Assembly (NCBI GenBank): GCA_009692425.1 | Contig: SHZF01000001.1 | Coordinates: 124,001-188,000, forward strand | Reading direction: 5' to 3' | Length of the DNA: 64,000 nt | Source of the DNA: Myxococcales bacterium | GTDB lineage: Bacteria; Myxococcota_A; UBA9042 | Shown: one piece after another, positions 1 to 64,000 of the stretch | Layout of the letters: each line of letters starts with the position of its first letter | Numbering within the stretch: the first letter of the stretch is position 1 | The notes under the pieces: model-generated | What the model saw: only the letters and a program-made list of their open reading frames with translations | Database searches by the model: none | Told to the model about the DNA's origin: nothing | Made by a program: the position numbers and the translations under genes

Positions 1-1
1 C

Positions 2-1267
2 GGGTGCGCGCAGGCCAGCCTGGCCGCATCGATGGCGACGGCCCCCGTCGTGACGCTCGCATTCGGGAGCCTCGCCCTCACCGGACCCGTCGCCAACTTT
101 TTCGCCGCACCGTACGCCGGCGCGATCGCATTGCCGTGGAGCCTCTTCGCAACCGGGGTCGCGGCCATCTCCAACGGCGCAGTCGCCTCAGCCACGGCCG
201 CCGTCACCCCATGGGTCCTGTGGCCTCTGCGAGCGCTCGCATCGACTTCGCCGGCGGACTGGGCCGTGTGGTGGCCCGTGTCTCCGGGCGGCTGGTGCGC
301 CGTGTGCGCCCTGCCGGCGTTGTTGTGGATGGCCTCGTGGACGGCGAAGAAGTGCGTCGCCATCGGTTGCGTCGGTCTTGTCGGGTTGGCCGGCGAGGGA
401 ATGGCCCGGCACGACACTGCGCGGCCGCTCGTCGAAGCCTGGTTCCTCGATGTCGGCCATGGTGACGCCACGCTGCTGCGCCTGGCCGACGGGCGCACGA
501 TGCTGGTCGATGCCGGCGGCGTGGCCGGCGACGGTGGCCGGAGTGGGGATCTTGCCGTGGCACCTGTCCTGCACGGCCTCGGGATCGGCAGAATCGACGT
601 GCTGGTGCTCTCGCACGCGCACCCTGACCACGGCAACGGCCTGGTCTCCATCGTGCGCGCGTTCGACATCGGAGAGTTCTGGTGGAATGGCCAGGGCCCG
701 CTGACGCCCGAGATCACGGCGGCCGTCGCAGAAATGACACGGCGACGGGTGCCCGTGCGCCGATTCGCCGCACGAGACCCCCGCATGTTCGCATTCGGCG
801 CTTCGACTGTGCGCGTGCTGTGGCCTCGCGGGGTCGGGGCGCCGTTCGAGTCCCACCTCGGCCAGAACGACAACTCGCTCGTGCTCGAGGTGTCGATGGG
901 GCCGACGCGCTTGCTCCTGACCGGGGACATCGAGTTCGCCGCGGAGTCGGCCCTGGTCGCCCGCGGTGCCGCTCGCCACGCCGACATCGTCAAGGTGCCC
1001 CACCACGGCAGCTTGACGTCGAGTTCGCCGGAGTGGCTTGCAGCCGTGAGTCCGAAGCTTGCCATTGCCAGCGCCCGGCCTTGGGCGCGGTGGCCGCTGC
1101 CACATTCCGAAGTGCGGGCCAGGTACGTCGCGGCTGGCGCTCCTTTGTGGGAAACGTGGCGCGGAATGGTCCACGTCGAGTTCGGTCCGGACGGCGTCGC
1201 CGCGTCACAAGGGGGACGATCGTTCCATTTGGCGCGCACCGTCCGCGCCTGTAGCGAGGGAACATGA
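2..1267 (+). CDS. comEC: ComEC/Rec2-type DNA uptake protein, C-terminal part (5' truncated)
   Basis: The frame is open to the window edge, so the gene starts upstream; the ATG at 32 is probably internal. The first ~110 residues are hydrophobic and resemble the end of the ComEC competence membrane domain. A metallo-beta-lactamase-fold domain follows, starting near VEAWFLDVGHGDATLL, with the metal motif SHAHPDHGNG, then LLTGDIE and VPHHGSLTS. In the family this protein forms the inner-membrane channel for transforming DNA, and the C-terminal domain is thought to be a nuclease. The HxHxDH ligands are present, so that domain looks intact. No competence partner is visible here. Confidence in the family is high; natural competence itself is inference. 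Confidence 0.9.
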   Translation, partial: GCAQASLAASMATAPVVTLAFGSLALTGPVANFFAAPYAGAIALPWSLFATGVAAISNGAVASATAAVTPWVLWPLRALASTSPADWAVWWPVSPGGWCAVCALPALLWMASWTAKKCVAIGCVGLVGLAGEGMARHDTARPLVEAWFLDVGHGDATLLRLADGRTMLVDAGGVAGDGGRSGDLAVAPVLHGLGIGRIDVLVLSHAHPDHGNGLVSIVRAFDIGEFWWNGQGPLTPEITAAVAEMTRRRVPVRRFAARDPRMFAFGASTVRVLWPRGVGAPFESHLGQNDNSLVLEVSMGPTRLLLTGDIEFAAESALVARGAARHADIVKVPHHGSLTSSSPEWLAAVSPKLAIASARPWARWPLPHSEVRARYVAAGAPLWETWRGMVHVEFGPDGVAASQGGRSFHLARTVRACSEGT

Positions 1268-1512
1268 TCACGCGTGCAGGACCGCGTTTGAGCGCTCAGA
1301 AAATCGGCAACGGCGGCCTCTTCCAAGCCTGGAATACCGGGCACGTCCGCGCATATGGGCAACTGTGCTGGCAGACGTTCACATCGACGGTCGCCCGGTT
1401 CTTGCGTTTGGGGCACGGCAAGAAGCGACCGCCGGCAACGGCGACGTTGGACAAGACTCTGGAGGGGACGCGAACGCGCACAGTGCAGCGATACGCGAGG
1501 ATCCGCGGCGGG

Positions 1513-3675
1513 TCAATGGCGCAAGTTGCGCGCCGCGATCACGGCTCCGCCCATCAGGAGCACGGCACAAAACGAAATCGTTGCGCCGAGGGCGAGTCCC
1601 GGAGCGGAAAACCGCCAAGTCACAAGGTGATGGCCGGTGCTCACGACCACTCCCCGATACGCTCCATCGACCCGAACCGCCTCGGCCGGGGCACCGTCAA
1701 TGGTCGCGTGCCACCCCGCATGGTAGGCGTCGCGCAGGACGACCAACGCCGGTGTCGCCGTCGCCACATCCAACTCGACGTGGTGTGGCCCGATGTCGCG
1801 CAACTGAACCGAGCCGCCCATCGCGGAGACGGGTGCAGGACGGTCGGCAATGACCGTGTCTGGCGGCAGCCCCTCAAGCATCTCGATGGCGGTGCCGGTG
1901 TCGGGCTCCACGTGTACGTGTGCGGGGATGCCTGCCCGGGAATACGGCTGCGGGTGAGCGCGCAGCGTGCGCCCGCCGCTCAAGTGAGCAATCGTGGACC
2001 AGTTTGCGAAAGCCTGCCCGAACTGACGGTCACCATCGTCGTGCAGGACGTGCGACACTGCAGCGCGATCGAGCCACGCCGACGGGCTGCGAACCTGAAG
2101 GTTGATGCTGTAGGCAAGAGCCGCACGCCCCGCGAGGCGATTGCCGTACAGGTTCGCCGTTCGGGTAATCGCCGGCTCGTAGCCCCCAGCGCACGCGACA
2201 CCGTGGGCACCGCACCAGTTCGCCTGACGCAGCGCCGCGGCGGTGGCGAGGCGATGGGCAGTGCCGACGGCTCCGCGCAGGATTGCCCCGTCGTCGGCCG
2301 TCCAGTCCAACGCACTCGAGGGCCTTCGGTGTCCGTCATCGTCGTGGCGTCCGACAAACCGCGCGAGGCCGACCATGGCAATGAGGGCCAGCAGCGTCAT
2401 GCACCACCGCCACAACCCGCTGCGACGGCCAGCGGTTCGCGCGACGCCGGGAAGCGCCCACCCGACCGTCAACGCAAACAGGAGCGATGCCGGTGCCAAC
2501 CAGCGTCCGGGCACACGGAACGTACCAGCGCCAGGAAGCAGGTCGACGACGGCCGGCAACAGCGGACCGTGACTGCCCAAGGACAACGCGAGGAGAATCC
2601 CGATCGCGGCCGCTGCCACGAGGCCAACAAGCCGGTGCGTGCCGATGCCGACTGCGGCGAGCACGACCGCGGCCGGGCCGACGAAAGCCAGCGTCTCGTG
2701 GTACGACATGCCCGGAATCCTCGCGCTCGAACCCCCCAAGGCGGCGTCGTCGAACACGGTGCGCAACGTGGCAATGGGCGCGGAAAACGCAAAGGCAATC
2801 TCGTGAGCGGTGGCGAGCGACCGATTCGACTCCTCCAGGCTGAACGCCGCCGGCAGCCACTGGATCGCACTGAGGGCCGCACCGCCGCCCGCCACAGCCG
2901 CGAGCACGGCAAGGAAGCGCACCGAGGCCGGCATGCCGGAGCGCTCTGGTGCGTTCGACTCGACATGTCCGTGAAACTCCCGGCCGTCCCGCCGGCTGCC
3001 CGCAACCGCTACCAGCGCGAGCAACCCGACGGCACCCAGGTACACGGCCTGCGGGTGGCCAGCCAGTGTCTGCAAACCGGCAACGGTGCAGGCGAGGGCC
3101 ACACCGCGCAGCGTCGGATGGCGGCACGCGCGCAACGTGCTCCACCACAGCCACGGCGTCCACGACCACGCTTGCACGAAGCTGACGTGGCCCGCAAACA
3201 CATGGCCCCACACGGGACCGCAACCCGCCGCAACGGCGCCAACGACCGCCAGGCCGATGGTGTCGTGCCAGGAGCGTTCCGCCGAGGCGTCGCGCCGGAG
3301 CCAGGCCTCGGCCGCGAGTTGCGACGTGCCGATCGCGAGCCACGACACGTGCACGGCGAGCAACACCTCGGACGCCCGGTCACCACACAGGAGTGCGGCG
3401 GCCAGGCTCGGCGGGTACGTCAGCCCGAGTTGAAACGCGTCGTGCAACGCGATGCCGCTGAGTGCATACGGGTTCCAGAACGCAAGCTCGCCCGTGCGCA
3501 GCCACGCGCCGATCAAGCGACGCAGGGGGAACTGGTACGAATACAGGTCCGTGCCGTTGCCCACGTAGCGCGTGGCGCGAAAAAGGCCGACCCACAGCGG
3601 CCACGCCGCAACGCCCGCCGCCAAGACGCCGGCCATGGCAACCGGTGAAATTCGTACCCGGGCGGGCAAGCTCAC
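1513..3675 (-). CDS. YfhO-like polytopic membrane protein
   Basis: A large integral membrane protein of about 720 residues. Many hydrophobic segments fill the first two thirds, and a periplasmic-type C-terminal region precedes a final TM (ISFCAVLLMGGAVIAA). The segment DAYHAGWHATIDGAP matches the YfhO family pattern of an aromatic-GW motif near the C terminus. In that family such proteins are linked to glycosylation of lipoteichoic acid or other lipid-linked sugar transfer; the substrate here is unknown. I chose the GTG at 3675, 5 nt after the stop of the ArsA-like gene and with a GAGG upstream; the ORF track start at 3804 would overlap that gene by 124 nt. The spacing implies one transcript with the ATPase. 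Confidence 0.72.
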   Translation of the reverse strand: MSLPARVRISPVAMAGVLAAGVAAWPLWVGLFRATRYVGNGTDLYSYQFPLRRLIGAWLRTGELAFWNPYALSGIALHDAFQLGLTYPPSLAAALLCGDRASEVLLAVHVSWLAIGTSQLAAEAWLRRDASAERSWHDTIGLAVVGAVAAGCGPVWGHVFAGHVSFVQAWSWTPWLWWSTLRACRHPTLRGVALACTVAGLQTLAGHPQAVYLGAVGLLALVAVAGSRRDGREFHGHVESNAPERSGMPASVRFLAVLAAVAGGGAALSAIQWLPAAFSLEESNRSLATAHEIAFAFSAPIATLRTVFDDAALGGSSARIPGMSYHETLAFVGPAAVVLAAVGIGTHRLVGLVAAAAIGILLALSLGSHGPLLPAVVDLLPGAGTFRVPGRWLAPASLLFALTVGWALPGVARTAGRRSGLWRWCMTLLALIAMVGLARFVGRHDDDGHRRPSSALDWTADDGAILRGAVGTAHRLATAAALRQANWCGAHGVACAGGYEPAITRTANLYGNRLAGRAALAYSINLQVRSPSAWLDRAAVSHVLHDDGDRQFGQAFANWSTIAHLSGGRTLRAHPQPYSRAGIPAHVHVEPDTGTAIEMLEGLPPDTVIADRPAPVSAMGGSVQLRDIGPHHVELDVATATPALVVLRDAYHAGWHATIDGAPAEAVRVDGAYRGVVVSTGHHLVTWRFSAPGLALGATISFCAVLLMGGAVIAARNLRH

Positions 3676-3680
3676 GCCCC

Positions 3681-4835
3681 TCAAGAAGTGCCGGCTGAGG
3701 TCAGGAATCGTGCAACGTCGGCCAGCGACCGCAAAGAATCCGGCTCGTCTGCCAGGCGGGGGACCAACGCGACGCGAGCGGCGGCGCCAAACCCAGCGCG
3801 ACACGATGCGACCACGTCTGCATCCTGCGCGGCAATTTGACTCAGGTGGTGTGCGCTTGTCGCCCAGGCGTGCGCGAGTCCCTTGTGACGTTCGCGGTGC
3901 TGCTTGGCCTCGCGTCGCAGCAGCGTTCGGGCGTCCTCGATCGCGGGCTCGAGGTCGGAGCGGATCGCGGCGTACGGAGCCACCCGATTCAGCACCAGCG
4001 CCCCGACAGGGTACCCGTCGCCCGTGAGGTGGCGGTGCAGCGCCAATGCCCGTCGCGCGGACCCCGCCTCGCAGGCCGCGACGATCACGAAGGCCGTATC
4101 GGGCCCGTGCAGCAGCGCGCTCACCTGCTGCGCGCGCTCGACAAAGCCGTCGAAGGTGGCAGACATGTCGCTGAAGAACTCTAGGAGGCTGCTGAACATC
4201 TCGCCGCTCGTGAAGCGCGAGAGACCTCGCATCACCAGCGACCCAGGGCGGAAGGCGCTCGCACGACCACGCGTGCTCGCCCTGGCAACGAGGATACGAA
4301 ACGCAGGAGAATCAAAAAGATCGACGAGCCGATTCGGCGATTCGAGAAAATCGAGCGCGTGCTCCGCCGGCGGGGTATCCAATACGACCAGATCGTGGTC
4401 ACCCGAAGTCGCGGCCTCGAACAGGCGCTCCATGGCCATGTACTCCTGCGATCCAGCCAATGCCGTAGACGCCTGCCGATAGAATGGATGGGCCAGAATC
4501 CGGTCGCGCACGGCTGCCGACGGCGAATGCCGGTCGACCACTCGGTCGAACATGCGCTTCACGTCGAGCATCGCGGCGTCGAGAGGCGCCGCGACGGTGC
4601 AGCCCTCCGCAGCGAATGTAGCAGGCTCGATTCGGCGGACGTGTTCGTCGAGCGTCGCCAGGCCCAGCGCGTTCGCCAGTCGTCGCGCTGGATCGACCGT
4701 GAGCACCAGGGCGCGGCGCCCCTGCTCTGCTGCGGCGACGCCCAGGGCCGCGGAGATCGTCGTCTTGCCGACGCCGCCGGTGCCGATGCACACCAGCACG
4801 CGGCGCGATCCGATCAGGCCCGCAAGGGAATCCAA
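3681..4835 (-). CDS. ArsA/GET3-family ATPase
   Basis: Soluble P-loop ATPase of 384 residues from the TTG at 4835, which sits behind AGGAGG; the ORF-track start at 4889 has no comparable ribosome-binding site. Motifs: deviant Walker A GTGGVGKTT near the N terminus, TVDPARRLANALG after it, and VVLDTPPAEHALDF, all typical of the ArsA/Get3 anion-transporting ATPase family. There is a single ATPase unit and I see no metal-binding Cys triad, so arsenite pumping is unlikely. Myxobacteria often carry ArsA paralogues of unknown role. It lies directly upstream of the YfhO-like protein (5-nt gap) and divergent from pyrE. Possible roles in membrane-protein handling are inference. Confidence 0.85.
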   Translation of the reverse strand: MDSLAGLIGSRRVLVCIGTGGVGKTTISAALGVAAAEQGRRALVLTVDPARRLANALGLATLDEHVRRIEPATFAAEGCTVAAPLDAAMLDVKRMFDRVVDRHSPSAAVRDRILAHPFYRQASTALAGSQEYMAMERLFEAATSGDHDLVVLDTPPAEHALDFLESPNRLVDLFDSPAFRILVARASTRGRASAFRPGSLVMRGLSRFTSGEMFSSLLEFFSDMSATFDGFVERAQQVSALLHGPDTAFVIVAACEAGSARRALALHRHLTGDGYPVGALVLNRVAPYAAIRSDLEPAIEDARTLLRREAKQHRERHKGLAHAWATSAHHLSQIAAQDADVVASCRAGFGAAARVALVPRLADEPDSLRSLADVARFLTSAGTS

Positions 4836-5020
4836 CGCGCCTCCTCGTTTGCTTGTGCACCGCCCGATGTGCTGCCGAAGAGGCGCCACGGTGGCAGGCC
4901 TCGATACACGCGTCGCTGTGCTGCGTCAACGCGCCCAGCCCGGCCGCAGCGGGCCGATTCGGGTCCCGTTCGCTTGGAGCGCGCCGCACACCGCGCTATA
5001 CCTCGCTGTCTGGAGGAACC

Positions 5021-5671
5021 GTGGCCGATGCAACGCAGGCGCTCGTGGACCAGTTGGCGCGGCACGCATTCCGCTTCGCGTCCGGCGAGCCGTTTCGCCT
5101 GGCAAGCGGTGCATTGTCGCGCGTGTACCTCGACTGCAAACAAGTGTCGTTGCGTCCCGACGGCTTGCGAACCATCGGCGTTGCCGGGTACGCGATCGCA
5201 CGGCACCTCGGCGTCGTGGCGGTCGGAGGGCTGACCCTCGGCGCGGATCCGATCGCATGTGCAATCGCTCATCACTCGGCACGTCGCGCACAACCTCTCG
5301 CCGCATTCGTCGTGCGCAAGGAACCCAAGGGCCACGGCACGGCGCGCACCGTCGAGGGGCCGTTGCGGCCAGGATCCGTGGTGGCGGTGGTCGATGATGT
5401 GCTCACGACGGGAGGATCGACAATTCAGGCCATCCATCGCCTGCGAGCGGAGGGCCACTTCGTGCACCACGCGATCGTTCTTGTCGACCGCGGCGCCGGT
5501 GGGTGCGCTGCAATCGAAGCTGAGGGCGTGTGCGTCCACCGCATGACGACCCTGCACGCCGTTGCCTGTGCGGCGGTGCGGCTCGGCCTTGCTCCCATCG
5601 ATGCCGTCAATGGCTCGGAACCGAATGAGAACGTAGGCGTCAATCGAAGCGCCAGGCTACAGAAGTCGTGA
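5021..5671 (+). CDS. pyrE: Orotate phosphoribosyltransferase
   Basis: Makes orotidine 5'-monophosphate from orotate and PRPP in pyrimidine synthesis. The PRPP-binding signature reads VAVVDDVLTTGGST, the catalytic loop VVRKEPKGHG (family VRKE.K.HG), and the N terminus FRFASGEPFRLASG resembles the usual FxLxSG opening. Length is 216 residues, normal for the family. The GTG at 5021 is preceded by GGAGGA at a good distance; the ATG at 4853 would add an unlikely 56-residue extension. The last 32 bp overlap the 3' end of the convergent barrel gene. The tail after about residue 195 (NENVGVNRSARLQKS) looks unconserved. Confidence 0.88.
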   Translation: MADATQALVDQLARHAFRFASGEPFRLASGALSRVYLDCKQVSLRPDGLRTIGVAGYAIARHLGVVAVGGLTLGADPIACAIAHHSARRAQPLAAFVVRKEPKGHGTARTVEGPLRPGSVVAVVDDVLTTGGSTIQAIHRLRAEGHFVHHAIVLVDRGAGGCAAIEAEGVCVHRMTTLHAVACAAVRLGLAPIDAVNGSEPNENVGVNRSARLQKS

Positions 5672-6203
5672 ACTGTACGCCGATATTGTTGAAATTACTT
5701 ATTATTCGTCCGCCTATCCCGACTTCCATGTGTGGTCGCCCGTACGTGCGGACCTGGTAGCGCACCCCGCCTTCGAGGTGAAAGGCGAGCAAGTCGGACA
5801 ACCGCGTCCAGGCTACGACGAGCCCGGTGCCCAATTCTCCGTAGCCGCGCAACGGACGCCAGGCATCGTTGGCGGTCTCGCCGCCCACGACGACCGCCGC
5901 AGAGAGCCACGGCCCGGGCGTGCCTTGGATTCCCAACTGGGCTTCCGTACCGAAGTAGACAAACCGGGAGTGGCGCCGTGCCGCCCCGCGTACGGCGAGG
6001 CCGGCAGGCGCTCCAGCGATGGGCGCAATCATCGCGACCACGCCCACCTCGCGGGCCCGCACGTCGTTGCGGTCGTAGTCGAGTGCCTGCCCCGCGGGCA
6101 CGAAGCACGCCATCCACAAGAGTGCGGCGACGATGGCCGTGCCCGCGCGCGTTCGCACCCGTCGCGCGCACACAGTGCCCCGCACAGTTGGCCGCGCCCT
6201 CAT
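5640..6203 (-). CDS. Small secreted, probable outer-membrane beta-barrel protein
   Basis: 187 residues with a positively charged N terminus, a hydrophobic stretch (TAIVAALLWMACFVPAGQA) and a likely signal-peptidase site after GQA. The rest alternates polar and hydrophobic residues with aromatic girdle-like positions (ALAFHLEGGVRY-type strands) and ends ...SVAWRFD, close to the terminal-aromatic signature of barrels. The start codon overlaps the amt stop (ATGA), so translation is probably coupled to amt. The function is not recognised; a pore assisting ammonium entry is speculation from context. The 3' end runs 32 bp into the convergent pyrE. Confidence 0.6.
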   Translation of the reverse strand: MRARPTVRGTVCARRVRTRAGTAIVAALLWMACFVPAGQALDYDRNDVRAREVGVVAMIAPIAGAPAGLAVRGAARRHSRFVYFGTEAQLGIQGTPGPWLSAAVVVGGETANDAWRPLRGYGELGTGLVVAWTRLSDLLAFHLEGGVRYQVRTYGRPHMEVGIGGRIISNFNNIGVQFTTSVAWRFD

Positions 6204-7687
6204 GCCAACCCAACGTTGCCGACGGTCGTCGCGCGTGCGTCAGGATCCACCGGGTTGGCGGTCTCACCGTGCTGGCTCACATCGAGGCCGAGTGCTTCCT
6301 GCTCGGCGGTCACGCGCAGTCGCATGAACGTCGCGATCGTCCGAAAGAGCGCGTAGCTGCCGCCGAATGCGAATGCCGTCACCAGTGCCAGGGCCACAAG
6401 GTGCGTCAGGAACAGCGCGTGACCGCCGTACAGCAACCCATCGGCTCCTGCCGGATTGACGGTACGCGTCGCCAGGACCGCCGTCAGCAGCATTCCGACG
6501 ATGCCGCCAACCCCGTGGCACGGGAAGACGTCGAGCGTATCGTCCAGTCCTGTGCGCGCCTTCACCCGCACCGCGACATTGCAGGCGACCGCCGCGACGA
6601 CTCCGATCAGCATGCTGCCCCCCACAGTCACGTAGCCAGCGGCCGGCGTCACGGCGACCAATCCGACCACGGCGCCGATGCAGGCGCCAATTGCCGACGG
6701 CTTGATCCCGCGCAGCCCATCGAAAAGGAGCCATGCCAACATGGCGGCGGCGGACGCCGTGTTCGTCGTCAAGAAGGCGTGCACGGCGGTCGCCGATGCC
6801 GCGAGCGCCGACCCGGCGTTGAAGCCGAACCACCCGAACCACAGCATCCCCGTCCCCAAGAGGACATAGGGGATGTGCGCCGGTTGGTGGTTCTGGCCGC
6901 GCAGGTAGTCGGTGCGGCGCCCAAGTACCAGTGCCCCCGCCAGCGCGGCAAAGCCGGCCGACATGTGTACGACCGTGCCTCCCGCGAAGTCGAGCACGCC
7001 CATCTTGCGCAGGAACCCGTCGGGGTGCCAGGTCGAATGCGCCAGTGGGCAGTAGATCAGCAGCGTGAAGGCGACGATGAACACCAAGTACGCGGAGAAC
7101 CGCACGCGCTCCGCAAACGAGCCGGTGACCAAGGCCGGCGTGATGATCGCGAACTTGAGCTGAAACAGCGCAAACACCGCAAGCGGAACCGTTGGGCTGA
7201 GCGCTTCATGCGGCGCGCCTCCGACGCCGCGCAGCAGAAAGTACGTGCGCGGGTCACCCACGACGCCTCCGATGCTCTCGCCGAAGGCCAGCGAAAACCC
7301 GACGACGACCCACAGCAGGCTGACGAGTCCCATCGCGAGGAAACTCTGCAGCATCGTCGACAAGATGTTCTTCGGGCGAACCATGCCGCCGTAGAAAAAC
7401 GACAGTCCCGGCGTCATCAAAAGAACGAGTGCGCTGGCCGTCAGCATCCACGCGGTGTCGCCGGTGTCGATGCGGCCCGGTGGCACCGCGTCGGCAGGCA
7501 TCCAACTGGCGCCAACGCTGCCAAGGAGCAGCAACCCGAACGCGACAGTTGCCTTGGCATTGTGCACGAGGTACCCGACGGCGGCCGCCCCGTGGCCGCG
7601 CAGGCGCGCCTGCTTACTCAAGCGGCGCCACAAGCGCAAGCCACGCCGCGCAACGCTTCCGCTTGCATTCGGTGCCGCGACACGCAC
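6200..7687 (-). CDS. amt: Ammonium transporter (Amt/Mep/Rh family)
   Basis: Polytopic inner-membrane ammonium channel. The signature MTPGLSFFYGGMVRPKN is clear, followed by FGWFGFNAGS and CHGVGGIVG; the twin pore histidines correspond to VVHMSAG and the H of CHGVGG. About 11 hydrophobic segments are visible. The N terminus is uncertain: the track start is a GTG at 7687 without a good ribosome-binding site, and an internal GTG giving VHNAKATVAFGLLLLG would begin with a cleavable signal, as in several Amt proteins. No glnK/glnB gene is adjacent, unlike the usual amt partner arrangement. It overlaps the downstream barrel gene by 4 nt. Confidence 0.9.
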   Translation of the reverse strand: MRVAAPNASGSVARRGLRLWRRLSKQARLRGHGAAAVGYLVHNAKATVAFGLLLLGSVGASWMPADAVPPGRIDTGDTAWMLTASALVLLMTPGLSFFYGGMVRPKNILSTMLQSFLAMGLVSLLWVVVGFSLAFGESIGGVVGDPRTYFLLRGVGGAPHEALSPTVPLAVFALFQLKFAIITPALVTGSFAERVRFSAYLVFIVAFTLLIYCPLAHSTWHPDGFLRKMGVLDFAGGTVVHMSAGFAALAGALVLGRRTDYLRGQNHQPAHIPYVLLGTGMLWFGWFGFNAGSALAASATAVHAFLTTNTASAAAMLAWLLFDGLRGIKPSAIGACIGAVVGLVAVTPAAGYVTVGGSMLIGVVAAVACNVAVRVKARTGLDDTLDVFPCHGVGGIVGMLLTAVLATRTVNPAGADGLLYGGHALFLTHLVALALVTAFAFGGSYALFRTIATFMRLRVTAEQEALGLDVSQHGETANPVDPDARATTVGNVGLA

Positions 7688-7756
7688 GATAGATCACGCG
7701 CATCACGCGGCAGCCGCCCCGATGGGCTACAGCGGAAAACAGGGGAGGAGCGATAC

Positions 7757-9088
7757 GTGTACGAGGCCTCCGCAGCCGACCCGCGACCGACTCGGCCGAT
7801 CCCTGTGCGAGGCAAGCGGCCACCATGTCGTGCCGTCGATGGCGCGCGCGGCGCAACTGGGATTCCGTACGCCCTTGCCGCCGGCTGCCTGGGATGTTGG
7901 GGCGGAGACGGGACGGACCAGCCCGACGCTGTGCAGCAGGCCGCCGTCTCCGATGCCGGGATGGACGTGGCGAGCGCGCCCGACGCCGACGGTGCCAAGG
8001 ACGCGGCGGATCCGTTCGGTGCTACAGAGCGGTTCTGGATCGACGCAGGCGTCGCAACGGCGAATAAGGACGGCCAAGCCAGCCTTCTCTCCTTTCAAGT
8101 TCCCGCGGGCACGACTTCCGTCGAGATTACCTTCGATGGTCCGGCGGCCACCTTGTTGACGCTGGCGGAACTCTCCGGGCCCGACGGCCGCATCGTCGTG
8201 CCGAAGACCTGGCTCGCGGAGTCGAAGTCGCCGTATCGCTGCACGGTCGCCTGCCCGAACCGCATCGCCGCCGGACCGGGCAGCGCCGCTTTTCTGGTGC
8301 CGAACACGCCCGCCGCGAGCGCTGGCGGTGGCGCGTGGACGTTGAGGGCGTTCGCGTTTTCTGCGCAGGCGCCCGGCACGCCGTTGGCTGTCGATGCGAC
8401 GCTGACGGTCGGCGTCCATGCGGTCAGGCGGCCCGACGTTGCCACGCGCAAGGGGCGCATCGACCTGAACCTCTGCATGAGCGGCGCGTTCGGCATCGGC
8501 GCCGACATCGCGCTGCAGCACGCCCGGATCCAGGACGCCCTGTCCGAAGTGCGCACGTTGTTCGCAGGTGCACGCATCGAGATCGGTGCTGTTCGCGTAT
8601 TCGACACCGTCGTGCCCAGCATGATTGTTCAACACGGGCTCGGCGCCGATGCCGAGATTGGCGACGCGCTGGCGGCGATCGGTGAGGTTCCCGAAGGGGT
8701 CAACATCCTTTTCGTACAGCGCATTTTTGCCGTGACCGAAGCCGGCGCAGTGCCGGTTCTGGGGGTTGCCGGTGGCATCCCGGGTCCCGTTCGCCCCGGT
8801 GGGGGGCGCCGCTCTGGCGTGGTCATCGGTCTCGAGTTGGGCGCCGGCCAGCCCGATGTCCTGGGGCGCACGCTGGCGCACGAGATCGCGCATTGGTTGG
8901 GCCTGTTCCACACGACGGAGGCCCCGCCCGCCAGTGGAATCGGCGCGCACGACGCGATCCCCGATACGGGTGACGATGACGTCAGCAACCTGATGCACTG
9001 GTCTCCGGCGGCTGGCAGCGGCAAGCTGACGCTGCAGCAAACCAATGTGCTGCACGGTCATCCGCTCGTCGGAGCGGGATCTCCTTGA
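7757..9088 (+). CDS. Metzincin-type zinc metalloprotease, lipoprotein
   Basis: 443 residues from the GTG at 7757, which follows GGGGAGGAG at 6 nt. A lipobox-like LAAGC near residue 37 and an Asp/Ala-rich linker suggest a lipid-anchored envelope or surface protein. A beta-rich region follows, then HEIAHWLGLFH, the HExxHxxGxxH zinc site of metzincins, and SNLMHW about 40 residues later, which fits the Met-turn. All three His ligands and the catalytic Glu are present, so it should be active. The N-terminal hydrophobic stretch is short, so lipidation is less sure than the protease call. The substrate is unknown. The ORF track extends this frame far upstream without supporting evidence. Confidence 0.78.
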   Translation: MYEASAADPRPTRPIPVRGKRPPCRAVDGARGATGIPYALAAGCLGCWGGDGTDQPDAVQQAAVSDAGMDVASAPDADGAKDAADPFGATERFWIDAGVATANKDGQASLLSFQVPAGTTSVEITFDGPAATLLTLAELSGPDGRIVVPKTWLAESKSPYRCTVACPNRIAAGPGSAAFLVPNTPAASAGGGAWTLRAFAFSAQAPGTPLAVDATLTVGVHAVRRPDVATRKGRIDLNLCMSGAFGIGADIALQHARIQDALSEVRTLFAGARIEIGAVRVFDTVVPSMIVQHGLGADAEIGDALAAIGEVPEGVNILFVQRIFAVTEAGAVPVLGVAGGIPGPVRPGGGRRSGVVIGLELGAGQPDVLGRTLAHEIAHWLGLFHTTEAPPASGIGAHDAIPDTGDDDVSNLMHWSPAAGSGKLTLQQTNVLHGHPLVGAGSP

Positions 9089-9159
9089 TGCCGCTGGAGC
9101 CTGGAATCGAGCGGCCGTATGCTACAGGCCGCACGGCACGCCGGCGGTGTGGAGGACGA

Positions 9160-9771
9160 ATGCGCGACCACAGGGCCTTGGCTTCTGCACCGGGCACTTT
9201 GAACCTGGCGCGAATCTGGGCGTGCGGCCTAGCGCTCGCTGTGGGCGCGATGGCTGTGCCGGTTGCTGCGGCGCGTGGTGGCCCAGCGACACCAGCCGGC
9301 TTGCGCTCGTGGCTCGAGGCGGTTGAGGCAGTGCCCGACGCGGCGGCGCTACACCGGGCTGGCGGCTCGTCGGTGGCGAGGACGCTTGATGCCGTGGCCA
9401 GGGACCTCACCGAGCGCAGCTATGCGCGGCACCGGGCGGTGTCGTTCCTCGGGATGCTGCGCGACGCGAACGCCACAGCGCGGCTGCGCGCACACCTCAA
9501 GAATTCCGACGAGGACTTGCGCAGCACGGCGGCTCTGGCATGGCTTGCCGGGCCAGGACGCCGCACGCCCGCGGTGGCCGAACCAGACTTGGCGGCCTTG
9601 CTGGCGGACCCCTCCCCTGCTGTGCGGGCCAGTGCTGCACGAGGTCTGGCGTGGTTCGGCCAGCGCCCGGTCGCCGCCGCATGGGTCGCCAAGCGGCTCG
9701 CTGTCGAGTCCGATGCCCAAGTCAGGGTCGCGCTGGAGTCTTCGCGGCGTGCGCTCCTGCGCGTTCCCTGA
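9160..9771 (+). CDS. HEAT-repeat protein with signal peptide
   Basis: 203 residues. The ATG at 9160 has GGAGG at 4 nt and gives a signal peptide (IWACGLALAVGAMAVPVAAA); the track start at 9085-9088 overlaps the protease stop (TGATG) but would bury the signal. The body contains helical repeats of HEAT/PBS-lyase type, e.g. RHRAVSFLGMLRDANA and PAVRASAARGLAWFG, about two to three units. Such modules bind proteins; no catalytic site is seen. Its close spacing behind the metzincin suggests co-transcription. Confidence 0.65.
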   Translation: MRDHRALASAPGTLNLARIWACGLALAVGAMAVPVAAARGGPATPAGLRSWLEAVEAVPDAAALHRAGGSSVARTLDAVARDLTERSYARHRAVSFLGMLRDANATARLRAHLKNSDEDLRSTAALAWLAGPGRRTPAVAEPDLAALLADPSPAVRASAARGLAWFGQRPVAAAWVAKRLAVESDAQVRVALESSRRALLRVP

Positions 9772-9789
9772 TTCGTCTCAGCCATGCCG

Positions 9790-10896
9790 CTACCAGCGCA
9801 GCAGCAGGGTCACGCCGTCAGGCGCAGCGCTGACCGCGACCGAGGGCGCCGGAGGGTCGGAGGCAGCCGATGCTGGCGTCGTCGTTCTGCGGACAGGCGC
9901 CCACGAGTACGCGGCAATCGCAACGAAGCCGAACGTTGCCGCCGCGCCGAGGCTGACGAACATCCACTTCAACCGTTCGTCGCGTTCCGCCTTCAACTCG
10001 CGACCTTCCTTGAGCAACGGCTCGCACTCGTACTCGCCTGTCTCGGCCACCTTGAAGCCGATGCGGCACGGATTGCCGTCAATCTTCCGGGTGGCGCGCG
10101 CCGTCAGGCTCGGCTGGCCGTCTCCCTCGAACTTCTGTGAGTAAGCACCCTGCGACTGCCAGGCCAGCACCGCGAAGGCCCCGCCCGTCAGCAGGCTCGC
10201 TGCAGCCGCCGAACCTGCGGCCCACGTCCACTTGTGGTCGCGCGGCAGCTCGGTGGCATCGACCGGCGCGACGAGAACGACCTCGATCACCTTCGTTTCC
10301 CCAGGACCGACCGCGACCGCCGGCCGCTCGAAGGGCTCGCGCTTTTCCATCACGACGCGCACGGAATACGTACCGGCCGGAACCTTCAGCTCACCTTGCG
10401 CATCGACGTCCGCCGCCAAGCCGCCGACCTCAAGCTGCGCCCCCGACGGCAGCCCCTTGAACTTGAGGACACCGGGGCGCGCCGCGAGTTCCTTGTCGAT
10501 GTCGCGCACGCGGGCCGCGGTGGCTTCCCGATCCTTGCCAAAGTCTGCGGTCAGCGGCGCCTGGTCGAGAAACAGCCGGTAGTACTTCTGCGCGGTCTCG
10601 ACGTTTCGAGCTTGATCCAACGTTTTTGCCAGGGCGAGGATGATCAATGGCTCCTTGCTGTACTTCCCGTGCGCGGTCTGGAACAAGCGCAGCGCAGCGT
10701 CGTAGTCACCTGCCTTGTAGGCCAGCTTGCCCTGGCGGAATACTTCAAGCGCCTCGGCGCGCTCGCGGGCTTCCTCGCCGGTCGCCGCCGGCTGTGCGGT
10801 GCCGATGGCGCCATGGGTGGCGAGCAGCAACGTCACAGCCACCACAGTGCCGCGCCGCAACGGGCCATGGGCGTGTCGGGGAGATTCGTCAGCCAT
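9790..10896 (-). CDS. TPR protein with PEGA-like domain and two TM segments
   Basis: 368 residues from the ATG at 10896 (GAGAGGA upstream). Signal or TM segment at ~16-35, then a helical TPR-like region (KLAYKAGDYDAALRLFQTAH), then a beta-rich PEGA-type segment (LKFKGLPSGAQLEVGGL...VPAGTYSVRV), then TM WAAGSAAAASLLTGGAFAVLAW and a second TM WMFVSLGAAATFGFVAIAAY. This architecture recurs in Myxococcota next to Ser/Thr kinases, where it is thought to act in envelope signalling; the kinase gene lies 66 bp upstream on the same strand. The exact role is unknown. The last residues (VTLLLRW) are strand-like. Confidence 0.7.
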   Translation of the reverse strand: MADESPRHAHGPLRRGTVVAVTLLLATHGAIGTAQPAATGEEARERAEALEVFRQGKLAYKAGDYDAALRLFQTAHGKYSKEPLIILALAKTLDQARNVETAQKYYRLFLDQAPLTADFGKDREATAARVRDIDKELAARPGVLKFKGLPSGAQLEVGGLAADVDAQGELKVPAGTYSVRVVMEKREPFERPAVAVGPGETKVIEVVLVAPVDATELPRDHKWTWAAGSAAAASLLTGGAFAVLAWQSQGAYSQKFEGDGQPSLTARATRKIDGNPCRIGFKVAETGEYECEPLLKEGRELKAERDERLKWMFVSLGAAATFGFVAIAAYSWAPVRRTTTPASAASDPPAPSVAVSAAPDGVTLLLRW

Positions 10897-10962
10897 TCTG
10901 CTTCCTCTCACAGTGACTCGGTCGAGCGCGCCCGCAACCGCTGCAACCGTGCAACGCGCCCG

Positions 10963-12657
10963 TCAATCGAGGCGGAAATCGTCGGGCTTCGGAGTCCGTA
11001 CGTCGTGCTTGGCACCCGCGGCGGGCTCTGCTCTCGAATCGGGCCGCTCGGGCGCCGCGACGGGCCGCACATCTGATCCCGGCTTGACCGAAGCGGGCGC
11101 GACATCGACCGCCGGCGCACGGAAATCGGGCTTGATCGGCCCAGGTGCGGATTCGTGCCCGGGCCCCGGCTGTGTCGAACGTGGGCTCCCAGGGCTCGCG
11201 GCTGGCGGCTTGCTGGCGCCAGGGTGGGGTGTGCCCGGGGCATCTCTCAGGTCTGGATGGGGCGCTGCGGGAAGGGCAGGCGTCGGCAGGTCGCTCGCTG
11301 CCGCCGAAGCTGCGGCCGCCGGTTGCGCCGGAAGTGCGCTTCCTGCAACACCCGTCGCACCAGGTGGCGCCACTGCAGCGGCCGCGGGGGAAGGACCCGC
11401 CGCACTGCCCGCCTGCACCGGCGGTGGCGCCGACTGCTCGAAGAGTGCGATCACGGCAGCGGCCACACCGCCGATTACGGCGACGGCGCCGACTCCCAGC
11501 CACACCGGCGCGCGGCTTGGTGCCGGCACCTGCATCACCGGAGGCGGAGGCTCCCCGCGCTCCCGCACCGCCCGGTCGCCCGAATCACTGCCTAGCGGAA
11601 TTCGCTCGCGCGCCCAGTCGGCGCTCGGCACCAGTTGCGTCGGCCCAGCGACTGCACTGCGCACCTCTGTCACCTGCCCGGCTTCCCGTGCCAGCTTCGC
11701 AGCTGTCTGCAGGCGATCGACCAACTGGATGGTGGTCTGCGGGCGCCGCTCCGGCTCCTTTTCCAGGCACGCGAAGACGACGGCTTCGATCTCGCGCGGC
11801 ACATGCTGCAGGCTGCCGTCGCGCGGCATCGGCCGGGGCGGATCCTTGATGTGGGCGACGAGCACCGTCATCGCCGACTCGCCGACGAAAGGAGGCTTGC
11901 CGGTCAGCGCCTCGTACATCATCACGCCCAGCGAGTAGATGTCGCTGCGCGGGTCGATGCGCTCGCCCTTGGCCTGCTCCGGCGACATGTACGACGGCGT
12001 ACCCATGATCATGCCGGCTTCCGTCAGGCTCTGCTCCGACGGGCCGCCCGTGTCCTTCTGCACCTTCGCGATGCCGAAATCGAGCACCTTGACGAAGTTC
12101 GGGTCGCCCGCGACCGGCAGCAACATGATGTTCTCGGGTTTGAGGTCACGGTGCACGAGTCCGGCGGAATGCGCCTCCGTCAGCGAGTGGCAGACCTGTC
12201 CGACAATGTGGACGAGCGCTTCCCAATGCACGACGCCGTGTTGATCGATGCGGTGGCCAAGCGTCTCGCCCTCGACGAATTCCATGGCCAGGTAGAGCGC
12301 ACCATCCGAATGCACGCCGAAGTCGAAGATGTGGATTGTGTTCGGGTGTTTCAGCCGTGACGCAGCCTGAGCCTCCCGGGTAAACCGCTTGACGTGCTCT
12401 ACCGACGACAGGTGCTCGCTGCGCAACACCTTGACCGCCACGGTCTGATTCATGTTCAGTTGCGTGCACTTGTAGACAGCGCCGAAGCCGCCGATGCCCA
12501 AGACTTGATCGGTGCGGTAGCGCTCGGCGATGACCGTGCCGGCCGCGTACGTCACATTTGTCGGCGATTGGACGGGAATCGTCGCCACACCGTCGTCGGG
12601 GCAGACCACCTCGGCGGTTTCTGTCGAGCAGCGTGGGCAAACGCGCGGTGACTGCAT
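10963..12657 (-). CDS. Hanks-type serine/threonine protein kinase
   Basis: 564 residues from the ATG at 12657. The N terminus has a partial zinc ribbon (VCPRC...VCPDDG), then a complete kinase domain: glycine loop [16 protein letters not shown] lysine, catalytic loop [15 protein letters not shown], and [10 protein letters not shown]. After the kinase comes a Pro-rich linker, one TM ([20 protein letters not shown]) and a long low-complexity Pro/Ala-rich tail. Catalytic residues are all present. Ribbon-plus-kinase-plus-TM is common in myxobacteria. The TPR/PEGA protein follows in the same orientation and is a candidate partner. The track start at 12735 adds 26 unconserved residues. Confidence 0.92.
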
Positions 12658-12812
12658 GCCTAGGTTCCGGGGGGCTGGGGGCGGCAGGCCGCACGTGGAC
12701 GGGATGGGCGCCCGGCGCGCGTCGCACGTTAGCACGGCCCTCGATCGGGCTCAAACGAATGGACGTTTGGGGACGCAGATCGGTGCACGTCGCCGAATGA
12801 AACGCTTCGTGC

Positions 12813-12840
12813 TTGACACTCCGCGGCCGTGGCCTAGCTT
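12813..12840 (+). promoter_or_regulatory. Putative sigma70 promoter for the FmdB gene
   Basis: TTGACA (12813-12818), 16-nt spacer, TAGCTT (12835-12840). The -35 is a perfect match, the -10 a 3/6 match. It would start transcription near 12847, about 40 nt before the FmdB-type start codon, in the divergent gap with the kinase gene. Confidence 0.45.
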
Positions 12841-12885
12841 TTCCACGGTGCCCGGCCTCGCCATGCCCGGGTTTGCGTGAACGCC

Positions 12886-13200
12886 ATGCCCGCCTACGAC
12901 TACCGCTGCAACGCCTGCTCTGCCGTGTTCGAGAAGACCCAGCGCATCACTGAACCCGCCGGCGCGGCTTGTCCCGCCTGCGGTGGCGCGGAGTGCACGC
13001 GGCTGATCACGGGCGGCACATTCCACCTGAAGGGTGCAGGCTGGTACGCATCGGATTACGGCCCCAAGCGGCCAGCCGCAGTGGATACGCCCGCCGCGGT
13101 CCAGGGCGAGCCCGCAGCCTGCGGGGCCTTGCCCGACGGGACCTGCGCGAAGGCAGATTGCGCCACAGCCGGCGCCGGCGCGGCTGCCGCAGACGCGTAG
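12886..13200 (+). CDS. FmdB-family zinc-ribbon protein
   Basis: 104 residues starting MPAYDYRC, the normal FmdB opening; the GTG at 12877 would add three residues. Two CxxC knuckles (CNAC and CPAC) form the zinc ribbon, followed by the family segment ITGGTFHLKGAGWY. The C terminus has further Cys residues (ACGALPDGTCAKADC) that could bind metal. FmdB proteins are small putative regulatory proteins, often annotated as transcriptional regulators, with little experimental support. It is the only gene between the kinase and dusB on this strand. Confidence 0.82.
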   Translation: MPAYDYRCNACSAVFEKTQRITEPAGAACPACGGAECTRLITGGTFHLKGAGWYASDYGPKRPAAVDTPAAVQGEPAACGALPDGTCAKADCATAGAGAAAADA

Positions 13201-13222
13201 CCTGGCAGGGCCCGCGGCGAAG

Positions 13223-13240
13223 GCAGGTCCTCGCACCTGC
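13223..13240. terminator. Hairpin between convergent genes
   Basis: GCAGGT-cctcgc-ACCTGC forms a perfect 6-bp stem in the 48-bp gap between the convergent FmdB and dusB genes. There is no T-run on either side, so intrinsic termination is possible but not certain. Confidence 0.4.
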
Positions 13241-13248
13241 GCGGCGAC

Positions 13249-14367
13249 TCAAAGCGCTGCTGCGGATGGGACCCTGGACCGGGCGGTCTCGACCCACGCG
13301 TCGAGCCGATCGTGGTCCACTGCGTCGAAGAATCCCTCGATCCACTCGAACATCTCCGCCGTCGTCTGCGCCCGCATGGCTCGCTCGCGCAATACCGTGC
13401 CGTGTGCGAAACCCTTCGTCATCCGGGCGAGGAACTGCTTGAGCCGACCGGGGATGACGCGGTCAGGCATGCGTTCCGCCATCATGTCGCGGAAGTGGCG
13501 CAACGCTTCCAGCCGATGCTGGTTGGTGATGGCGCGGGCCGGCCTCCCCGCGACCAGGTCGTCGATCTGACCGAAAATCCATGGATTCATGATGGCGGCG
13601 CGCCCGATCATCACGCCGGCCGCGCCGCAGGTCTGCAGGCGCCACAGGGCCTCCTCCGCGGTAGCCACGTCGCCGGAGCCGAGCACCGGAATGCGCACGG
13701 CGGCGGCGACCGCCTGGACGACCGACCAATCCGCCTCGCCCGTGTACAATTGAAGCCGTGTGCGACCGTGAACGGCGACCATGGCCGCTCCCGCCGCCTC
13801 GACCTTGCGTGCCACATCGACGGCGTTGACGGTGTCCGCGCTCCATCCGCTGCGAATCTTGACCGTGACGGGCAATTTCGTCGCCGCGACCGTGGACTCC
13901 ACAAGATGCGCGAGGTGGTCAGACTGCCGCATCAGTTCGGCGCCTCCGCCTTTCCGCACGACCTTCGGCGCCGGGCAACCGCAGTTGATGTCGACGATCT
14001 GGGCACCCGCGGCCTCGATGATCCGCGCCGCACTGGCCATCCGGTCCGCGTCGGCACCAAAGATCTGGACCGACAACGGGCGCTCGGCAATCGGGTTGAA
14101 GGCCATGCGCATCATGGCTTTCAGATTCGTCCGCGTCAGGCCCTCGATCGAGATGAACTCGGTGACGAGCAGGCCGACCGTGCCGCCGCTGGCCGATTGG
14201 ACCATGCGACGAAATGCCGTATCCGTCACCCCGCTCATCGGTGCCAGCACGAAGGGGTGGGCCACACGCACCTGGCCGCCGATGTCGAAGCCAGGCGCCG
14301 AATGCGGGCCGGAGCCCAGCGCAACCGGTGATTTCACGTCAGGATCAAGTTCGGGCGCATTCGCCAT
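13249..14367 (-). CDS. dusB: tRNA-dihydrouridine synthase B
   Basis: FMN enzyme that reduces specific uridines in tRNA D-loops. Family motifs are clear: LAPMSGVTDTAFRRM at the TIM-barrel start, INCGCPAPKVVRKGGGAEL with the catalytic Cys, KIRSGW, VHGRTRLQLYTGEADW, GSGDV, and MIGRAAIMNPWIF. 372 residues from the ATG at 14367 (MANAPELD), slightly longer than usual because of a ~25-residue N-terminal stretch before the barrel. The DusB rather than DusA/C assignment rests on the NCGCPAPKV form and overall similarity. It follows the two cNMP-binding genes on the same strand (51 nt). Confidence 0.9.
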   Translation of the reverse strand: MANAPELDPDVKSPVALGSGPHSAPGFDIGGQVRVAHPFVLAPMSGVTDTAFRRMVQSASGGTVGLLVTEFISIEGLTRTNLKAMMRMAFNPIAERPLSVQIFGADADRMASAARIIEAAGAQIVDINCGCPAPKVVRKGGGAELMRQSDHLAHLVESTVAATKLPVTVKIRSGWSADTVNAVDVARKVEAAGAAMVAVHGRTRLQLYTGEADWSVVQAVAAAVRIPVLGSGDVATAEEALWRLQTCGAAGVMIGRAAIMNPWIFGQIDDLVAGRPARAITNQHRLEALRHFRDMMAERMPDRVIPGRLKQFLARMTKGFAHGTVLRERAMRAQTTAEMFEWIEGFFDAVDHDRLDAWVETARSRVPSAAAL

Positions 14368-14418
14368 GTTCGTCCGGCACGGTTCGCGCGTGCGCTCCAA
14401 CCGCCGTCGCCGTGAAGG

Positions 14419-15051
14419 CTATAGGCGCCTGCCGCGGAACTCAGCCGCCGTCATCATGCCAGCCGGCACCGACACCTGCACCTCGTCGAGGTCGTCCAGC
14501 GCCATGTCCCACTCGCTCAACGCCGCCTGCACGGTCAGCAAGGCCTTGCGCTCCGGTTGGGCCTTCGGCGTCGGCGCGGCCGCATGGTCGCCTGAGGGCG
14601 AGCGTCGCTCTACGAGGAGTCGCTGCAGGCGCTGGTTGGCCAGCCGCAGTTGGCGGATGCCCGCAATCGCGATCTGCTCTTGGAAGCGGAGCGCTAGCGG
14701 CGAACTCGCCTTGAGCAGGCGCTCGAAGACATCGCGTGTCAGTTCGAGCGCGATCGTCGGCTGGGCTGCGGTCACCGACGCGGATCGCGGCGACTTGTCG
14801 ACCAACGCCATCTGGCCGACGATGGCGCCGGCCCGCAAGGTCGCCAGGATCTGCTCCCCCTCGTCGCCCTTCTTCGTGATCTGGACCTCGCCAGTCGCGA
14901 GCAGGAAGCACGACTGGCCCGCGTTGCCCTCCCGACACAGTACGGCGCCCCGCGCAAACTCCCGGGCCGGCGCGACCGACGCCAGCACCTTGAGTTCTGC
15001 ATTCGAATAGTCACGCAACGAACCAAGTTCGCGTAGGTTGATCTGGGCCAC
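14419..15051 (-). CDS. Cyclic-nucleotide-binding domain protein without HTH (1)
   Basis: 210 residues. A cNMP-binding beta-roll occupies about residues 15-125 (ARGAVLCREGNAGQSCFLL; RAGAIVGQMALVDKSPRSASV), followed by a helix (FQEQIAIAGIRQLRLANQRLQRLL) and a poorly conserved tail. No CRP-type helix-turn-helix is visible, so it is not a classical transcription factor. In the phosphate-binding cassette the ribose-contacting Glu of the usual G-E-x-A-L is Gln (GQMAL), while the phosphate Arg remains. Ligand affinity may therefore be altered. It lies 22 bp downstream of a paralogue. Confidence 0.8.
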   Translation of the reverse strand: MAQINLRELGSLRDYSNAELKVLASVAPAREFARGAVLCREGNAGQSCFLLATGEVQITKKGDEGEQILATLRAGAIVGQMALVDKSPRSASVTAAQPTIALELTRDVFERLLKASSPLALRFQEQIAIAGIRQLRLANQRLQRLLVERRSPSGDHAAAPTPKAQPERKALLTVQAALSEWDMALDDLDEVQVSVPAGMMTAAEFRGRRL

Positions 15052-15073
15052 CTCGCCTCCCTGCCGGTCGATT

Positions 15074-15652
15074 TTAGTCGCCCGTCAACTTCGCCCAAAT
15101 GCGAGAAAACACGGAGCCACCGCTCGGCGATTCTTCCGGTGCACGGCTCGGTGTGCCCTTGTCCGCAGTGCCTTTCGGCGACGCCGCGGGGGCGTTCGGG
15201 TTGAGTTCCTTGTCGATGCGTCGGTTCACCTGGCGCAACCGGCGCGTAACGTCGCCGATGATGGCGCTGACCACGGTGGCCGAAGCCGACGGTGCCAGTG
15301 AACGCAACCGCTGCAGGTCGTCGCGCCCGAGTTCATACACGACCGCCTCAGACGCCGCGGTGACCGATGCTGCCCGTGGCGCCGGGTCCAGTACTGCCAT
15401 TTCTCCCACGATTTCGCCGGGTCCGATGGATCCGACCTCGCTTCGGCTGCCCTTCGCGTCGGTTATTTCCACGCGCAGGCGTCCGTCGAGGACGATCACC
15501 ATCGTATCGCCCGGCGTGCCCTGGTGCAGTACGATGTCGCCGGCCACAAACGAGCGAACACGCACCAGGGAGCTTACGGCGGCGCATTCCTCCTCGGTGA
15601 ATTCGCGAAACAGGGGAATACGCCGGAGCGATTCGTGCGCTTCAGTGCTCAT
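15074..15652 (-). CDS. Cyclic-nucleotide-binding domain protein without HTH (2)
   Basis: 192 residues from the ATG at 15652 behind GGGAGG; the track start at 15787 lacks support. A cNMP-binding fold is clear (SFVAGDIVLHQGTPGDTMVI; GEIVGEMAVLDPAPRAASV) with both the cassette Glu and Arg present, unlike the neighbouring paralogue. A helical segment (IIGDVTRRLRQVNRRIDKEL) and a low-complexity tail follow; there is no DNA-binding domain. Such stand-alone domains act as sensor subunits or partners of other proteins. Co-directional with the second copy and dusB. Confidence 0.8.
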   Translation of the reverse strand: MSTEAHESLRRIPLFREFTEEECAAVSSLVRVRSFVAGDIVLHQGTPGDTMVIVLDGRLRVEITDAKGSRSEVGSIGPGEIVGEMAVLDPAPRAASVTAASEAVVYELGRDDLQRLRSLAPSASATVVSAIIGDVTRRLRQVNRRIDKELNPNAPAASPKGTADKGTPSRAPEESPSGGSVFSRIWAKLTGD

Positions 15653-15905
15653 GACGCCTCCCGCAGGCCCGACTCGCACATCGTACTGCCCGTACCAGCC
15701 ACGTCCGCTGGTCGGTGTGTCCGCGCCGCTCGGAGGCGAGGATAGCATGGGTCGGCCCACGTGCCATTTCTCCACGTGTTCCGTCACCGTACGCCACTGG
15801 GCCGCGCGGGGACGTGACGACGGCGCCGGACTCGACTAAAACAGCCTCCGAAGGCGGGCGGCATGGCGCGGCGACCAGCAGTATCGCATAAGGCGAGGGG
15901 CAGAC

Positions 15906-16613
15906 GTGAAATACCAAAATAAATTCAACATGCTGTGTGTCGCATGCTGCCTGGGCGCGGTCGCCGTGTCCGGGATCGCGCACGCGGTCGAGTCGTCGAA
16001 ACGGACGGTGGTCCAGTTCGACAGCACGTTGAAAGACGAGGACAACAAGCCGGTCGCGGGCGTCTTCTTCATGCAGTTCGAATTGCGCAAGCCGAAGTCA
16101 AAGCGCGTGATTTGGAAGGAGTCGCACTGGGTCGGCATCGACAATGGTCGGTACGCCGTACAACTCGGTCGCAACGAGGTGTTGCCGAAGTCCCTGGACC
16201 CGAAGACGGTCATGATCACGGTGAGCATCCAGGGCGTCGGCGTCGTGCTCGAGGAAGCTCTGTCCGGCGGCGATGCGGCCCTTGCCGAGATCGACGAGTC
16301 GGCAGCGGGCGGCAAGCGCATCGTCCAGTACGCCGAAAAGGCCGGACTTGCGTATGAGGCCGAGCGCGCCAAACTGACGGATCGCATTGGAAACTACACC
16401 GCGAAGACGCTGCAGGAGGCGCTCGATGCCCTGGAGAAGAAAAAGGTCAAGGTGAAGATCGGCAAGAATCATGTGAACCTCACTTCGATCGGTGGCGCCG
16501 GCGGCACGCCGTTCGAGGCGCTGTGTCCGGCGGGCATGGTTGTCGTGGGCATCCGCGGCGGCTCAGGCATTTACATCGACAATTTCCAGATGGTGTGTGC
16601 GCCGCTCGAATAG
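15906..16613 (+). CDS. Secreted protein of unknown function
   Basis: 235 residues from a GTG with GAGGGG upstream. Clear signal peptide (LCVACCLGAVAVSGIAHA, cleavage after AHA). The N-terminal half is beta-rich (TVVQFDSTLKDEDNKPVAGV), the middle has a helical Ala/Glu/Lys-rich stretch, and the C terminus (CPAGMVVVGIRGGSG...IDNFQMVCAPLE) resembles the repeat end of jacalin-like or similar beta folds with two Cys that could pair. I do not recognise the family. The stop codon sits in the first unit of a degenerate tandem repeat that continues ~80 bp downstream. Confidence 0.65.
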   Translation: MKYQNKFNMLCVACCLGAVAVSGIAHAVESSKRTVVQFDSTLKDEDNKPVAGVFFMQFELRKPKSKRVIWKESHWVGIDNGRYAVQLGRNEVLPKSLDPKTVMITVSIQGVGVVLEEALSGGDAALAEIDESAAGGKRIVQYAEKAGLAYEAERAKLTDRIGNYTAKTLQEALDALEKKKVKVKIGKNHVNLTSIGGAGGTPFEALCPAGMVVVGIRGGSGIYIDNFQMVCAPLE

Positions 16614-16696
16614 GCATCGGTGTGTGTGCGGCTCGAATCGGCATTCGTGTCTGCGCCACTCGATAGGACAATCTGCGCCACTCGATAGGACTAAGG
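16593..16696 (+). repeat. Degenerate 22-27 bp tandem repeat spanning a stop codon
   Basis: Four imperfect units, each with TGCG.C.CTCGA.T.GG, start at about 16593, 16620, 16647 and 16672. The CTCGA core recurs at 16605, 16632, 16659 and 16681, i.e. spacings 27, 27 and 22. The first unit encodes the C terminus and TAG of the upstream gene; the last supplies sequence just before the NUDIX ribosome-binding site. Confidence 0.75.
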
Positions 16697-16703
16697 GGAA
16701 GCG

Positions 16704-17138
16704 ATGCGTGCACTCCCGGTGACACCGCTGCTCTGCGTCGACATCATCGTGGAGCGGGTCGGTGGGCCACGCGCGGTGCTCCTCGTCGAGCGCCGCCACC
16801 CGCCGCACGGCTGGGCGCTGCCGGGCGGCTTTGTCGATGTCGGCGAGTCGTGCGAGGCGGCCGCCGTCCGCGAACTGCGCGAAGAAACGAACCTGCATGG
16901 AGAACTCCTGTGCCAGTTGCACACCTACTCGGACCCGTCGCGCGACCCGCGGCGGCCCACGGCATCGGTCGTCTTCGTGGCCCGCGCGCACGGCGAGCCG
17001 CAGGCTGGCGATGACGCCGGCCAGGTCGCGTGGTGGCCGCTCGACGCGTTGCCCACGCTGTGCTTCGACCACGCGACCATCCTCAACGACTACCGAATCG
17101 GACGCCACGGATTCGCGGCCCCGCGCGTCGGCATGTGA
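16704..17138 (+). CDS. NUDIX hydrolase
   Basis: 144 residues with a canonical NUDIX box: GGFVDVGESCEAAAVRELRE followed by ET, matching GX5EX7REUXEEXGU closely. The preceding HGWALPGG and following SDPSRDPRR and VAWWPLDALP suggest an ADP-ribose pyrophosphatase-like or nucleotide-sugar diphosphatase subtype, but the substrate cannot be fixed from sequence. All Mg-binding Glu positions appear present. GGGGAAG precedes the ATG. A lipoprotein gene follows 6 nt after the stop. Confidence 0.88.
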   Translation: MRALPVTPLLCVDIIVERVGGPRAVLLVERRHPPHGWALPGGFVDVGESCEAAAVRELREETNLHGELLCQLHTYSDPSRDPRRPTASVVFVARAHGEPQAGDDAGQVAWWPLDALPTLCFDHATILNDYRIGRHGFAAPRVGM

Positions 17139-17144
17139 CGAACC

Positions 17145-17753
17145 ATGCGGCTTGTTCACCACACGCTCGGCCTCCTGGCGCGCGACACTTGCGCCGCCTG
17201 CTGCGCCCTGATTGCAATCGGCTTCGGCTGCGCCAGTTCGGTGGATGTCGGCGGCGTGTGGCGGGGCGCGGCGCCAATCGGGGCACCGGGCGCTTTGCTG
17301 CTCCACGGCAAGGACCTGCCGCAAGAGCCTCTTGGAGTCGAACTCATCGTCGGCCACTATGGTCCGGACCTGGCCGGGATCGTTCGGTTCTACCGCAACG
17401 TGCAGTTCGACCGGCGGCGGACGGCCGAGGCGCCCGACCGAGAGTGTGCTTGTGCATACCTTCATCAGGGCCACGTGGACCTCAACACCGGGCGCCTCAC
17501 GTTTACGCTCAAAGGGTGCTTGCCCGGGGGCACCACGACCGCGACCGTGCGGACTCGCGCGGCCTTTGCGGCCCTCGACACGGACACACTGTCGGGCACG
17601 CTGAAGGTCGATGATCCCGACTCGCCGTTGCACGGTCAGCAGGCCGAATTGAGGTTGGAACGCGTCGCCGGCCAGTCCGACACCGATGTCGGGGACCTCG
17701 CATGCACGAGGCTGTCCGACGAGTCGAAGGGCAACGTCTCCAGTGGCCGGTAG
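17145..17753 (+). CDS. Putative lipoprotein of unknown function
   Basis: 202 residues. Hydrophobic N terminus ending in a lipobox-like IGFGC (about residue 29), then a beta-rich region with several Cys (RECACAYLHQGH; LKGCLPGG) that may form disulfides in the periplasm. No known domain recognised. It lies between the NUDIX gene (6 nt) and the TPR/barrel gene, whose GTG start lies inside its last codons, so the three genes are probably one transcript with gpmI. Confidence 0.55.
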   Translation: MRLVHHTLGLLARDTCAACCALIAIGFGCASSVDVGGVWRGAAPIGAPGALLLHGKDLPQEPLGVELIVGHYGPDLAGIVRFYRNVQFDRRRTAEAPDRECACAYLHQGHVDLNTGRLTFTLKGCLPGGTTTATVRTRAAFAALDTDTLSGTLKVDDPDSPLHGQQAELRLERVAGQSDTDVGDLACTRLSDESKGNVSSGR

Positions 17754-19239
17754 CCGCTGGCCGCGCGGTGTGGCCACGGCTTGTGGCTGCGCGGTAACGC
17801 TGCTGGCCGCCGCCGGTGGCGCACAGGTGCCGGGTGAAGGCAACCTCCCGGATTCTGCCCCGCTGCGCACGCAGGACCTTCCCGATGCACAAAAGCGGTC
17901 GCGCAGCGTGGCCGTCCTGCCGCTGCGGGACTACACCGCGCAGCCAGCCGACCTCTTTGCCATTGACGGCCGCACCGATGTCGATGCGCGTGGCGCTGCC
18001 CTCGAGGCTGCACTCGCGGCCGCCCTGAGCCGTCACCCGTACCTGCATGTGCAGTCCGCGCCGGAGGTGCGCGCGGGTCTGGCGGCAGACCCCGGCACGG
18101 CGGCGCTCGCGCGTGCCGCACAGGGCCGGTATCGGCTCGGCCTTGACCTGTACCTCAGCCTGGCCACGGGCCGCGCCGCCGACAGTTTGCGTGAGGCCAT
18201 CGACCTCTACCGCGGTGTGTTCCAGGACGTCATCGACCCCAAGCCGTACGCCGACGCCCAGTTCATGTACGGAGTCGCCCTGCACGAACTCGGCAAGACA
18301 GCGGACGCCCACGTGGCCTTGAAGCGAGCCTTCGAAATAGAACCGCACCGCCGCTTTCGGGCGAATTTCTTTCCCGCCCCCGTCAATGCGGCGCTGGCGA
18401 ATGCGCTCGTCGATTTTCGCTCGACTGCGGGAGGGCTCCAGCCGTTTGGCGACAATGACCGCTTGACGGCGCTCGCCAAGCGCCTGGGCACGTCATGGGT
18501 CGTCCAGCTTGTCTTGCGGGCGGGGCGCGACGGCCCCGAATTGCACGCGTCGGTCTTCAGTGTGCAACGGCGCCTGATCGCGCACGAAGCCCGCCTGCGC
18601 GTGCCCGACGTCGACGACGCGCTCGACGCCTTCGTGTCGCGGTGGCTCGCGTGCGCACCCGTGCTCGACCTCGCGCCGACGCGACCGCCACGCACCCTTG
18701 ACGTCCGGCTGGACACATCGACCGCCTATGCGATGTACCAGCGGGTGCCTACGCGGCGGGCTTTCCACAGCGTGGGCTTCGGTGTCGGCGTTTCGCACGA
18801 GTTCCGGCGGGGCCTCGATTGGTTCGCTCGAACGAACATGTACACGAGCCTGCCCGACCCTTACCGCGACCTCCTGCACGCATTCAACTCAGTGCGCGTG
18901 CTGTTTGGCCTCGGCTTTGCCGTCGATTTTGGCCCCGTGCGCATCGTCGCGCGACCGTCGGTGGACCTGCACCTGCTCGGCAGCTTTGTCGCGTCGCGGG
19001 ACCCCAACTGTAAGCTCTTTGGTGTCAAGCATGCCCTGTGCGACACCGCGACGGTGTCGGACCTCGACCAGCGGGTCCTGGCCGGATTCAACTTTGCGTT
19101 CGGTAGCCAGATCGCCATCGGGCGCGAGTTCTTCGTCCACACGCAGGCATCGCTGTCGAGCTATTTCTTGCCGCTCAGCGGCACGGATCGCTTGAATTTT
19201 CCCTTGTCGGGCGAAGCCGGCCTGGGCTACCGCTTCTGA
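17743..19239 (+). CDS. Secreted TPR-type protein with C-terminal barrel-like domain
   Basis: About 498 residues from the GTG at 17743, overlapping the previous gene by 11 nt; the track ATG at 17686 would overlap more. A signal-like segment (VATACGCAVTLLAAAGGAQ) is followed by a periplasmic region containing SVAVLPLRDY, then helical TPR-like repeats (QFMYGVALHELGKTADAHVAL), then a beta-strand-rich C-terminal part ending in GEAGLGYRF with terminal Phe, the usual outer-membrane barrel signature. The domain order is unusual and the function is unknown. The next gene (gpmI) follows immediately. Confidence 0.6.
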   Translation: MAGSRWPRGVATACGCAVTLLAAAGGAQVPGEGNLPDSAPLRTQDLPDAQKRSRSVAVLPLRDYTAQPADLFAIDGRTDVDARGAALEAALAAALSRHPYLHVQSAPEVRAGLAADPGTAALARAAQGRYRLGLDLYLSLATGRAADSLREAIDLYRGVFQDVIDPKPYADAQFMYGVALHELGKTADAHVALKRAFEIEPHRRFRANFFPAPVNAALANALVDFRSTAGGLQPFGDNDRLTALAKRLGTSWVVQLVLRAGRDGPELHASVFSVQRRLIAHEARLRVPDVDDALDAFVSRWLACAPVLDLAPTRPPRTLDVRLDTSTAYAMYQRVPTRRAFHSVGFGVGVSHEFRRGLDWFARTNMYTSLPDPYRDLLHAFNSVRVLFGLGFAVDFGPVRIVARPSVDLHLLGSFVASRDPNCKLFGVKHALCDTATVSDLDQRVLAGFNFAFGSQIAIGREFFVHTQASLSSYFLPLSGTDRLNFPLSGEAGLGYRF

Positions 19240-19256
19240 TGCCAGGGAGCACGCGC

Positions 19257-20954
19257 ATGGCCACCACGAGTCTGCTCGACGCCCACGCCCGGTTGCGGCC
19301 GCCGCGCGGACCGTTGGTCCTCGCGATCCTCGACGGCGTCGGTTGGGGCCCCGCCGACGGCGGCGATGCGGTCCATCTCGCCCACAAGCCGAACCTCGCG
19401 CGCCTGTGGCAGACGTTTCCGACGCGGACGTTGCGCGCGCACGGGACCGCCGTCGGCATGCCGTCCGATGCCGACATGGGCAACAGTGAGGTGGGCCACA
19501 ATGCGCTCGGTGCCGGCCGCGTCTTCCGCCAAGGAGCCGCGCTGGTCGGCGACGCCATCGCGAGCGGGAGGCTGTTTTCTGGCGACACGTGGCATTGGCT
19601 GGTGGCGCCGCTCGTCGGCCCCGGGGCCACCGACACCGCGACGCTGCACCTGTGCGGCCTGTACAGCACCGGCAACGTGCACGCGCACTGCGATCACGTC
19701 GACGCGCTGCTGCGGGCCGCGCATGCCGCCGGGGTCCGACGCGTGCGGGTGCACGTGTTGGCCGACGGCCGCGACGTGCCGGACGCCACCTTTGAGCGGG
19801 ACCTGGAGCGACTCGAACACACGCTCGACGGGTACCGCGCCCAGAACGACCGCGATTGGTGCATCGCATCCGGCGGCGGGCGCATGGTCGTCACCATGGA
19901 TCGCTACGAAGCGGACTGGTCGATCGTGGAACGCGGCTGGCACGCGCATGTGCTGGGAGATGCCCCGGGTTTTCCTTCCGCCCGGGACGCCGTCGCGACG
20001 TTGCGCTTGCGTACCGGGGGCCACAGCGACCAGACGCTGGGCGCCTTCACCATTACGGACGCGACCGGCGCCGCGGTCGGCCCGGTGCGCGACGGCGATG
20101 CGTTCGTGTTGTGGAATTTCCGCGGCGATCGCGCCATCCAGCTGACGCAGGCCTTCGAGGCCGGGGCCGACTTCGCCGGATTCGAGCGGCATCAGGTACC
20201 CCAGGTCCGCTACGCCGGGATGATGCAGTACGACGGCGACCTCAGCCTGCCGCGCCGCTATCTCGTCGAACCGCCCGTGATCGAGCGCACCGTTGGCGAG
20301 TTCCTCGGCGCGGCAGGCCTGCGCACGTTTGCCGTGAGCGAAACGCAGAAGTATGGACACGTCACGTACTTCTGGAACGGCAACCGCTCCGGCGTGCTCG
20401 ATCCGGCCCACGAGACGTACGAGGAACTGCCGTCGGACCGCATTGCCTTCGACCTGCGCCCGGAGATGCAGGCACGCGCCATCACCGACGCCGTCGAGCG
20501 CGCATTGCGCGGGCCCCAGCGTCCCGACTTCGTGCGGTTGAACTATCCGAACGGCGACATGGTGGGCCACACCGGGAACCTGGCGGCCACGATCCTGGCC
20601 ATCGAAGCGATCGATGGCGAAATCGGCCGATTGATCGGGCTGGTCGAGGCGCGGCGCGGCATCCTCATCGTGACCGCTGACCACGGCAACGCGGACGACA
20701 TGTGGCTGCGCGACGGCAAGGGACTCCCGCTGCTGAATCGCGCGGGCCTGCCGACGCCGCGCACGAGCCACACCTTGGCGCCGGTGCCGTTCACGATCTT
20801 CGACGCCGACGCCGACCATGCGGCGACGTGGCGCCTGCGGAGCGACCTGCCGAGTGCGGGCCTTGCGAATGTCGCGGCCACCCTGCTGGCGCTGCTCGGC
20901 TGGTCGGCGCCGCCGCAATACGAGGAAGCATTGGTCGAGGTGTCAGGCCTGGAG

Positions 20955-20972
<18 letters not shown>
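19257..20972 (+). CDS. gpmI: 2,3-bisphosphoglycerate-independent phosphoglycerate mutase
   Basis: Interconverts 3- and 2-phosphoglycerate in glycolysis, cytosolic, Mn-dependent. LAILDGVGWG opens the alkaline-phosphatase fold; MGNSEVGHNALGAG holds the nucleophile Ser; NYPNGDMVGHTG and TADHGNADDM carry metal ligands. SGGGRMVVTMDRYEADW and WNFRGDRAIQL are also typical. The ATG at 19257 has AGGGAG at 7 nt; the track start at 19239 overlaps the preceding stop (TGATG) and adds six residues. Its 3' end overlaps the convergent nrdJ by 18 bp. At ~571 residues it is slightly long for the family (~510-550). Confidence 0.93.
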
Positions 20973-23957
<2,985 letters not shown>

Positions 23958-24220
23958 GGTAGCTCCTGGGGCCCCGCAGGGCAGCACGATCAAGAATTGC
24001 TTTGCGAAAACGTCTCATTGTGCTGCGTCCGTCGGCGAACTTCGCCAACGGTCAAGCGCTGTGGCGCGCCACCCGCCCGTCGCTGTGCGCGTGCGCACGG
24101 CTGGGCGAATGACGCCGCTTGCTGACCAAGCCAGCCTCGGGCTTGCCGGGTGGCGTCTCTTGCGGTGCAGGAGACGCATCGCGGTGTTGAGATGGATGAA
24201 GCGCTGCGCCGTGCGGCCGT

Positions 24221-24253
24221 TGCACCGTGAGGCAACGTGCACCCTGAGGCAAC
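24221..24253. repeat. Two-copy 16-bp direct repeat (17-bp period)
   Basis: TGCACCGTGAGGCAAC (24221-24236) and TGCACCCTGAGGCAAC (24238-24253) differ at one position. Each unit, with its preceding base, contains a GTTGC/GCAAC-type inverted element. It lies in the long nrdJ-obgE divergent gap, within the predicted nrdJ leader. Confidence 0.6.
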
Positions 24254-24326
24254 TCAAGGCGGCCGAAACCCGGTCGGCAGTGACCGGGCCCCGACAACCG
24301 CATGGCGAGCGCGTTTTCCATCGATG

Positions 24327-24356
24327 AACCTATCCCGCAGGACCTCGACCAGTCAA
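24327..24356 (-). promoter_or_regulatory. Possible nrdJ promoter
   Basis: On the minus strand TTGACT (24356-24351), 18-nt spacer, TAGGTT (24332-24327). The -35 is 5/6, the -10 only 3/6. It would give a ~360-nt leader ahead of nrdJ containing the 17-bp-period repeats. The rest of 23958-24770 (813 bp) holds no convincing gene. Confidence 0.3.
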
Positions 24357-24515
24357 CCTTCGGTGACCCTCCCACCACTACCCCTAGCGTCAAGTTTTTC
24401 GATGCCCACTACAGGTTGTGGTCCACGGTCGCGCGGTTGGGCTCCGTTGCGATAAATCTTCAGCCAGCTTGACTCCGGCGCTGCGGGTGCCGCGTCGACC
24501 TCGACCTGAGCACGC

Positions 24516-24524
24516 TGTGGACAA
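24516..24524 (-). promoter_or_regulatory. DnaA-box-like 9-mer TTGTCCACA
   Basis: The plus strand reads TGTGGACAA, i.e. TTGTCCACA on the minus strand, the form of DnaA box common in GC-rich genomes. It is a single copy in the nrdJ-obgE gap, so an origin is not indicated; DnaA control of nrd genes is known in other bacteria. Confidence 0.3.
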
Positions 24525-24770
24525 CCGGGGTTGAGCGGTTGGCAACTGCGCGACTCCGGATCGGAATCCGTCGGGTGGCGTGCATTCGTCGGCGCACGCC
24601 CCCCGCGCCACCTCACCCGATGATCACCGCGGCTGCGCGATCAAGGCTGTGGGCGATAACTGCCCGACAATCCTTCACTGTCTGGTCCAGCCGCGCGCCA
24701 TCGTGGCCCGCGCGGTTGCGCCGACTCTGCCGGTCGCCTAGAAGGTCTCGCGACTGTGGAGGATCTCACC

Positions 24771-25793
24771 ATGCACTTCATCGACGAAGCGGAAATCTCG
24801 GTGCGCGCCGGCAGCGGAGGCCGCGGCTGCGTGAGCTTTCGCCGCGAAAAGCACGTGCCGCGCGGAGGTCCGGACGGCGGCGACGGTGGCCGCGGCGGCA
24901 ACGTATTCGTTGTGGCCGATGCGGGCGCCCGCTCCCTGTACGACTACCACGTGAACCGGACGTATGCCGCCGAGGACGGTCGTGCAGGCGGCGGCAGCAA
25001 CTGCACCGGCCGCAATGGCGCAGACCTCACGTTGCCCGTGCCGCCGGGTACGCAAATCTCCGACCGCGACACGGGCGAGGCACTGGCGGACCTGACGGTC
25101 AATGGAGCCCGGGTCACCTTGGTGTCGGGCGGCAACGGCGGTTGGGGCAACTCGCGCTTCGCCACCGCGACGCGGCAGGCGCCCGACAAGGCCAACCCAG
25201 GGCTGGCTGGCCGTGAACGCAGGGTCCGCCTCGAACTGAAGCTGCTCGCCGATGTCGCTCTCGTCGGCTGGCCCAACGTCGGAAAATCGAGCCTGATTCG
25301 TGCTGTGTCCGCCAGTCGGGCGCGTGTGGCCGACTATCCGTTCACGACGCTCGTGCCGAACCTCGGCGTCGTGCGGCACCGCAGTCGCTCGTTTACGATC
25401 GCCGACATTCCGGGCCTGATCGAGGGCGCGTCGCAAGGCGCGGGCCTGGGGCTGCGCTTCCTGCGCCACGTCGAGCGTTGCCGGCTGCTCGTGTTCCTGC
25501 TCTCGCCCGTTGACGGGCCGCCGCCTGCTGAAGCGCTTGCTGTGCTCCGCCGCGAGCTTGCGCAATACGACGCGAGCCTGGCCAGCCGGCCGTGCCTGAT
25601 CCGGTTGGTCAAGTCCGACGTGCTCGGTGACCAGGCCGACGCCGCCGCCCGCGAACTCGGCGCGACGTTGGGTGAGCCGGTGCGCTCGCTGTCCGCAGCC
25701 ACCAAGGCCGGCGTCACGGGGCTGCTCGACGACCTCTGCCGCCTGCTCGGTCCCACTCGCGAGCCTGCGGGGGACCCCGTCGCGCTGCCCTGA
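24771..25793 (+). CDS. obgE: Obg-family GTPase
   Basis: 340 residues from the ATG at 24771 (GGAGG at 8 nt); the GTG at 24756 places the ribosome-binding site inside the gene. The Gly-rich Obg fold is clear (RGGPDGGDGGRGGNV), then the G domain: G1 GWPNVGKSS, G3 DIPGLIEGASQGAGLG, RHVERCRLLVFLL, G5-like SAATKAGV. The G4 motif, normally NKxD, reads VKSD, so the guanine-specifying Asn is replaced. No C-terminal OCT extension is present. Obg proteins act in 50S ribosome maturation and stringent control. A promoter and the TPR operon follow after 355 bp. Confidence 0.93.
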   Translation: MHFIDEAEISVRAGSGGRGCVSFRREKHVPRGGPDGGDGGRGGNVFVVADAGARSLYDYHVNRTYAAEDGRAGGGSNCTGRNGADLTLPVPPGTQISDRDTGEALADLTVNGARVTLVSGGNGGWGNSRFATATRQAPDKANPGLAGRERRVRLELKLLADVALVGWPNVGKSSLIRAVSASRARVADYPFTTLVPNLGVVRHRSRSFTIADIPGLIEGASQGAGLGLRFLRHVERCRLLVFLLSPVDGPPPAEALAVLRRELAQYDASLASRPCLIRLVKSDVLGDQADAAARELGATLGEPVRSLSAATKAGVTGLLDDLCRLLGPTREPAGDPVALP

Positions 25794-25842
25794 ATCCAAA
25801 AATACCACAATATATCATGCAACTACCGTCACTCTTGCCGAT

Positions 25843-25871
25843 TTGACCCACCCCTAGGGCACCCCTATAAT
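25843..25871 (+). promoter_or_regulatory. Near-consensus sigma70 promoter of the TPR operon
   Basis: TTGACC (25843-25848), exactly 17 nt, TATAAT (25866-25871). The -10 is perfect and the -35 is 5/6. This is the best promoter in the window and stands out against GC-rich surroundings. The predicted start is near 25878, about 270 nt before the GTG of the first TPR-operon gene. Confidence 0.75.
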
Positions 25872-25877
25872 CGACCG

Positions 25878-26148
25878 GCGTGAACGCTGGGAACCGAATT
25901 TCGCGCCCCTGAGGCTCCTTGAGCAGGTTGCGTGACAGACACCGCAAACTCATGGCAAGATGCGCGCCGCCGCAAGATCGGGCATCTTTGCCCGCCAGCG
26001 CTCGTGCGGCGCAAGTTCCCACGAGGGAACGAGGTTGCTACGCGCAGGGAACCCAACGCTGCCCGGCCGGACCCCACCCGCTAAGCCGGATCACGCCGCC
26101 TGAGCGGACACGGATTGCCGCCCCCTGCGGACCAAATGGAGTGACGAC
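25878..26148 (+). ncRNA. Structured long leader / possible non-coding RNA
   Basis: Transcribed region between the strong promoter and the operon start codon. Visible pairings: CGCTGGG (25885-25891) with CCCAACG (26052-26058) as an outer stem; GCAAGATGC (25955-25963) with GCATCTTTGC (25982-25991); and GTTCCC-acga-GGGAAC (26015-26030), a perfect hairpin. No T-run terminator is seen before the start codon, so it may simply be a leader. I could not match it to tmRNA, SRP RNA or RNase P RNA. A 66-77-codon reading frame ends at 26152 overlapping the operon start, but has no ribosome-binding site. Confidence 0.4.
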
Positions 26149-26964
26149 GTGATCAAGCGACGACTCATGCCTCGCACCCCGCCTGTCATGGCGGCCCTTG
26201 CCGTGTGCGGCACCGCGCTGGCTTGGCAGGTGCACGCGCAGCCAACAGGCCCGAAGCCGGCGGACCCCGCTGCGACTGCCGGGGCAGGCACGGCCGCTGG
26301 TGCCGGCACCGCCACGCCCGCCCCTTCGCCTGGTCCCGCCACCACACCCGCGGCCGCAGTCGGCACCCCGCCGGCAGACACGACGGCGGTGCCGGCGGCC
26401 GGAGACGCACAGTACGAAGCGCGACTGCGCCAAATCGAAGAGCGCGTCGTCGGCATCAAGGAACGCATCTTCCAGACCAAGACACGCCTGCTGCTGCTGA
26501 AAGAACAGATTCTCGACAACGTCATCGCCGAATGCCGCGCCGTGCTCGTGCACAAAAACGAGATGGGCGCCTTCTTCGAGTTGCAGAGCGTGCTGTACTA
26601 CGTCGATGGCAAGAAGATCTACTATCAGGACAACTCGAACGGCCTGCTCAACACGCGCAAAGAGTTCGAAATCTACAACGGCTCGATCAACCCCGGGAAC
26701 CACGCGCTCACCGTCGAGATGGTCTATCGCGGCAACTCCGATCTCTTCAGCTACCTCGAGGGCTACGTCTTCAAGCTCAAGAGCAGCTACACATTCTACG
26801 CCCAGCGTGGCCGCGTGACCGAAGTGGCCATCGTCGGTTTCGAACGCGGCGGTGTGGGCTCGGACCTCGAAGACAAGCCGTACATCAAGTACGAGGTCAA
26901 GCAAATCCAGAACCGGACCGCAAAGCCCGCCACCGCCGAAGGCGAGGCACCGCAAGGGAAGTGA
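26149..26964 (+). CDS. Secreted coiled-coil protein, first gene of TPR operon
   Basis: 271 residues; GTG start with GGAG at 7 nt. Signal peptide ending near WQVHAQ, a ~60-residue Ala/Pro/Thr-rich low-complexity linker, a heptad-like helix (RLRQIEERVVGIKERIFQTKTRLLLL), then a beta-rich domain (LYYVDGKKIYYQDNSNG; ALTVEMVYRGNSD). Proteins of this form stand beside TPR envelope proteins in myxobacteria and are sometimes labelled dihydrolipoamide acetyltransferase because of the Ala/Pro linker; no lipoyl or catalytic site is present here. The stop overlaps the next start (TGATG). The function is probably periplasmic and structural, by context. Confidence 0.7.
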   Translation: MIKRRLMPRTPPVMAALAVCGTALAWQVHAQPTGPKPADPAATAGAGTAAGAGTATPAPSPGPATTPAAAVGTPPADTTAVPAAGDAQYEARLRQIEERVVGIKERIFQTKTRLLLLKEQILDNVIAECRAVLVHKNEMGAFFELQSVLYYVDGKKIYYQDNSNGLLNTRKEFEIYNGSINPGNHALTVEMVYRGNSDLFSYLEGYVFKLKSSYTFYAQRGRVTEVAIVGFERGGVGSDLEDKPYIKYEVKQIQNRTAKPATAEGEAPQGK

Positions 26965-29387
26965 TGCTGGCGCGGTTCCCCTCCCTCCCCGACCGCACCG
27001 CGGCTGTCCGGCGCTTCATCGCCGGCGGCGTTCGGCATTGCGCTGCACGACCCGGTCGGAATGCCGTCGCGGTCGCCGTCGCCCTCGCCTCGCTTGCGGC
27101 GCCCACGCGCCTGTGGGCCGCCGACGACGTGCGCCCGGTAGAACTCGACATCGACAACGTGCGCGCCCAGGTCACCGCCATCGACGCCGACCTCAAGCGC
27201 GCGATCGCAAAGGAAAAGCGCTACCCGATCGAGCAGGGCTACTTTGAAGCGCAGTTGGCCTACGAGCGCGGCAACCTTGCCCTGGCTTCGATCCGCCTGA
27301 TGGACCTGGTGAACAACCCGGACTTCCAGAAGCGCTCGGAATACGGCGATGGCCTGTTCCTGCTCGGCGATTGCCTGTTCCGCCAGCGCAACTGGTTCGG
27401 CGCGCGCAAGTACCTCGACCTCGTCGTGCGCCAGCCGAGCAACAAGCACTTCCAGGTCGCCCTGCAGGAGTTGGCCGACATCGCCGCCCGCCTGCATCGG
27501 ATTGAGGAGGTCGAGCAATACGCGAAGAAGCTCGACGCGATCCCGGCCGGCCCACGCAAGAGCGAACTCTTCTACCAATTCGGGCGCTCCTTCTTCTCTG
27601 CCAAGGTGCTCGATCGCGCGGTCGGACTGCTCGACCAGATCCCCGTCGGCGAGCCGCGTTGGCCGAACGCCCGCTTCTACATCGGTGCCGCCCATGTCGC
27701 GCGCGGTCGCCACGAGCAGGCCATCTTGGAATTCCAGTCGATCGTCGCGGCCGCCAAGGTGCAGGACGCGGCGCGCCGGCCCGCAAACGACGTCCTCGAT
27801 TTCGCGAATGTCGCGCTCGGTCGACTGCTCATGCAGGCCAAGAAGTTCGACGCCGCCGCAAACCACTACCGCGCGGTCGACCGCAACTCGCCCATCTACG
27901 AGGAGTCGCTTTTCGAACTCGCGGCCCTGCACGTGGCTGCCGAGAAGCCCCAGGCCGCTCTCGAAGTGCTCGACGTGCTGCTCTTGACGGTCAGCGACGA
28001 CAACGTGGCTGTGCAGGCTGCGGTGCTGCGCGGGCGCATCAACATGCTGGCGAAGCAGTACGATCAGGCCGACGCCGCGTACCAGGACGTGGTCGAGAGA
28101 TACAGCTCGATCACCGGAGAACTCACCCGGTTTGCCGCTTCAGACAAGAACCTCGAACTCTTCTTCTCGTGGCTGCTCAACCGCGCGTCGGAGGAGTACA
28201 CGGTCGTACGGCCCGTCTCCGACCGCGTCGCCAAGTACATCGAGACGGACGAGGACATGCTGCGGGTCGTCAGCCTGTTCGACGAGATGGCAGTCGAGCG
28301 CCGCGACGTGAAGGAGTCTCAGAAGCTCGCCACGTCGATCGAAATGGCGCTCAAAGATACGACGCTGAACATGTTCCCCGAGTTGAAAGATAGCTGGCAG
28401 CGCGTGGCCGAGAGCCAGAATCGCGTGGTCGAAATCGGCCGGCGCGTCACCGACCTCATGCGCACGCTGGCCCTGCCGCACATGAACGGTGAAGAGCGCA
28501 CGAAGGCCGATGTGTTCCTGGCAAACCGCAGGCGGTTGGAGGCTGCGTTTTCAAAAATCCCCGCCACCCAAGGGGATTTCGTGTTGCGCCAGAACCGCGT
28601 CGATACCGGCTTTGCCAACCTCTCCGCCGACGTGGGCATCTTGAAGGCCAACTTGGAGCAGGTACGCCAGCAACTCCTGTCTGTAGAGAAGATGCTCAAC
28701 GACCGCGTGTTCGGCGAACAGGGACTCGTGCTTGAAAAGGCGCGCGAAGACGAGATTCGCGCCGGGCTCCAGAGCGAGAAGGACAACATCCGCCGGGTGT
28801 ACCGCGAGATCGAAGAAGCCACCCAGAGCGTCGAAGTCGATGCCCAGGCCGTGGGCGCCGGCGACTCCGTGACGACCGACGAAAACCGCATCCGCTTGCA
28901 GTTGCTGACCGCCCAGCGCGTCGAGCATGGCCACGCCGCCCTGGTGCTTGAGCGCACGAACCGCAGCGTCGAAGACACGGCTCGGCTGCAGCAGGCGCGC
29001 ACCGTCTTGGATCAGCTGGTCGAGTCGATGAGCGGACTGCTTACGGCCATCGCGGCGCGCGCCAACGACCGGATCGCCGGGATTGCGACCGTGCTGGCCC
29101 AGGAAAAGCGCAACATCGCTGAGTACAACTCGCTCGTGCGCAACTACGAAGAGGACTCCAAGCAGCTGTCGCGTCAGGTCGGCTACGGCATGATCCGGGC
29201 TGCGGAGAAGCGGTTGGCCGACATCCTGCTCGAAGCCGACCTTGGCCGCGTCGACGTTGCCTGGCAGCGCAAGCAGCAGAAATCGAGTGCCATTCGAGAA
29301 CTGCAGGACGAGCGGTCGCAACGCATCCGCAGCCTCGGCGAGGTCTTGAACAACCTGATCGGCGACAGTGCGGAGGTGGAGCCATGA
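26964..29387 (+). CDS. Large periplasmic TPR protein
   Basis: 807 residues from the ATG at 26964, overlapping the preceding TGA; AGGGAA lies just upstream. Signal-like segment (VAVAVALASLAAPTRLWAA), then TPR repeats over roughly residues 60-360 (GNLALASIRLMDLV; RWPNARFYIGAAHVARGRHEQAILEF; KPQAALEVLDVLLL), then a long helical/coiled-coil C-terminal half (ILKANLEQVRQQLLSVEKML; DEIRAGLQSEKDNIRRVYREI). The layout fits scaffold proteins of the Glt/Agl gliding-type envelope complex, possibly GltC-like, but the precise orthologue cannot be assigned. Linked by ATGA overlap to the next gene. Confidence 0.72.
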   Translation: MLARFPSLPDRTAAVRRFIAGGVRHCAARPGRNAVAVAVALASLAAPTRLWAADDVRPVELDIDNVRAQVTAIDADLKRAIAKEKRYPIEQGYFEAQLAYERGNLALASIRLMDLVNNPDFQKRSEYGDGLFLLGDCLFRQRNWFGARKYLDLVVRQPSNKHFQVALQELADIAARLHRIEEVEQYAKKLDAIPAGPRKSELFYQFGRSFFSAKVLDRAVGLLDQIPVGEPRWPNARFYIGAAHVARGRHEQAILEFQSIVAAAKVQDAARRPANDVLDFANVALGRLLMQAKKFDAAANHYRAVDRNSPIYEESLFELAALHVAAEKPQAALEVLDVLLLTVSDDNVAVQAAVLRGRINMLAKQYDQADAAYQDVVERYSSITGELTRFAASDKNLELFFSWLLNRASEEYTVVRPVSDRVAKYIETDEDMLRVVSLFDEMAVERRDVKESQKLATSIEMALKDTTLNMFPELKDSWQRVAESQNRVVEIGRRVTDLMRTLALPHMNGEERTKADVFLANRRRLEAAFSKIPATQGDFVLRQNRVDTGFANLSADVGILKANLEQVRQQLLSVEKMLNDRVFGEQGLVLEKAREDEIRAGLQSEKDNIRRVYREIEEATQSVEVDAQAVGAGDSVTTDENRIRLQLLTAQRVEHGHAALVLERTNRSVEDTARLQQARTVLDQLVESMSGLLTAIAARANDRIAGIATVLAQEKRNIAEYNSLVRNYEEDSKQLSRQVGYGMIRAAEKRLADILLEADLGRVDVAWQRKQQKSSAIRELQDERSQRIRSLGEVLNNLIGDSAEVEP

Positions 29388-32300
29388 TCCACCACGCACC
29401 GCGGGGCAAAAACCAAGGGCGCCGTCTGCGCTGGCTCGTCTGGGCCAGCCTGCTCGCGCTGTGCATCGGTGCCGACGCCTTGAGCGGAGCCGACGCAGCC
29501 GCCGCGGGTGCCGTGCGCCTGATGCCGCCGTACCGCACCCGAGGCGACGCGATCGACGATCCGGTCCAACTCAAGAGCGAGCGCAAGGCGTTTCAGGCCG
29601 CCTATGAGGGCTACCGTCTCGCCGCCAAGGAGTACCGCGACGAAGTGCGCGAGTTCATCTCCAAAGAAGTGCGCCAGCGCCAGCAGAACATCGCATCGAG
29701 CTATCAGGGTCAAACCGATCAGTTGGAGCAGCAGCAATTCGACCTGCGCCGCGACGCCATCGCCCGCCTCGAAGACTTCATCTTCCGCCACCGCGATCAC
29801 GAGCGCTACACGCCTGACGTGATGTTCCGGCTCGCTGAACTGTACTACGAGGACACGATCGCGTCGTACAACCGTGCACAAGACAACTTCCAGCGCGAGG
29901 TGGACCTCTACAGCCGCGGCAAACTGCTTGACCCGCCGTCGGACAGCGACCGCGACTTCAGCCGCTCGGTGGCGCTGTACAAGTACCTGCACTGGACGCC
30001 CGAAGGCGCGAAGATGCCGACACTTTCCGGCAGGTTGGAAGGCATCACGCTCCCCAAGCGCTGGCCCACCTACGCTATGGCCGACGCGGCGATGTACCTG
30101 CAGGGCTACTGCGAGTACGAGTCGGGAGACATCCAGAAGGCCATCGCGACCCTGAGCGCACTCGAAGACCACTACCCCCAGTCGAAGTACGTCGCGGAGG
30201 CGTGGCTGCGCGTCGGTGAAATGTACTTCGACGACAATGAGTTCGAGCAAGCGGCGGACGCCTACCAAAAAGCAGCGAAGCGCGCCTTCGAGACCAAGGA
30301 CCACAAAAACTACGCCCTCGCGCTCTACAAGCTCGGCTGGTCGAACTTCCAGTTGTACCGGTACCCGGACGCCGTGCGCTGGTTCCAGAAGCTGATCGAA
30401 TTCGAGGACGCGCAAAGCCTGTCGAAGGACGCCAAGGACAAGAAGGCCTCCGAACTCGACCTCCGCAAGGAAGCGATCGAGTACCTCGCCAAGTCGCTCG
30501 CGGAACCCACTTGGGACGACGACGGCTGCGACGACTTCGGTTCCGAGACCTCGAAGGGCGCCTGCACGATTCTCGACCCGCGCCTGCGACCGAGACTGTA
30601 CGTGGCTTCGGTGCTGCCGCCGAAGTACGACGACTTCCCCAACTGGCAGAAAAGCCTTCAGGGCGAGGCCCTGCAAAAAGTGTCGACCGCGCTGGCCGCA
30701 CGCGAGGCGGTGCGCAAGGACTTGATCAACGGGCGGCCCTACGTTTTCGACATCCTCGTGACCTACGGCAACACGCTGTACGACCAGAAGGAAGACGACT
30801 ACTACCGCCAGGCCGTACAAGTGCTCGGCTTCGTCGTCGAGAACTATCCGATGTCGCGCGAGGCACAGGACCTGCAGCGCAAGATCATCAAGTCGGTCGA
30901 CATCCTCGCCGCCGCCGCCGCGAGCTACCAGGCGATGCTGGCCAAGCACAAGTCCGGCGAGAAGGTGCTGCAGCCCGACGAGGTGACCGATGCGACGATC
31001 GGTCTGGCGATGGCGCTGGGCGATCAGGAACGCCAAGTCCAGGAGCGCCGCCGCTACCTGCAGATGTTCGGCAAGGATACGGCGTGGTACCAGAAGTGGG
31101 GCGCCGACAAGGACCTCGCGGCTCAGGTCGAAGACACAGTTTCCAAGGTCCGCTACGACTTCGCGCTGCTGAACCATGCACAGGCCCAACAGTTGCGCAT
31201 TGCGGGCGACGAAGAGGGCGCGCTGCGCAAATACGGCGAGGCTGCGCGGGAATACGAAATCCTGCTGCGCTCCGACATGGAGTCGCCGAACGCGTACAAC
31301 CTCGCATGGACCCTGGCAGAAGTCCTGTACTTCTCGGGCAAGCGTTGCGACGCGCTGCGCACGAAGGAGCGCGATCTGTTGCGCATCAAGGACCCGAAGA
31401 CCGGCGAAGAAGGCAACCTGGTGCCATATCCGGACAACCTTGCGCCCCAGGTCGTCAGCGCCTGCGACCAGATGAGGAAGTCCATCGAGTACTACGCCCT
31501 CGTACGCGACTGGAAGGGCCAGCGCACGCGCGACGCGGAAGGCAAACCGATGGACTTTCGCGAGCAGGCGGGCCTGTCGGCGTTGGCGGCGTCGAACCTT
31601 GTGCTGAACGCGCGCGCCGCCTACCCGTTGAGCCAGAAAGACCGGATGGAGACGCGCAACCTGCCCGACATTCGGCCGAGTTCCAAGCAGGACGAAGAAG
31701 ACCAGAAGGTGGTCGAGAACACGGACGGCATCGTGCGCGTCAAGCCGCAGCTGCTCGACGCCGGCGCGGTGGACTGGATCCAGCAAGTCGATGCGTATGT
31801 CACGAGCAACTTGGAGATGGCGAAAGACCCTTCGACGATCCAGAAGCTGGCGCTGCAGGTGTCTGAGTTGCTCTACAAAAATAGGCAGTTCGACCCGTGG
31901 AAAGAGGGTGAGACGCCGAAAACGCCCGCCGACTTCTGGTCGGCGCGCAAGCGGTTCTGGTGGATCATCGAGAAGTATCCGCAATCGAACCAGGCGATCG
32001 AGGCGTTCAAGAACCTGATCACGACGTACCTCCTTGAGAAGGATTACAAGGAGATGCAGCGGGTTGCCGCCTACGGCGAAGAGCACGGCGTCGGCGAGAA
32101 GAAGCTGCGCCAAGACGTGTTCAAGACGTTGCACGAGATCGAACTGTCGGCCATCGCAAAGGACGCCGCGGGCCGCTGGGACCGTGCCAATGCGCGCGTG
32201 ACGGAAGCCGAAAAAGCGAACAGCCCCGACGATGCCGGCCTTGTGCTTGCGGACGCGCGCAAGACCTTCGACGAAGCCGGCGACATGTTCTACGACCTGC

Positions 32301-33577
32301 GCATGAAGGTCGACAAGCCGAAGGAACAGAAGGCGCTGCTGATGAACTCCGTGCGCGCCTACTACAAGGCTGAGAAGTGGGACAAGTGCTTCAAGGTGCT
32401 CAAGGAAGCTGAGGAATTGATGCGTTCGGCCAAAGCCACGACGCCGGTTGAAAAAGAGGAAATCGTCAAGATTCTCGACGAAATCGTGGTGACGCGCGCC
32501 AACTTGAACTACCAGTTCTTCAACGTGCCTGAAGCCATCAACGACTACCGGCTGCTCTACGACAACGATCCCAAGGGCAAGAAGGCCGCGGAATACTTGA
32601 AGTCGGCAGCGGACCTGGCGTTCTACAATTCGAACTGGGACCTCGCCGTGCAACTCGACAAGGACCTCATCCTGCGCTTCGAGAAGGACCCGGACGCCAA
32701 GCGCAAGGAGCTCGTGCAGAAGTCGGCGTGGCGCATTCAGGAGGCGTGGCAGAAGAAGGGCGACATCAACAAGCAGATCGACGGGCTGGAGTCCTTTATC
32801 GCGCGCTACCAGGCGGACAAGGCGGTCTCCGCCAAGGTCTTCAAGGCCTATGGAATGATTGCGGAAATCTACGAGAGCCGCGGCGACCGCAAGAATTCGG
32901 AGCGGCTCTTCAAGCGCATCGTCGAAGCGTTCGACAAGGGCTTTTTCGAGAAGAACGGCGGCCCCGAAGCGACCGCAGCGGCGCAGTCAGTCTTCATGCT
33001 AATGAAGCCGCGCTACGATACGTTCATGGCGACGAAGCTCGTCGAAAACAACAAGCTGAGCCCAACCAAGCGCATGGAAGACCTCCAGAAGCAGGTCAAG
33101 GACATGATGGACGTCGTGCTCGGCGCGATGGTCAAGCAGAAGAATCCGCAGACCGGTGCGATGGAAGAAACGCGCACGGGCAAGGACGGCTTGTTCAACG
33201 AGTACAAGGAGAAGGTCGCTGCCTACGGGTCGCAGAATTGGTCGTACGCGGCGTACCTGTACCGCGGCAAGATGCTGCAGTACCTCGCACGCAGCATCTA
33301 CAACGCGCCGCGACCTGAGATGTCCGACGAGGAGTTGGAGCAGTACGAGGAAATCCTCGAGCAATTCGGCGGCCAGGTCGAAAACCAGGCGATCCGCTCG
33401 CTGGAGACGGCGCTCAAGGACGCAGAATCTAAGGGCCTCGTGAACAACTGGGTAACCGAACTGCGCAAGGCGATGAACCAGTACAAACCCGCCGAGTACC
33501 CGCTGCTGAAGGACGAGAAGCGTCTCACGGCCGACCCGGCCGGCACGTTGCCGATGCCGGACAAGGAACTGCGATGA
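29384..33577 (+). CDS. Giant TPR protein, GltD/AgmU-like
   Basis: 1397 residues starting at an ATG inside the upstream stop (ATGA). A TM/signal segment (WLVWASLLALCIGADALSGADA) is followed by TPR and TPR-like repeats through most of the length (PDVMFRLAELYYEDTI; MADAAMYLQGYCEYESGD; YALALYKLGWSNFQLYRYPD), with helical linkers. Size, architecture and position just upstream of a TPR lipoprotein match GltD (AgmU) and GltE (AglT) of Myxococcus xanthus, periplasmic parts of the gliding machinery that also occur in non-gliding relatives. No AglRQS motor genes are in the window, so motility is not shown. Confidence 0.68.
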   Translation: MIHHAPRGKNQGRRLRWLVWASLLALCIGADALSGADAAAAGAVRLMPPYRTRGDAIDDPVQLKSERKAFQAAYEGYRLAAKEYRDEVREFISKEVRQRQQNIASSYQGQTDQLEQQQFDLRRDAIARLEDFIFRHRDHERYTPDVMFRLAELYYEDTIASYNRAQDNFQREVDLYSRGKLLDPPSDSDRDFSRSVALYKYLHWTPEGAKMPTLSGRLEGITLPKRWPTYAMADAAMYLQGYCEYESGDIQKAIATLSALEDHYPQSKYVAEAWLRVGEMYFDDNEFEQAADAYQKAAKRAFETKDHKNYALALYKLGWSNFQLYRYPDAVRWFQKLIEFEDAQSLSKDAKDKKASELDLRKEAIEYLAKSLAEPTWDDDGCDDFGSETSKGACTILDPRLRPRLYVASVLPPKYDDFPNWQKSLQGEALQKVSTALAAREAVRKDLINGRPYVFDILVTYGNTLYDQKEDDYYRQAVQVLGFVVENYPMSREAQDLQRKIIKSVDILAAAAASYQAMLAKHKSGEKVLQPDEVTDATIGLAMALGDQERQVQERRRYLQMFGKDTAWYQKWGADKDLAAQVEDTVSKVRYDFALLNHAQAQQLRIAGDEEGALRKYGEAAREYEILLRSDMESPNAYNLAWTLAEVLYFSGKRCDALRTKERDLLRIKDPKTGEEGNLVPYPDNLAPQVVSACDQMRKSIEYYALVRDWKGQRTRDAEGKPMDFREQAGLSALAASNLVLNARAAYPLSQKDRMETRNLPDIRPSSKQDEEDQKVVENTDGIVRVKPQLLDAGAVDWIQQVDAYVTSNLEMAKDPSTIQKLALQVSELLYKNRQFDPWKEGETPKTPADFWSARKRFWWIIEKYPQSNQAIEAFKNLITTYLLEKDYKEMQRVAAYGEEHGVGEKKLRQDVFKTLHEIELSAIAKDAAGRWDRANARVTEAEKANSPDDAGLVLADARKTFDEAGDMFYDLRMKVDKPKEQKALLMNSVRAYYKAEKWDKCFKVLKEAEELMRSAKATTPVEKEEIVKILDEIVVTRANLNYQFFNVPEAINDYRLLYDNDPKGKKAAEYLKSAADLAFYNSNWDLAVQLDKDLILRFEKDPDAKRKELVQKSAWRIQEAWQKKGDINKQIDGLESFIARYQADKAVSAKVFKAYGMIAEIYESRGDRKNSERLFKRIVEAFDKGFFEKNGGPEATAAAQSVFMLMKPRYDTFMATKLVENNKLSPTKRMEDLQKQVKDMMDVVLGAMVKQKNPQTGAMEETRTGKDGLFNEYKEKVAAYGSQNWSYAAYLYRGKMLQYLARSIYNAPRPEMSDEELEQYEEILEQFGGQVENQAIRSLETALKDAESKGLVNNWVTELRKAMNQYKPAEYPLLKDEKRLTADPAGTLPMPDKELR

Positions 33578-35616
33578 GCGGCGGGCGGCTGACGACGCGA
33601 CCGCACGGCCCACGAGCCGACCGTGCCGGGAGTTCCGCGGGGAGCGGCCCGTTGGCGCTGTCGTGGCTGGCTTTCGCCATGTCGCTTGGGTTGGCTGCCG
33701 CTTGTGGCGGCGCTCAGACCGTCAACGAAGACACGCCGCCCGCGCCCGCCGGCGCGCCAGAAGCAGGAGAGGAGGCGCCCGCGCCGCCCCCACAGGAAGC
33801 CGCCGCTGCCGCCGCTGCCGACCCGACCTCTGCGCCTGTCGAGACCGCGACGGCAGCCCCCGCTGCGCCGACGGCTACCGTGGCCGGCGAGCCAGGCGCC
33901 ACGCCGGGTGCAGCCGCGGGCCAAGCCGGTGAGGGGGTTCCCGCCGCGAATGGCTCGGAAGAACAGGACATTCGGCAGGTGAATTCGCCGGCGGAGATCC
34001 AGATTCACGAGGGCGTGACGCTGCTGCGCGACCACAACCTCTTCGACGCCCGCCAGAAGCTGCAGAGCGCCACGCAGGCGGACCCGAAGTCTGCGACCGC
34101 CTGGTACAACCTCGCGTTAACGCACCACCGCATCGGCAACCTGGACGATGCGATGGAGGCTGTCGGCAAGGCAGTTGACCTGAACCCGACGTATTCGCGG
34201 GCGGTCGTCCTGCAGTCGGTGCTGAACCTGCGCCGTGGCGAGGCGGCAGCGGCGCTGGCCGTGCTCGAAAAGGCTCTGGGGCGCCGGCCCGCCGACGTGA
34301 TGTTGTTGGGGGCCAAGGCGAGAGTGCTGGTCGAGTTGCGCGAATACCAGAAGGCGCTCGACATCGGCATCGTGGCGAGCAAGCTCGACTACACGAATCC
34401 AGAAGTATTGCGTTATGTTGCTGAGGCCTATCTGGGCCTGGGACGCGAGGGCCTGGCAAAGCTCGCGCTGGATCGCGCGTTCCAGACGTACACCGGCGAT
34501 CAGGAAGACGATCTTGGCAGCGGGAGCGCGGCTGGTGCCCCGGCTGCACCGGGGGCGCCTGCGCCGGCGCCGACGGCGGCAGCGGCGAGGAGCGCGCGCA
34601 AGCAGTACGACATCCGGGCATCGCGGGGTGGCGGCAGCCAGCGCGGCGTGGGGTCTGAGTCGCTGGAGCGCGACGCCGGCGTGGCCCACATCTACTACTT
34701 GTACGGCCGCATGGCGCTGAAGCGGGAATCGTGGGTGGAGGCGCGCGAGCACTTCCTCCAGGCGACGAAGTTGCGCGGCGACTATGGCGAGGCGTGGAAC
34801 AGCCTGGGCGTGTGCTGGCTGGTGGCGAAGAAGGGCGAAGAAGCGATCGAGGCGCTGACACGCGCCCTTGAGATCAACCCGACGAGTTTCGAGGCGCGCG
34901 TGAACCTAGGTTCGGCGTACCGCATCAGCAAAGATCCGGACAAGGCCAACAAGGCGAAGAACGAATACGAACGCGCGATGAAGCAGGACCCGCGCAATCC
35001 GGCGCCGCATTTCAACCTCGGCATCCTGTACCTCGAGAGTCCGATGCAGGATGTGCCCGATGGCGTCCAGCGCTTCCAGAAGGCGATCGACTATTTCAAC
35101 GTCTACCGCGACTTGAAGGGCGCCGGCAACAAGGACGACAAGGACCCGCTGGACGACTACATTCAGGAGGCCGTGCGCTACCGCAAGATCGAGGAAGACA
35201 AGCGCAAGCAGAAGGACAAGGCCGAGGTCGAGGCTGCCGAGGACAAAAAGAAGCGCGGCGAAGATGCCGCCAAGAAGGCGGAAGACGACGCGCGCAAGGC
35301 CGAGGAGGATGCGAAGAAGAAGGCAGAAGAGGAGGCCAAGCAGGCGCAGGAGGCGACCCAACCTGCGCCGCCCGGCGACACGCCTCCCCCAGGCAATCCG
35401 ACACCGCCGCCGCCCGCCGATCCCAGTCCGCCGCCGCCTCCGAGCGATACCGCGCCTCCGCCGCCCAGCGACCCGTCGCCCCCGCCGCCGTCGGATCCCG
35501 CGCCTCCTCCTCCGCCCGGCGATGCGCCCCCGCCGCCGCCTCCGGGCGACACACCGCCGCCCCCTCCGCCCGGCGATGCCCCGCCTGCCGATCCGCCGCC
35601 GCCCCCTCCGCCCTGA
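33574..35616 (+). CDS. TPR lipoprotein, GltE/AglT-like, with proline-rich tail
   Basis: 680 residues, ATGA overlap with the preceding gene. Lipobox LGLAAAC near residue 44, Ala/Pro-rich linker, then TPRs (ATAWYNLALTHHRIGNLDDAM; GEAWNSLGVCWLVAKKGEEAI; APHFNLGILYLES), a charged coiled coil (AEEDAKKKAEEEAKQAQE) and a C-terminal ~80-residue tail made of PPPPPGD-type repeats. Lipidation plus TPR agrees with GltE (AglT) of Myxococcus. The tail is unusually long and may span peptidoglycan or bind a partner such as an SH3-like or WW-like fold; that is inference. Confidence 0.7.
   Translation: MSGGRLTTRPHGPRADRAGSSAGSGPLALSWLAFAMSLGLAAACGGAQTVNEDTPPAPAGAPEAGEEAPAPPPQEAAAAAAADPTSAPVETATAAPAAPTATVAGEPGATPGAAAGQAGEGVPAANGSEEQDIRQVNSPAEIQIHEGVTLLRDHNLFDARQKLQSATQADPKSATAWYNLALTHHRIGNLDDAMEAVGKAVDLNPTYSRAVVLQSVLNLRRGEAAAALAVLEKALGRRPADVMLLGAKARVLVELREYQKALDIGIVASKLDYTNPEVLRYVAEAYLGLGREGLAKLALDRAFQTYTGDQEDDLGSGSAAGAPAAPGAPAPAPTAAAARSARKQYDIRASRGGGSQRGVGSESLERDAGVAHIYYLYGRMALKRESWVEAREHFLQATKLRGDYGEAWNSLGVCWLVAKKGEEAIEALTRALEINPTSFEARVNLGSAYRISKDPDKANKAKNEYERAMKQDPRNPAPHFNLGILYLESPMQDVPDGVQRFQKAIDYFNVYRDLKGAGNKDDKDPLDDYIQEAVRYRKIEEDKRKQKDKAEVEAAEDKKKRGEDAAKKAEDDARKAEEDAKKKAEEEAKQAQEATQPAPPGDTPPPGNPTPPPPADPSPPPPPSDTAPPPPSDPSPPPPSDPAPPPPPGDAPPPPPPGDTPPPPPPGDAPPADPPPPPPP
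35385..35616 (+). repeat. Pro/Gly/Asp codon repeat in lipoprotein tail
   Basis: Degenerate units of roughly 27-30 bp encode PPPxxPPPPPGDxP-type peptides up to the stop codon. The units vary in length and are prone to slippage. Confidence 0.7.
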
Positions 35617-35635
35617 GCGAGGCCAGGAGATGTCC

Positions 35636-35932
35636 ATGCGCGCCGTCATCACGTTCTTCGTTACCGCCGTGTGCCTGGTGAGTTTTGCCAGCGCTGCGTC
35701 GGCGCAGACGGCTGGCAAGGGCAAGATCAAGGGCAAGGGCGACGGAAACATCCGCGTCAACGACGCCGACAAGGGCGCGACGGACCTCGGCGTTATCGAC
35801 ATCGAGGGCCGCATCTACAAGCCGTCGGTGTTCTATGTGCTGGCGCGCTCCGACCTGAGCTACCAAGGCTTGGAGTTTCGTCAGAATTTCACGGACCGGA
35901 TCGTCAAGGGCGCCATGATGCGACCGTTTTGA
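35636..35932 (+). CDS. Small secreted protein ending the TPR operon
   Basis: 98 residues from the ATG at 35636, which has AGGAG at 6 nt; the ATG at 35630 is too close to it. Strong signal peptide (VITFFVTAVCLVSFASAASAQ). The mature ~75 residues are basic at first (GKGKIKGKGDGNIRV), then contain VIDIEGRIYKPSVFYVLARSD and end FTDRIVKGAMMRPF. I recall similar short proteins beside GltE-type genes in myxobacteria but cannot name it securely. Position (20 nt after the lipoprotein) implies it belongs to the same envelope complex. Confidence 0.7.
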   Translation: MRAVITFFVTAVCLVSFASAASAQTAGKGKIKGKGDGNIRVNDADKGATDLGVIDIEGRIYKPSVFYVLARSDLSYQGLEFRQNFTDRIVKGAMMRPF

Positions 35933-36010
35933 CAGGAAGCGGCCGTCCTGATTCTCAGCCCCAGACTCGCACGCTCCGCTCGGCGTCGTGCGCCCGCAGC
36001 CGACGCTTGT

Positions 36011-36562
36011 CTATTTTCGCAAGCGCGCTGCGAGCGCCGCCAACACGGGAGCCGGCACGAGCAGCGCCACGTCGCCGCCGAGCGATGCCACTTCGCGCAC
36101 GAGTTGTGACGACACGAAGAAGTGGCCCTTTTCCGTCATCATGAACACCGTTTCGAGTTCGGGTGCGAGCAGGTGGTTCATCGTCGACATCTGGAACTCG
36201 TACTCGAAATCCGCCACGCCGCGCAGGCCGCGCAACACGGCCGTTGCCCCGTGGGCCACGGCGGCTTCGACGAGCAGACCCTCGAACACGGTAACCGACA
36301 CGCGCGCGTCGTGGGCAAAGACCTCGCGAATGTGATCGCGCCGTTCCTCGAGCGTGAACATCGCCTGCTTGTTGACGTTGTGTGCCAGCGCCATCACCAC
36401 GCGGTCGAACACGCGCAGGCCGCGCTCCACGATGTTGACGTGGCCGATCGTGAGCGGGTCGAACGACCCCGGGTAGAACGCAACGGTGCCGGCGCGCAAA
36501 GGATTCTCCGCGCGTACGGCGTCGCCGGCACGGGCGCGGTGCAGCGCGGGGAGTGAGGTCAC
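36011..36562 (-). CDS. coaD: Phosphopantetheine adenylyltransferase
   Basis: Fourth step of coenzyme A synthesis: adenylylates 4'-phosphopantetheine. Nucleotidyltransferase signature FYPGSFDPLTIGHVNIVERG includes the T-x-G-H motif; VLRGLRGVADFEYEFQM and FVSSQLVREVA are also diagnostic. The GTG at 36562 with AAGGA at 7 nt gives 183 residues, about 20 more than usual; a TTG at 36499 behind GGAG would give the normal ~162. Either start is possible. It follows the amidase gene by 19 nt and is probably co-transcribed. Confidence 0.92.
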   Translation of the reverse strand: MTSLPALHRARAGDAVRAENPLRAGTVAFYPGSFDPLTIGHVNIVERGLRVFDRVVMALAHNVNKQAMFTLEERRDHIREVFAHDARVSVTVFEGLLVEAAVAHGATAVLRGLRGVADFEYEFQMSTMNHLLAPELETVFMMTEKGHFFVSSQLVREVASLGGDVALLVPAPVLAALAARLRK

Positions 36563-36581
36563 TGGGGTGTCCTTGTGTGCA

Positions 36582-39110
36582 TCATTCTGCGGGCTTGTCG
36601 TCGTCCTGCCGGCGCCATTCGCCTTGGCGCATGGGCGCTTCCCACAAGTCCTGCAACACTTCCTTCGGGTCTTGCACTTCGTCGAGCGCGGTGGTGTCGA
36701 AGGCGTCGCCGTGGTCCTGCTCCTCGGGCCATTCTCCGCGCAGGCGCCGATCTTCAGCCGCCTTCACTTCCTTGTCGCGCAGCTTGGCGAGTTGCTTCTT
36801 GTCCATGCCCTGGGCCAGCACACGCAGGCGCGTGTTCGTGTGAAACGTCAGCCACATGACGAAGTGAATCGGGTGGAAGTGGTACAGCACGCCATCCCAC
36901 GCGCCTCCCGTTTCCAGACCGATGTGCTTGGCGACGTCGTCAGTGAGCCACACGTAGGGCAGGGCGCGCGTGACGTGCCGGGCAAACAGGGTGTCGCGCC
37001 AGTTGCCGCGCTCGTCCTGTAGCGCAGTCTTGAACTGCTCGACGCGTTCGCTCCAGCCTTGCGCGGCCGCCATCGACTTGATCCAGTCCACCTGGTCGGA
37101 CCACTCCGACACATGCCGGGTGATCGCCTTGCGAACCCGGCGGGCCAGGGCACCGTCGGCACCGGGCAGTCGCGCGGTCTGGAAGAAGGCCTGCACCTCG
37201 TCGCCAGCGACGCTGCGGCGGCTCGTCAGCAGGTCCTTGCCGCGTTGGGTGGCGCGCGCAACCTCGTCCGGCAGTACCGTCCGCAACAAGTCCTCGCTGT
37301 CGCACACGAGGTTGTCGTCCGTGTCGGATTCGACCTCGTACCAGTGCTCGCTGTGTACGCCGAGCAGGTCGACGATCTGGCGCCAGCGGCCGTCGGCAAA
37401 TACCTCGATGTGCAGCACGCCCTCGCTCGCGCCTTCGTCGCCGAACACGCCCACGCGCCCGATCATCTTGCCGGCGCCGACACGCGTCTGGTCGGAGCCG
37501 TCGACCGCGAACAGCGCCACGTCGCCGCGTTTCAGCGCATCGAGGTGCTGGCCGACTTCGAGGTATGGGCGGTAGTTGACCGACGATGGGTCGGCGAAAT
37601 CGTTGGTCTCCTCCTCGCCTTCAGCTCCACCTTCGCCGACCGCGTCCTTCGCCTTCGCCGCAGCCTTGTCGTCCTTGCCCTGCTTCCCCTTCTTGCCCTT
37701 CGGCTGGGCTTTTGCCTTGGGCGCGCCCGGATCCGTCTTGGGGGCCTTGTCTGCCACGCGCGCCGCCGGCTCTTCCTCGACGGCGCCACCCACCTTGCCG
37801 CGCCGGGTGTTCGACACCCACTCCGGTGCGACGTCCCAGTTTTTCGGGTCGTCGAAATCGCGGTCCTTGTACTGGTCGGACGTGCGGTCCTTGTCGGGGT
37901 CGAACATGCGCAAGTGCATGTACAGCGAGAAAAAGACGAACTTCTTCTTGTCGTCCTTGGGATCGAACGGCACCTCATGGCGCACAAGCACGAAGTTGTT
38001 CGAGCCGAGTTCGGGCGACTGGCCGTTGCGGGCCGCGACGACGATGCCATCCATCATCGCGAGGACCGGCGCGCCCTCGGCGGTGTGGACGTGTGTGCCG
38101 CCGTGCCATTGCCCGCCGAGGCCGAGCGGATAGTACCCCCCGGCTTCGGACTGTTCGGCGTTGGCGTAGTAGAGCTCGGCCAACTGCGCGACTTTGTCCT
38201 TCGTCAGCAGCGAAGCGATCGAGACGCCCTTCTGCAACTCGATCGGGAAGGCGTTGTGCTCCTTCGTCAACCCTTGCAGCAAGCGGGCCCAATCGAACCC
38301 AGGGCCGGGGTCGAACTTCTGCGGCGTCAGGTGCATGTGGCCGTACAAGCCGATCTTCGAGGTGTCGAGTTCCTTGGGAACCTGCCAGATGATCTCGCCG
38401 CGTTCGTCGACCGGCGCGGCCAGCAGCAGCTTCGGAAAATGGACGTTCAGTTCGCGCAGCAACTTGATGAGCGCATCGTATTGCGCGTCGGTGAAACCCC
38501 AACTGCGCCACGGCACGCCGTTGATCTCGACCACGTCCGACATGCGGCGCTGGCCGCCTTGGGCGAACTGGTCGGCGATGCCCACCTTGGCGGGATCGAC
38601 CGCGTCGACGGACTGGGCGAAGTTCGACTGCGGGCAGTTCATGTCCAGCCCGATAGAGAACTTGTTGACGTTGCCGCGCAATTCCGACGCCGCATGCAGG
38701 GCCATCATGACGGGATCGACGCCCTGGTAGATCGTGCCGTCCCAATCGATCATGAAATGCGTCGAGAATCCGCGCATCTTCAGGATGCGGAAGCACTCGC
38801 GCGAACTCGTTGTGATGTCCGTGTGGATGACCATCATGTCGACGAGGTTCTGGGCGCCGGCGAGATCGTGCACCGGCCCCGTCTCGCCCGGCCGCGGCAC
38901 CACGTACTGGCTGTTCGGGTCGGGGTGCATCAGCTTGGAAAAATCCCACGACGGGTCGTCGAGGAACGTGACGACGCGGGCATCCTGGATCACGCGCCGC
39001 TCGCCCCCGACGATGATCGAATCGCGCGCGTTGGCGGGGCCGCCCTCGCGAATCGTGTTGCGCAGACCCGGCACGTCGGCCTGGGCGAGTTGTTGGAGGT
39101 CGCGAGCCAT
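36582..39110 (-). CDS. N-acetylmuramoyl-L-alanine amidase (Amidase_2) fused to a degenerate LytM/M23 domain
   Basis: 842 residues from the ATG at 39110. Residues ~90-290 form an AmpD/PGRP-type amidase: MVIHTD (first zinc His), FSTHFMIDWDGTIYQGVD, and GHMHLTPQKFDPGPGFDW matching the GHSDIAPxRKxDPGPxFDW signature, so zinc and catalytic residues look intact. A LytM-like domain follows (QWHGGTHVHTAEGAPVLAMM; FFSLYMHL; VGAGKMIGRVG; GVLHIEVFADG) split by a ~100-residue charged insert. Its HxxxD reads HGGTH and the terminal HxH reads VLH, so at least two zinc ligands are lost. No signal peptide is evident. The C-terminal ~200 residues are unrecognised. Adjacent to, and nearly overlapping, the VWA-like gene. 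Confidence 0.72.
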   Translation of the reverse strand: MARDLQQLAQADVPGLRNTIREGGPANARDSIIVGGERRVIQDARVVTFLDDPSWDFSKLMHPDPNSQYVVPRPGETGPVHDLAGAQNLVDMMVIHTDITTSSRECFRILKMRGFSTHFMIDWDGTIYQGVDPVMMALHAASELRGNVNKFSIGLDMNCPQSNFAQSVDAVDPAKVGIADQFAQGGQRRMSDVVEINGVPWRSWGFTDAQYDALIKLLRELNVHFPKLLLAAPVDERGEIIWQVPKELDTSKIGLYGHMHLTPQKFDPGPGFDWARLLQGLTKEHNAFPIELQKGVSIASLLTKDKVAQLAELYYANAEQSEAGGYYPLGLGGQWHGGTHVHTAEGAPVLAMMDGIVVAARNGQSPELGSNNFVLVRHEVPFDPKDDKKKFVFFSLYMHLRMFDPDKDRTSDQYKDRDFDDPKNWDVAPEWVSNTRRGKVGGAVEEEPAARVADKAPKTDPGAPKAKAQPKGKKGKQGKDDKAAAKAKDAVGEGGAEGEEETNDFADPSSVNYRPYLEVGQHLDALKRGDVALFAVDGSDQTRVGAGKMIGRVGVFGDEGASEGVLHIEVFADGRWRQIVDLLGVHSEHWYEVESDTDDNLVCDSEDLLRTVLPDEVARATQRGKDLLTSRRSVAGDEVQAFFQTARLPGADGALARRVRKAITRHVSEWSDQVDWIKSMAAAQGWSERVEQFKTALQDERGNWRDTLFARHVTRALPYVWLTDDVAKHIGLETGGAWDGVLYHFHPIHFVMWLTFHTNTRLRVLAQGMDKKQLAKLRDKEVKAAEDRRLRGEWPEEQDHGDAFDTTALDEVQDPKEVLQDLWEAPMRQGEWRRQDDDKPAE

Positions 39111-39116
39111 GTGCAA

Positions 39117-40790
39117 TCAGCTCCCGCGGATGGCGCGCACGATCTTGCGCAGGATCAGGAAGGTGATGAGTAGCGCGACAAGCCCGCCGATCACCAGCAC
39201 GACGAGGCCGAGCACGACGTAGAGCTTGTACCCGAGCAGGTCTTGGAGCTTGGCCACCGTGCCGCGCACGCCCCGTTCCACTTTCTGGCGGAACTCCAGC
39301 TTGGCCGGCAGCGAGGTCACGAACGCTTGGGTGTCGAGCTTGACGGTGTCGCCGCGCACGAGGCTCGGATCGAGGTCGATGGCCAGCCGCAGGTTCAGTT
39401 CCTGGCCGGCGTCTTCGGGCTGCTGGTGGGTGAAGTCGATGACGAGCGGCCCGACCGCTTCGGCCATCGCGGTTGCCACCTCGCCCGCAAGGTTTTCCTC
39501 TTTGTCGACCATGCGGAACGTGCCGCCCGTGCGCTCCGCGAGCAGACGCAGCCGATCGAGTTCGTGCGGTTGGCCCAACATGCCGAGGCCGACCGCGAAG
39601 ACGCGCACTCCGGCTGCCCGCGCCGTGCCGATCCAATGGGCCGCGCGCGTCTTGAACTCCAATTGTTCGGCGGCGACGCGGCGGCGCAGAAAATCGGCCA
39701 TGCATTCCGCGAACTTCTTGCGCTCGCCGACGAAAATCGCGCACGACTTCGGTGGCGTCTCCTGGCACAACTGCAAGTCGCGAAAGTAACCGTCGCGGCC
39801 GTCGCTGACGATGATCAGGGCCTTGCGCTCCTCGGGGCGTGCGTCCTGCACCAGCAGCTTGAGCGCCTCGTCGAAGGCCGACGTCTGGTAGTCGAGCTCT
39901 TCGCCCTTCATCTCGCGGTTCTTGCGCTCCGTCTCCTGGATCGAGGTGTTCTCCGCACTGAACTCGCCGAAGCCCTTGAGCGCCTCGCGCGGCGGCTTGC
40001 AATAGCGCGCGTGGCTCCAGAAGGGCTTGCCGAGGTTGAACAGGCGCGGAAAGTAGCCCTCGTACGTTGCGAGATCACCCTTGAGGATCGTGACGATCGC
40101 CTTGGTGTTGCCGGTCATGCCGCACAGGTCGGTGCCAGGCGGCGGCGGCGGACTCTCCTTGCCCGGCGGGCCCGCGAGCGTGATCTCGCCACCTGAGGCC
40201 GCTTCGGCGCGCGCATCTCGGCACGCCGCCTTGGATTCCTCGACATCGCTGAGCAGCCCGCCCTTGCCCTTCAGCCCCAGCCACTTCTGGATGCGGTCGG
40301 CGTACCAGACGAGGTTGACGCGGTCGGTCTTTGCGAGCGGCTTGAACGCGGCCAGCAGCGCTTCCTTGAGGCGGCGACCGAGGCTGCCCTCGCGCAACGA
40401 CGGGTCCTGATAGCCGGCCGCGAGCAGGACCACCGCGTTCTGCAGGCCCGCCTTGTCGCCGGGCTGGAGCTTGCCGTCCTTACGGTTCTCCAGCGGTTGG
40501 CCGAGCTTGAACTGGATGTAGGGCGCCCTGCTCTTGACCTTGCCGTCGACGACCTTGATCGCCTTGATCGCCTTGGGCTGAATCGGCTTGCCGAGGCGGT
40601 CGAGCACCGTCGCCAGCACGCGCACCTTGGGCCACTGCGAAAGATCCACGTGGTGGATGCGCGCCTGCGGCAGCTCGATCGGCGGGGCCCCCACGACCGG
40701 CGTCGCCTCGCCTGCGTCCGCGGCCGGAATGGCGGCGCTGAACACTAGCGCGAGGCCCGCGGGCCCGATCCAACGGAAGCGGCCTGTCAT
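39117..40790 (-). CDS. VWA-like membrane protein
   Basis: 557 residues from the ATG at 40790; the track extends this frame upstream without support. Signal peptide (IGPAGLALVFSAAIPAADA), a VWA-like fold (NAVVLLAAGYQDPSLREGSL; RVNLVWYADRIQ; ALIIVSDGRDGYF; AGVRVFAVGLGMLGQPHELDRL), a beta-rich domain, then a C-terminal TM (YVVLGLVVLVIGGLVALLITFLIL) with a short basic tail. Most of the protein should be periplasmic. The DxSxS MIDAS motif is absent: the expected position reads AGYQDPS, so metal-dependent ligand binding is doubtful. Starts inside the stop of the Tat-type gene (ATGA) and ends 6 nt before the amidase start. Confidence 0.7.
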   Translation of the reverse strand: MTGRFRWIGPAGLALVFSAAIPAADAGEATPVVGAPPIELPQARIHHVDLSQWPKVRVLATVLDRLGKPIQPKAIKAIKVVDGKVKSRAPYIQFKLGQPLENRKDGKLQPGDKAGLQNAVVLLAAGYQDPSLREGSLGRRLKEALLAAFKPLAKTDRVNLVWYADRIQKWLGLKGKGGLLSDVEESKAACRDARAEAASGGEITLAGPPGKESPPPPPGTDLCGMTGNTKAIVTILKGDLATYEGYFPRLFNLGKPFWSHARYCKPPREALKGFGEFSAENTSIQETERKNREMKGEELDYQTSAFDEALKLLVQDARPEERKALIIVSDGRDGYFRDLQLCQETPPKSCAIFVGERKKFAECMADFLRRRVAAEQLEFKTRAAHWIGTARAAGVRVFAVGLGMLGQPHELDRLRLLAERTGGTFRMVDKEENLAGEVATAMAEAVGPLVIDFTHQQPEDAGQELNLRLAIDLDPSLVRGDTVKLDTQAFVTSLPAKLEFRQKVERGVRGTVAKLQDLLGYKLYVVLGLVVLVIGGLVALLITFLILRKIVRAIRGS

Positions 40791-41179
40791 GTGCTGAACG
40801 GGAAAGGCTTGAGGGAGAACCGGCCAGCCACGTGGCGTTCGCGCTCGGTGCCGTCGGGGCCGATCAGGGCGACCTCGACCGCGTACTCGCCCGGCACGAG
40901 TCGGGAGAACGGGTACGGGGTCGTCATCGCCACGCGCGTCCCGCTGTCGGCCGCCTGCAGCGTGCGCCAGCGCTGCCCCGCGTGCGCCACCTCCAACGCG
41001 ATCTGGCAGCCGCGCGGCGTCTGGGCATCGACCTCGATCGAAAACGCCGCACCGGGGAAAAGAGCTTGCCCGTCCAGCGCGACCCATGCACCCGACGGCC
41101 ACCAAGCGGGCACCGCCACCGCCACCGTGCTGGCCGCAGCGGCGCCGGTACACAGGTGCAGAAAGGTCCGGCGCTCCAT
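40787..41179 (-). CDS. Small Tat-exported beta-sandwich protein
   Basis: 130 residues from the ATG at 41179. The N terminus MERRTFLHL carries a twin-arginine motif followed by a hydrophobic Ala/Val stretch (AAAASTVAVAVPA), so Tat export is likely. The mature ~100 residues look like a beta-sandwich (GAAFSIEVDAQTPRGCQIALEV; PGEYAVEVALIGPDGTERERHV). Not recognised as a known family. Its stop overlaps the VWA-like start (ATGA), which argues for a shared function. The gap to thiL upstream is 82 bp. The ORF track start at 41695 is an overlong shadow. Confidence 0.65.
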   Translation of the reverse strand: MERRTFLHLCTGAAAASTVAVAVPAWWPSGAWVALDGQALFPGAAFSIEVDAQTPRGCQIALEVAHAGQRWRTLQAADSGTRVAMTTPYPFSRLVPGEYAVEVALIGPDGTERERHVAGRFSLKPFPFST

Positions 41180-41261
41180 GAAGCGGCAATCTAGCGGCAG
41201 GGGCGCCAAACGACAAGCGTGGCGCGAATCCAGGAGCCACCACCGACTCCCATCCCCGGCT

Positions 41262-42263
41262 TCAGGGGGCACCACCGTGACGCCAACCCGTCGGTTCGCA
41301 TGGCCGTCCGCCGACGCGCAGCGCCACCTGGCCAGCGGGGCCAGGCCGGACACGACCGATGCGCTGGGCTGCGGCGCCCGCGGCACGCACGATGCGATCG
41401 ACGCGAGCCCCGGGTGGGGCGGCCAGCAGCAGCGCATAGTCGTCGCCTCCGGCTGCGCACGCCGCACGCCAGTCGAGGCCCGCCGCCTCGCACTCTGATG
41501 CGCCAACTGGCCCCAGCCAAAGGGGCAGCGGGATTTCGAGATCGAGCGCCACCCCGCTGGCTGCGGCGAGCCGACTCGCGTCGAGACCGAGACCGTCGGA
41601 GATGTCGATGCAGGCCCAGCGCCCGCCGCCGCGCCGTTGCAGGCCGACGCCCGCGCTGACCTGCGGCAGCGGCCACAGGTGATGCGCGACGGCATTCAGG
41701 CGCCAGCCGTCGTCGGTGGGTGCTGGACCCGCGCGCAACAGCGCGAGCCCGAGCGCTGCGGCTCCCACTGTGCCGATCAACCACACGATGTCGCCGACCT
41801 GGGCCGTCGCGCGGGTCAGCGCCGGGCCGGCCAGGTCGCCGAGGCCCGTCGTCGTCCAACGCGCGGGCCCGTTCGAAAACCCGACGTCGCCGCCCGCCAC
41901 CGCGGCACCGCACACATCCGCCAGGGCCGCGAGCCCGCGCGCCGCCGCCAGCACGGGTTCTAACGGCGCATCCAGCGGCAGTTCGAGGGCGAGCAACAAC
42001 AGTCGTGGCCGTGCACCCATCGCGGCCAGGTCCGAAAGTGTCACGGCCGCCGCGCGGAAGCCGATCGCAGCGGCAGGCGTGCGTTCCGGCAGCCAGTCCA
42101 CGCCTTCGACCACCGAGTCGATCGTGGCCACGACGCGGCGCTGGCCCGGCACCCAGACAAGGCCGTCGTCTCCATTGCCGACTTCGACATCGCCACGATC
42201 TCGGTCGAAGATCGCGCGCAGGGCGGCGATCAACCCGACTTCGCCGAGCTCACCGACGGTCAT
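41262..42263 (-). CDS. thiL: Thiamine-monophosphate kinase
   Basis: Phosphorylates thiamine monophosphate to thiamine diphosphate. Motifs of the PurM/ThiL fold: GNGDDGLVW, TIDSVVEGVDW (family TxDxxVEGVHF), DLAAMGARPR, AVAGGDVG, DISDGLGLD, and GGDDYALLL (family GGEDYELL). 333 residues, normal length. Two small substitutions (VHF to VDW, GED to GDD) keep acidic or polar character. The start overlaps the dnaJ stop (ATGA), so it is translationally coupled to a chaperone gene, an odd but often fortuitous arrangement. Confidence 0.9.
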   Translation of the reverse strand: MTVGELGEVGLIAALRAIFDRDRGDVEVGNGDDGLVWVPGQRRVVATIDSVVEGVDWLPERTPAAAIGFRAAAVTLSDLAAMGARPRLLLLALELPLDAPLEPVLAAARGLAALADVCGAAVAGGDVGFSNGPARWTTTGLGDLAGPALTRATAQVGDIVWLIGTVGAAALGLALLRAGPAPTDDGWRLNAVAHHLWPLPQVSAGVGLQRRGGGRWACIDISDGLGLDASRLAAASGVALDLEIPLPLWLGPVGASECEAAGLDWRAACAAGGDDYALLLAAPPGARVDRIVRAAGAAAQRIGRVRPGPAGQVALRVGGRPCEPTGWRHGGAP

Positions 42264-43402
42264 GATTCCGGGCGCGTTGCGCCTGCAACTCCGTCGAGCC
42301 GGGCCATCGCGTCGCGCCAGGCGGCGATGCGGACGAATGCTTGCGGTCCCAGTCGGGTCTCCAACGTCTGGAGATCGCGCAGGTCGCGCTCACCGAGGCC
42401 GGTCGGCACGTCGACCGCCAAGCGCACAATCAGGGCCCCGCGCGTTCCCGGCACCCGCCCGCGCGACAGCACCACCGACGGCAGCCCGCGCCCCGCGATG
42501 CGGAATTCGCGCTCGGGCGGCGTGCCCGCCGGTACTGCCAGCCACTCGGCGCCTTCCAGGGTCGGGACTCGCACGCGCGCGCCCCCGGCCAGTTGACTCC
42601 ACGTGAGCGGCAGCACGGTGACCAGATCGTCGCCTTGGACCCCCAGCAGGGGATGAGCCTCGACGCGCACATCGACGAGCAGGTCACCGGGCCCGCTCGC
42701 AACCGCCGTCACCTCGCCGGCGCTACGCACGCGCAACACCGTGCGCCCTGCCGTGCGTGACGGCACCTCGACCACGACGTGTTTCGTCTGTTCCACGCTG
42801 CCCGTGCCGCTGCACACCGCGCACGCCGCCAGCAGCACGGCGCCGCGGCCTGCGCAGAACCCGCAGCGCTGGTCCGTCCGCCGCAAGCCGACGCGCACCT
42901 GGCCGTGGCCCAGGCAGACGTGGCACACCGGGTTGCGGCCAGGCTCCGTCGTGCCCTCCCCGGCGCAGGTACCGCACGACGCTGGCCACACGGCCGCCAC
43001 TTCGATGCGCCCGCCGAGCGCCGCGACCGCAAACGGCACTGCGGCTTCGACCCGCAGGTCGCGCCCTCGCTCCCGACCGGGCAACGCCGCAGGACGCCGC
43101 CGCAACCGCGTGACGACGAGATCGAGCACATCCAACGCCCGCTCTGCGCGCGGGTCTTCCACGAGGCGCAGCGGATCCTTGAGCAGCAGGACACGGTCGT
43201 AGTGCAGGCGCCGACCGGGGTCGCTCAAGTCGGTGTAAGCGGCGGCAATCTGTTTGAAGCAGTCCGCCGCGCGCTCCGAGCCACCCTGGCGATCCGGGTG
43301 GTACAGCCGCGACAGCCTGCGGTAACTGTCCTTGATTGTGGCGGAATCCGCGCGCACCGGCAGGCCGAGCACGCGGTAGTGGTCCGGGGTGTAGACATCC
43401 AT
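42260..43402 (-). CDS. dnaJ: DnaJ-type chaperone with four zinc-finger motifs, no G/F region
   Basis: 380 residues from the ATG at 43402. An N-terminal J domain (HYRVLGLPVRADSATIKDSYRRL; HPD in YHPDRQGG), then a linker without the usual Gly/Phe-rich segment, then four CxxCxGxG repeats (CGTCAGEG, CHVCLGHG, CGFCAGRG, CAVCSGTG), and the C-terminal peptide-binding domains (LLVDVRVEAHPLLGVQGDDL; REFRIAGRGLP). It should activate the Hsp70 encoded 37 nt upstream. The absent G/F linker is notable because that region normally tunes Hsp70 activation. Overlaps thiL. Confidence 0.87.
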   Translation of the reverse strand: MDVYTPDHYRVLGLPVRADSATIKDSYRRLSRLYHPDRQGGSERAADCFKQIAAAYTDLSDPGRRLHYDRVLLLKDPLRLVEDPRAERALDVLDLVVTRLRRRPAALPGRERGRDLRVEAAVPFAVAALGGRIEVAAVWPASCGTCAGEGTTEPGRNPVCHVCLGHGQVRVGLRRTDQRCGFCAGRGAVLLAACAVCSGTGSVEQTKHVVVEVPSRTAGRTVLRVRSAGEVTAVASGPGDLLVDVRVEAHPLLGVQGDDLVTVLPLTWSQLAGGARVRVPTLEGAEWLAVPAGTPPEREFRIAGRGLPSVVLSRGRVPGTRGALIVRLAVDVPTGLGERDLRDLQTLETRLGPQAFVRIAAWRDAMARLDGVAGATRPES

Positions 43403-43439
43403 GGGCGGGCGCGCGCAGTTCTGGCCCGAGCCGGGCCGA

Positions 43440-45248
43440 CTAGCTGAAGTCCTTGTACATGACCTCGGTGATCCGGAACGCAGATTTCTCCAGGTCCCGC
43501 AGCGCACCCTGAATCTTGTTGAGGTCCGTCGTTTCCGACGCACGCCGGGCCCCCTCGAGGTCTGACCGGATCTGGTTCAGTTCGCCCTCGGTCAGGTAGT
43601 TCGCGGACTCAGCCAGCGACCGCTCCGTCGTGTACACCAGGCCCGTGATCCGGCGGCGCGCTTCCGACAACTCGACGTTCATCCGGTCGGCATCGACGTA
43701 CTGCTCCGCCTCGCTGAGGATGCGCTCGATCGCCGACTCGGTCAGCCCCGACGTTGCCCGTACGCGAATCTGCTGCTCGCGCTTCGTGCCGAGGTCGCGC
43801 GCGCTCACGGACAGGATGCCGTTGGCGTCGATCGAGAACGTCACCTCGATCTTCGGCACGCCGCGCAGGGCCGGTGGGATGCCGACGAGTTCGAAGCGCG
43901 CCAGGCTCGTGTTGTCCGTCGCCATCGGGCGTTCACCCTGCAGCACGTGGATGTTGACCAGCGGCTGGTAGTCCTCCGATGTCGTGAAGACTTCGGTCAC
44001 GCTGCACGGCACGGTGACGTTGCGAGGAATGAGCTTCGTGAACACGCCGCCCGCCGTCTCGATGCCGAGTGACAGCGGGTTGACATCGAGCAGCACGACC
44101 TCGCCCACGTCACCGGCCAGAATCGCGCCCTGGATCGCCGCACCGACCGCGACGGCCTCGTCCGGGTTCACGGTACGGTTCGGCTGCCGCCCGAAAAAAT
44201 CCGCAACGGCCTTCTGCACCAAAGGCATCTTCGTCATGCCGCCGACCAGCAGCACGTCGGTGATCTGGGCCGTCTGGATGCCCGCCGCCTCGATGGCATC
44301 CTTGCAGTGCATGATCGTCTGATCGACCAGATCTTGGGTCATCTGCTCCAGTTCGGTGCGCGTCAGCAGCCGGCGCAGGTGCTTGGGCCCCGTCGCGTCG
44401 GCGGTCAAGAACGGCAACGAAATTTCAGTTTCCTCGATCGTCGACAGTTCAATCTTGGCGCGTTCGGCGGCGTCCTTCAGGCGCTGCAAGGCGACCGGGT
44501 CGGCATGCAGGTCGATCGACGTGTCGTTGCGAAAGCCCTCGATGAAGGCGTCCACCAGGCGCGCATCGATGTCTTCGCCGCCCAGAAATGTGTCGCCGTG
44601 GGTCGCCTTGACCTGAAACACGCCGTTGGCGAACTCAAGCACCGAAATATCGAACGTGCCGCCACCCAAGTCGTACACCGCGATCGTGCCCGACTGTTCG
44701 GCGTTGATGCCATAGGCGAGCGCGGCCGCCGTGGGTTCGTTGATGATGCGCACCACGTTCAGACCCGCGAGCCGGCCGGCATCGCGCGTCGCCTGGCGCT
44801 GGCTGTCGTCGAAGTACGCGGGTACGGTGATGACCGCATCCTTGACGCTGGACTCGATGTATTCTTGGGCCGCGTCACGGAGTTGGCGCAGGATGAACGC
44901 GCCCACTTCCGGCGGCGTGTGGCGCTTGCCGTGCACCAACACGCAGGCGTCGCCGTTGTCGACGGCTCCGATCTTGAAAGGCGCCGTCATCTGCATGCGC
45001 TGGACTTCGGGCGACTTGAGCTTGCGCCCCATCATGCGCTTGGTCGCGAAGACCGTGTTCTGGGGATTCGCGACTGCCTGGCGCTTGGCGATGTTGCCAA
45101 CAAGGCGCTGCCCGTCGGGCGTAAAGGCGACCATCGATGGCGTGGTGCGCGACCCCTCGGAGTTGGGGATGACGTGCGCCACCCCACCCTCGTACATGCA
45201 CACGCACGAGTTCGTCGTTCCGAGATCGATACCGATGACCTTGTCCAT
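43440..45248 (-). CDS. dnaK: Hsp70 chaperone DnaK
   Basis: 602 residues. ATPase signatures VIGIDLGTTNSCV, AVYDLGGGTFDISVLE and VLLVGGMTKMPLV; substrate domain with QGERPMATDNTSLARFEL; helical lid reaching VMYKDFS. The long Ala/Gly-rich disordered tail with terminal EEV-type motif of standard DnaK is missing, hence the shorter length (usual ~635). With the coupled DnaJ and no grpE nearby it may be the housekeeping copy or an additional specialised Hsp70; sequence alone does not settle this. A possible promoter overlaps the end of the upstream wzc gene. Confidence 0.93.
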   Translation of the reverse strand: MDKVIGIDLGTTNSCVCMYEGGVAHVIPNSEGSRTTPSMVAFTPDGQRLVGNIAKRQAVANPQNTVFATKRMMGRKLKSPEVQRMQMTAPFKIGAVDNGDACVLVHGKRHTPPEVGAFILRQLRDAAQEYIESSVKDAVITVPAYFDDSQRQATRDAGRLAGLNVVRIINEPTAAALAYGINAEQSGTIAVYDLGGGTFDISVLEFANGVFQVKATHGDTFLGGEDIDARLVDAFIEGFRNDTSIDLHADPVALQRLKDAAERAKIELSTIEETEISLPFLTADATGPKHLRRLLTRTELEQMTQDLVDQTIMHCKDAIEAAGIQTAQITDVLLVGGMTKMPLVQKAVADFFGRQPNRTVNPDEAVAVGAAIQGAILAGDVGEVVLLDVNPLSLGIETAGGVFTKLIPRNVTVPCSVTEVFTTSEDYQPLVNIHVLQGERPMATDNTSLARFELVGIPPALRGVPKIEVTFSIDANGILSVSARDLGTKREQQIRVRATSGLTESAIERILSEAEQYVDADRMNVELSEARRRITGLVYTTERSLAESANYLTEGELNQIRSDLEGARRASETTDLNKIQGALRDLEKSAFRITEVMYKDFS

Positions 45249-45397
45249 CTATCACCCAGGGCCAGCAGGCCGTTCGACCGACGCGTGCCTAAAGCGTTGT
45301 ACACTCACGAGTGCCGCTGGGATCGACGCATGCGCAGCGCGGCCACCGGTCGCCCGCAGCGCGGTTGAAGCATCGCGCCAATTGGCGTCGTTGGTCA

Positions 45398-45425
45398 ACT
45401 GTAGCGCTGGGGATGCGAGCGTCAA
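45398..45425 (-). promoter_or_regulatory. Possible dnaK promoter overlapping the wzc end
   Basis: Minus strand TTGACG (45425-45420), 16 nt, TACAGT (45403-45398): 5/6 and 4/6 matches. The leader then contains CACTC-AC-GAGTG (45302-45313), a short palindrome that is not a CIRCE element because the arms are 2, not 9, nt apart. Confidence 0.4.
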
Positions 45426-47725
45426 CTTCCGTCAGAATCTGAACTGCGCCGCACTTCGCCGTGCTCGTCGGCTTCCGTCCGGCGCCGGGCCGCCTCCTGG
45501 CGTTCCTTGTCGGGGTCTGCGGCGTAGCGATAGCGGTACTGCTTGCCGCGCCGGTAGCCCTTGCCGTAGTAGTACCCGTAGCCCGGTCCCCGTGTGGCCG
45601 TCCGCGACAGCACGATGCCCAAAATCGTCGCATTCACGCTGCGAAGAGAGTGTATCGCCTGGTCCACTTCTTCGCGCTTGGTCTTCTCGGAGTGGACGAC
45701 GACGACGACCCCATCGACGAGCGACGCGATCACGAGAGCATCCGACACGATCTCGACAGGCGGCGAATCGAACACCACCGTCTCGTAGCGCTCCTGCAAT
45801 TGCCGCAGCAGTTCCTTGAACCGATCGGTGTGCAGCACCTCGGCCGGATTCGGCGGCAGCGGCCCGCACGGCAGCACGTCGAGGCCGGGCACTTCGGTGC
45901 GCTGGACCAGATCGCCGATGTTCTGGTGGCCGAGGATGAAACTCGTCAGGCCGACCTCGTTCGAGACCCCAAAGATCTTGTGCATACGTGGCTTGCGCAG
46001 GTCGGTGTCGACGAGCACGCACTTGCCGGAGGACGATGTCAACGCGATGCCGATCGTCGTCGAGGTCGACGTCTTGCCCTCGCGCGGGTTGGCGCTCGTG
46101 ATCAGGAGCGTGCGCAGGGGCTTGTCGGGGCGCATGAAAAGCAGGTTCGTGCGCACCGACCGCGACGCTTCGGCCACACGCGAGTTCGGTCGGTAGTACG
46201 TGTAGAGGTCGCCCTTGCCCTCCGGCACCGGCGAACCGTCGGCTTCACTCGCGGGCAAGAACGTAGGAATTGCTCCAAGGTACGGAACCTTCAGGAAGTT
46301 CTCGACGTCGGCGCGGTCCTTGATCGTATTGTCGAGCATGTCGACGACGACCGTGACGGCCGAGCCGATCAGAACCGCGAGCAGGACGGCCAGCAACAAG
46401 CTCAAGCGCACGTTGGGGCGCACCGGCACGGTCGGCGTGACGGCGAGATCGAGCACGTTGACGTTGTTGACGCCGACTTCCTTCGTCAGGTCCGTTTCCG
46501 CCAACCGGCGCGCCACCTTCTCATAGAACATCTTGTCTTCGTCGGCTTTTGCGATCAGTTGCTCGTGGGCGATGCGCGTCAGCCGGATGTCGGCGTCTTC
46601 TTGCTGCGACGCCTTCAACTGCACCAGCAGGTCCGCCTCCTCCGCCACCGCGGCCTGATGGGTCTGCAGCGCCGCGTCGTATAGCGCGCGCACATGCTTG
46701 CTCGCCAGCGCGACGAGCTCCTGCATCTGGTGCGTCACGCTTTGCACCTTCGGGTGCTTCTCCAGGTAGGTGGCGCCCAATTCGCGGCGCTTCATCTCGA
46801 GTTCGAGGTAGGTCTGCTTCAAGCTGCCCACGAGGCCGTCGCGCATCACGCCGGGCGCCGACGCCGAAAAAATGTCGCGGCTGTGGCGCACGCGCTTGAG
46901 TTGCGCCACGTCCTGCTGGGTGCGCAATCGCGTCGCGTGCACCTCGCGTACCGTCCGGTTCAACGCCAGGATCTGGTCGTTGACGGCGAGCCGCCGGTTG
47001 TCCGACAGGTCGTTTTCCTTCTCGAACTTGAACAGGGCCTGGCGCGACTTCTGCCGCTTCTCCGCGAGGTCACGGTGGATCGCGCGCAGGTCGGCGTACG
47101 CGTCACGCACCACCCGGCGCTTCTGGTCGATGTTGCGATCCTTGTAGGCGGCCATGACCGCGTTGACCACGTCCTTCGCGAATTCTGGATCGCTGTCTTC
47201 GAACGAGACCTTGCCCACCATCTGCTCGTCGGGCAGTTCCGCGATCACGCGCCCGGCCAACATCCCGACAGGGTCTGCGTTCGCGATGATGCGTTCCTTC
47301 TCCGCACGCGTCAGCGGCTTGTCGACGTCGGCGATGCCGAGAAACCGCTCGTCGCGTGCCAGGCCCAAGCGGTTGACGACGATCGACGCCAGATCGCGCG
47401 ACACGAGAATCTGTGCTTGCGCCTGGTAGTAGGACCGGTTCGCGCCGTATCCACCGCCCCCCGAGCCCAGGTTGACCACCTCGCTTACGTCGGACAAAAC
47501 GCGCGGTGGGGACGAGTCGATGTAGACCGTGCCTGTCGCCCGGTACACGGGCTTCTGGTGGCGCACGACGACGATCGCCGCGATCATCACAGCCGCCGCC
47601 GTGAACAAGAACCACCACCGACGCAAGCTGAGGATTTCCAGCGCGCGCCGGACCAACGCTTCGACTTGAAGCGCTTCGTCTGCAGCCGGAGCCGGACCTT
47701 GCAGCAGGGGGCGGTCCGTGGTCAC
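45422..47725 (-). CDS. wzc: Wzc-type bacterial tyrosine kinase / polysaccharide co-polymerase
   Basis: 767 residues; GTG start overlapping the preceding stop. TM1 (WWFLFTAAAVMIAAIVVV), a large periplasmic coiled-coil loop (~55-430), TM2 (LSLLLAVLLAVLIGSAVTVVV), then a cytoplasmic BY-kinase: Walker A SANPREGKTSTST, Walker A' VLVDTDLRKP, Walker B VVFDSPPV, and a C-terminal Tyr cluster (YGYYYGKGYRRGKQYRYRY) for autophosphorylation. All three ATP motifs are present. It controls chain length and export of a Wzx/Wzy-type polysaccharide together with the neighbouring OPX protein; glycosyltransferases are not in the window. Confidence 0.93.
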   Translation of the reverse strand: MTTDRPLLQGPAPAADEALQVEALVRRALEILSLRRWWFLFTAAAVMIAAIVVVRHQKPVYRATGTVYIDSSPPRVLSDVSEVVNLGSGGGGYGANRSYYQAQAQILVSRDLASIVVNRLGLARDERFLGIADVDKPLTRAEKERIIANADPVGMLAGRVIAELPDEQMVGKVSFEDSDPEFAKDVVNAVMAAYKDRNIDQKRRVVRDAYADLRAIHRDLAEKRQKSRQALFKFEKENDLSDNRRLAVNDQILALNRTVREVHATRLRTQQDVAQLKRVRHSRDIFSASAPGVMRDGLVGSLKQTYLELEMKRRELGATYLEKHPKVQSVTHQMQELVALASKHVRALYDAALQTHQAAVAEEADLLVQLKASQQEDADIRLTRIAHEQLIAKADEDKMFYEKVARRLAETDLTKEVGVNNVNVLDLAVTPTVPVRPNVRLSLLLAVLLAVLIGSAVTVVVDMLDNTIKDRADVENFLKVPYLGAIPTFLPASEADGSPVPEGKGDLYTYYRPNSRVAEASRSVRTNLLFMRPDKPLRTLLITSANPREGKTSTSTTIGIALTSSSGKCVLVDTDLRKPRMHKIFGVSNEVGLTSFILGHQNIGDLVQRTEVPGLDVLPCGPLPPNPAEVLHTDRFKELLRQLQERYETVVFDSPPVEIVSDALVIASLVDGVVVVVHSEKTKREEVDQAIHSLRSVNATILGIVLSRTATRGPGYGYYYGKGYRRGKQYRYRYAADPDKERQEAARRRTEADEHGEVRRSSDSDGS

Positions 47726-48441
47726 AGCACGGTCTCCGGAATGTATACGATATCACCTGGTTGCAGCACGAAATTCGCGGCGAGGCCTTGCATGATCTTC
47801 TCGACGGGCACCGGAATGCGGCGCTGCCCCGATACATCGTTGCGCGTGACGATGGCAAAGTTTTTCTCTGCCAACGAGCCAAAGCCACCCGCCAGCGTGA
47901 CCGCTTCAACCACGGACATCTGATCGGTGAACGGAAAGCGCCCGGGCGCCTTCACTTCACCGAGTACGAAGACTTTTTTCGAGTTGAGCGTCTTGACCTG
48001 GGCGGTCACCGACGGATTGCGCAGGTAGCCCTGCGCCAGCTTCTGGCGCAGGGAGGCCGCCACCTGGGACGCCGCCAGGCCCTCGACCGTCACGGTCCCG
48101 ACGAGAGGGAAGTCAATCTGCCCGGACGGCGACACCAAGTAGTTGCCCGACATGCCCGTCTCGTCGTACACGCGCACTTCCAGTTCGTCGCCCGGGCCCA
48201 ACGCCGCCGACTGGACCGCTGCCCGCACGTCAGCCGGGGCGTCGGCGTAGGTTGTCGGCGCGATGCTGCTGCACGCCGTCGCGGTCACGGCCGCCACGCC
48301 AGCGACCACCGCGACGGCAATGCAGACGCCCCGACGGGCAGTTCGAACGCGATCGAAGATGTTTTGCACGCGGTCCTGGTTGTCCGGCTTGCTGCTACTG
48401 GCTGTCCGACACTTGGAGACTGACCGATCGAACCGATACAC
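47722..48441 (-). CDS. Short Wza-type polysaccharide export (OPX) lipoprotein
   Basis: 239 residues from a GTG (another GTG at 48369 is possible). Lipobox-like VTATAC near residue 57, then the PES domain (LGPGDELEVRVYDETGMSGNYLV) and a SLBB-type domain (VFVLGEVKAPGRFPF; VVEAVTLAGGF), ending QPGDIVYIPETVL. The second half of classical Wza, including the C-terminal helix that crosses the outer membrane, is absent. In Myxococcus such short OPX proteins work with a separate outer-membrane beta-barrel, and such a gene lies directly upstream here. Overlaps the wzc start (GTGA). Confidence 0.88.
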   Translation of the reverse strand: MYRFDRSVSKCRTASSSKPDNQDRVQNIFDRVRTARRGVCIAVAVVAGVAAVTATACSSIAPTTYADAPADVRAAVQSAALGPGDELEVRVYDETGMSGNYLVSPSGQIDFPLVGTVTVEGLAASQVAASLRQKLAQGYLRNPSVTAQVKTLNSKKVFVLGEVKAPGRFPFTDQMSVVEAVTLAGGFGSLAEKNFAIVTRNDVSGQRRIPVPVEKIMQGLAANFVLQPGDIVYIPETVL

Positions 48442-48482
48442 GTGGCCGCACTCCGACCGGTCAACACACCTGTGTCTTCGAA

Positions 48483-49916
48483 CTAGTACCGGACCACGGC
48501 GCTGGCATAGATCTCGTGGGCAAAGTAGCTGCCGGAGTCGACGATCGAGTTGCTGTTCGTCTTCAGGACCAGGGCAAACTTGCTGATGTTGCCGCGCAGC
48601 GCGTAGCCGGTTTCGATCCCGACCATGCGGCTCACTTCAAACACGGCCTTTGCGCTGCCTTCGAGCAGCTTGTCTTCACGGCGGCGGTCGGTTGCGCTGC
48701 CTTCGACGCTCGGCAGCGGCTTGAGGCTGTAGGGTGTGCCTGCGAGCAGGGACACCGCGTTGAAAGCGCCGGACATCGCGTACGTGAAGGCGAAGTTCAC
48801 CTCGATGTCCATGATGCTGCCCATGCGCTGGCGCAGTTGCGTGCCGATGCGATGCGTGTCCACGTAGTTGCCGAAGAATGCGTCGCGGAAATCGTGGGTA
48901 TAGCCAAACAACAGGCGCGTCGTCTCCGACGCCCGGACGCCAATCGACAGGCCGGCCAGAAAGCTGTTGTACGACTCGCCCACATCATGATTCGACAGGC
49001 CCCAGCCGGCGCCCACTTCAAGGCTGATGCGTTTCGTCAGGGCACCCGCCAAGCCGAGTTTGGCCCGGAACGGCTGCGAACTCGATGCGAGGCCGCGCTT
49101 CTCCAGGGTCTTGGCTGAATCGGTCAAATAGCTAAAATCCCAGCTGGAATCGAGCACGGCCGCCGTCTTGGGCAAAAAGCGCCACGATCCCGTCAAGCGC
49201 GTCCGGACCGCGTCGCGTTGACCGGCCGAGAAGTTGTCGAACCGGTCCATCGCGTAGGCCGCCATGAACGCGACATTCAACGGGCGCCGCTCGGGAATCT
49301 CGCCTGGGTGGAACTCGACACGCACGCCGGCCTCGTTCGCGTTGCTGTTCAGCGATTCCTTGGTGTCCCAGTTGTTTGCTCGCAGCGAACGGTTGAAGTT
49401 GTCGAACACGGAAAACGCCAACGCCTTGCGCGCGCCGAACGCCGCGTCGAGGTGGACGGCGCCGCCGACGCCCGTCTGCGCCGAGATCGATTCGACATCG
49501 GAGATGTAGATGCGGGCATCTAGGGAGGACTCGAAGGTGAACGCCACGTTGTTCGACGCGTCGTTGGACAGGGCCAGTTTCGGGACGACGCGCAAGGAGG
49601 TCGCAGGCCTGATGGACGCAATCGTCTCGTCGCCGGACACGTTGAACAGGTTCGTGTCGTGGTGCCCGGTCAAGTTGAGGCTCGGGTGCAAGGTGAAGTC
49701 GCCGCTGCGAATGCCGCGTTCCTTCGCCTGCGCCGGCAAGGTCATCGACGCGGGCTGGGCGGCCGCCATTGCCGGGGCCAGCAGCGCGGCCATGGCGACG
49801 GCCAACGCGGCGGGGGCCAGGTGCGTGCGCAAGTCGCGTCGTGTCCGCAGGTCCTGTCGTGGCCCGGCGCCAATCCGCCGGCAGGGGGTAGGCTGTAAAT
49901 TCTTCAAGTTGGCCAC
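48483..49916 (-). CDS. Outer-membrane beta-barrel of the polysaccharide operon (Wzp/EpsX-like)
   Basis: 477 residues. A long basic N terminus and signal peptide (LAVAMAALLAPAMAAAQ), then a wholly beta-rich protein with alternating strands (GDFTLHPSLNLTGHHDTNLF; RISLEVGAGWGLSNHDVG; TRLLFGYTHDFRDAFF) and an aromatic C terminus (YASAVVRY). It fits the 16-18-stranded barrels encoded beside Wzx/Wzy-type export genes in Myxococcus (EpsX/WzpX), proposed as the outer-membrane conduit. Position between the 234-aa protein and the short OPX gene supports that role. Strand count cannot be fixed by eye. Confidence 0.78.
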   Translation of the reverse strand: MANLKNLQPTPCRRIGAGPRQDLRTRRDLRTHLAPAALAVAMAALLAPAMAAAQPASMTLPAQAKERGIRSGDFTLHPSLNLTGHHDTNLFNVSGDETIASIRPATSLRVVPKLALSNDASNNVAFTFESSLDARIYISDVESISAQTGVGGAVHLDAAFGARKALAFSVFDNFNRSLRANNWDTKESLNSNANEAGVRVEFHPGEIPERRPLNVAFMAAYAMDRFDNFSAGQRDAVRTRLTGSWRFLPKTAAVLDSSWDFSYLTDSAKTLEKRGLASSSQPFRAKLGLAGALTKRISLEVGAGWGLSNHDVGESYNSFLAGLSIGVRASETTRLLFGYTHDFRDAFFGNYVDTHRIGTQLRQRMGSIMDIEVNFAFTYAMSGAFNAVSLLAGTPYSLKPLPSVEGSATDRRREDKLLEGSAKAVFEVSRMVGIETGYALRGNISKFALVLKTNSNSIVDSGSYFAHEIYASAVVRY

Positions 49917-50064
49917 GTCCGTTCCCCTTTTCCGCGTCCGGCCTTGCCCGCTGCCGTCCGCGCTGTCCTGTACCGCTCTCGCGAGTTCGCTTCGATGCGG
50001 AGTTCCGAACCTGAGTTCCGCTGTTCAGGCCTGCCCAAGTGTTTCGGGCCCGCTCCTGCAATGC

Positions 50065-50769
50065 CTAGCCCGGCTTCGATGCGTCCGTGGCGATGAATGG
50101 GCTGGCCGACGGCACGACCTCGAGCTTGGGCGCGAGATCGGTCAGGCCTTCGGTCGGATCGATCTCCGGCAAGTCGGGATCGATATTCTTCTCGATGTAC
50201 GGGCGACCGTCGATTGCGCCGTCGACCGATGGGCCGCCGCAGCCCTTTAGTTGCCCGTCGAGCTCTTCAGCCTTGTTGAAAGCAATGGAAATCTTCACGT
50301 ACTCGTGTTCCGTGCACTTGTCGTCCTTGCGGGACACGCATTCCTCCATCGCCAGGAAGTTGCTCTCAGCCAGTCGCATCAACCCCTTTATCGTCGTCAG
50401 GGCTTCGTTGACGCAATTCACGCGGGTGATGTTCTGCGACTTGCGCGCTTCTTCGAGTTCCGAGAACCCCGAAGCGACCATCTTGTGCATCCGGTCGATG
50501 TACGCCTTACCTTGTTCCACCTGCCGGCCCATGCCTGCGAGATCACCCGTCGCCGGTGGCTGGGCTCCCGTCTCTTCGGCGGCGACGCCGGCTGCGACGA
50601 TCAAGCAGAACCCGCCGACGGCAGCCGCAATCGCCTGCCGAATCACGTCGTTACGGCTCGCGGGCAGCAGGGCGCTCGTCTTGCTCGACACGCGCGGGTC
50701 GTGTTGCGGGGCGGATTCGACGTGCTGGTGGGGAGCTGTTCCGGTAGCGCTAGTGAAATCTTTTCGCAT
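50065..50769 (-). CDS. Membrane-anchored/secreted protein, first gene of polysaccharide operon
   Basis: 234 residues from the ATG at 50769 (AGGA at 5 nt); the track start at 50976 lies in the repeat-rich leader. A ~50-residue polar N terminus precedes a hydrophobic segment (AIAAAVGGFCLIVAAGVAA), then a helical region (QVEQGKAYIDRMHKMVASGF; NCVNEALTTIKGLMRLAESNF) with three to four Cys (NCVNE, EECVSRKDDKC, GCGG) and an acidic/Pro tail. I do not recognise the family. It is likely periplasmic and linked to the export complex by operon position (148 nt upstream of the barrel gene). Confidence 0.65.
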   Translation of the reverse strand: MRKDFTSATGTAPHQHVESAPQHDPRVSSKTSALLPASRNDVIRQAIAAAVGGFCLIVAAGVAAEETGAQPPATGDLAGMGRQVEQGKAYIDRMHKMVASGFSELEEARKSQNITRVNCVNEALTTIKGLMRLAESNFLAMEECVSRKDDKCTEHEYVKISIAFNKAEELDGQLKGCGGPSVDGAIDGRPYIEKNIDPDLPEIDPTEGLTDLAPKLEVVPSASPFIATDASKPG

Positions 50770-50854
50770 GGAGATCCTTTCAGAACTGAAGTGCAGGCTG
50801 CGCGGTTCACCGCCAGAAGCGACATCGGTGGTGGAATGCGCCGTCCGGGCCCAG

Positions 50855-50885
50855 GTCGCTCGAATCCCCCAAGTCGCACGAATCC
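50855..50885. repeat. Two-copy 13-bp repeat in polysaccharide leader
   Basis: GTCGCTCGAATCC and GTCGCACGAATCC, 18-bp period, one mismatch, about 90-115 nt upstream of the start codon. Confidence 0.55.
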
Positions 50886-50992
50886 GGTGTCGGGCGGCGG
50901 GAGGAACGCCACCGGATGCGGAACGGTCCGAGCCGTTCGCGCCTGATCCGGACCCGGTTGTCGAGCGATTGCCCACGACGATCCTTCGGAGT

Positions 50993-51070
50993 TTCCCAGT
51001 GCGCTGCGCGCGTCTTCGTTCCCAGTGCGCTGCGCGCGTCTTCGTTCCCAGTGCGCTGCGCGCGTCCTCG
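50993..51070. repeat. Three-copy 26-bp tandem repeat in polysaccharide leader
   Basis: TTCCCAGTGCGCTGCGCGCG-led units at 50993, 51019 and 51045; copies 1 and 2 identical, copy 3 with one T-to-C change. Unit length is not a multiple of three. It lies between the predicted transcription start (~51117, minus strand) and the first start codon. Confidence 0.9.
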
Positions 51071-51123
51071 TTCGGGGCATTGAGCCAAGTTCGGAGGAGC
51101 TTGCCGTGCCCAGAAGCGGCGCG

Positions 51124-51153
51124 AATTTAGTAGGCCGGCGGCCCGGATGTCAA
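51124..51153 (-). promoter_or_regulatory. Sigma70 promoter of the polysaccharide export operon
   Basis: Minus strand TTGACA (51153-51148), 18 nt, TAAATT (51129-51124). The -35 is perfect, the -10 4/6. It is placed ~350 nt upstream of the first operon gene with three palindromes immediately behind the -35. Confidence 0.65.
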
Positions 51154-51155
51154 CA

Positions 51156-51170
51156 GCGGGACCGTCCCGC
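51156..51170. promoter_or_regulatory. Perfect palindrome adjoining -35 (operator candidate 1)
   Basis: GCGGGAC-C-GTCCCGC, 7-bp arms, two bases behind the -35 box of the polysaccharide promoter. Confidence 0.6.
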
Positions 51171-51173
51171 GTT

Positions 51174-51239
51174 GGTTTCTGGCCTGCGGGACGGGCGTCC
51201 CTTCGCGGTTTCTGGCCTGCGGGACGGGCGTCCCGTCGT
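51174..51239. repeat. Two-copy 33-bp repeat carrying operator candidates 2 and 3
   Basis: GGTTTCTGGCCTGCGGGACG-led units at 51174 and 51207, nearly identical. Each contains the palindrome GGGACG-GG-CGTCCC (51188-51201 and 51221-51234), which shares the GGGAC/GTCCC half-sites with the palindrome next to the -35. Centres are ~31.5 and 33 bp apart, near three DNA turns. The whole gap 50770-51329 holds only these control elements. Confidence 0.8.
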
Positions 51240-51329
51240 GGAGTCTCGCCGCCGCAGTGCGTTAGCTTACAGGGTGCCGGCCGCCAAGCCCTCCGACGGG
51301 CTGTGTTGTCGAAAGGGGGCGGCGGTCGG

Positions 51330-52430
51330 TCAGGGCGTAGGTTGCCGAAATTCCGCCCCGGGATCAAAAAATCTCTCCGGCCATGGTTGCCACCGTACGA
51401 GCACGGGTGCGGCGTCGGCGGAGCGTGCCGGCCACCTCTCCGAACGGCGCGAACGGACCCGCACGAGGTCCGCTCCTTCCACATGCAAGACATCTCCCGG
51501 AGCCAGCCAAGCGTGCAAAGTGGCTGCAAACAGGGCCTGCGCCTGGCGGGCCGTCGGGTCGGGGAATCCGTTGACGAGAACCGCGGCGACGCGCAGCCCC
51601 CCTGGTTCCCACAGGCCGTCGATCGCGGCGAAAAACGGCAGCCGAAAGTACAGGACCGGGCGCTCTAGTTGGCGCTGGATTGCGGCAATCCGGACGCCAG
51701 ATTCGACCGCGGCCAGCGCCCCTGCCGCGGGTCGCGCCCGCTCCACCGCCCGCAGGCAGTCGAGGCGGCAAGGGTAGAAGCCGAGGAGTTCCGCATCCGC
51801 AAGTGGGTTGAGGGCGGGATGCCCTGCGCCGCCTGGGGCCACGGAGCGCAACAGGTCACGGCACGCGTCGTCGTTTACGGTGTCCTGATCCACGCGACTC
51901 GTGGCGGCGGCACGTGCAAATGCCTCGATGCAGCATGGCGGGAACCCGAGGAGCGCACCGGCTCCCGCCACATCGTCGCGTCGCGCGTTTTCGAGCGCCA
52001 GCAAGCGGCGGCCTGCGTCGTTGCGGCTGAGGTAGATCGACACGAGGCGCGGTGCGGCAGGGTCGTCTGGCTGGGCCGGCATCGACCGCAAGCGCAAATA
52101 ATCCTTGACGTAGGGTGGACCTACCACGATGCGGTAGTGCGATTGGAAGCGGGCGACGAAACGGCTGGCGCTCTCGACCGGGATGTCTTCGCACTTGACG
52201 ACTTCGCGTACGCCGGCAGCCATCTGGGCCAGTTCTGCCGGCTTGAAGCCGCGGTAGCTGAGGATTCCCGCGAGCCGGGCTGCCGCACTGGAGACCGCCT
52301 CGCTGGACGGCGGCGCCGGGAAGTCGAACCCGAGCGCGCCGCACAACCCCTCGTGTGCGGCAGCAAGGCGGCCGGCGCCGAGATCGGCGGTGAGCTTGGA
52401 GTACAGGTCGGCGAGGTGGTAGCGTTCCAT
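51330..52430 (-). CDS. DUF483-like protein
   Basis: 366 residues from the ATG at 52430 (MERYHLADLYSKL); an ATG at 52451 is also possible. No signal peptide or TM. The central segment RRLLALENARRDDVAGAGAL and GFPPCCIEAFARAAA resembles the DUF483 pattern of G-[YF]-P-x-C-C followed by an aromatic, and YPCRLDCLRAV adds two Cys, so a Cys-rich metal site is possible. The role is unknown. It is divergent from the UPF0158-like gene and its 3' end approaches the polysaccharide promoter region, from which it is separated by ~90 bp. Confidence 0.5.
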   Translation of the reverse strand: MERYHLADLYSKLTADLGAGRLAAAHEGLCGALGFDFPAPPSSEAVSSAAARLAGILSYRGFKPAELAQMAAGVREVVKCEDIPVESASRFVARFQSHYRIVVGPPYVKDYLRLRSMPAQPDDPAAPRLVSIYLSRNDAGRRLLALENARRDDVAGAGALLGFPPCCIEAFARAAATSRVDQDTVNDDACRDLLRSVAPGGAGHPALNPLADAELLGFYPCRLDCLRAVERARPAAGALAAVESGVRIAAIQRQLERPVLYFRLPFFAAIDGLWEPGGLRVAAVLVNGFPDPTARQAQALFAATLHAWLAPGDVLHVEGADLVRVRSRRSERWPARSADAAPVLVRWQPWPERFFDPGAEFRQPTP

Positions 52431-52544
52431 TGCGGTGTGCGGGCGCAGCATGGACCATCGGCCTCGCCAGTGCCAAGGCCCGGAACGCCGTGCGGGCCAG
52501 TGCCGTACTGGTGCTCCAACGTACGGCGGCGGGAGGAGGTGCAG

Positions 52545-53189
52545 ATGCCGCAGCCATCCCCGCCGAAGACGGCGGTGCCGCAGCGAGGCGACAGCCCGCC
52601 ACCGAAACAGCGTGCCAACGGCGCATGGGACCGGCTCGTCGCATGCTTTGCGGCCGCGAGCCCGGTCTCGATGAGCCATTGGAATCCGACGACCGGCGAA
52701 GTGTTCATGCTGCCACGGGGCCGCCAGCGGCAGGCGACGTCCCTTGCATTTGAGCAGCGCCTTGCGCTCGAGACGGGTTGGGTCGAGGTGCCGTGGCTGG
52801 AGAGTCCCGACGCCTTTGCGTTGGCCGACGCCTTCGCGGCCAGCCTCGCACCCGGTCGCGGGCGCGTCGAGATCGTGCGGGCGCTGGCTGGGGAAAAGCC
52901 CTTTCGCGCGCTGCGCTGCGTGCTCGATGCGCATCCTGGGCTGCGCCGACGCTACGAGCGCGAGGTGCTGCAGGAAGCGGCGTTCCGGCTCGTCCATACT
53001 AGCATGGCGCTCGGATTAGAGCATGATCATCCAGAGTTCGCGCGCTGGGCTCGCGAGGTGGCAGAACTCGAGCAGTCCGACGCCGCCATGCTTGTGCCGC
53101 TGCCGCCGGGAGCGCCGTCGCCGCGAACGGTCAGCGTGCCGGTGCGCGCGCTGCGTATCGGTGGCGGTGAGGGCTCATGCGATCGGTGA
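52545..53189 (+). CDS. UPF0158-like protein
   Basis: 214 residues from the ATG at 52545 behind GGGAGGAGG. After a Pro-rich start, HWNPTTGEVFMLPRG, WVEVPWLESPDAFALADAF and LAGEKPFRALRCVLDAHPGL agree with the UPF0158 family pattern of a TGE motif, an aspartate-rich middle and a phenylalanine-arginine region near the end. Cytosolic by appearance. The family's role is uncharacterised. It overlaps the DUF192 lipoprotein by 13 nt. Confidence 0.6.
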   Translation: MPQPSPPKTAVPQRGDSPPPKQRANGAWDRLVACFAAASPVSMSHWNPTTGEVFMLPRGRQRQATSLAFEQRLALETGWVEVPWLESPDAFALADAFAASLAPGRGRVEIVRALAGEKPFRALRCVLDAHPGLRRRYEREVLQEAAFRLVHTSMALGLEHDHPEFARWAREVAELEQSDAAMLVPLPPGAPSPRTVSVPVRALRIGGGEGSCDR

Positions 53190-53752
53190 ATTCGCCCGGT
53201 TGCGCCATCGGACTGGCATGGGCGGCCGCACTGGCTGCCATGGCGTGCAGTCGTCCGCCCGCCCCGCCTCCCGCCGAAGCCGCCCGCGAGCCAGTCGCGC
53301 TGCCTGCGACCCTTGCGCGCGCTGCCCCGGGCGAGGAGCGGCTGCCGATGCCACTGGCGGCCCGCGCCGAGTTGGGCGTCGTGGGACGTGATCGTGGGCC
53401 AGTGTTTCGCGTCGAACTCGCCCGAACCGAACCGGAGCGCCGCCAGGGTCTGATGTTTCGCCAGCAACTCGCCGCGGATGCGGGCATGCTTTTCTTCATG
53501 CCCGGCGAGTCGAATTGGACGTTCTGGATGCGCAACACCTACCTCTCGCTCGACATGTTGTTCCTCGACGCCAACCTGGCCGTAGTCTGCCTCGTTGACC
53601 GCGTTCCCCCGCTGAACGACACGCCGCGCGGGTGCGGCGCGACGTCCCGGTTCGTGCTTGAACTCGCGGCTGGCGTCGCGGCGCGGACCGGCATCCGCCT
53701 TGGGACCCGGTTCGAATTCGTACCGCCGTCCGCATCGACGGGGGCGCCATGA
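53177..53752 (+). CDS. DUF192-family lipoprotein
   Basis: 191 residues. Signal with lipobox LAAMAC (residue ~24), Pro/Ala linker, then a DUF192 fold: VELARTEPERRQGLMFR, ADAGMLFFMPGE, and FWMRNTYLSLDMLFLD, the signature block of the family. DUF192 proteins are small beta-barrel-like domains of unknown biochemical role, frequently exported. Overlaps upstream (13 nt) and downstream (ATGA) genes, so the three genes form one translational unit. Confidence 0.85.
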   Translation: MRSVNSPGCAIGLAWAAALAAMACSRPPAPPPAEAAREPVALPATLARAAPGEERLPMPLAARAELGVVGRDRGPVFRVELARTEPERRQGLMFRQQLAADAGMLFFMPGESNWTFWMRNTYLSLDMLFLDANLAVVCLVDRVPPLNDTPRGCGATSRFVLELAAGVAARTGIRLGTRFEFVPPSASTGAP

Positions 53753-54294
53753 CGGCGGACGCCCGCGACGAACCCCTCGCTGCCATCGCGCGCGCAGATG
53801 CCGAGGCCATCGCCGCGCTCGTCCACCTCGGCGGCATCGGCAAAGCCGTCAAGGCGCGCGCTCGGGCCGTCCTGTGGCGCGCATTCGAGGCCCTGGAGCC
53901 CGCCCGCCCCGATGGAGACGACGACGTGGGCCCGATGGCGGCGCCGCCGGACTGGCGCGGGCTTGCGCTGGAGTTGGAATTCGTCCGCACCTTGTGCGGT
54001 GACCGTGCACCCGCCGGGGTGCGGCGTCTGCAGTCCGTGCGGATTGCGCGGCCGTTTCCCGATCGCATCCGGGCGATCCCGTCGAGCGTGCAGACGGACC
54101 ACCTGGCGCGTCGCGTCGCCGGACGGTTCCGCTTGTCCGTGGCCCTGACCGCGGAGCGACTGGCCTGGTTCGAGGCGCGCTCCAGCAAGGAGTCGCCGAC
54201 ACACGTTGCCACGGTGCGCCAGCCCGACACGTCAAAGGAATCCCGCGATTCTCTAGAGTTGCTCGTAAGGGCTGGCCGCTCCAAGTTCTCGTGA
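53749..54294 (+). CDS. Unknown protein
   Basis: 181 residues, starting in the stop of the DUF192 gene (ATGA). Ala/Arg-rich, predicted mostly helical (AAIARADAEAIAALVHLGGIGKAVKARARAVL-like start), no signal or TM and no family recognised. The codon pattern matches neighbours and the overlap supports it as a real gene. Composition is compatible with a small helical regulator or adaptor, but nothing more can be said. Confidence 0.5.
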   Translation: MTADARDEPLAAIARADAEAIAALVHLGGIGKAVKARARAVLWRAFEALEPARPDGDDDVGPMAAPPDWRGLALELEFVRTLCGDRAPAGVRRLQSVRIARPFPDRIRAIPSSVQTDHLARRVAGRFRLSVALTAERLAWFEARSSKESPTHVATVRQPDTSKESRDSLELLVRAGRSKFS

Positions 54295-54437
54295 CGCGCC
54301 GCGACTGCCGAGCTTGCTGGACCCAGCACCTACTGCCATCCCCCGCCGCCGAAGACGGTGGACCGGGCGCTTCCTGGCGCGTTGTCGGCGCCGTGCAGAC
54401 CCGCTAGGCTGCGCGCCTCTTGCTGCCCGGAGGCGCC

Positions 54438-56750
54438 ATGCGTTCCCCTCGGACCTTTCCGCCGAGCCAACTTGCCGCGATCGTGCTCAGTGCCTGCGCG
54501 GGCCTCGCCGCGTGTGGTGGCGACAAACCCGCCGCAGACGCCGCCGACACGACCGGCGCAGGAACCGACACGGGGGTGCCTGACACCAAGCCCGTCGGGG
54601 ACGCAGCGATCGGCGGCGGCGCAGACGGCGCGGGTCCGGCGTGCGGAGCGAATCCCGGCTGCCTGAACCCCAAGGGCCAGGAAGACCTCTCGTTGTGCCC
54701 GGTGCCGCAGACGGAGTACCAGTGCAAGGCTGGCTGCTGCGTCAAGAAGGCGGTCTGCAAGACGGACGCCGACTGTGCCGGCAAGTTGGGGACCGACACG
54801 TGCGCGGACCCGCGTTTCACCTGCGGTTGCAGCTTGGACTCCGGGGAGTGCACCCAGTCGATGTGTGTCGCGGACGCGGGCTGCCCCAAGGGCACGACCT
54901 GCTCGCAGGGCGGATGCATCGTGCCACTCGCCGCCGGCGACCTGCAGGCGCGGTTGCTGCGTCCGACCTGGCTGGGCCTGCCCGGTGGCGTGATCGAGCC
55001 CGTCGTCGATCTCGGCGCCCAGGCGCTGGACGGCAAGGGCAACGTCAAACTCGATGCCGAGTTCGAGTGGACGCTCGGCAGCGGCGATGCGTTCAAGCTC
55101 GACGGTGCGAAGATCACGGCGACGGACAAGCCCGGCAAGGTCACGGTCACGGCCAAGGTCAAGGGCTCGGCGAAGCCCGCGTCGAACCCGGCCACGTTGT
55201 GGAATTTCGGCGCGTTGCCAGCCGGCAAGCTGCGGGTGACCGCGGTCGACGATGCGACGTTGCAGCCACTGCTCGGCAAGGTCGTCCTCGTGGACCTCGC
55301 CGACCAGACCACGCCCGCGGCCGCCGTCGTCGCCGACCTGAAGGAAGGACACGCGCTGTTCGACGCGCCCAAGGGCAAGATGATCGACATCCACGTGATC
55401 GGCGCCAACCACGAACCGGTCTCGGTGTTGCGCCACGATCCCGCGGTCGCCGAACTCGTCGTGCCGGCGCCGCCGCACTTGTTCGTCGACATCGAGATGG
55501 ACGCCGACGGCAAGCTGATCGCCGACAAGTCCAAGGTGGCCAACGCGGACCTGCGCGTGGGCGAGGTCGAGTACTCTGGCATCGGCGAGGCGGGCCTCGG
55601 GCTGACATCGCTGGCGTTCGGCCCGGCGCTGCTGAATTTCAGCCTCGACGCGATCATCGGGCCCGGCGTGAAGCGACCCTTCCACAAGGACGCGCCCAAG
55701 TTGCTCAATCCGACGCCGGGCAAGTCGCAAGACATCCCCGGCGGGGTGACGTTCCACTTCGCGGCGCCCGTCGTCACCAGCTACGTGCTGGCCGGCTCCC
55801 CGGGCGTACACGTCCTGTGGAGCCTGGCCGGCCGCATCGAGATGTCGAAGATTTCGAGCGAGACGGGCAAGCTCGTCAGCGCGTTCGACTCCGGCGGCAA
55901 CATCGGGTCCGTGGTCAGCGTGCTGCTGCCATTCCTGCAGACGTTTTCTTCGTACGTCGAGTTTGGTGTGCCGTTTGGCGACAAGCCGGCGTCACCGCTG
56001 ACGAAACACCCGAAGATCACGCCGTCGTTCCCGCTCGGCCACCGCTTGGCGGTGCAGATGGCCGACCTGCCAAAGACCGCAGCGGGCTGGGCGGACCTCG
56101 TGTTCGTGATCGGCGGCGCCTTGTTGCCGTCCGGCCAGATCGTGCCGCTGGGCCTGACGGCCGGCTCGGACAGCGCCGATTCGGACGACAAGGCCGACGG
56201 CAAGGTGGATGGCAGCAGCTTGACCAAGGGCATCGACCCGCTCGAACTCGCCGTCGGGCCTCTGCATTCGGGCCTGCGTGTCGGCGCGGCGAATCACCTG
56301 CTGGTGCACGCGGCGGTGATCCTCGGCGGCAAGGGCAAGAAGGAGGGAGCATCGATCCAGATCGAGGTCCCGGGGTTGCTGCCCGCGACCGCCAAGGTCG
56401 GTCCGTTCCTCGCGTTCCCGCTGGGCTCGACGTGGGATGCCGCAACACGGACTTTGACCATGGCCGCCGTCGAGGGTGCCCAGTTCTACCGCACTACGTT
56501 CGTCGGCGCCGAAGGGCACCAGTGGGTCGTGATCGTACCGGGGGCGCAGGCAGGCAAGGCGATCGTCGTGCCCGACATTGGCAAACTCGGCGGTCCGAGC
56601 GCCGACGTGAGCACGGAGCCGAAACGCGTGTTTGTCGGCGCATTCGAGTTGCGCAAGCCGCTGGCCTGGAAGGACCTGCTCGGCCCCGGCGGCCTCCCGG
56701 ACCTCGTGCGGCAGGTCAAACGGACGGCGTTTCTCGACGCGATGCCGTAG
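54438..56750 (+). CDS. Large Cys-rich lipoprotein with Dickkopf-like region
   Basis: 770 residues from the ATG at 54438 (GGAGG at 4 nt). Lipobox-like LAAC (about residue 26), Asp/Gly/Ala linker, then ~85 residues with regularly spaced Cys (KAGCCVKKAVCKTDADC; CGCSLDSGECTQSMC; CSQGGC), a Dickkopf-like pattern common in myxobacterial surface proteins. Next an Ig-like module (EFEWTLGSGDAFKLDGAKI) and further beta-rich domains to the end. Probably surface-exposed. No catalytic site seen; adhesion or ligand binding is a guess. Flanked by 177 bp without a gene before the convergent thiolase. Confidence 0.72.
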   Translation: MRSPRTFPPSQLAAIVLSACAGLAACGGDKPAADAADTTGAGTDTGVPDTKPVGDAAIGGGADGAGPACGANPGCLNPKGQEDLSLCPVPQTEYQCKAGCCVKKAVCKTDADCAGKLGTDTCADPRFTCGCSLDSGECTQSMCVADAGCPKGTTCSQGGCIVPLAAGDLQARLLRPTWLGLPGGVIEPVVDLGAQALDGKGNVKLDAEFEWTLGSGDAFKLDGAKITATDKPGKVTVTAKVKGSAKPASNPATLWNFGALPAGKLRVTAVDDATLQPLLGKVVLVDLADQTTPAAAVVADLKEGHALFDAPKGKMIDIHVIGANHEPVSVLRHDPAVAELVVPAPPHLFVDIEMDADGKLIADKSKVANADLRVGEVEYSGIGEAGLGLTSLAFGPALLNFSLDAIIGPGVKRPFHKDAPKLLNPTPGKSQDIPGGVTFHFAAPVVTSYVLAGSPGVHVLWSLAGRIEMSKISSETGKLVSAFDSGGNIGSVVSVLLPFLQTFSSYVEFGVPFGDKPASPLTKHPKITPSFPLGHRLAVQMADLPKTAAGWADLVFVIGGALLPSGQIVPLGLTAGSDSADSDDKADGKVDGSSLTKGIDPLELAVGPLHSGLRVGAANHLLVHAAVILGGKGKKEGASIQIEVPGLLPATAKVGPFLAFPLGSTWDAATRTLTMAAVEGAQFYRTTFVGAEGHQWVVIVPGAQAGKAIVVPDIGKLGGPSADVSTEPKRVFVGAFELRKPLAWKDLLGPGGLPDLVRQVKRTAFLDAMP

Positions 56751-56927
56751 CAACTGGGCAAGCGGACCGATCGCCTAGGTAGAAAGTCCCCTCGTTTGCG
56801 CCGTGCGCCCCTTGCCCCGTGCCGAGGTCCGCGCCCACAGCCCGTACGAGATACCCATACGGACCAGGGCCTTTCGTTCGTTGCGCGTGCGGGAAACCGC
56901 TTGGGCATCTGGAGGGGCAACGCGCGA

Positions 56928-58127
56928 TCAGGGTCGCTCGAAGGCTCCCGCCACGCCTTGACCGACGCCGACGCACAGGGCGGCGATGCCGCGGCGGGCG
57001 CCACGTCGGCGCATTTCGTGCAGCAGCGTCGCGACGATGCGCGCGCCGGAACATCCCAGCGGATGCCCCAATGCGATTGCGCCGCCATTGACGTTGACGC
57101 GTGCGGCATCGACTTCCCACTGGCGCAGCACGGCCAACGCTTGGGCTGCAAAGGCTTCGTTCAGTTCGACGAGATCGACGTCGCGCCAGGTCCAGCCGAT
57201 GCGGGCGAACAACCTGGCCACGGCAGGTACCGGACCGATGCCCATCAGGCGCGGGTCGACGCCTGCCTGGGCTCCGCCGACCCAGCGCGCCAGGGGCTGC
57301 CAACCGTAGCGCTCGACCGCAGCGGCAGACGCAAGGAGGAGGGCCGCGGCGCCGTCGTTCAGGCTCGACGCATTGCCGGCCGTGACCGTGCCTGGCGTGC
57401 GGAACAGCGGCCGCAGTTTCGCCAAGGCCTCTACCGACGTGTCGGGGCGCGGCCCCTCGTCTTCGGCGACACGAACCGTCGTGCGGCCGGCAGGGGCTTC
57501 GAGCGGGACGATCTCGTCGGAAAAACGGCCGGCAGTGCCGGCGGCCACGGCGCGCGCGTGACTGGTCACCGCGAACGCGTCCTGGTCGGAGCGCGCAACC
57601 TCGAACCGCGCCGCGACGTTCTCTGCCGTCTCCCCCATCGCCTCCAGCGGAAACAGGGCTTCAAGGCGCGGGTTCGGGTAGCGCCAGCCGAGCGCCGTGT
57701 CCCACATCGTCTGGTTGCCCCGGGGCGGTTCCGTGTGCGGCTTCGGCACCGACCACGGCGCCCGCGACATGCTCTCGACGCCGCCGGCCAGCACGACGTC
57801 CGCCTCGCCCAGCGCCACCATGCGCGCGCCGGCGTGGACCGCGTCGAGGCCAGAAGCGCACAGGCGGTTGACGGTGTGGGCCGGGACCGAGTCGGGCAGA
57901 CCGGCGAGCAGGGCCGCCATGCGGGCCACGTTGCGGTTGTCTTCACCGGCCTGGTTCGCGCAGCCCAGCACGACCTCGTCGACGGCTTCCGGTGGCACGC
58001 GCGTCCGCGCCAGCAGACCTGCCAAGGCTGCGGCGGCCAGGTCGTCGGCGCGCACCGTCGCCAGCTTGCCGCCGAACCGCCCGATGGGTGTCCGCACGGC
58101 GTCGACGACGAAGACTGCTGCCGACAT
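56928..58127 (-). CDS. Acetyl-CoA C-acyltransferase (PcaF/PaaJ-like thiolase)
   Basis: 399 residues from the ATG at 58127 ([20 protein letters not shown]). Thiolase motifs: nucleophile Cys in [41 protein letters not shown], and the second Cys in CVGVGQG. The form [11 protein letters not shown] and CVGVGQG are closer to beta-ketoadipyl-CoA thiolases than to FadA, so aromatic catabolism is possible, though no pca or paa genes are in view. Starts inside the stop of the 393-aa gene (TGATG) and ends the gltX operon. Confidence 0.88.
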
Positions 58128-59308
58128 CACGCGGCCTCCCGGCGATGCCGATCCACGGACTTCAGGGCGACGGGCGAGTCGGTGTCCCCAGCCAGCCAGC
58201 GTCGCAGCGTCGGCACCGGCGCCGCGCGGTCCAGCGCCGCACAAACCAACCCGATGTCGACAAGGTCAATGTCGCCGTCGCGCAGGCAGCGAGCGGCGGC
58301 AACGGCGATGACGGCTGGAACACGGCGACCGCTCGTCGCCATCAACCAGGCCGTCATTTCGAGGCGATCGGCCCACTGGACGCGCTCCGTCGCGTTGACG
58401 AGCCCCCCGACGGCACTGGCGCGAGCGGAGATCAGGTGCGACTCATCGATGTCGCGCCCGCGCAGGTCGCCGAGCGCCGCACGCAGCGCATCGGGCAGGC
58501 GCGGCGCGTGCGTGAACCATCCCTTCAGGCACGGGTCATCGAGCAGCACTCCACTGGTGGCCGCCAGATCGGCCACGCGCGCTTCGTCCTCGGCATCGAG
58601 TGCGACTTCGACGGCATCGACGGCTTCCGCCTCTGCCAGGAGCCGCCGAGCTGCCGCGAGATCGCCCTCGATCGGTGTGCCACGGGCCTCGCTGATGTCG
58701 AGACCCCAACGCAAGCGGCCCTCGGCGAACCCGGTCGGCACCTCGACCGTGACGCCGCCAAATGTCGTCTGCATCCGCCCCAACAAATCGCGCTGCCGCG
58801 TGCGCGAACTGTCGGGCATGTGCCACACCGAGACGAGGCCGACCGCGTCGGACATCACGCCCATCAGGACCCACGGGCCGTCGCCTGCCGTCCAACCACC
58901 GAGCATCGCGAGTTGCATTCCGTCGCCGTCAAGCGAACTCGCATAGCTGGGCAGCGGCTCGGGCCGTGCCGCCAGGCTCACTGGGGCGCGCGTCGACCGC
59001 CCGTCTGGCACGGCAGTGCCCCGCTGGCGCGCGCGGAACAACAGCTTCTTGGCGTGTTTCGCCGTCGCTTTCGCCGCGGCGTGGCTGGCCAGGAGGTCTA
59101 CGAGATCGAACCGGCCGCGGGCATCGGCCTCGATCAGCAGCGCGAGTTCCACGTCGGCACCAAATGGCGTGCGCAGGGAGTGCGCCGTCACCGGAGTTGC
59201 GCCTTCAAGCAACGCAAGTGCGCGGGCGACCTCGGCCATGCGCGCCGGTGGCGCTTGCTCGGTGCGCAGCCAGTGCAGGGCGGTTTCGGTCGGCGGGGAA
59301 GTCGGCAT
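58127..59308 (-). CDS. Uncharacterised protein coupled to gltX
   Basis: 393 residues from the ATG at 59308, one nucleotide after the gltX stop; the track start at 59551 overlaps gltX. Soluble, with an N-terminal helix set ([21 protein letters not shown]), a basic stretch ([21 protein letters not shown]), then a mixed alpha/beta central region ([19 protein letters not shown]) and a helical C terminus. No family recognised. Lys/Arg-rich patch and gltX/gmk neighbours could fit nucleic-acid binding, but this is only suggestive. Stop/start overlap with the thiolase. Confidence 0.6.
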
Positions 59309-59309
59309 G

Positions 59310-60929
59310 TCAGGTCTCAGCAGGCGGCGCGGTGGGCCGCGCAGCAGCGGGGGCGACGGCATCGGCGGCGGCAAGCGCGGCCTCTGCAGCAGCAAGTTCG
59401 GAGCGGGCGGCGGCGAGGGCGTCTTGCAGGAAGCGTGGGTCGCCCAAGAGTGCGGCAGCCCGGCGCAGGCGCTGCAGGGCCAGTCCGCGGCCCAACACGT
59501 GGAGCGAATCGAACAACGGGGGCGACGTGGGCCGGCCACTGAGCGCGACACGCACCGCCATCAGCGCGTCGCCGGTCGCGGCGCCGGTCAACTCTGCCGC
59601 GGCGCGCACCTCGGCCTCGAGCGCCGCGCTGTCCCAATCCGGCACGCCTTCGAGCCGCGCCACGATGTCGTCGAAAAACGCGCGGGATGCCGGCCGACCG
59701 AGCCGGACCGCCGTCGCTTTGCGGTTGCCTGCGCCGACCAGCAGCAACCGGGCGTGCAGCCCGAGATCGAGGTCCGCGGCGTAGAACGGGCGCGCGTGAT
59801 CGAGCCACGAACCCAATTGCGTCAGCCGTTCTTGCACAAGGCGGCCCACCGCGACGTTGCGGCCATCTTCGGCCAGCCAGGCCTGCACGCGCAGCGCCAA
59901 TTCCTCGGGCGCGAGCTTGCGGAGCCATAGACCATGCAGCCACTCGAGCTTCTTGAGGTCGAACACCGGGCCGCCGAGCGAGATGCGCTCCAGCGCGAGG
60001 TCTCCCACAAACTCGGCGTAGGTGAACTGCTCCACATCGCCGCCGTCCGCATCCTTGCGAGAATAGCCCATCAGGCACAGGAAGTTGGCCATCGCTTCCG
60101 GCAGCACGCCCGCCCGCTGCCAGTACTCGAGGCTCGTCGGATTCTTGCGCTTGGATATCTTGGACTTGTCGGCATTGCGCAACAGCGGCATGTGCACAAA
60201 TACCGGCGCGTCCCATCCAAACGCGGCGTACAGGTGGAGGTGCTTCGGTGTCGAGTTGAGCCACTCTTCGGCACGGATCACGTGCGTGATCCCCATCAGG
60301 CGGTCATCGACCACGTTCGCGAGGTGGTACGTCGGCAAACCGTCGGACTTCAGCAGCACCTGGTCGTCGATCTGGTTGTTTTCATAAGAAACAGGCCCGC
60401 GCAGTCCGTCTGCAACCACCGTCGTCCCGGTTGTGGGCATTGCCAGCCGCACGACGCAAGACTCACCGGCCGCGGCCCTGGCGGCGCCTGCCGCAGTATC
60501 GAGATTGCGACAGTGGCCGTCATAGCGCGCGGTCTGCTTCGCTGCGCGCTGCTCGGCGCGCAACCGGTCCAGGCGCTCCGCCGGGCAAAAACAGCGATAG
60601 GCCGTGCCGCGCGTCAGCAAAAGGTCTGCGTGCTCCCGGTAGATCGCGGCGCGCTCGCTTTGCCGGTAGGGCCCGCAGGCACCGCCGACGTCGGGCCCCT
60701 CGTCCCACTGCAGCCCGACCCAGCGCAGGCTGCGGTAGATGGCGTCTTCGCTGGCTCGCGTCGAGCGTTTTTGATCGGTGTCCTCGATGCGCAGGATGAA
60801 CTTGCCGCCATGACGCCTGGCAAATGCCTGATTGAACAGACCGATGTATGCCGTTCCGACGTGGGGATCGCCAGTGGGGCTGGGTGCGATGCGTACGCGT
60901 ACGGGCTCGCGGGGGACGGGGATCGGCAT
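59310..60929 (-). CDS. gltX: Glutamyl-tRNA synthetase
   Basis: 539 residues from the ATG at 60929; the track start (61493) runs through gmk. Class I aminoacyl-tRNA synthetase: RIAPSPTGDPHVGTAYIGL (HIGH equivalent HVGT), IEDTDQKRS, zinc-type Cys pattern YRCFCPAE...GHC, and the KMSKS equivalent KSKISKRK. The C-terminal anticodon-binding part is present but ends in an Ala/Pro-rich low-complexity tail (AVAPAAARPTAPPAET). Charges tRNA-Glu, or possibly also tRNA-Gln if GatCAB is used, which is not visible here. 7 nt after gmk. Confidence 0.95.
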   Translation of the reverse strand: MPIPVPREPVRVRIAPSPTGDPHVGTAYIGLFNQAFARRHGGKFILRIEDTDQKRSTRASEDAIYRSLRWVGLQWDEGPDVGGACGPYRQSERAAIYREHADLLLTRGTAYRCFCPAERLDRLRAEQRAAKQTARYDGHCRNLDTAAGAARAAAGESCVVRLAMPTTGTTVVADGLRGPVSYENNQIDDQVLLKSDGLPTYHLANVVDDRLMGITHVIRAEEWLNSTPKHLHLYAAFGWDAPVFVHMPLLRNADKSKISKRKNPTSLEYWQRAGVLPEAMANFLCLMGYSRKDADGGDVEQFTYAEFVGDLALERISLGGPVFDLKKLEWLHGLWLRKLAPEELALRVQAWLAEDGRNVAVGRLVQERLTQLGSWLDHARPFYAADLDLGLHARLLLVGAGNRKATAVRLGRPASRAFFDDIVARLEGVPDWDSAALEAEVRAAAELTGAATGDALMAVRVALSGRPTSPPLFDSLHVLGRGLALQRLRRAAALLGDPRFLQDALAAARSELAAAEAALAAADAVAPAAARPTAPPAET

Positions 60930-60936
60930 GGCAGGC

Positions 60937-61608
60937 TCAGGCAGCGCGCGCGTCGGCGCTCGCGTCGCGCAGGAACGCGTGGACGGCGGGGTCATTTGCG
61001 ACGTCATCTGGCGCGGGTGCGGCAGCAACCACCAACTGTTCGACCGCATCGACGGCCGCCGCGAGTTCCGCGTTGCGCACGACATACCACGGCGCAGGCG
61101 AGGCGACGACCGCCGCCAACTCCGCGCGCGCAGTGCGCAGCCGGCGCTCCACGACGGCGGGGGCGTCGGTGCCACGCGCCGCGAGCCGCTCGACCAGCAC
61201 GGCCCAACTTGGTGGCAGCAGGAAGCACAACCGCGTGCAATCCGGGTACGCGCGCCAGAGGTTGTGGGCGCCCTGGATGTCGACGTCGAACACCCCGATC
61301 CGCCCCGCCGTGCGCAATCGTTCGACTTCGCCGCGTGACGTGCCGTACAGGTTGCCGTGCACTTCGGCCCACTCCACGAAGCCGTCGGCCGCACCCAGGG
61401 CTTCGAAGTCCGGCCGAGGCACGAACCAATAGTCGACTCCGTCGCGCTCAGCGGGGCGCTGGGGTCTCGTCGTGTAGCTGACCGAAAACGCACGGAGGTC
61501 AGGCGCCCGCGCGATCACGCCCCGGGCCACCGTGGTCTTGCCGGCACCGGCAGGGCCGACCAGCACCAGCAGCAAGCCATTCGCAGTAGCGGGGCCGGCA
61601 ACCGTCAT
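60937..61608 (-). CDS. gmk: Guanylate kinase
   Basis: 223 residues. P-loop LVGPAGAGKTTVARG, GMP-binding SYTTRPQRPAERDGVDYWFV (family YTTRxPRxGExxGxDYxFV), and IGVFDVDIQGA. Converts GMP to GDP in the nucleotide pool. Slightly longer than the ~205-residue norm because of an Ala-rich C-terminal extension. Start overlaps the DsbA-like lipoprotein stop (ATGA) and gltX follows 7 nt downstream, so translation of the three genes is likely coupled. Confidence 0.95.
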   Translation of the reverse strand: MTVAGPATANGLLLVLVGPAGAGKTTVARGVIARAPDLRAFSVSYTTRPQRPAERDGVDYWFVPRPDFEALGAADGFVEWAEVHGNLYGTSRGEVERLRTAGRIGVFDVDIQGAHNLWRAYPDCTRLCFLLPPSWAVLVERLAARGTDAPAVVERRLRTARAELAAVVASPAPWYVVRNAELAAAVDAVEQLVVAAAPAPDDVANDPAVHAFLRDASADARAA

Positions 61609-62678
61609 CGGAGCACCGGAGCAAGCGGCGCTGCAGGAGGAGCGACTGGCGGAGCGCCACTTGCCGGAACGGACGCAACGGTCGGTGTGGGCGCCACGGC
61701 ACCTTCCGCTGCTTCACCCAGATCGGCCGGACCCAGCGGCGCGGGCACCGAGACTCCCGCCGCTGCCATAGCATCGCGAACAAGGTCTTGCACCTGCGGG
61801 AGCGTTTCCGCCTTGCGACCGTTCACGAAAAACGTCGGAGTGCCGTCGACGCCGGCCGTCTCGCCCGCCTTCATGTCGCTGGCAACCCCCGCCGCCGCCG
61901 CGTCGCCTTCGACGTCCGCCTGAAAGCGCTTGGCATCCAGCCCGACCTGCTTCGCATATGCCTGCACGGCGGGCCATTCCAAGGCATGCGCGTTGGCAAA
62001 GAGCAAGTCATGTAATTCCCAAAACTTGCCCTGCTGATGTGCGGCCCACGCGGCGCGCGCCGCTCCGACGGCGTTGGGGTGCGCGTGCTGCAGCGGGTAG
62101 TATCTGTAATACAAGACAAATCCGTAGTGCGCGCGCAACTTCTCCAGGCGCGGCGCCGCGACCCGACAATACGGGCACTCGAAGTCCGAAAACTCGACGA
62201 CGGTGACATTCGCTGCGGCGTCGCCCTTGCGCGGCGCCCCGGTGACGTCGATCTGGACGACGGTGTTGAGCCGCTCGATCTCCCGCAAAAGCAGCCCGAC
62301 AGTCTGCTTCTTGCTCTGTCCCTGCCGCAGCAACTCGACGACCGAGCGGGCCAGCTTGCGCGCGATCGGGCAGTCGCCGGCATCGAGGCCCTGCCGGAAC
62401 GAGCGCGCCTTGCCACACGGATCGAACTGCTCGTCGAGCACTTCCACAAACACGCGGCGCTCGGTCGCGTCGAGGTCCGCGAGGTTCACGCCCTTGGGGG
62501 CATCGGCGGCGGTTGCCGCAGCAGTCGGGTCCGCTGGCAGCGCGCTCGGCGGCAACTCCCGGCCGGCGCCGGCCGACACCGCCGGCAGCGTCGCCGCAGA
62601 GGTCGCGTGCTTGCATGATGCCGGCGCCAGCGCGCACACGGCCAGCGCGATCTGGACGACTCGTCGAAAGTTCTGCAT
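61605..62678 (-). CDS. DsbA-family thioredoxin-like lipoprotein
   Basis: 357 residues. N-terminal signal with lipobox-like LAPASC (residue ~22), a ~120-residue region with two Cys (FDPCGKARSF; AGDCPIARKL) of unrecognised type, then a DsbA/thioredoxin fold with redox motif CPYC (FSDFECPYCRVAAPRLEKL) and GVDGTPTFFVNG carrying the cis-Pro. A Pro/Ala tail follows. Probably a periplasmic, lipid-anchored disulfide oxidoreductase or isomerase. Occurs upstream of gmk with ATGA overlap, an arrangement without obvious functional link. Divergent from folK (134 bp). Confidence 0.85.
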   Translation of the reverse strand: MQNFRRVVQIALAVCALAPASCKHATSAATLPAVSAGAGRELPPSALPADPTAAATAADAPKGVNLADLDATERRVFVEVLDEQFDPCGKARSFRQGLDAGDCPIARKLARSVVELLRQGQSKKQTVGLLLREIERLNTVVQIDVTGAPRKGDAAANVTVVEFSDFECPYCRVAAPRLEKLRAHYGFVLYYRYYPLQHAHPNAVGAARAAWAAHQQGKFWELHDLLFANAHALEWPAVQAYAKQVGLDAKRFQADVEGDAAAAGVASDMKAGETAGVDGTPTFFVNGRKAETLPQVQDLVRDAMAAAGVSVPAPLGPADLGEAAEGAVAPTPTVASVPASGAPPVAPPAAPLAPVLR

Positions 62679-62812
62679 GGCAGCCCCGGAATGCGGAAAC
62701 CGCGGCCGGGCCGGGCTTGGTCCGGAACGCGAGGCGCACTAGGATGGTGCCTGCCGCAGCGCCAATCAAGGCGCGTCGGGCGGGATTCTCCCGTCCCCGG
62801 CGGCGTCTCTGC

Positions 62813-63316
62813 ATGGTGCGCGTCTTGATCGCAGTCGGCAGCAACCTCGGAGACTCTCAACGGTTTGTGCGCGAGGGCTGGCATGCTGCCGTCGCGGCGC
62901 TCGGCCTGATCGACGCCCGCCTGAGCCGCGTCGTTGTGTCGCGCCCGGCAGAATCGGTCGGGGGAGGCACTTTTTCAAACGCCGTCGGAGCTGGGCAAAG
63001 CGACCTGGCGCCTGCGGTCGCCCTGGCACGCTTGCTCGAAGTCGAGTCGCGCTTTGGCCGTACCCGCAGCCCCGGTCGCGCGCCGCACGCCCGAACGCTC
63101 GATCTGGACCTGCTCGACTGGGGCGGCGCCGTGATCGCGCTGCCCGAACTGACGTTGCCGCACCCCCGCATGCACCTGCGGGATTTCGTCCTGATCCCGC
63201 TGGCTGACCTCGAACCATGGTACGTGGATGCGCGTACCGGCATTGGCATCGGCGATCTCGTGCGCAACTTGCGCGAACGCCACATCGTGCCGGCCGCAGC
63301 GAGCCCCTGCCCATGA
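62813..63316 (+). CDS. folK: 2-amino-4-hydroxy-6-hydroxymethyldihydropteridine diphosphokinase
   Basis: 167 residues from the ATG at 62813. Folate pathway kinase: VLIAVGSNLGDSQRFV opens the fold, GTFSNAVGAG corresponds to the family F.N.v, RAPHARTLDLDLLDWGG is the RTLDLDLL signature, and LPHPRMHLRDFVLIPLADL the HPR..R.FVL.PL block. Complete in length and motifs. Starts ~135 bp from the divergent DsbA-like gene; its last codon overlaps the next gene (ATGA). No folB or folP is in view. Confidence 0.93.
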   Translation: MVRVLIAVGSNLGDSQRFVREGWHAAVAALGLIDARLSRVVVSRPAESVGGGTFSNAVGAGQSDLAPAVALARLLEVESRFGRTRSPGRAPHARTLDLDLLDWGGAVIALPELTLPHPRMHLRDFVLIPLADLEPWYVDARTGIGIGDLVRNLRERHIVPAAASPCP

Positions 63317-63954
63317 CCATGCGCCTCCCATGGGCCTGCGCGCTGGCGCTGACCGCCGCGTGCCAGCATGACGGCCCGCCCGTGTCGATCTGGCGCGCAC
63401 CGGGTCTCGGCAGGCCACCCGCCGTGGCGTTGTCTGAGGTGCACCTGGACGACCCGGTTGCAGTCGAGCGCTACATCGAGGCGCTGCTGGCGGTCGCGGC
63501 CGGCGACGAGGGACTCGACGCCGTCGTGTCGATCGCCAAGCGCATGGATGCGGCCGACCTCGCGCGCCACCGGGGGGCCCGTTTGCTGGCGATGCAGGCC
63601 GCGTTCCGGATCGTGCGCTCTGGCGGCCTCGGGTCCCGCTTTGACGACCTGCGCGCCCTCGTCGATGGCCTGCAAGCGGCGGCACCGGCTTCGCCCGAAG
63701 CGCTGGCATGCCGTTCGTTTCTGCGCTGGATCGTGGTGACGGACGGCCACGGCGGCTTCAAGCGCGACGGCCTCGACCCCGCCATCGTGCGCGAACTGGC
63801 GCGCGATCTGCGCACCTTGGTCGATGCCCATCCTGGGTTCGACGCGCCGCCTCCGTTCGACCGGGTCCGCATGCGCGCCGAGGCTGCCGCTGCCGAGACG
63901 ATCACGCGGACACTGGATGCAGCGGACCAGAACCCCGCCCTTCCCGCGCCCTGA
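63313..63954 (+). CDS. Putative lipoprotein of unknown function
   Basis: 213 residues, starting in the folK stop (ATGA); a second in-frame ATG at 63319 is also possible. Lipobox LALTAAC within the first 20 residues. The mature part is helical (YIEALLAVAAGDEGLDAVVSIAKRM; FDDLRALVDGLQAAAP) with no recognised domain. Ends 46 bp before the window edge. Only envelope location is suggested, and the link to folK appears positional. Confidence 0.6.
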   Translation: MTMRLPWACALALTAACQHDGPPVSIWRAPGLGRPPAVALSEVHLDDPVAVERYIEALLAVAAGDEGLDAVVSIAKRMDAADLARHRGARLLAMQAAFRIVRSGGLGSRFDDLRALVDGLQAAAPASPEALACRSFLRWIVVTDGHGGFKRDGLDPAIVRELARDLRTLVDAHPGFDAPPPFDRVRMRAEAAAAETITRTLDAADQNPALPAP

Positions 63955-64000
63955 TCATGGCGTCGGTGTCACCGTGCCGGGCACTTCCGGGGGTGGGTTG
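63955..64000 (-). CDS. Possible C-terminal end of a convergent gene (partial)
   Basis: On the minus strand the last bases read N-P-P-P-E-V-P-G-T-V-T-P-T-P then TGA at 63957-63955. A Pro/Thr-rich tail like those of envelope lipoproteins here would fit, but only 14 codons are visible, so this is tentative. Confidence 0.25.
   Translation of the reverse strand, partial: NPPPEVPGTVTPTP

Follow-up and report, generated by a model that had tools for sequence, protein, structure and literature searches.

The region upstream of a polysaccharide export operon in an uncultured myxobacterium raises the question of what switches this operon on. A preliminary description of the locus had proposed that three palindromes behind a minus-strand promoter form a cooperative, helically phased operator set for a dedicated regulator. 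Here, we have examined this proposal in a 64-kb window (the whole stretch of DNA that was analyzed, contig C132:124001-188000 within a 4.94-Mb assembly) and in relatives that carry the same operon. These relatives represent other genera of the same family and are mostly labelled as Myxococcales metagenome assemblies; a single search of named genomes for anything more closely related yielded only family members that were already known. Synteny of the operon was kept in all 17 same-family genomes examined, and the upstream comparisons used the 16 of them that had upstream sequence. One of the records (CAMDBH010000008.1) is titled as a Klebsiella pneumoniae MAG, yet it bears the myxobacterial export operon with 72% protein identity, and its label looks wrong.

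All genes of the operon are located on the minus strand. The first one, orf4 (50065..50766), had no match in Pfam or NCBIfam, and its start codon is uncertain: ATG at 50766 is preceded by a good ribosome site, and GTG at 50646 is suggested by alignment with relatives. This gene accompanies the operon across the class with 27-42% identity and is a candidate for an unknown export component. It is followed by genes for an outer-membrane beta-barrel-like protein (48483..49916; weak match to Pfam BBP2_2, syntenic in relatives), an OPX polysaccharide export protein of 239 aa (47722..48441; Poly_export and SLBB domains) and a Wzc-type chain-length determinant with a tyrosine kinase (45422..47725). 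A DnaK-like gene (43440-45248) lies directly after Wzc and was also found after the operon in most relatives, including those outside the family. The palindromes and the promoter, hereafter P1, occupy the intergenic region between orf4 and a same-strand upstream gene that ends at 51330.

P1 (TTGACA-N18-TAAATT, 51153 to 51124, minus strand) proved to be as described. It was the sole promoter-like site in the region according to a promoter scan (10/12 matches, with 0.1 in shuffles), and it has the two elements of a housekeeping sigma-70 promoter, TTGACA and TANNNT, 16-18 nt apart. The corresponding pattern, TTGACA-N16-18-TANNNT, could be identified before the operon in each of the 16 relatives, with 0.02 expected from dinucleotide-preserving shuffles. 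Its assignment to the barrel/OPX/Wzc export operon was also supported, as the same operon followed downstream in all 16. Sequence conservation of this kind supports the view that P1 is a real, conserved and ordinary housekeeping promoter. In most relatives, a GCTT-like motif (51130-51115) was observed exactly 6 nt past the -10 of P1, close to where transcription would be expected to start.

The three palindromes with GGGAC/GTCCC half-sites were likewise present: a 15-mer, GCGGGAC-C-GTCCCGC (51156..51170), placed 2 bp from the -35 of P1, and two 14-mers, both GGGACGGGCGTCCC (51188..51201 and 51221..51234). The 14-mers coincide with the first and second junctions of a 33-bp tandem repeat (51163..51250; TRF score 123), which consists of two direct copies that are 85% identical (51163-51195 and 51196-51228) and a degenerate partial copy. 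The 15-mer is the same junction minus 3 bp (GGG), as can be seen by aligning GCGGGAC---CGTCCC with GCGGGACGGGCGTCCC, and one 33-bp spacing becomes 31.5 bp because of these missing bases. Thus, the centre spacings of 31.5 and 33 bp reported before are real, but they are built into the tandem repeat, so that helical phasing is no independent observation and needs no selection. In addition, the distance between half-site centres is 6 bp for the 15-mer versus 9 bp for the 14-mers; the three sites are therefore non-equivalent, and a single dimer could not bind all of them alike.

We also measured the occurrence of the palindromes elsewhere. GGGAC-N4-GTCCC was found twice in the window versus 0.12 expected; however, both sites copy one repeat unit and should be counted as one event. 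Genome-wide, this pattern occurred at three places, two of which were at this locus (seven for the reversed control), and GGGAC/GTCCC with spacers of 1-6 nt occurred at seven places, three of which were at this locus (39 for the reversed control). A genome-wide pattern search found no second palindrome cluster, and the three other sites inspected lay within long open frames and had flanks that were not shared; on this basis, a palindrome regulon was rejected. The 33-bp unit was not found elsewhere in the genome at up to three mismatches, and a dispersed-repeat reading was discarded on the basis of this single locus. Among the 16 same-family relatives, none had a GGGAC-N0-8-GTCCC palindrome in the ∼1.1 kb of upstream sequence compared. 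The preliminary description had named absence of the palindromes from close relatives with the same operon as evidence against its proposal, and such absence was indeed observed, with the nearest relatives being other genera of the same family. An operator array should consist of equivalent sites that are conserved with their operon; here the half-site distances differ and the sites are missing from the relatives. The cooperative operator set is thus not supported. Judging from the sequence comparison, the palindromes most likely reflect a lineage-specific 33-bp tandem duplication rather than sites of a dedicated regulator, and in themselves they look ordinary.

A different element, hereafter P2, was conserved further upstream. 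It was found here as TGATCCC-N13-GGCAACC (51366-51340, minus strand), a predicted ECF-sigma promoter that lies 213 bp upstream of the -35 of P1 and overlaps with the upstream gene at its end; its consensus is TGAWCC-N14-GGCAAC. Under a strict pattern, 14 of 16 relatives had TGA(A/T)C(C/T)-N14-GGCAAC, or a sequence close to it, at a distance of 92 to 318 bp upstream of the -35 of P1, and P2 was present within 700 nt in 13 of 16 versus 0.26 expected. As P2 was kept where the upstream gene differs, it is not merely coding sequence. Among class-level genomes outside the family, P1-like sites were observed in some, and P2 was clear in at most one. Summed over the family genomes, TGAWCCT-N13-GGCAAC had 44 matches versus 7 for the reversed control, and in several genera these matches included the region upstream of a gene for an ECF sigma factor. 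It should be noted that the TGAACC variant contains AAC, that the TGATCC variant, which is the one at the export operon here, does not, and that the -10 half, GGCAAC, differs from the classical ECF CGT. Promoter hallmarks of the AAC/CGT type were later dropped as defining for ECF factors (PMC8103513).

The ECF gene is located on another contig (C13), away from the export operon. A single copy was found in 19 of 22 family genomes (E 1e-30), and no copy was detectable in one operon-bearing genome that is 81% complete (G019). Its product of 207 aa has only sigma regions 2 and 4 (PF04542 and PF08281) and scored above the cut-off of TIGR02937. The gene adjoining it downstream encodes a FecR-domain protein, which is likely to be the anti-sigma factor of this ECF factor. 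The P2 element was present before the ECF gene itself in 17 of 18 genomes; in our own genome it reads TGACCCT-N13-GGCAACCTA and is followed after ∼40 nt by the ATG. ECF factors often have an anti-sigma gene as a neighbour and often show positive autoregulation; ∼55% of them are predicted to be autoregulated, and FecI-like systems are exceptions (PMC8103513, review). The best reading of the element before the ECF gene is that this factor may be autoregulated via P2.

The relationship between the two loci was further analyzed by cross-tests with matrices. The P2 elements had first been picked by eye, which means that these tests are not fully blind, and the main control was our own genome, which was outside both training sets. 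A matrix trained on the operons of 11 relatives, with our own genome and all ECF genes left out, placed 51370(-) at the top of ∼128,000 window positions. With the same matrix, the best site of the ECF locus was the one immediately before the ECF gene in 17 of the 18 genomes that had upstream sequence, our own included. The exception was L111, in which the ECF site ranked third; the locus of L107 was interrupted by a contig end. In the reverse test, a matrix from the relatives' ECF genes alone again ranked 51370(-) first in the window (15.3 versus 8.5 for the next), and P2 was among the top two sites in 14 of 16 operon loci of relatives (7.5-11 kb). This matrix also found an extra site between barrel and OPX in five genomes of one genus. 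The second-best matrix matches in the window (30743+ and 12159-) lay within long open frames and were disregarded.

Several other explanations should be considered. With regard to the palindromes, a dimeric regulator gained only in this genus might bind them cooperatively on one DNA face beside P1. The presence of three GGGAC/GTCCC palindromes in 80 bp, with one of them 2 bp away from the -35 and no other cluster in the genome, would be in line with this, and the comparison with other genera leaves room for a genus-specific gain. Such restricted operators nevertheless seem rather unlikely considering that the palindromes are absent from 16 relatives, that their half-site spacing is unequal (6 versus 9 bp), that their phasing is a by-product of the tandem repeat and that additional sites as in a regulon are missing from the genome. 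Alternatively, the palindromes, which are self-complementary and lie downstream of both P2 and the upstream gene, might act as RNA hairpins that reduce read-through or stabilize RNA in transcripts from either. The sense strand, however, has no U tract, terminator-like sites there are on the plus strand only, folding was no better than that of shuffles (z -1.2), and the palindromes are not conserved in relatives; a hairpin or terminator role was rejected on account of the missing U tract and the unexceptional folding, and we regard it as very unlikely.

Another possibility is that P2 is no promoter and instead serves as a binding site for a conventional transcription factor, one that regulates the export operon as well as the ECF gene. 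A motif common to two loci indicates co-regulation and says nothing about the kind of protein, and the -10 half departs from the classical ECF CGT. On the other hand, P2 has two unlike halves at a near-constant distance, resembling -35/-10 pairs; its distance of ∼40 nt from the ECF start codon is compatible with a promoter; and sharing of the element with the ECF gene follows the usual pattern of autoregulation (PMC8103513). A transcription-factor site thus appears unlikely, and we infer that P2 is a promoter.

Considering these data together, the export operon probably has two conserved promoters, the housekeeping P1 and an ECF promoter, P2, that is shared with an autoregulated, FecR-partnered ECF gene. 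This suggests that the ECF sigma factor on contig C13 turns on exopolysaccharide (slime) export in this family of uncultured myxobacteria. An envelope or surface signal would free the ECF factor from its putative anti-sigma factor; the freed factor, which would recognize P2, could then amplify transcription of its own gene and add transcription of the export operon from P2 on top of a baseline from P1. The palindromes would simply sit between P2 and P1 with no role for a dedicated regulator. There is about an even chance that the ECF/FecR pair is a dedicated system throughout the family, sensing the cell surface and controlling both exopolysaccharide export and its own gene via an unusual TGAWCC/GGCAAC promoter, with a very small regulon of perhaps three sites in this genome.

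Comparison with known systems revealed both similarities and differences. In Pseudomonas aeruginosa, AlgU (sigma-22) acts on algD, an alginate operon. AlgU is likewise an ECF factor behind an exopolysaccharide pathway, that of alginate (PMC7641640). However, the sigma factor, the promoter sequence and the polysaccharide machinery (here Wzc/OPX/barrel) are different, and the partner is a FecR-domain protein here and MucA in the case of AlgU. In FecI/FecR cell-surface signalling, the ECF sigma gene is also directly followed by a FecR-domain gene; in contrast with FecI-like factors, which are exceptions to autoregulation (PMC8103513), the ECF gene on C13 itself carries the common P2 element. As for the export machinery, a barrel gene also adjoins a short OPX gene in Myxococcus xanthus (EpsX and EpsY, PMC9601211), again in an export operon of Myxococcota. 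The EpsX/EpsY-type composite translocon combines an 18-stranded barrel with an OPX protein that has no membrane-spanning domain. The likeness of our operon to this translocon is one of domain matches and gene order, and the OPX protein showed weak similarity to the NCBIfam EpsY model (75.6 bits, cut-off 320).

ECF control of exopolysaccharide is already known from AlgU and alginate, and it is the ECF factor, the promoter variant and the target in this family that appear to be new. A full-text search, with most subscription journals outside its coverage, found no paper joining ECF sigma factor, exopolysaccharide, Myxococcus and FecR. Our analysis shifts the lead from plausible but unsupported phased palindromes to the conserved P2 element, and it yields predictions of a regulator, of the promoter sequence that it would use and of a main target in a bacterial family that is known here from metagenome assemblies alone. 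It thereby becomes directly testable whether the ECF sigma factor is linked to polysaccharide export of the barrel/OPX type.

Some additional observations were made. In our own genome, three sites matched TGAWCCT-N13-GGCAACCTA with no more than one mismatch, namely those at the ECF gene and the export operon and one at C87:191. The last (C87:191-219), a candidate further regulon member, precedes by ∼70 nt what may be the start of a predicted secreted protein. In two relatives, P2-like matches were noticed before a sugar-nucleotide transferase-like gene (L069) and before a gene for a multi-span membrane protein resembling O-antigen ligase (L064), both judged by eye from the sequence. Finally, the untranslated leader of the operon contains a separate 26-bp tandem repeat of 3.1 copies (50993..51073). 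Leader repeats that are unrelated to each other were observed in three genomes, with units of 26 bp here, 24 bp in L040 (4614-4754) and 23 bp in L045 (5984-6056), and these were the only arrays with a TRF score above 120 in ∼171 kb of the relatives' loci.
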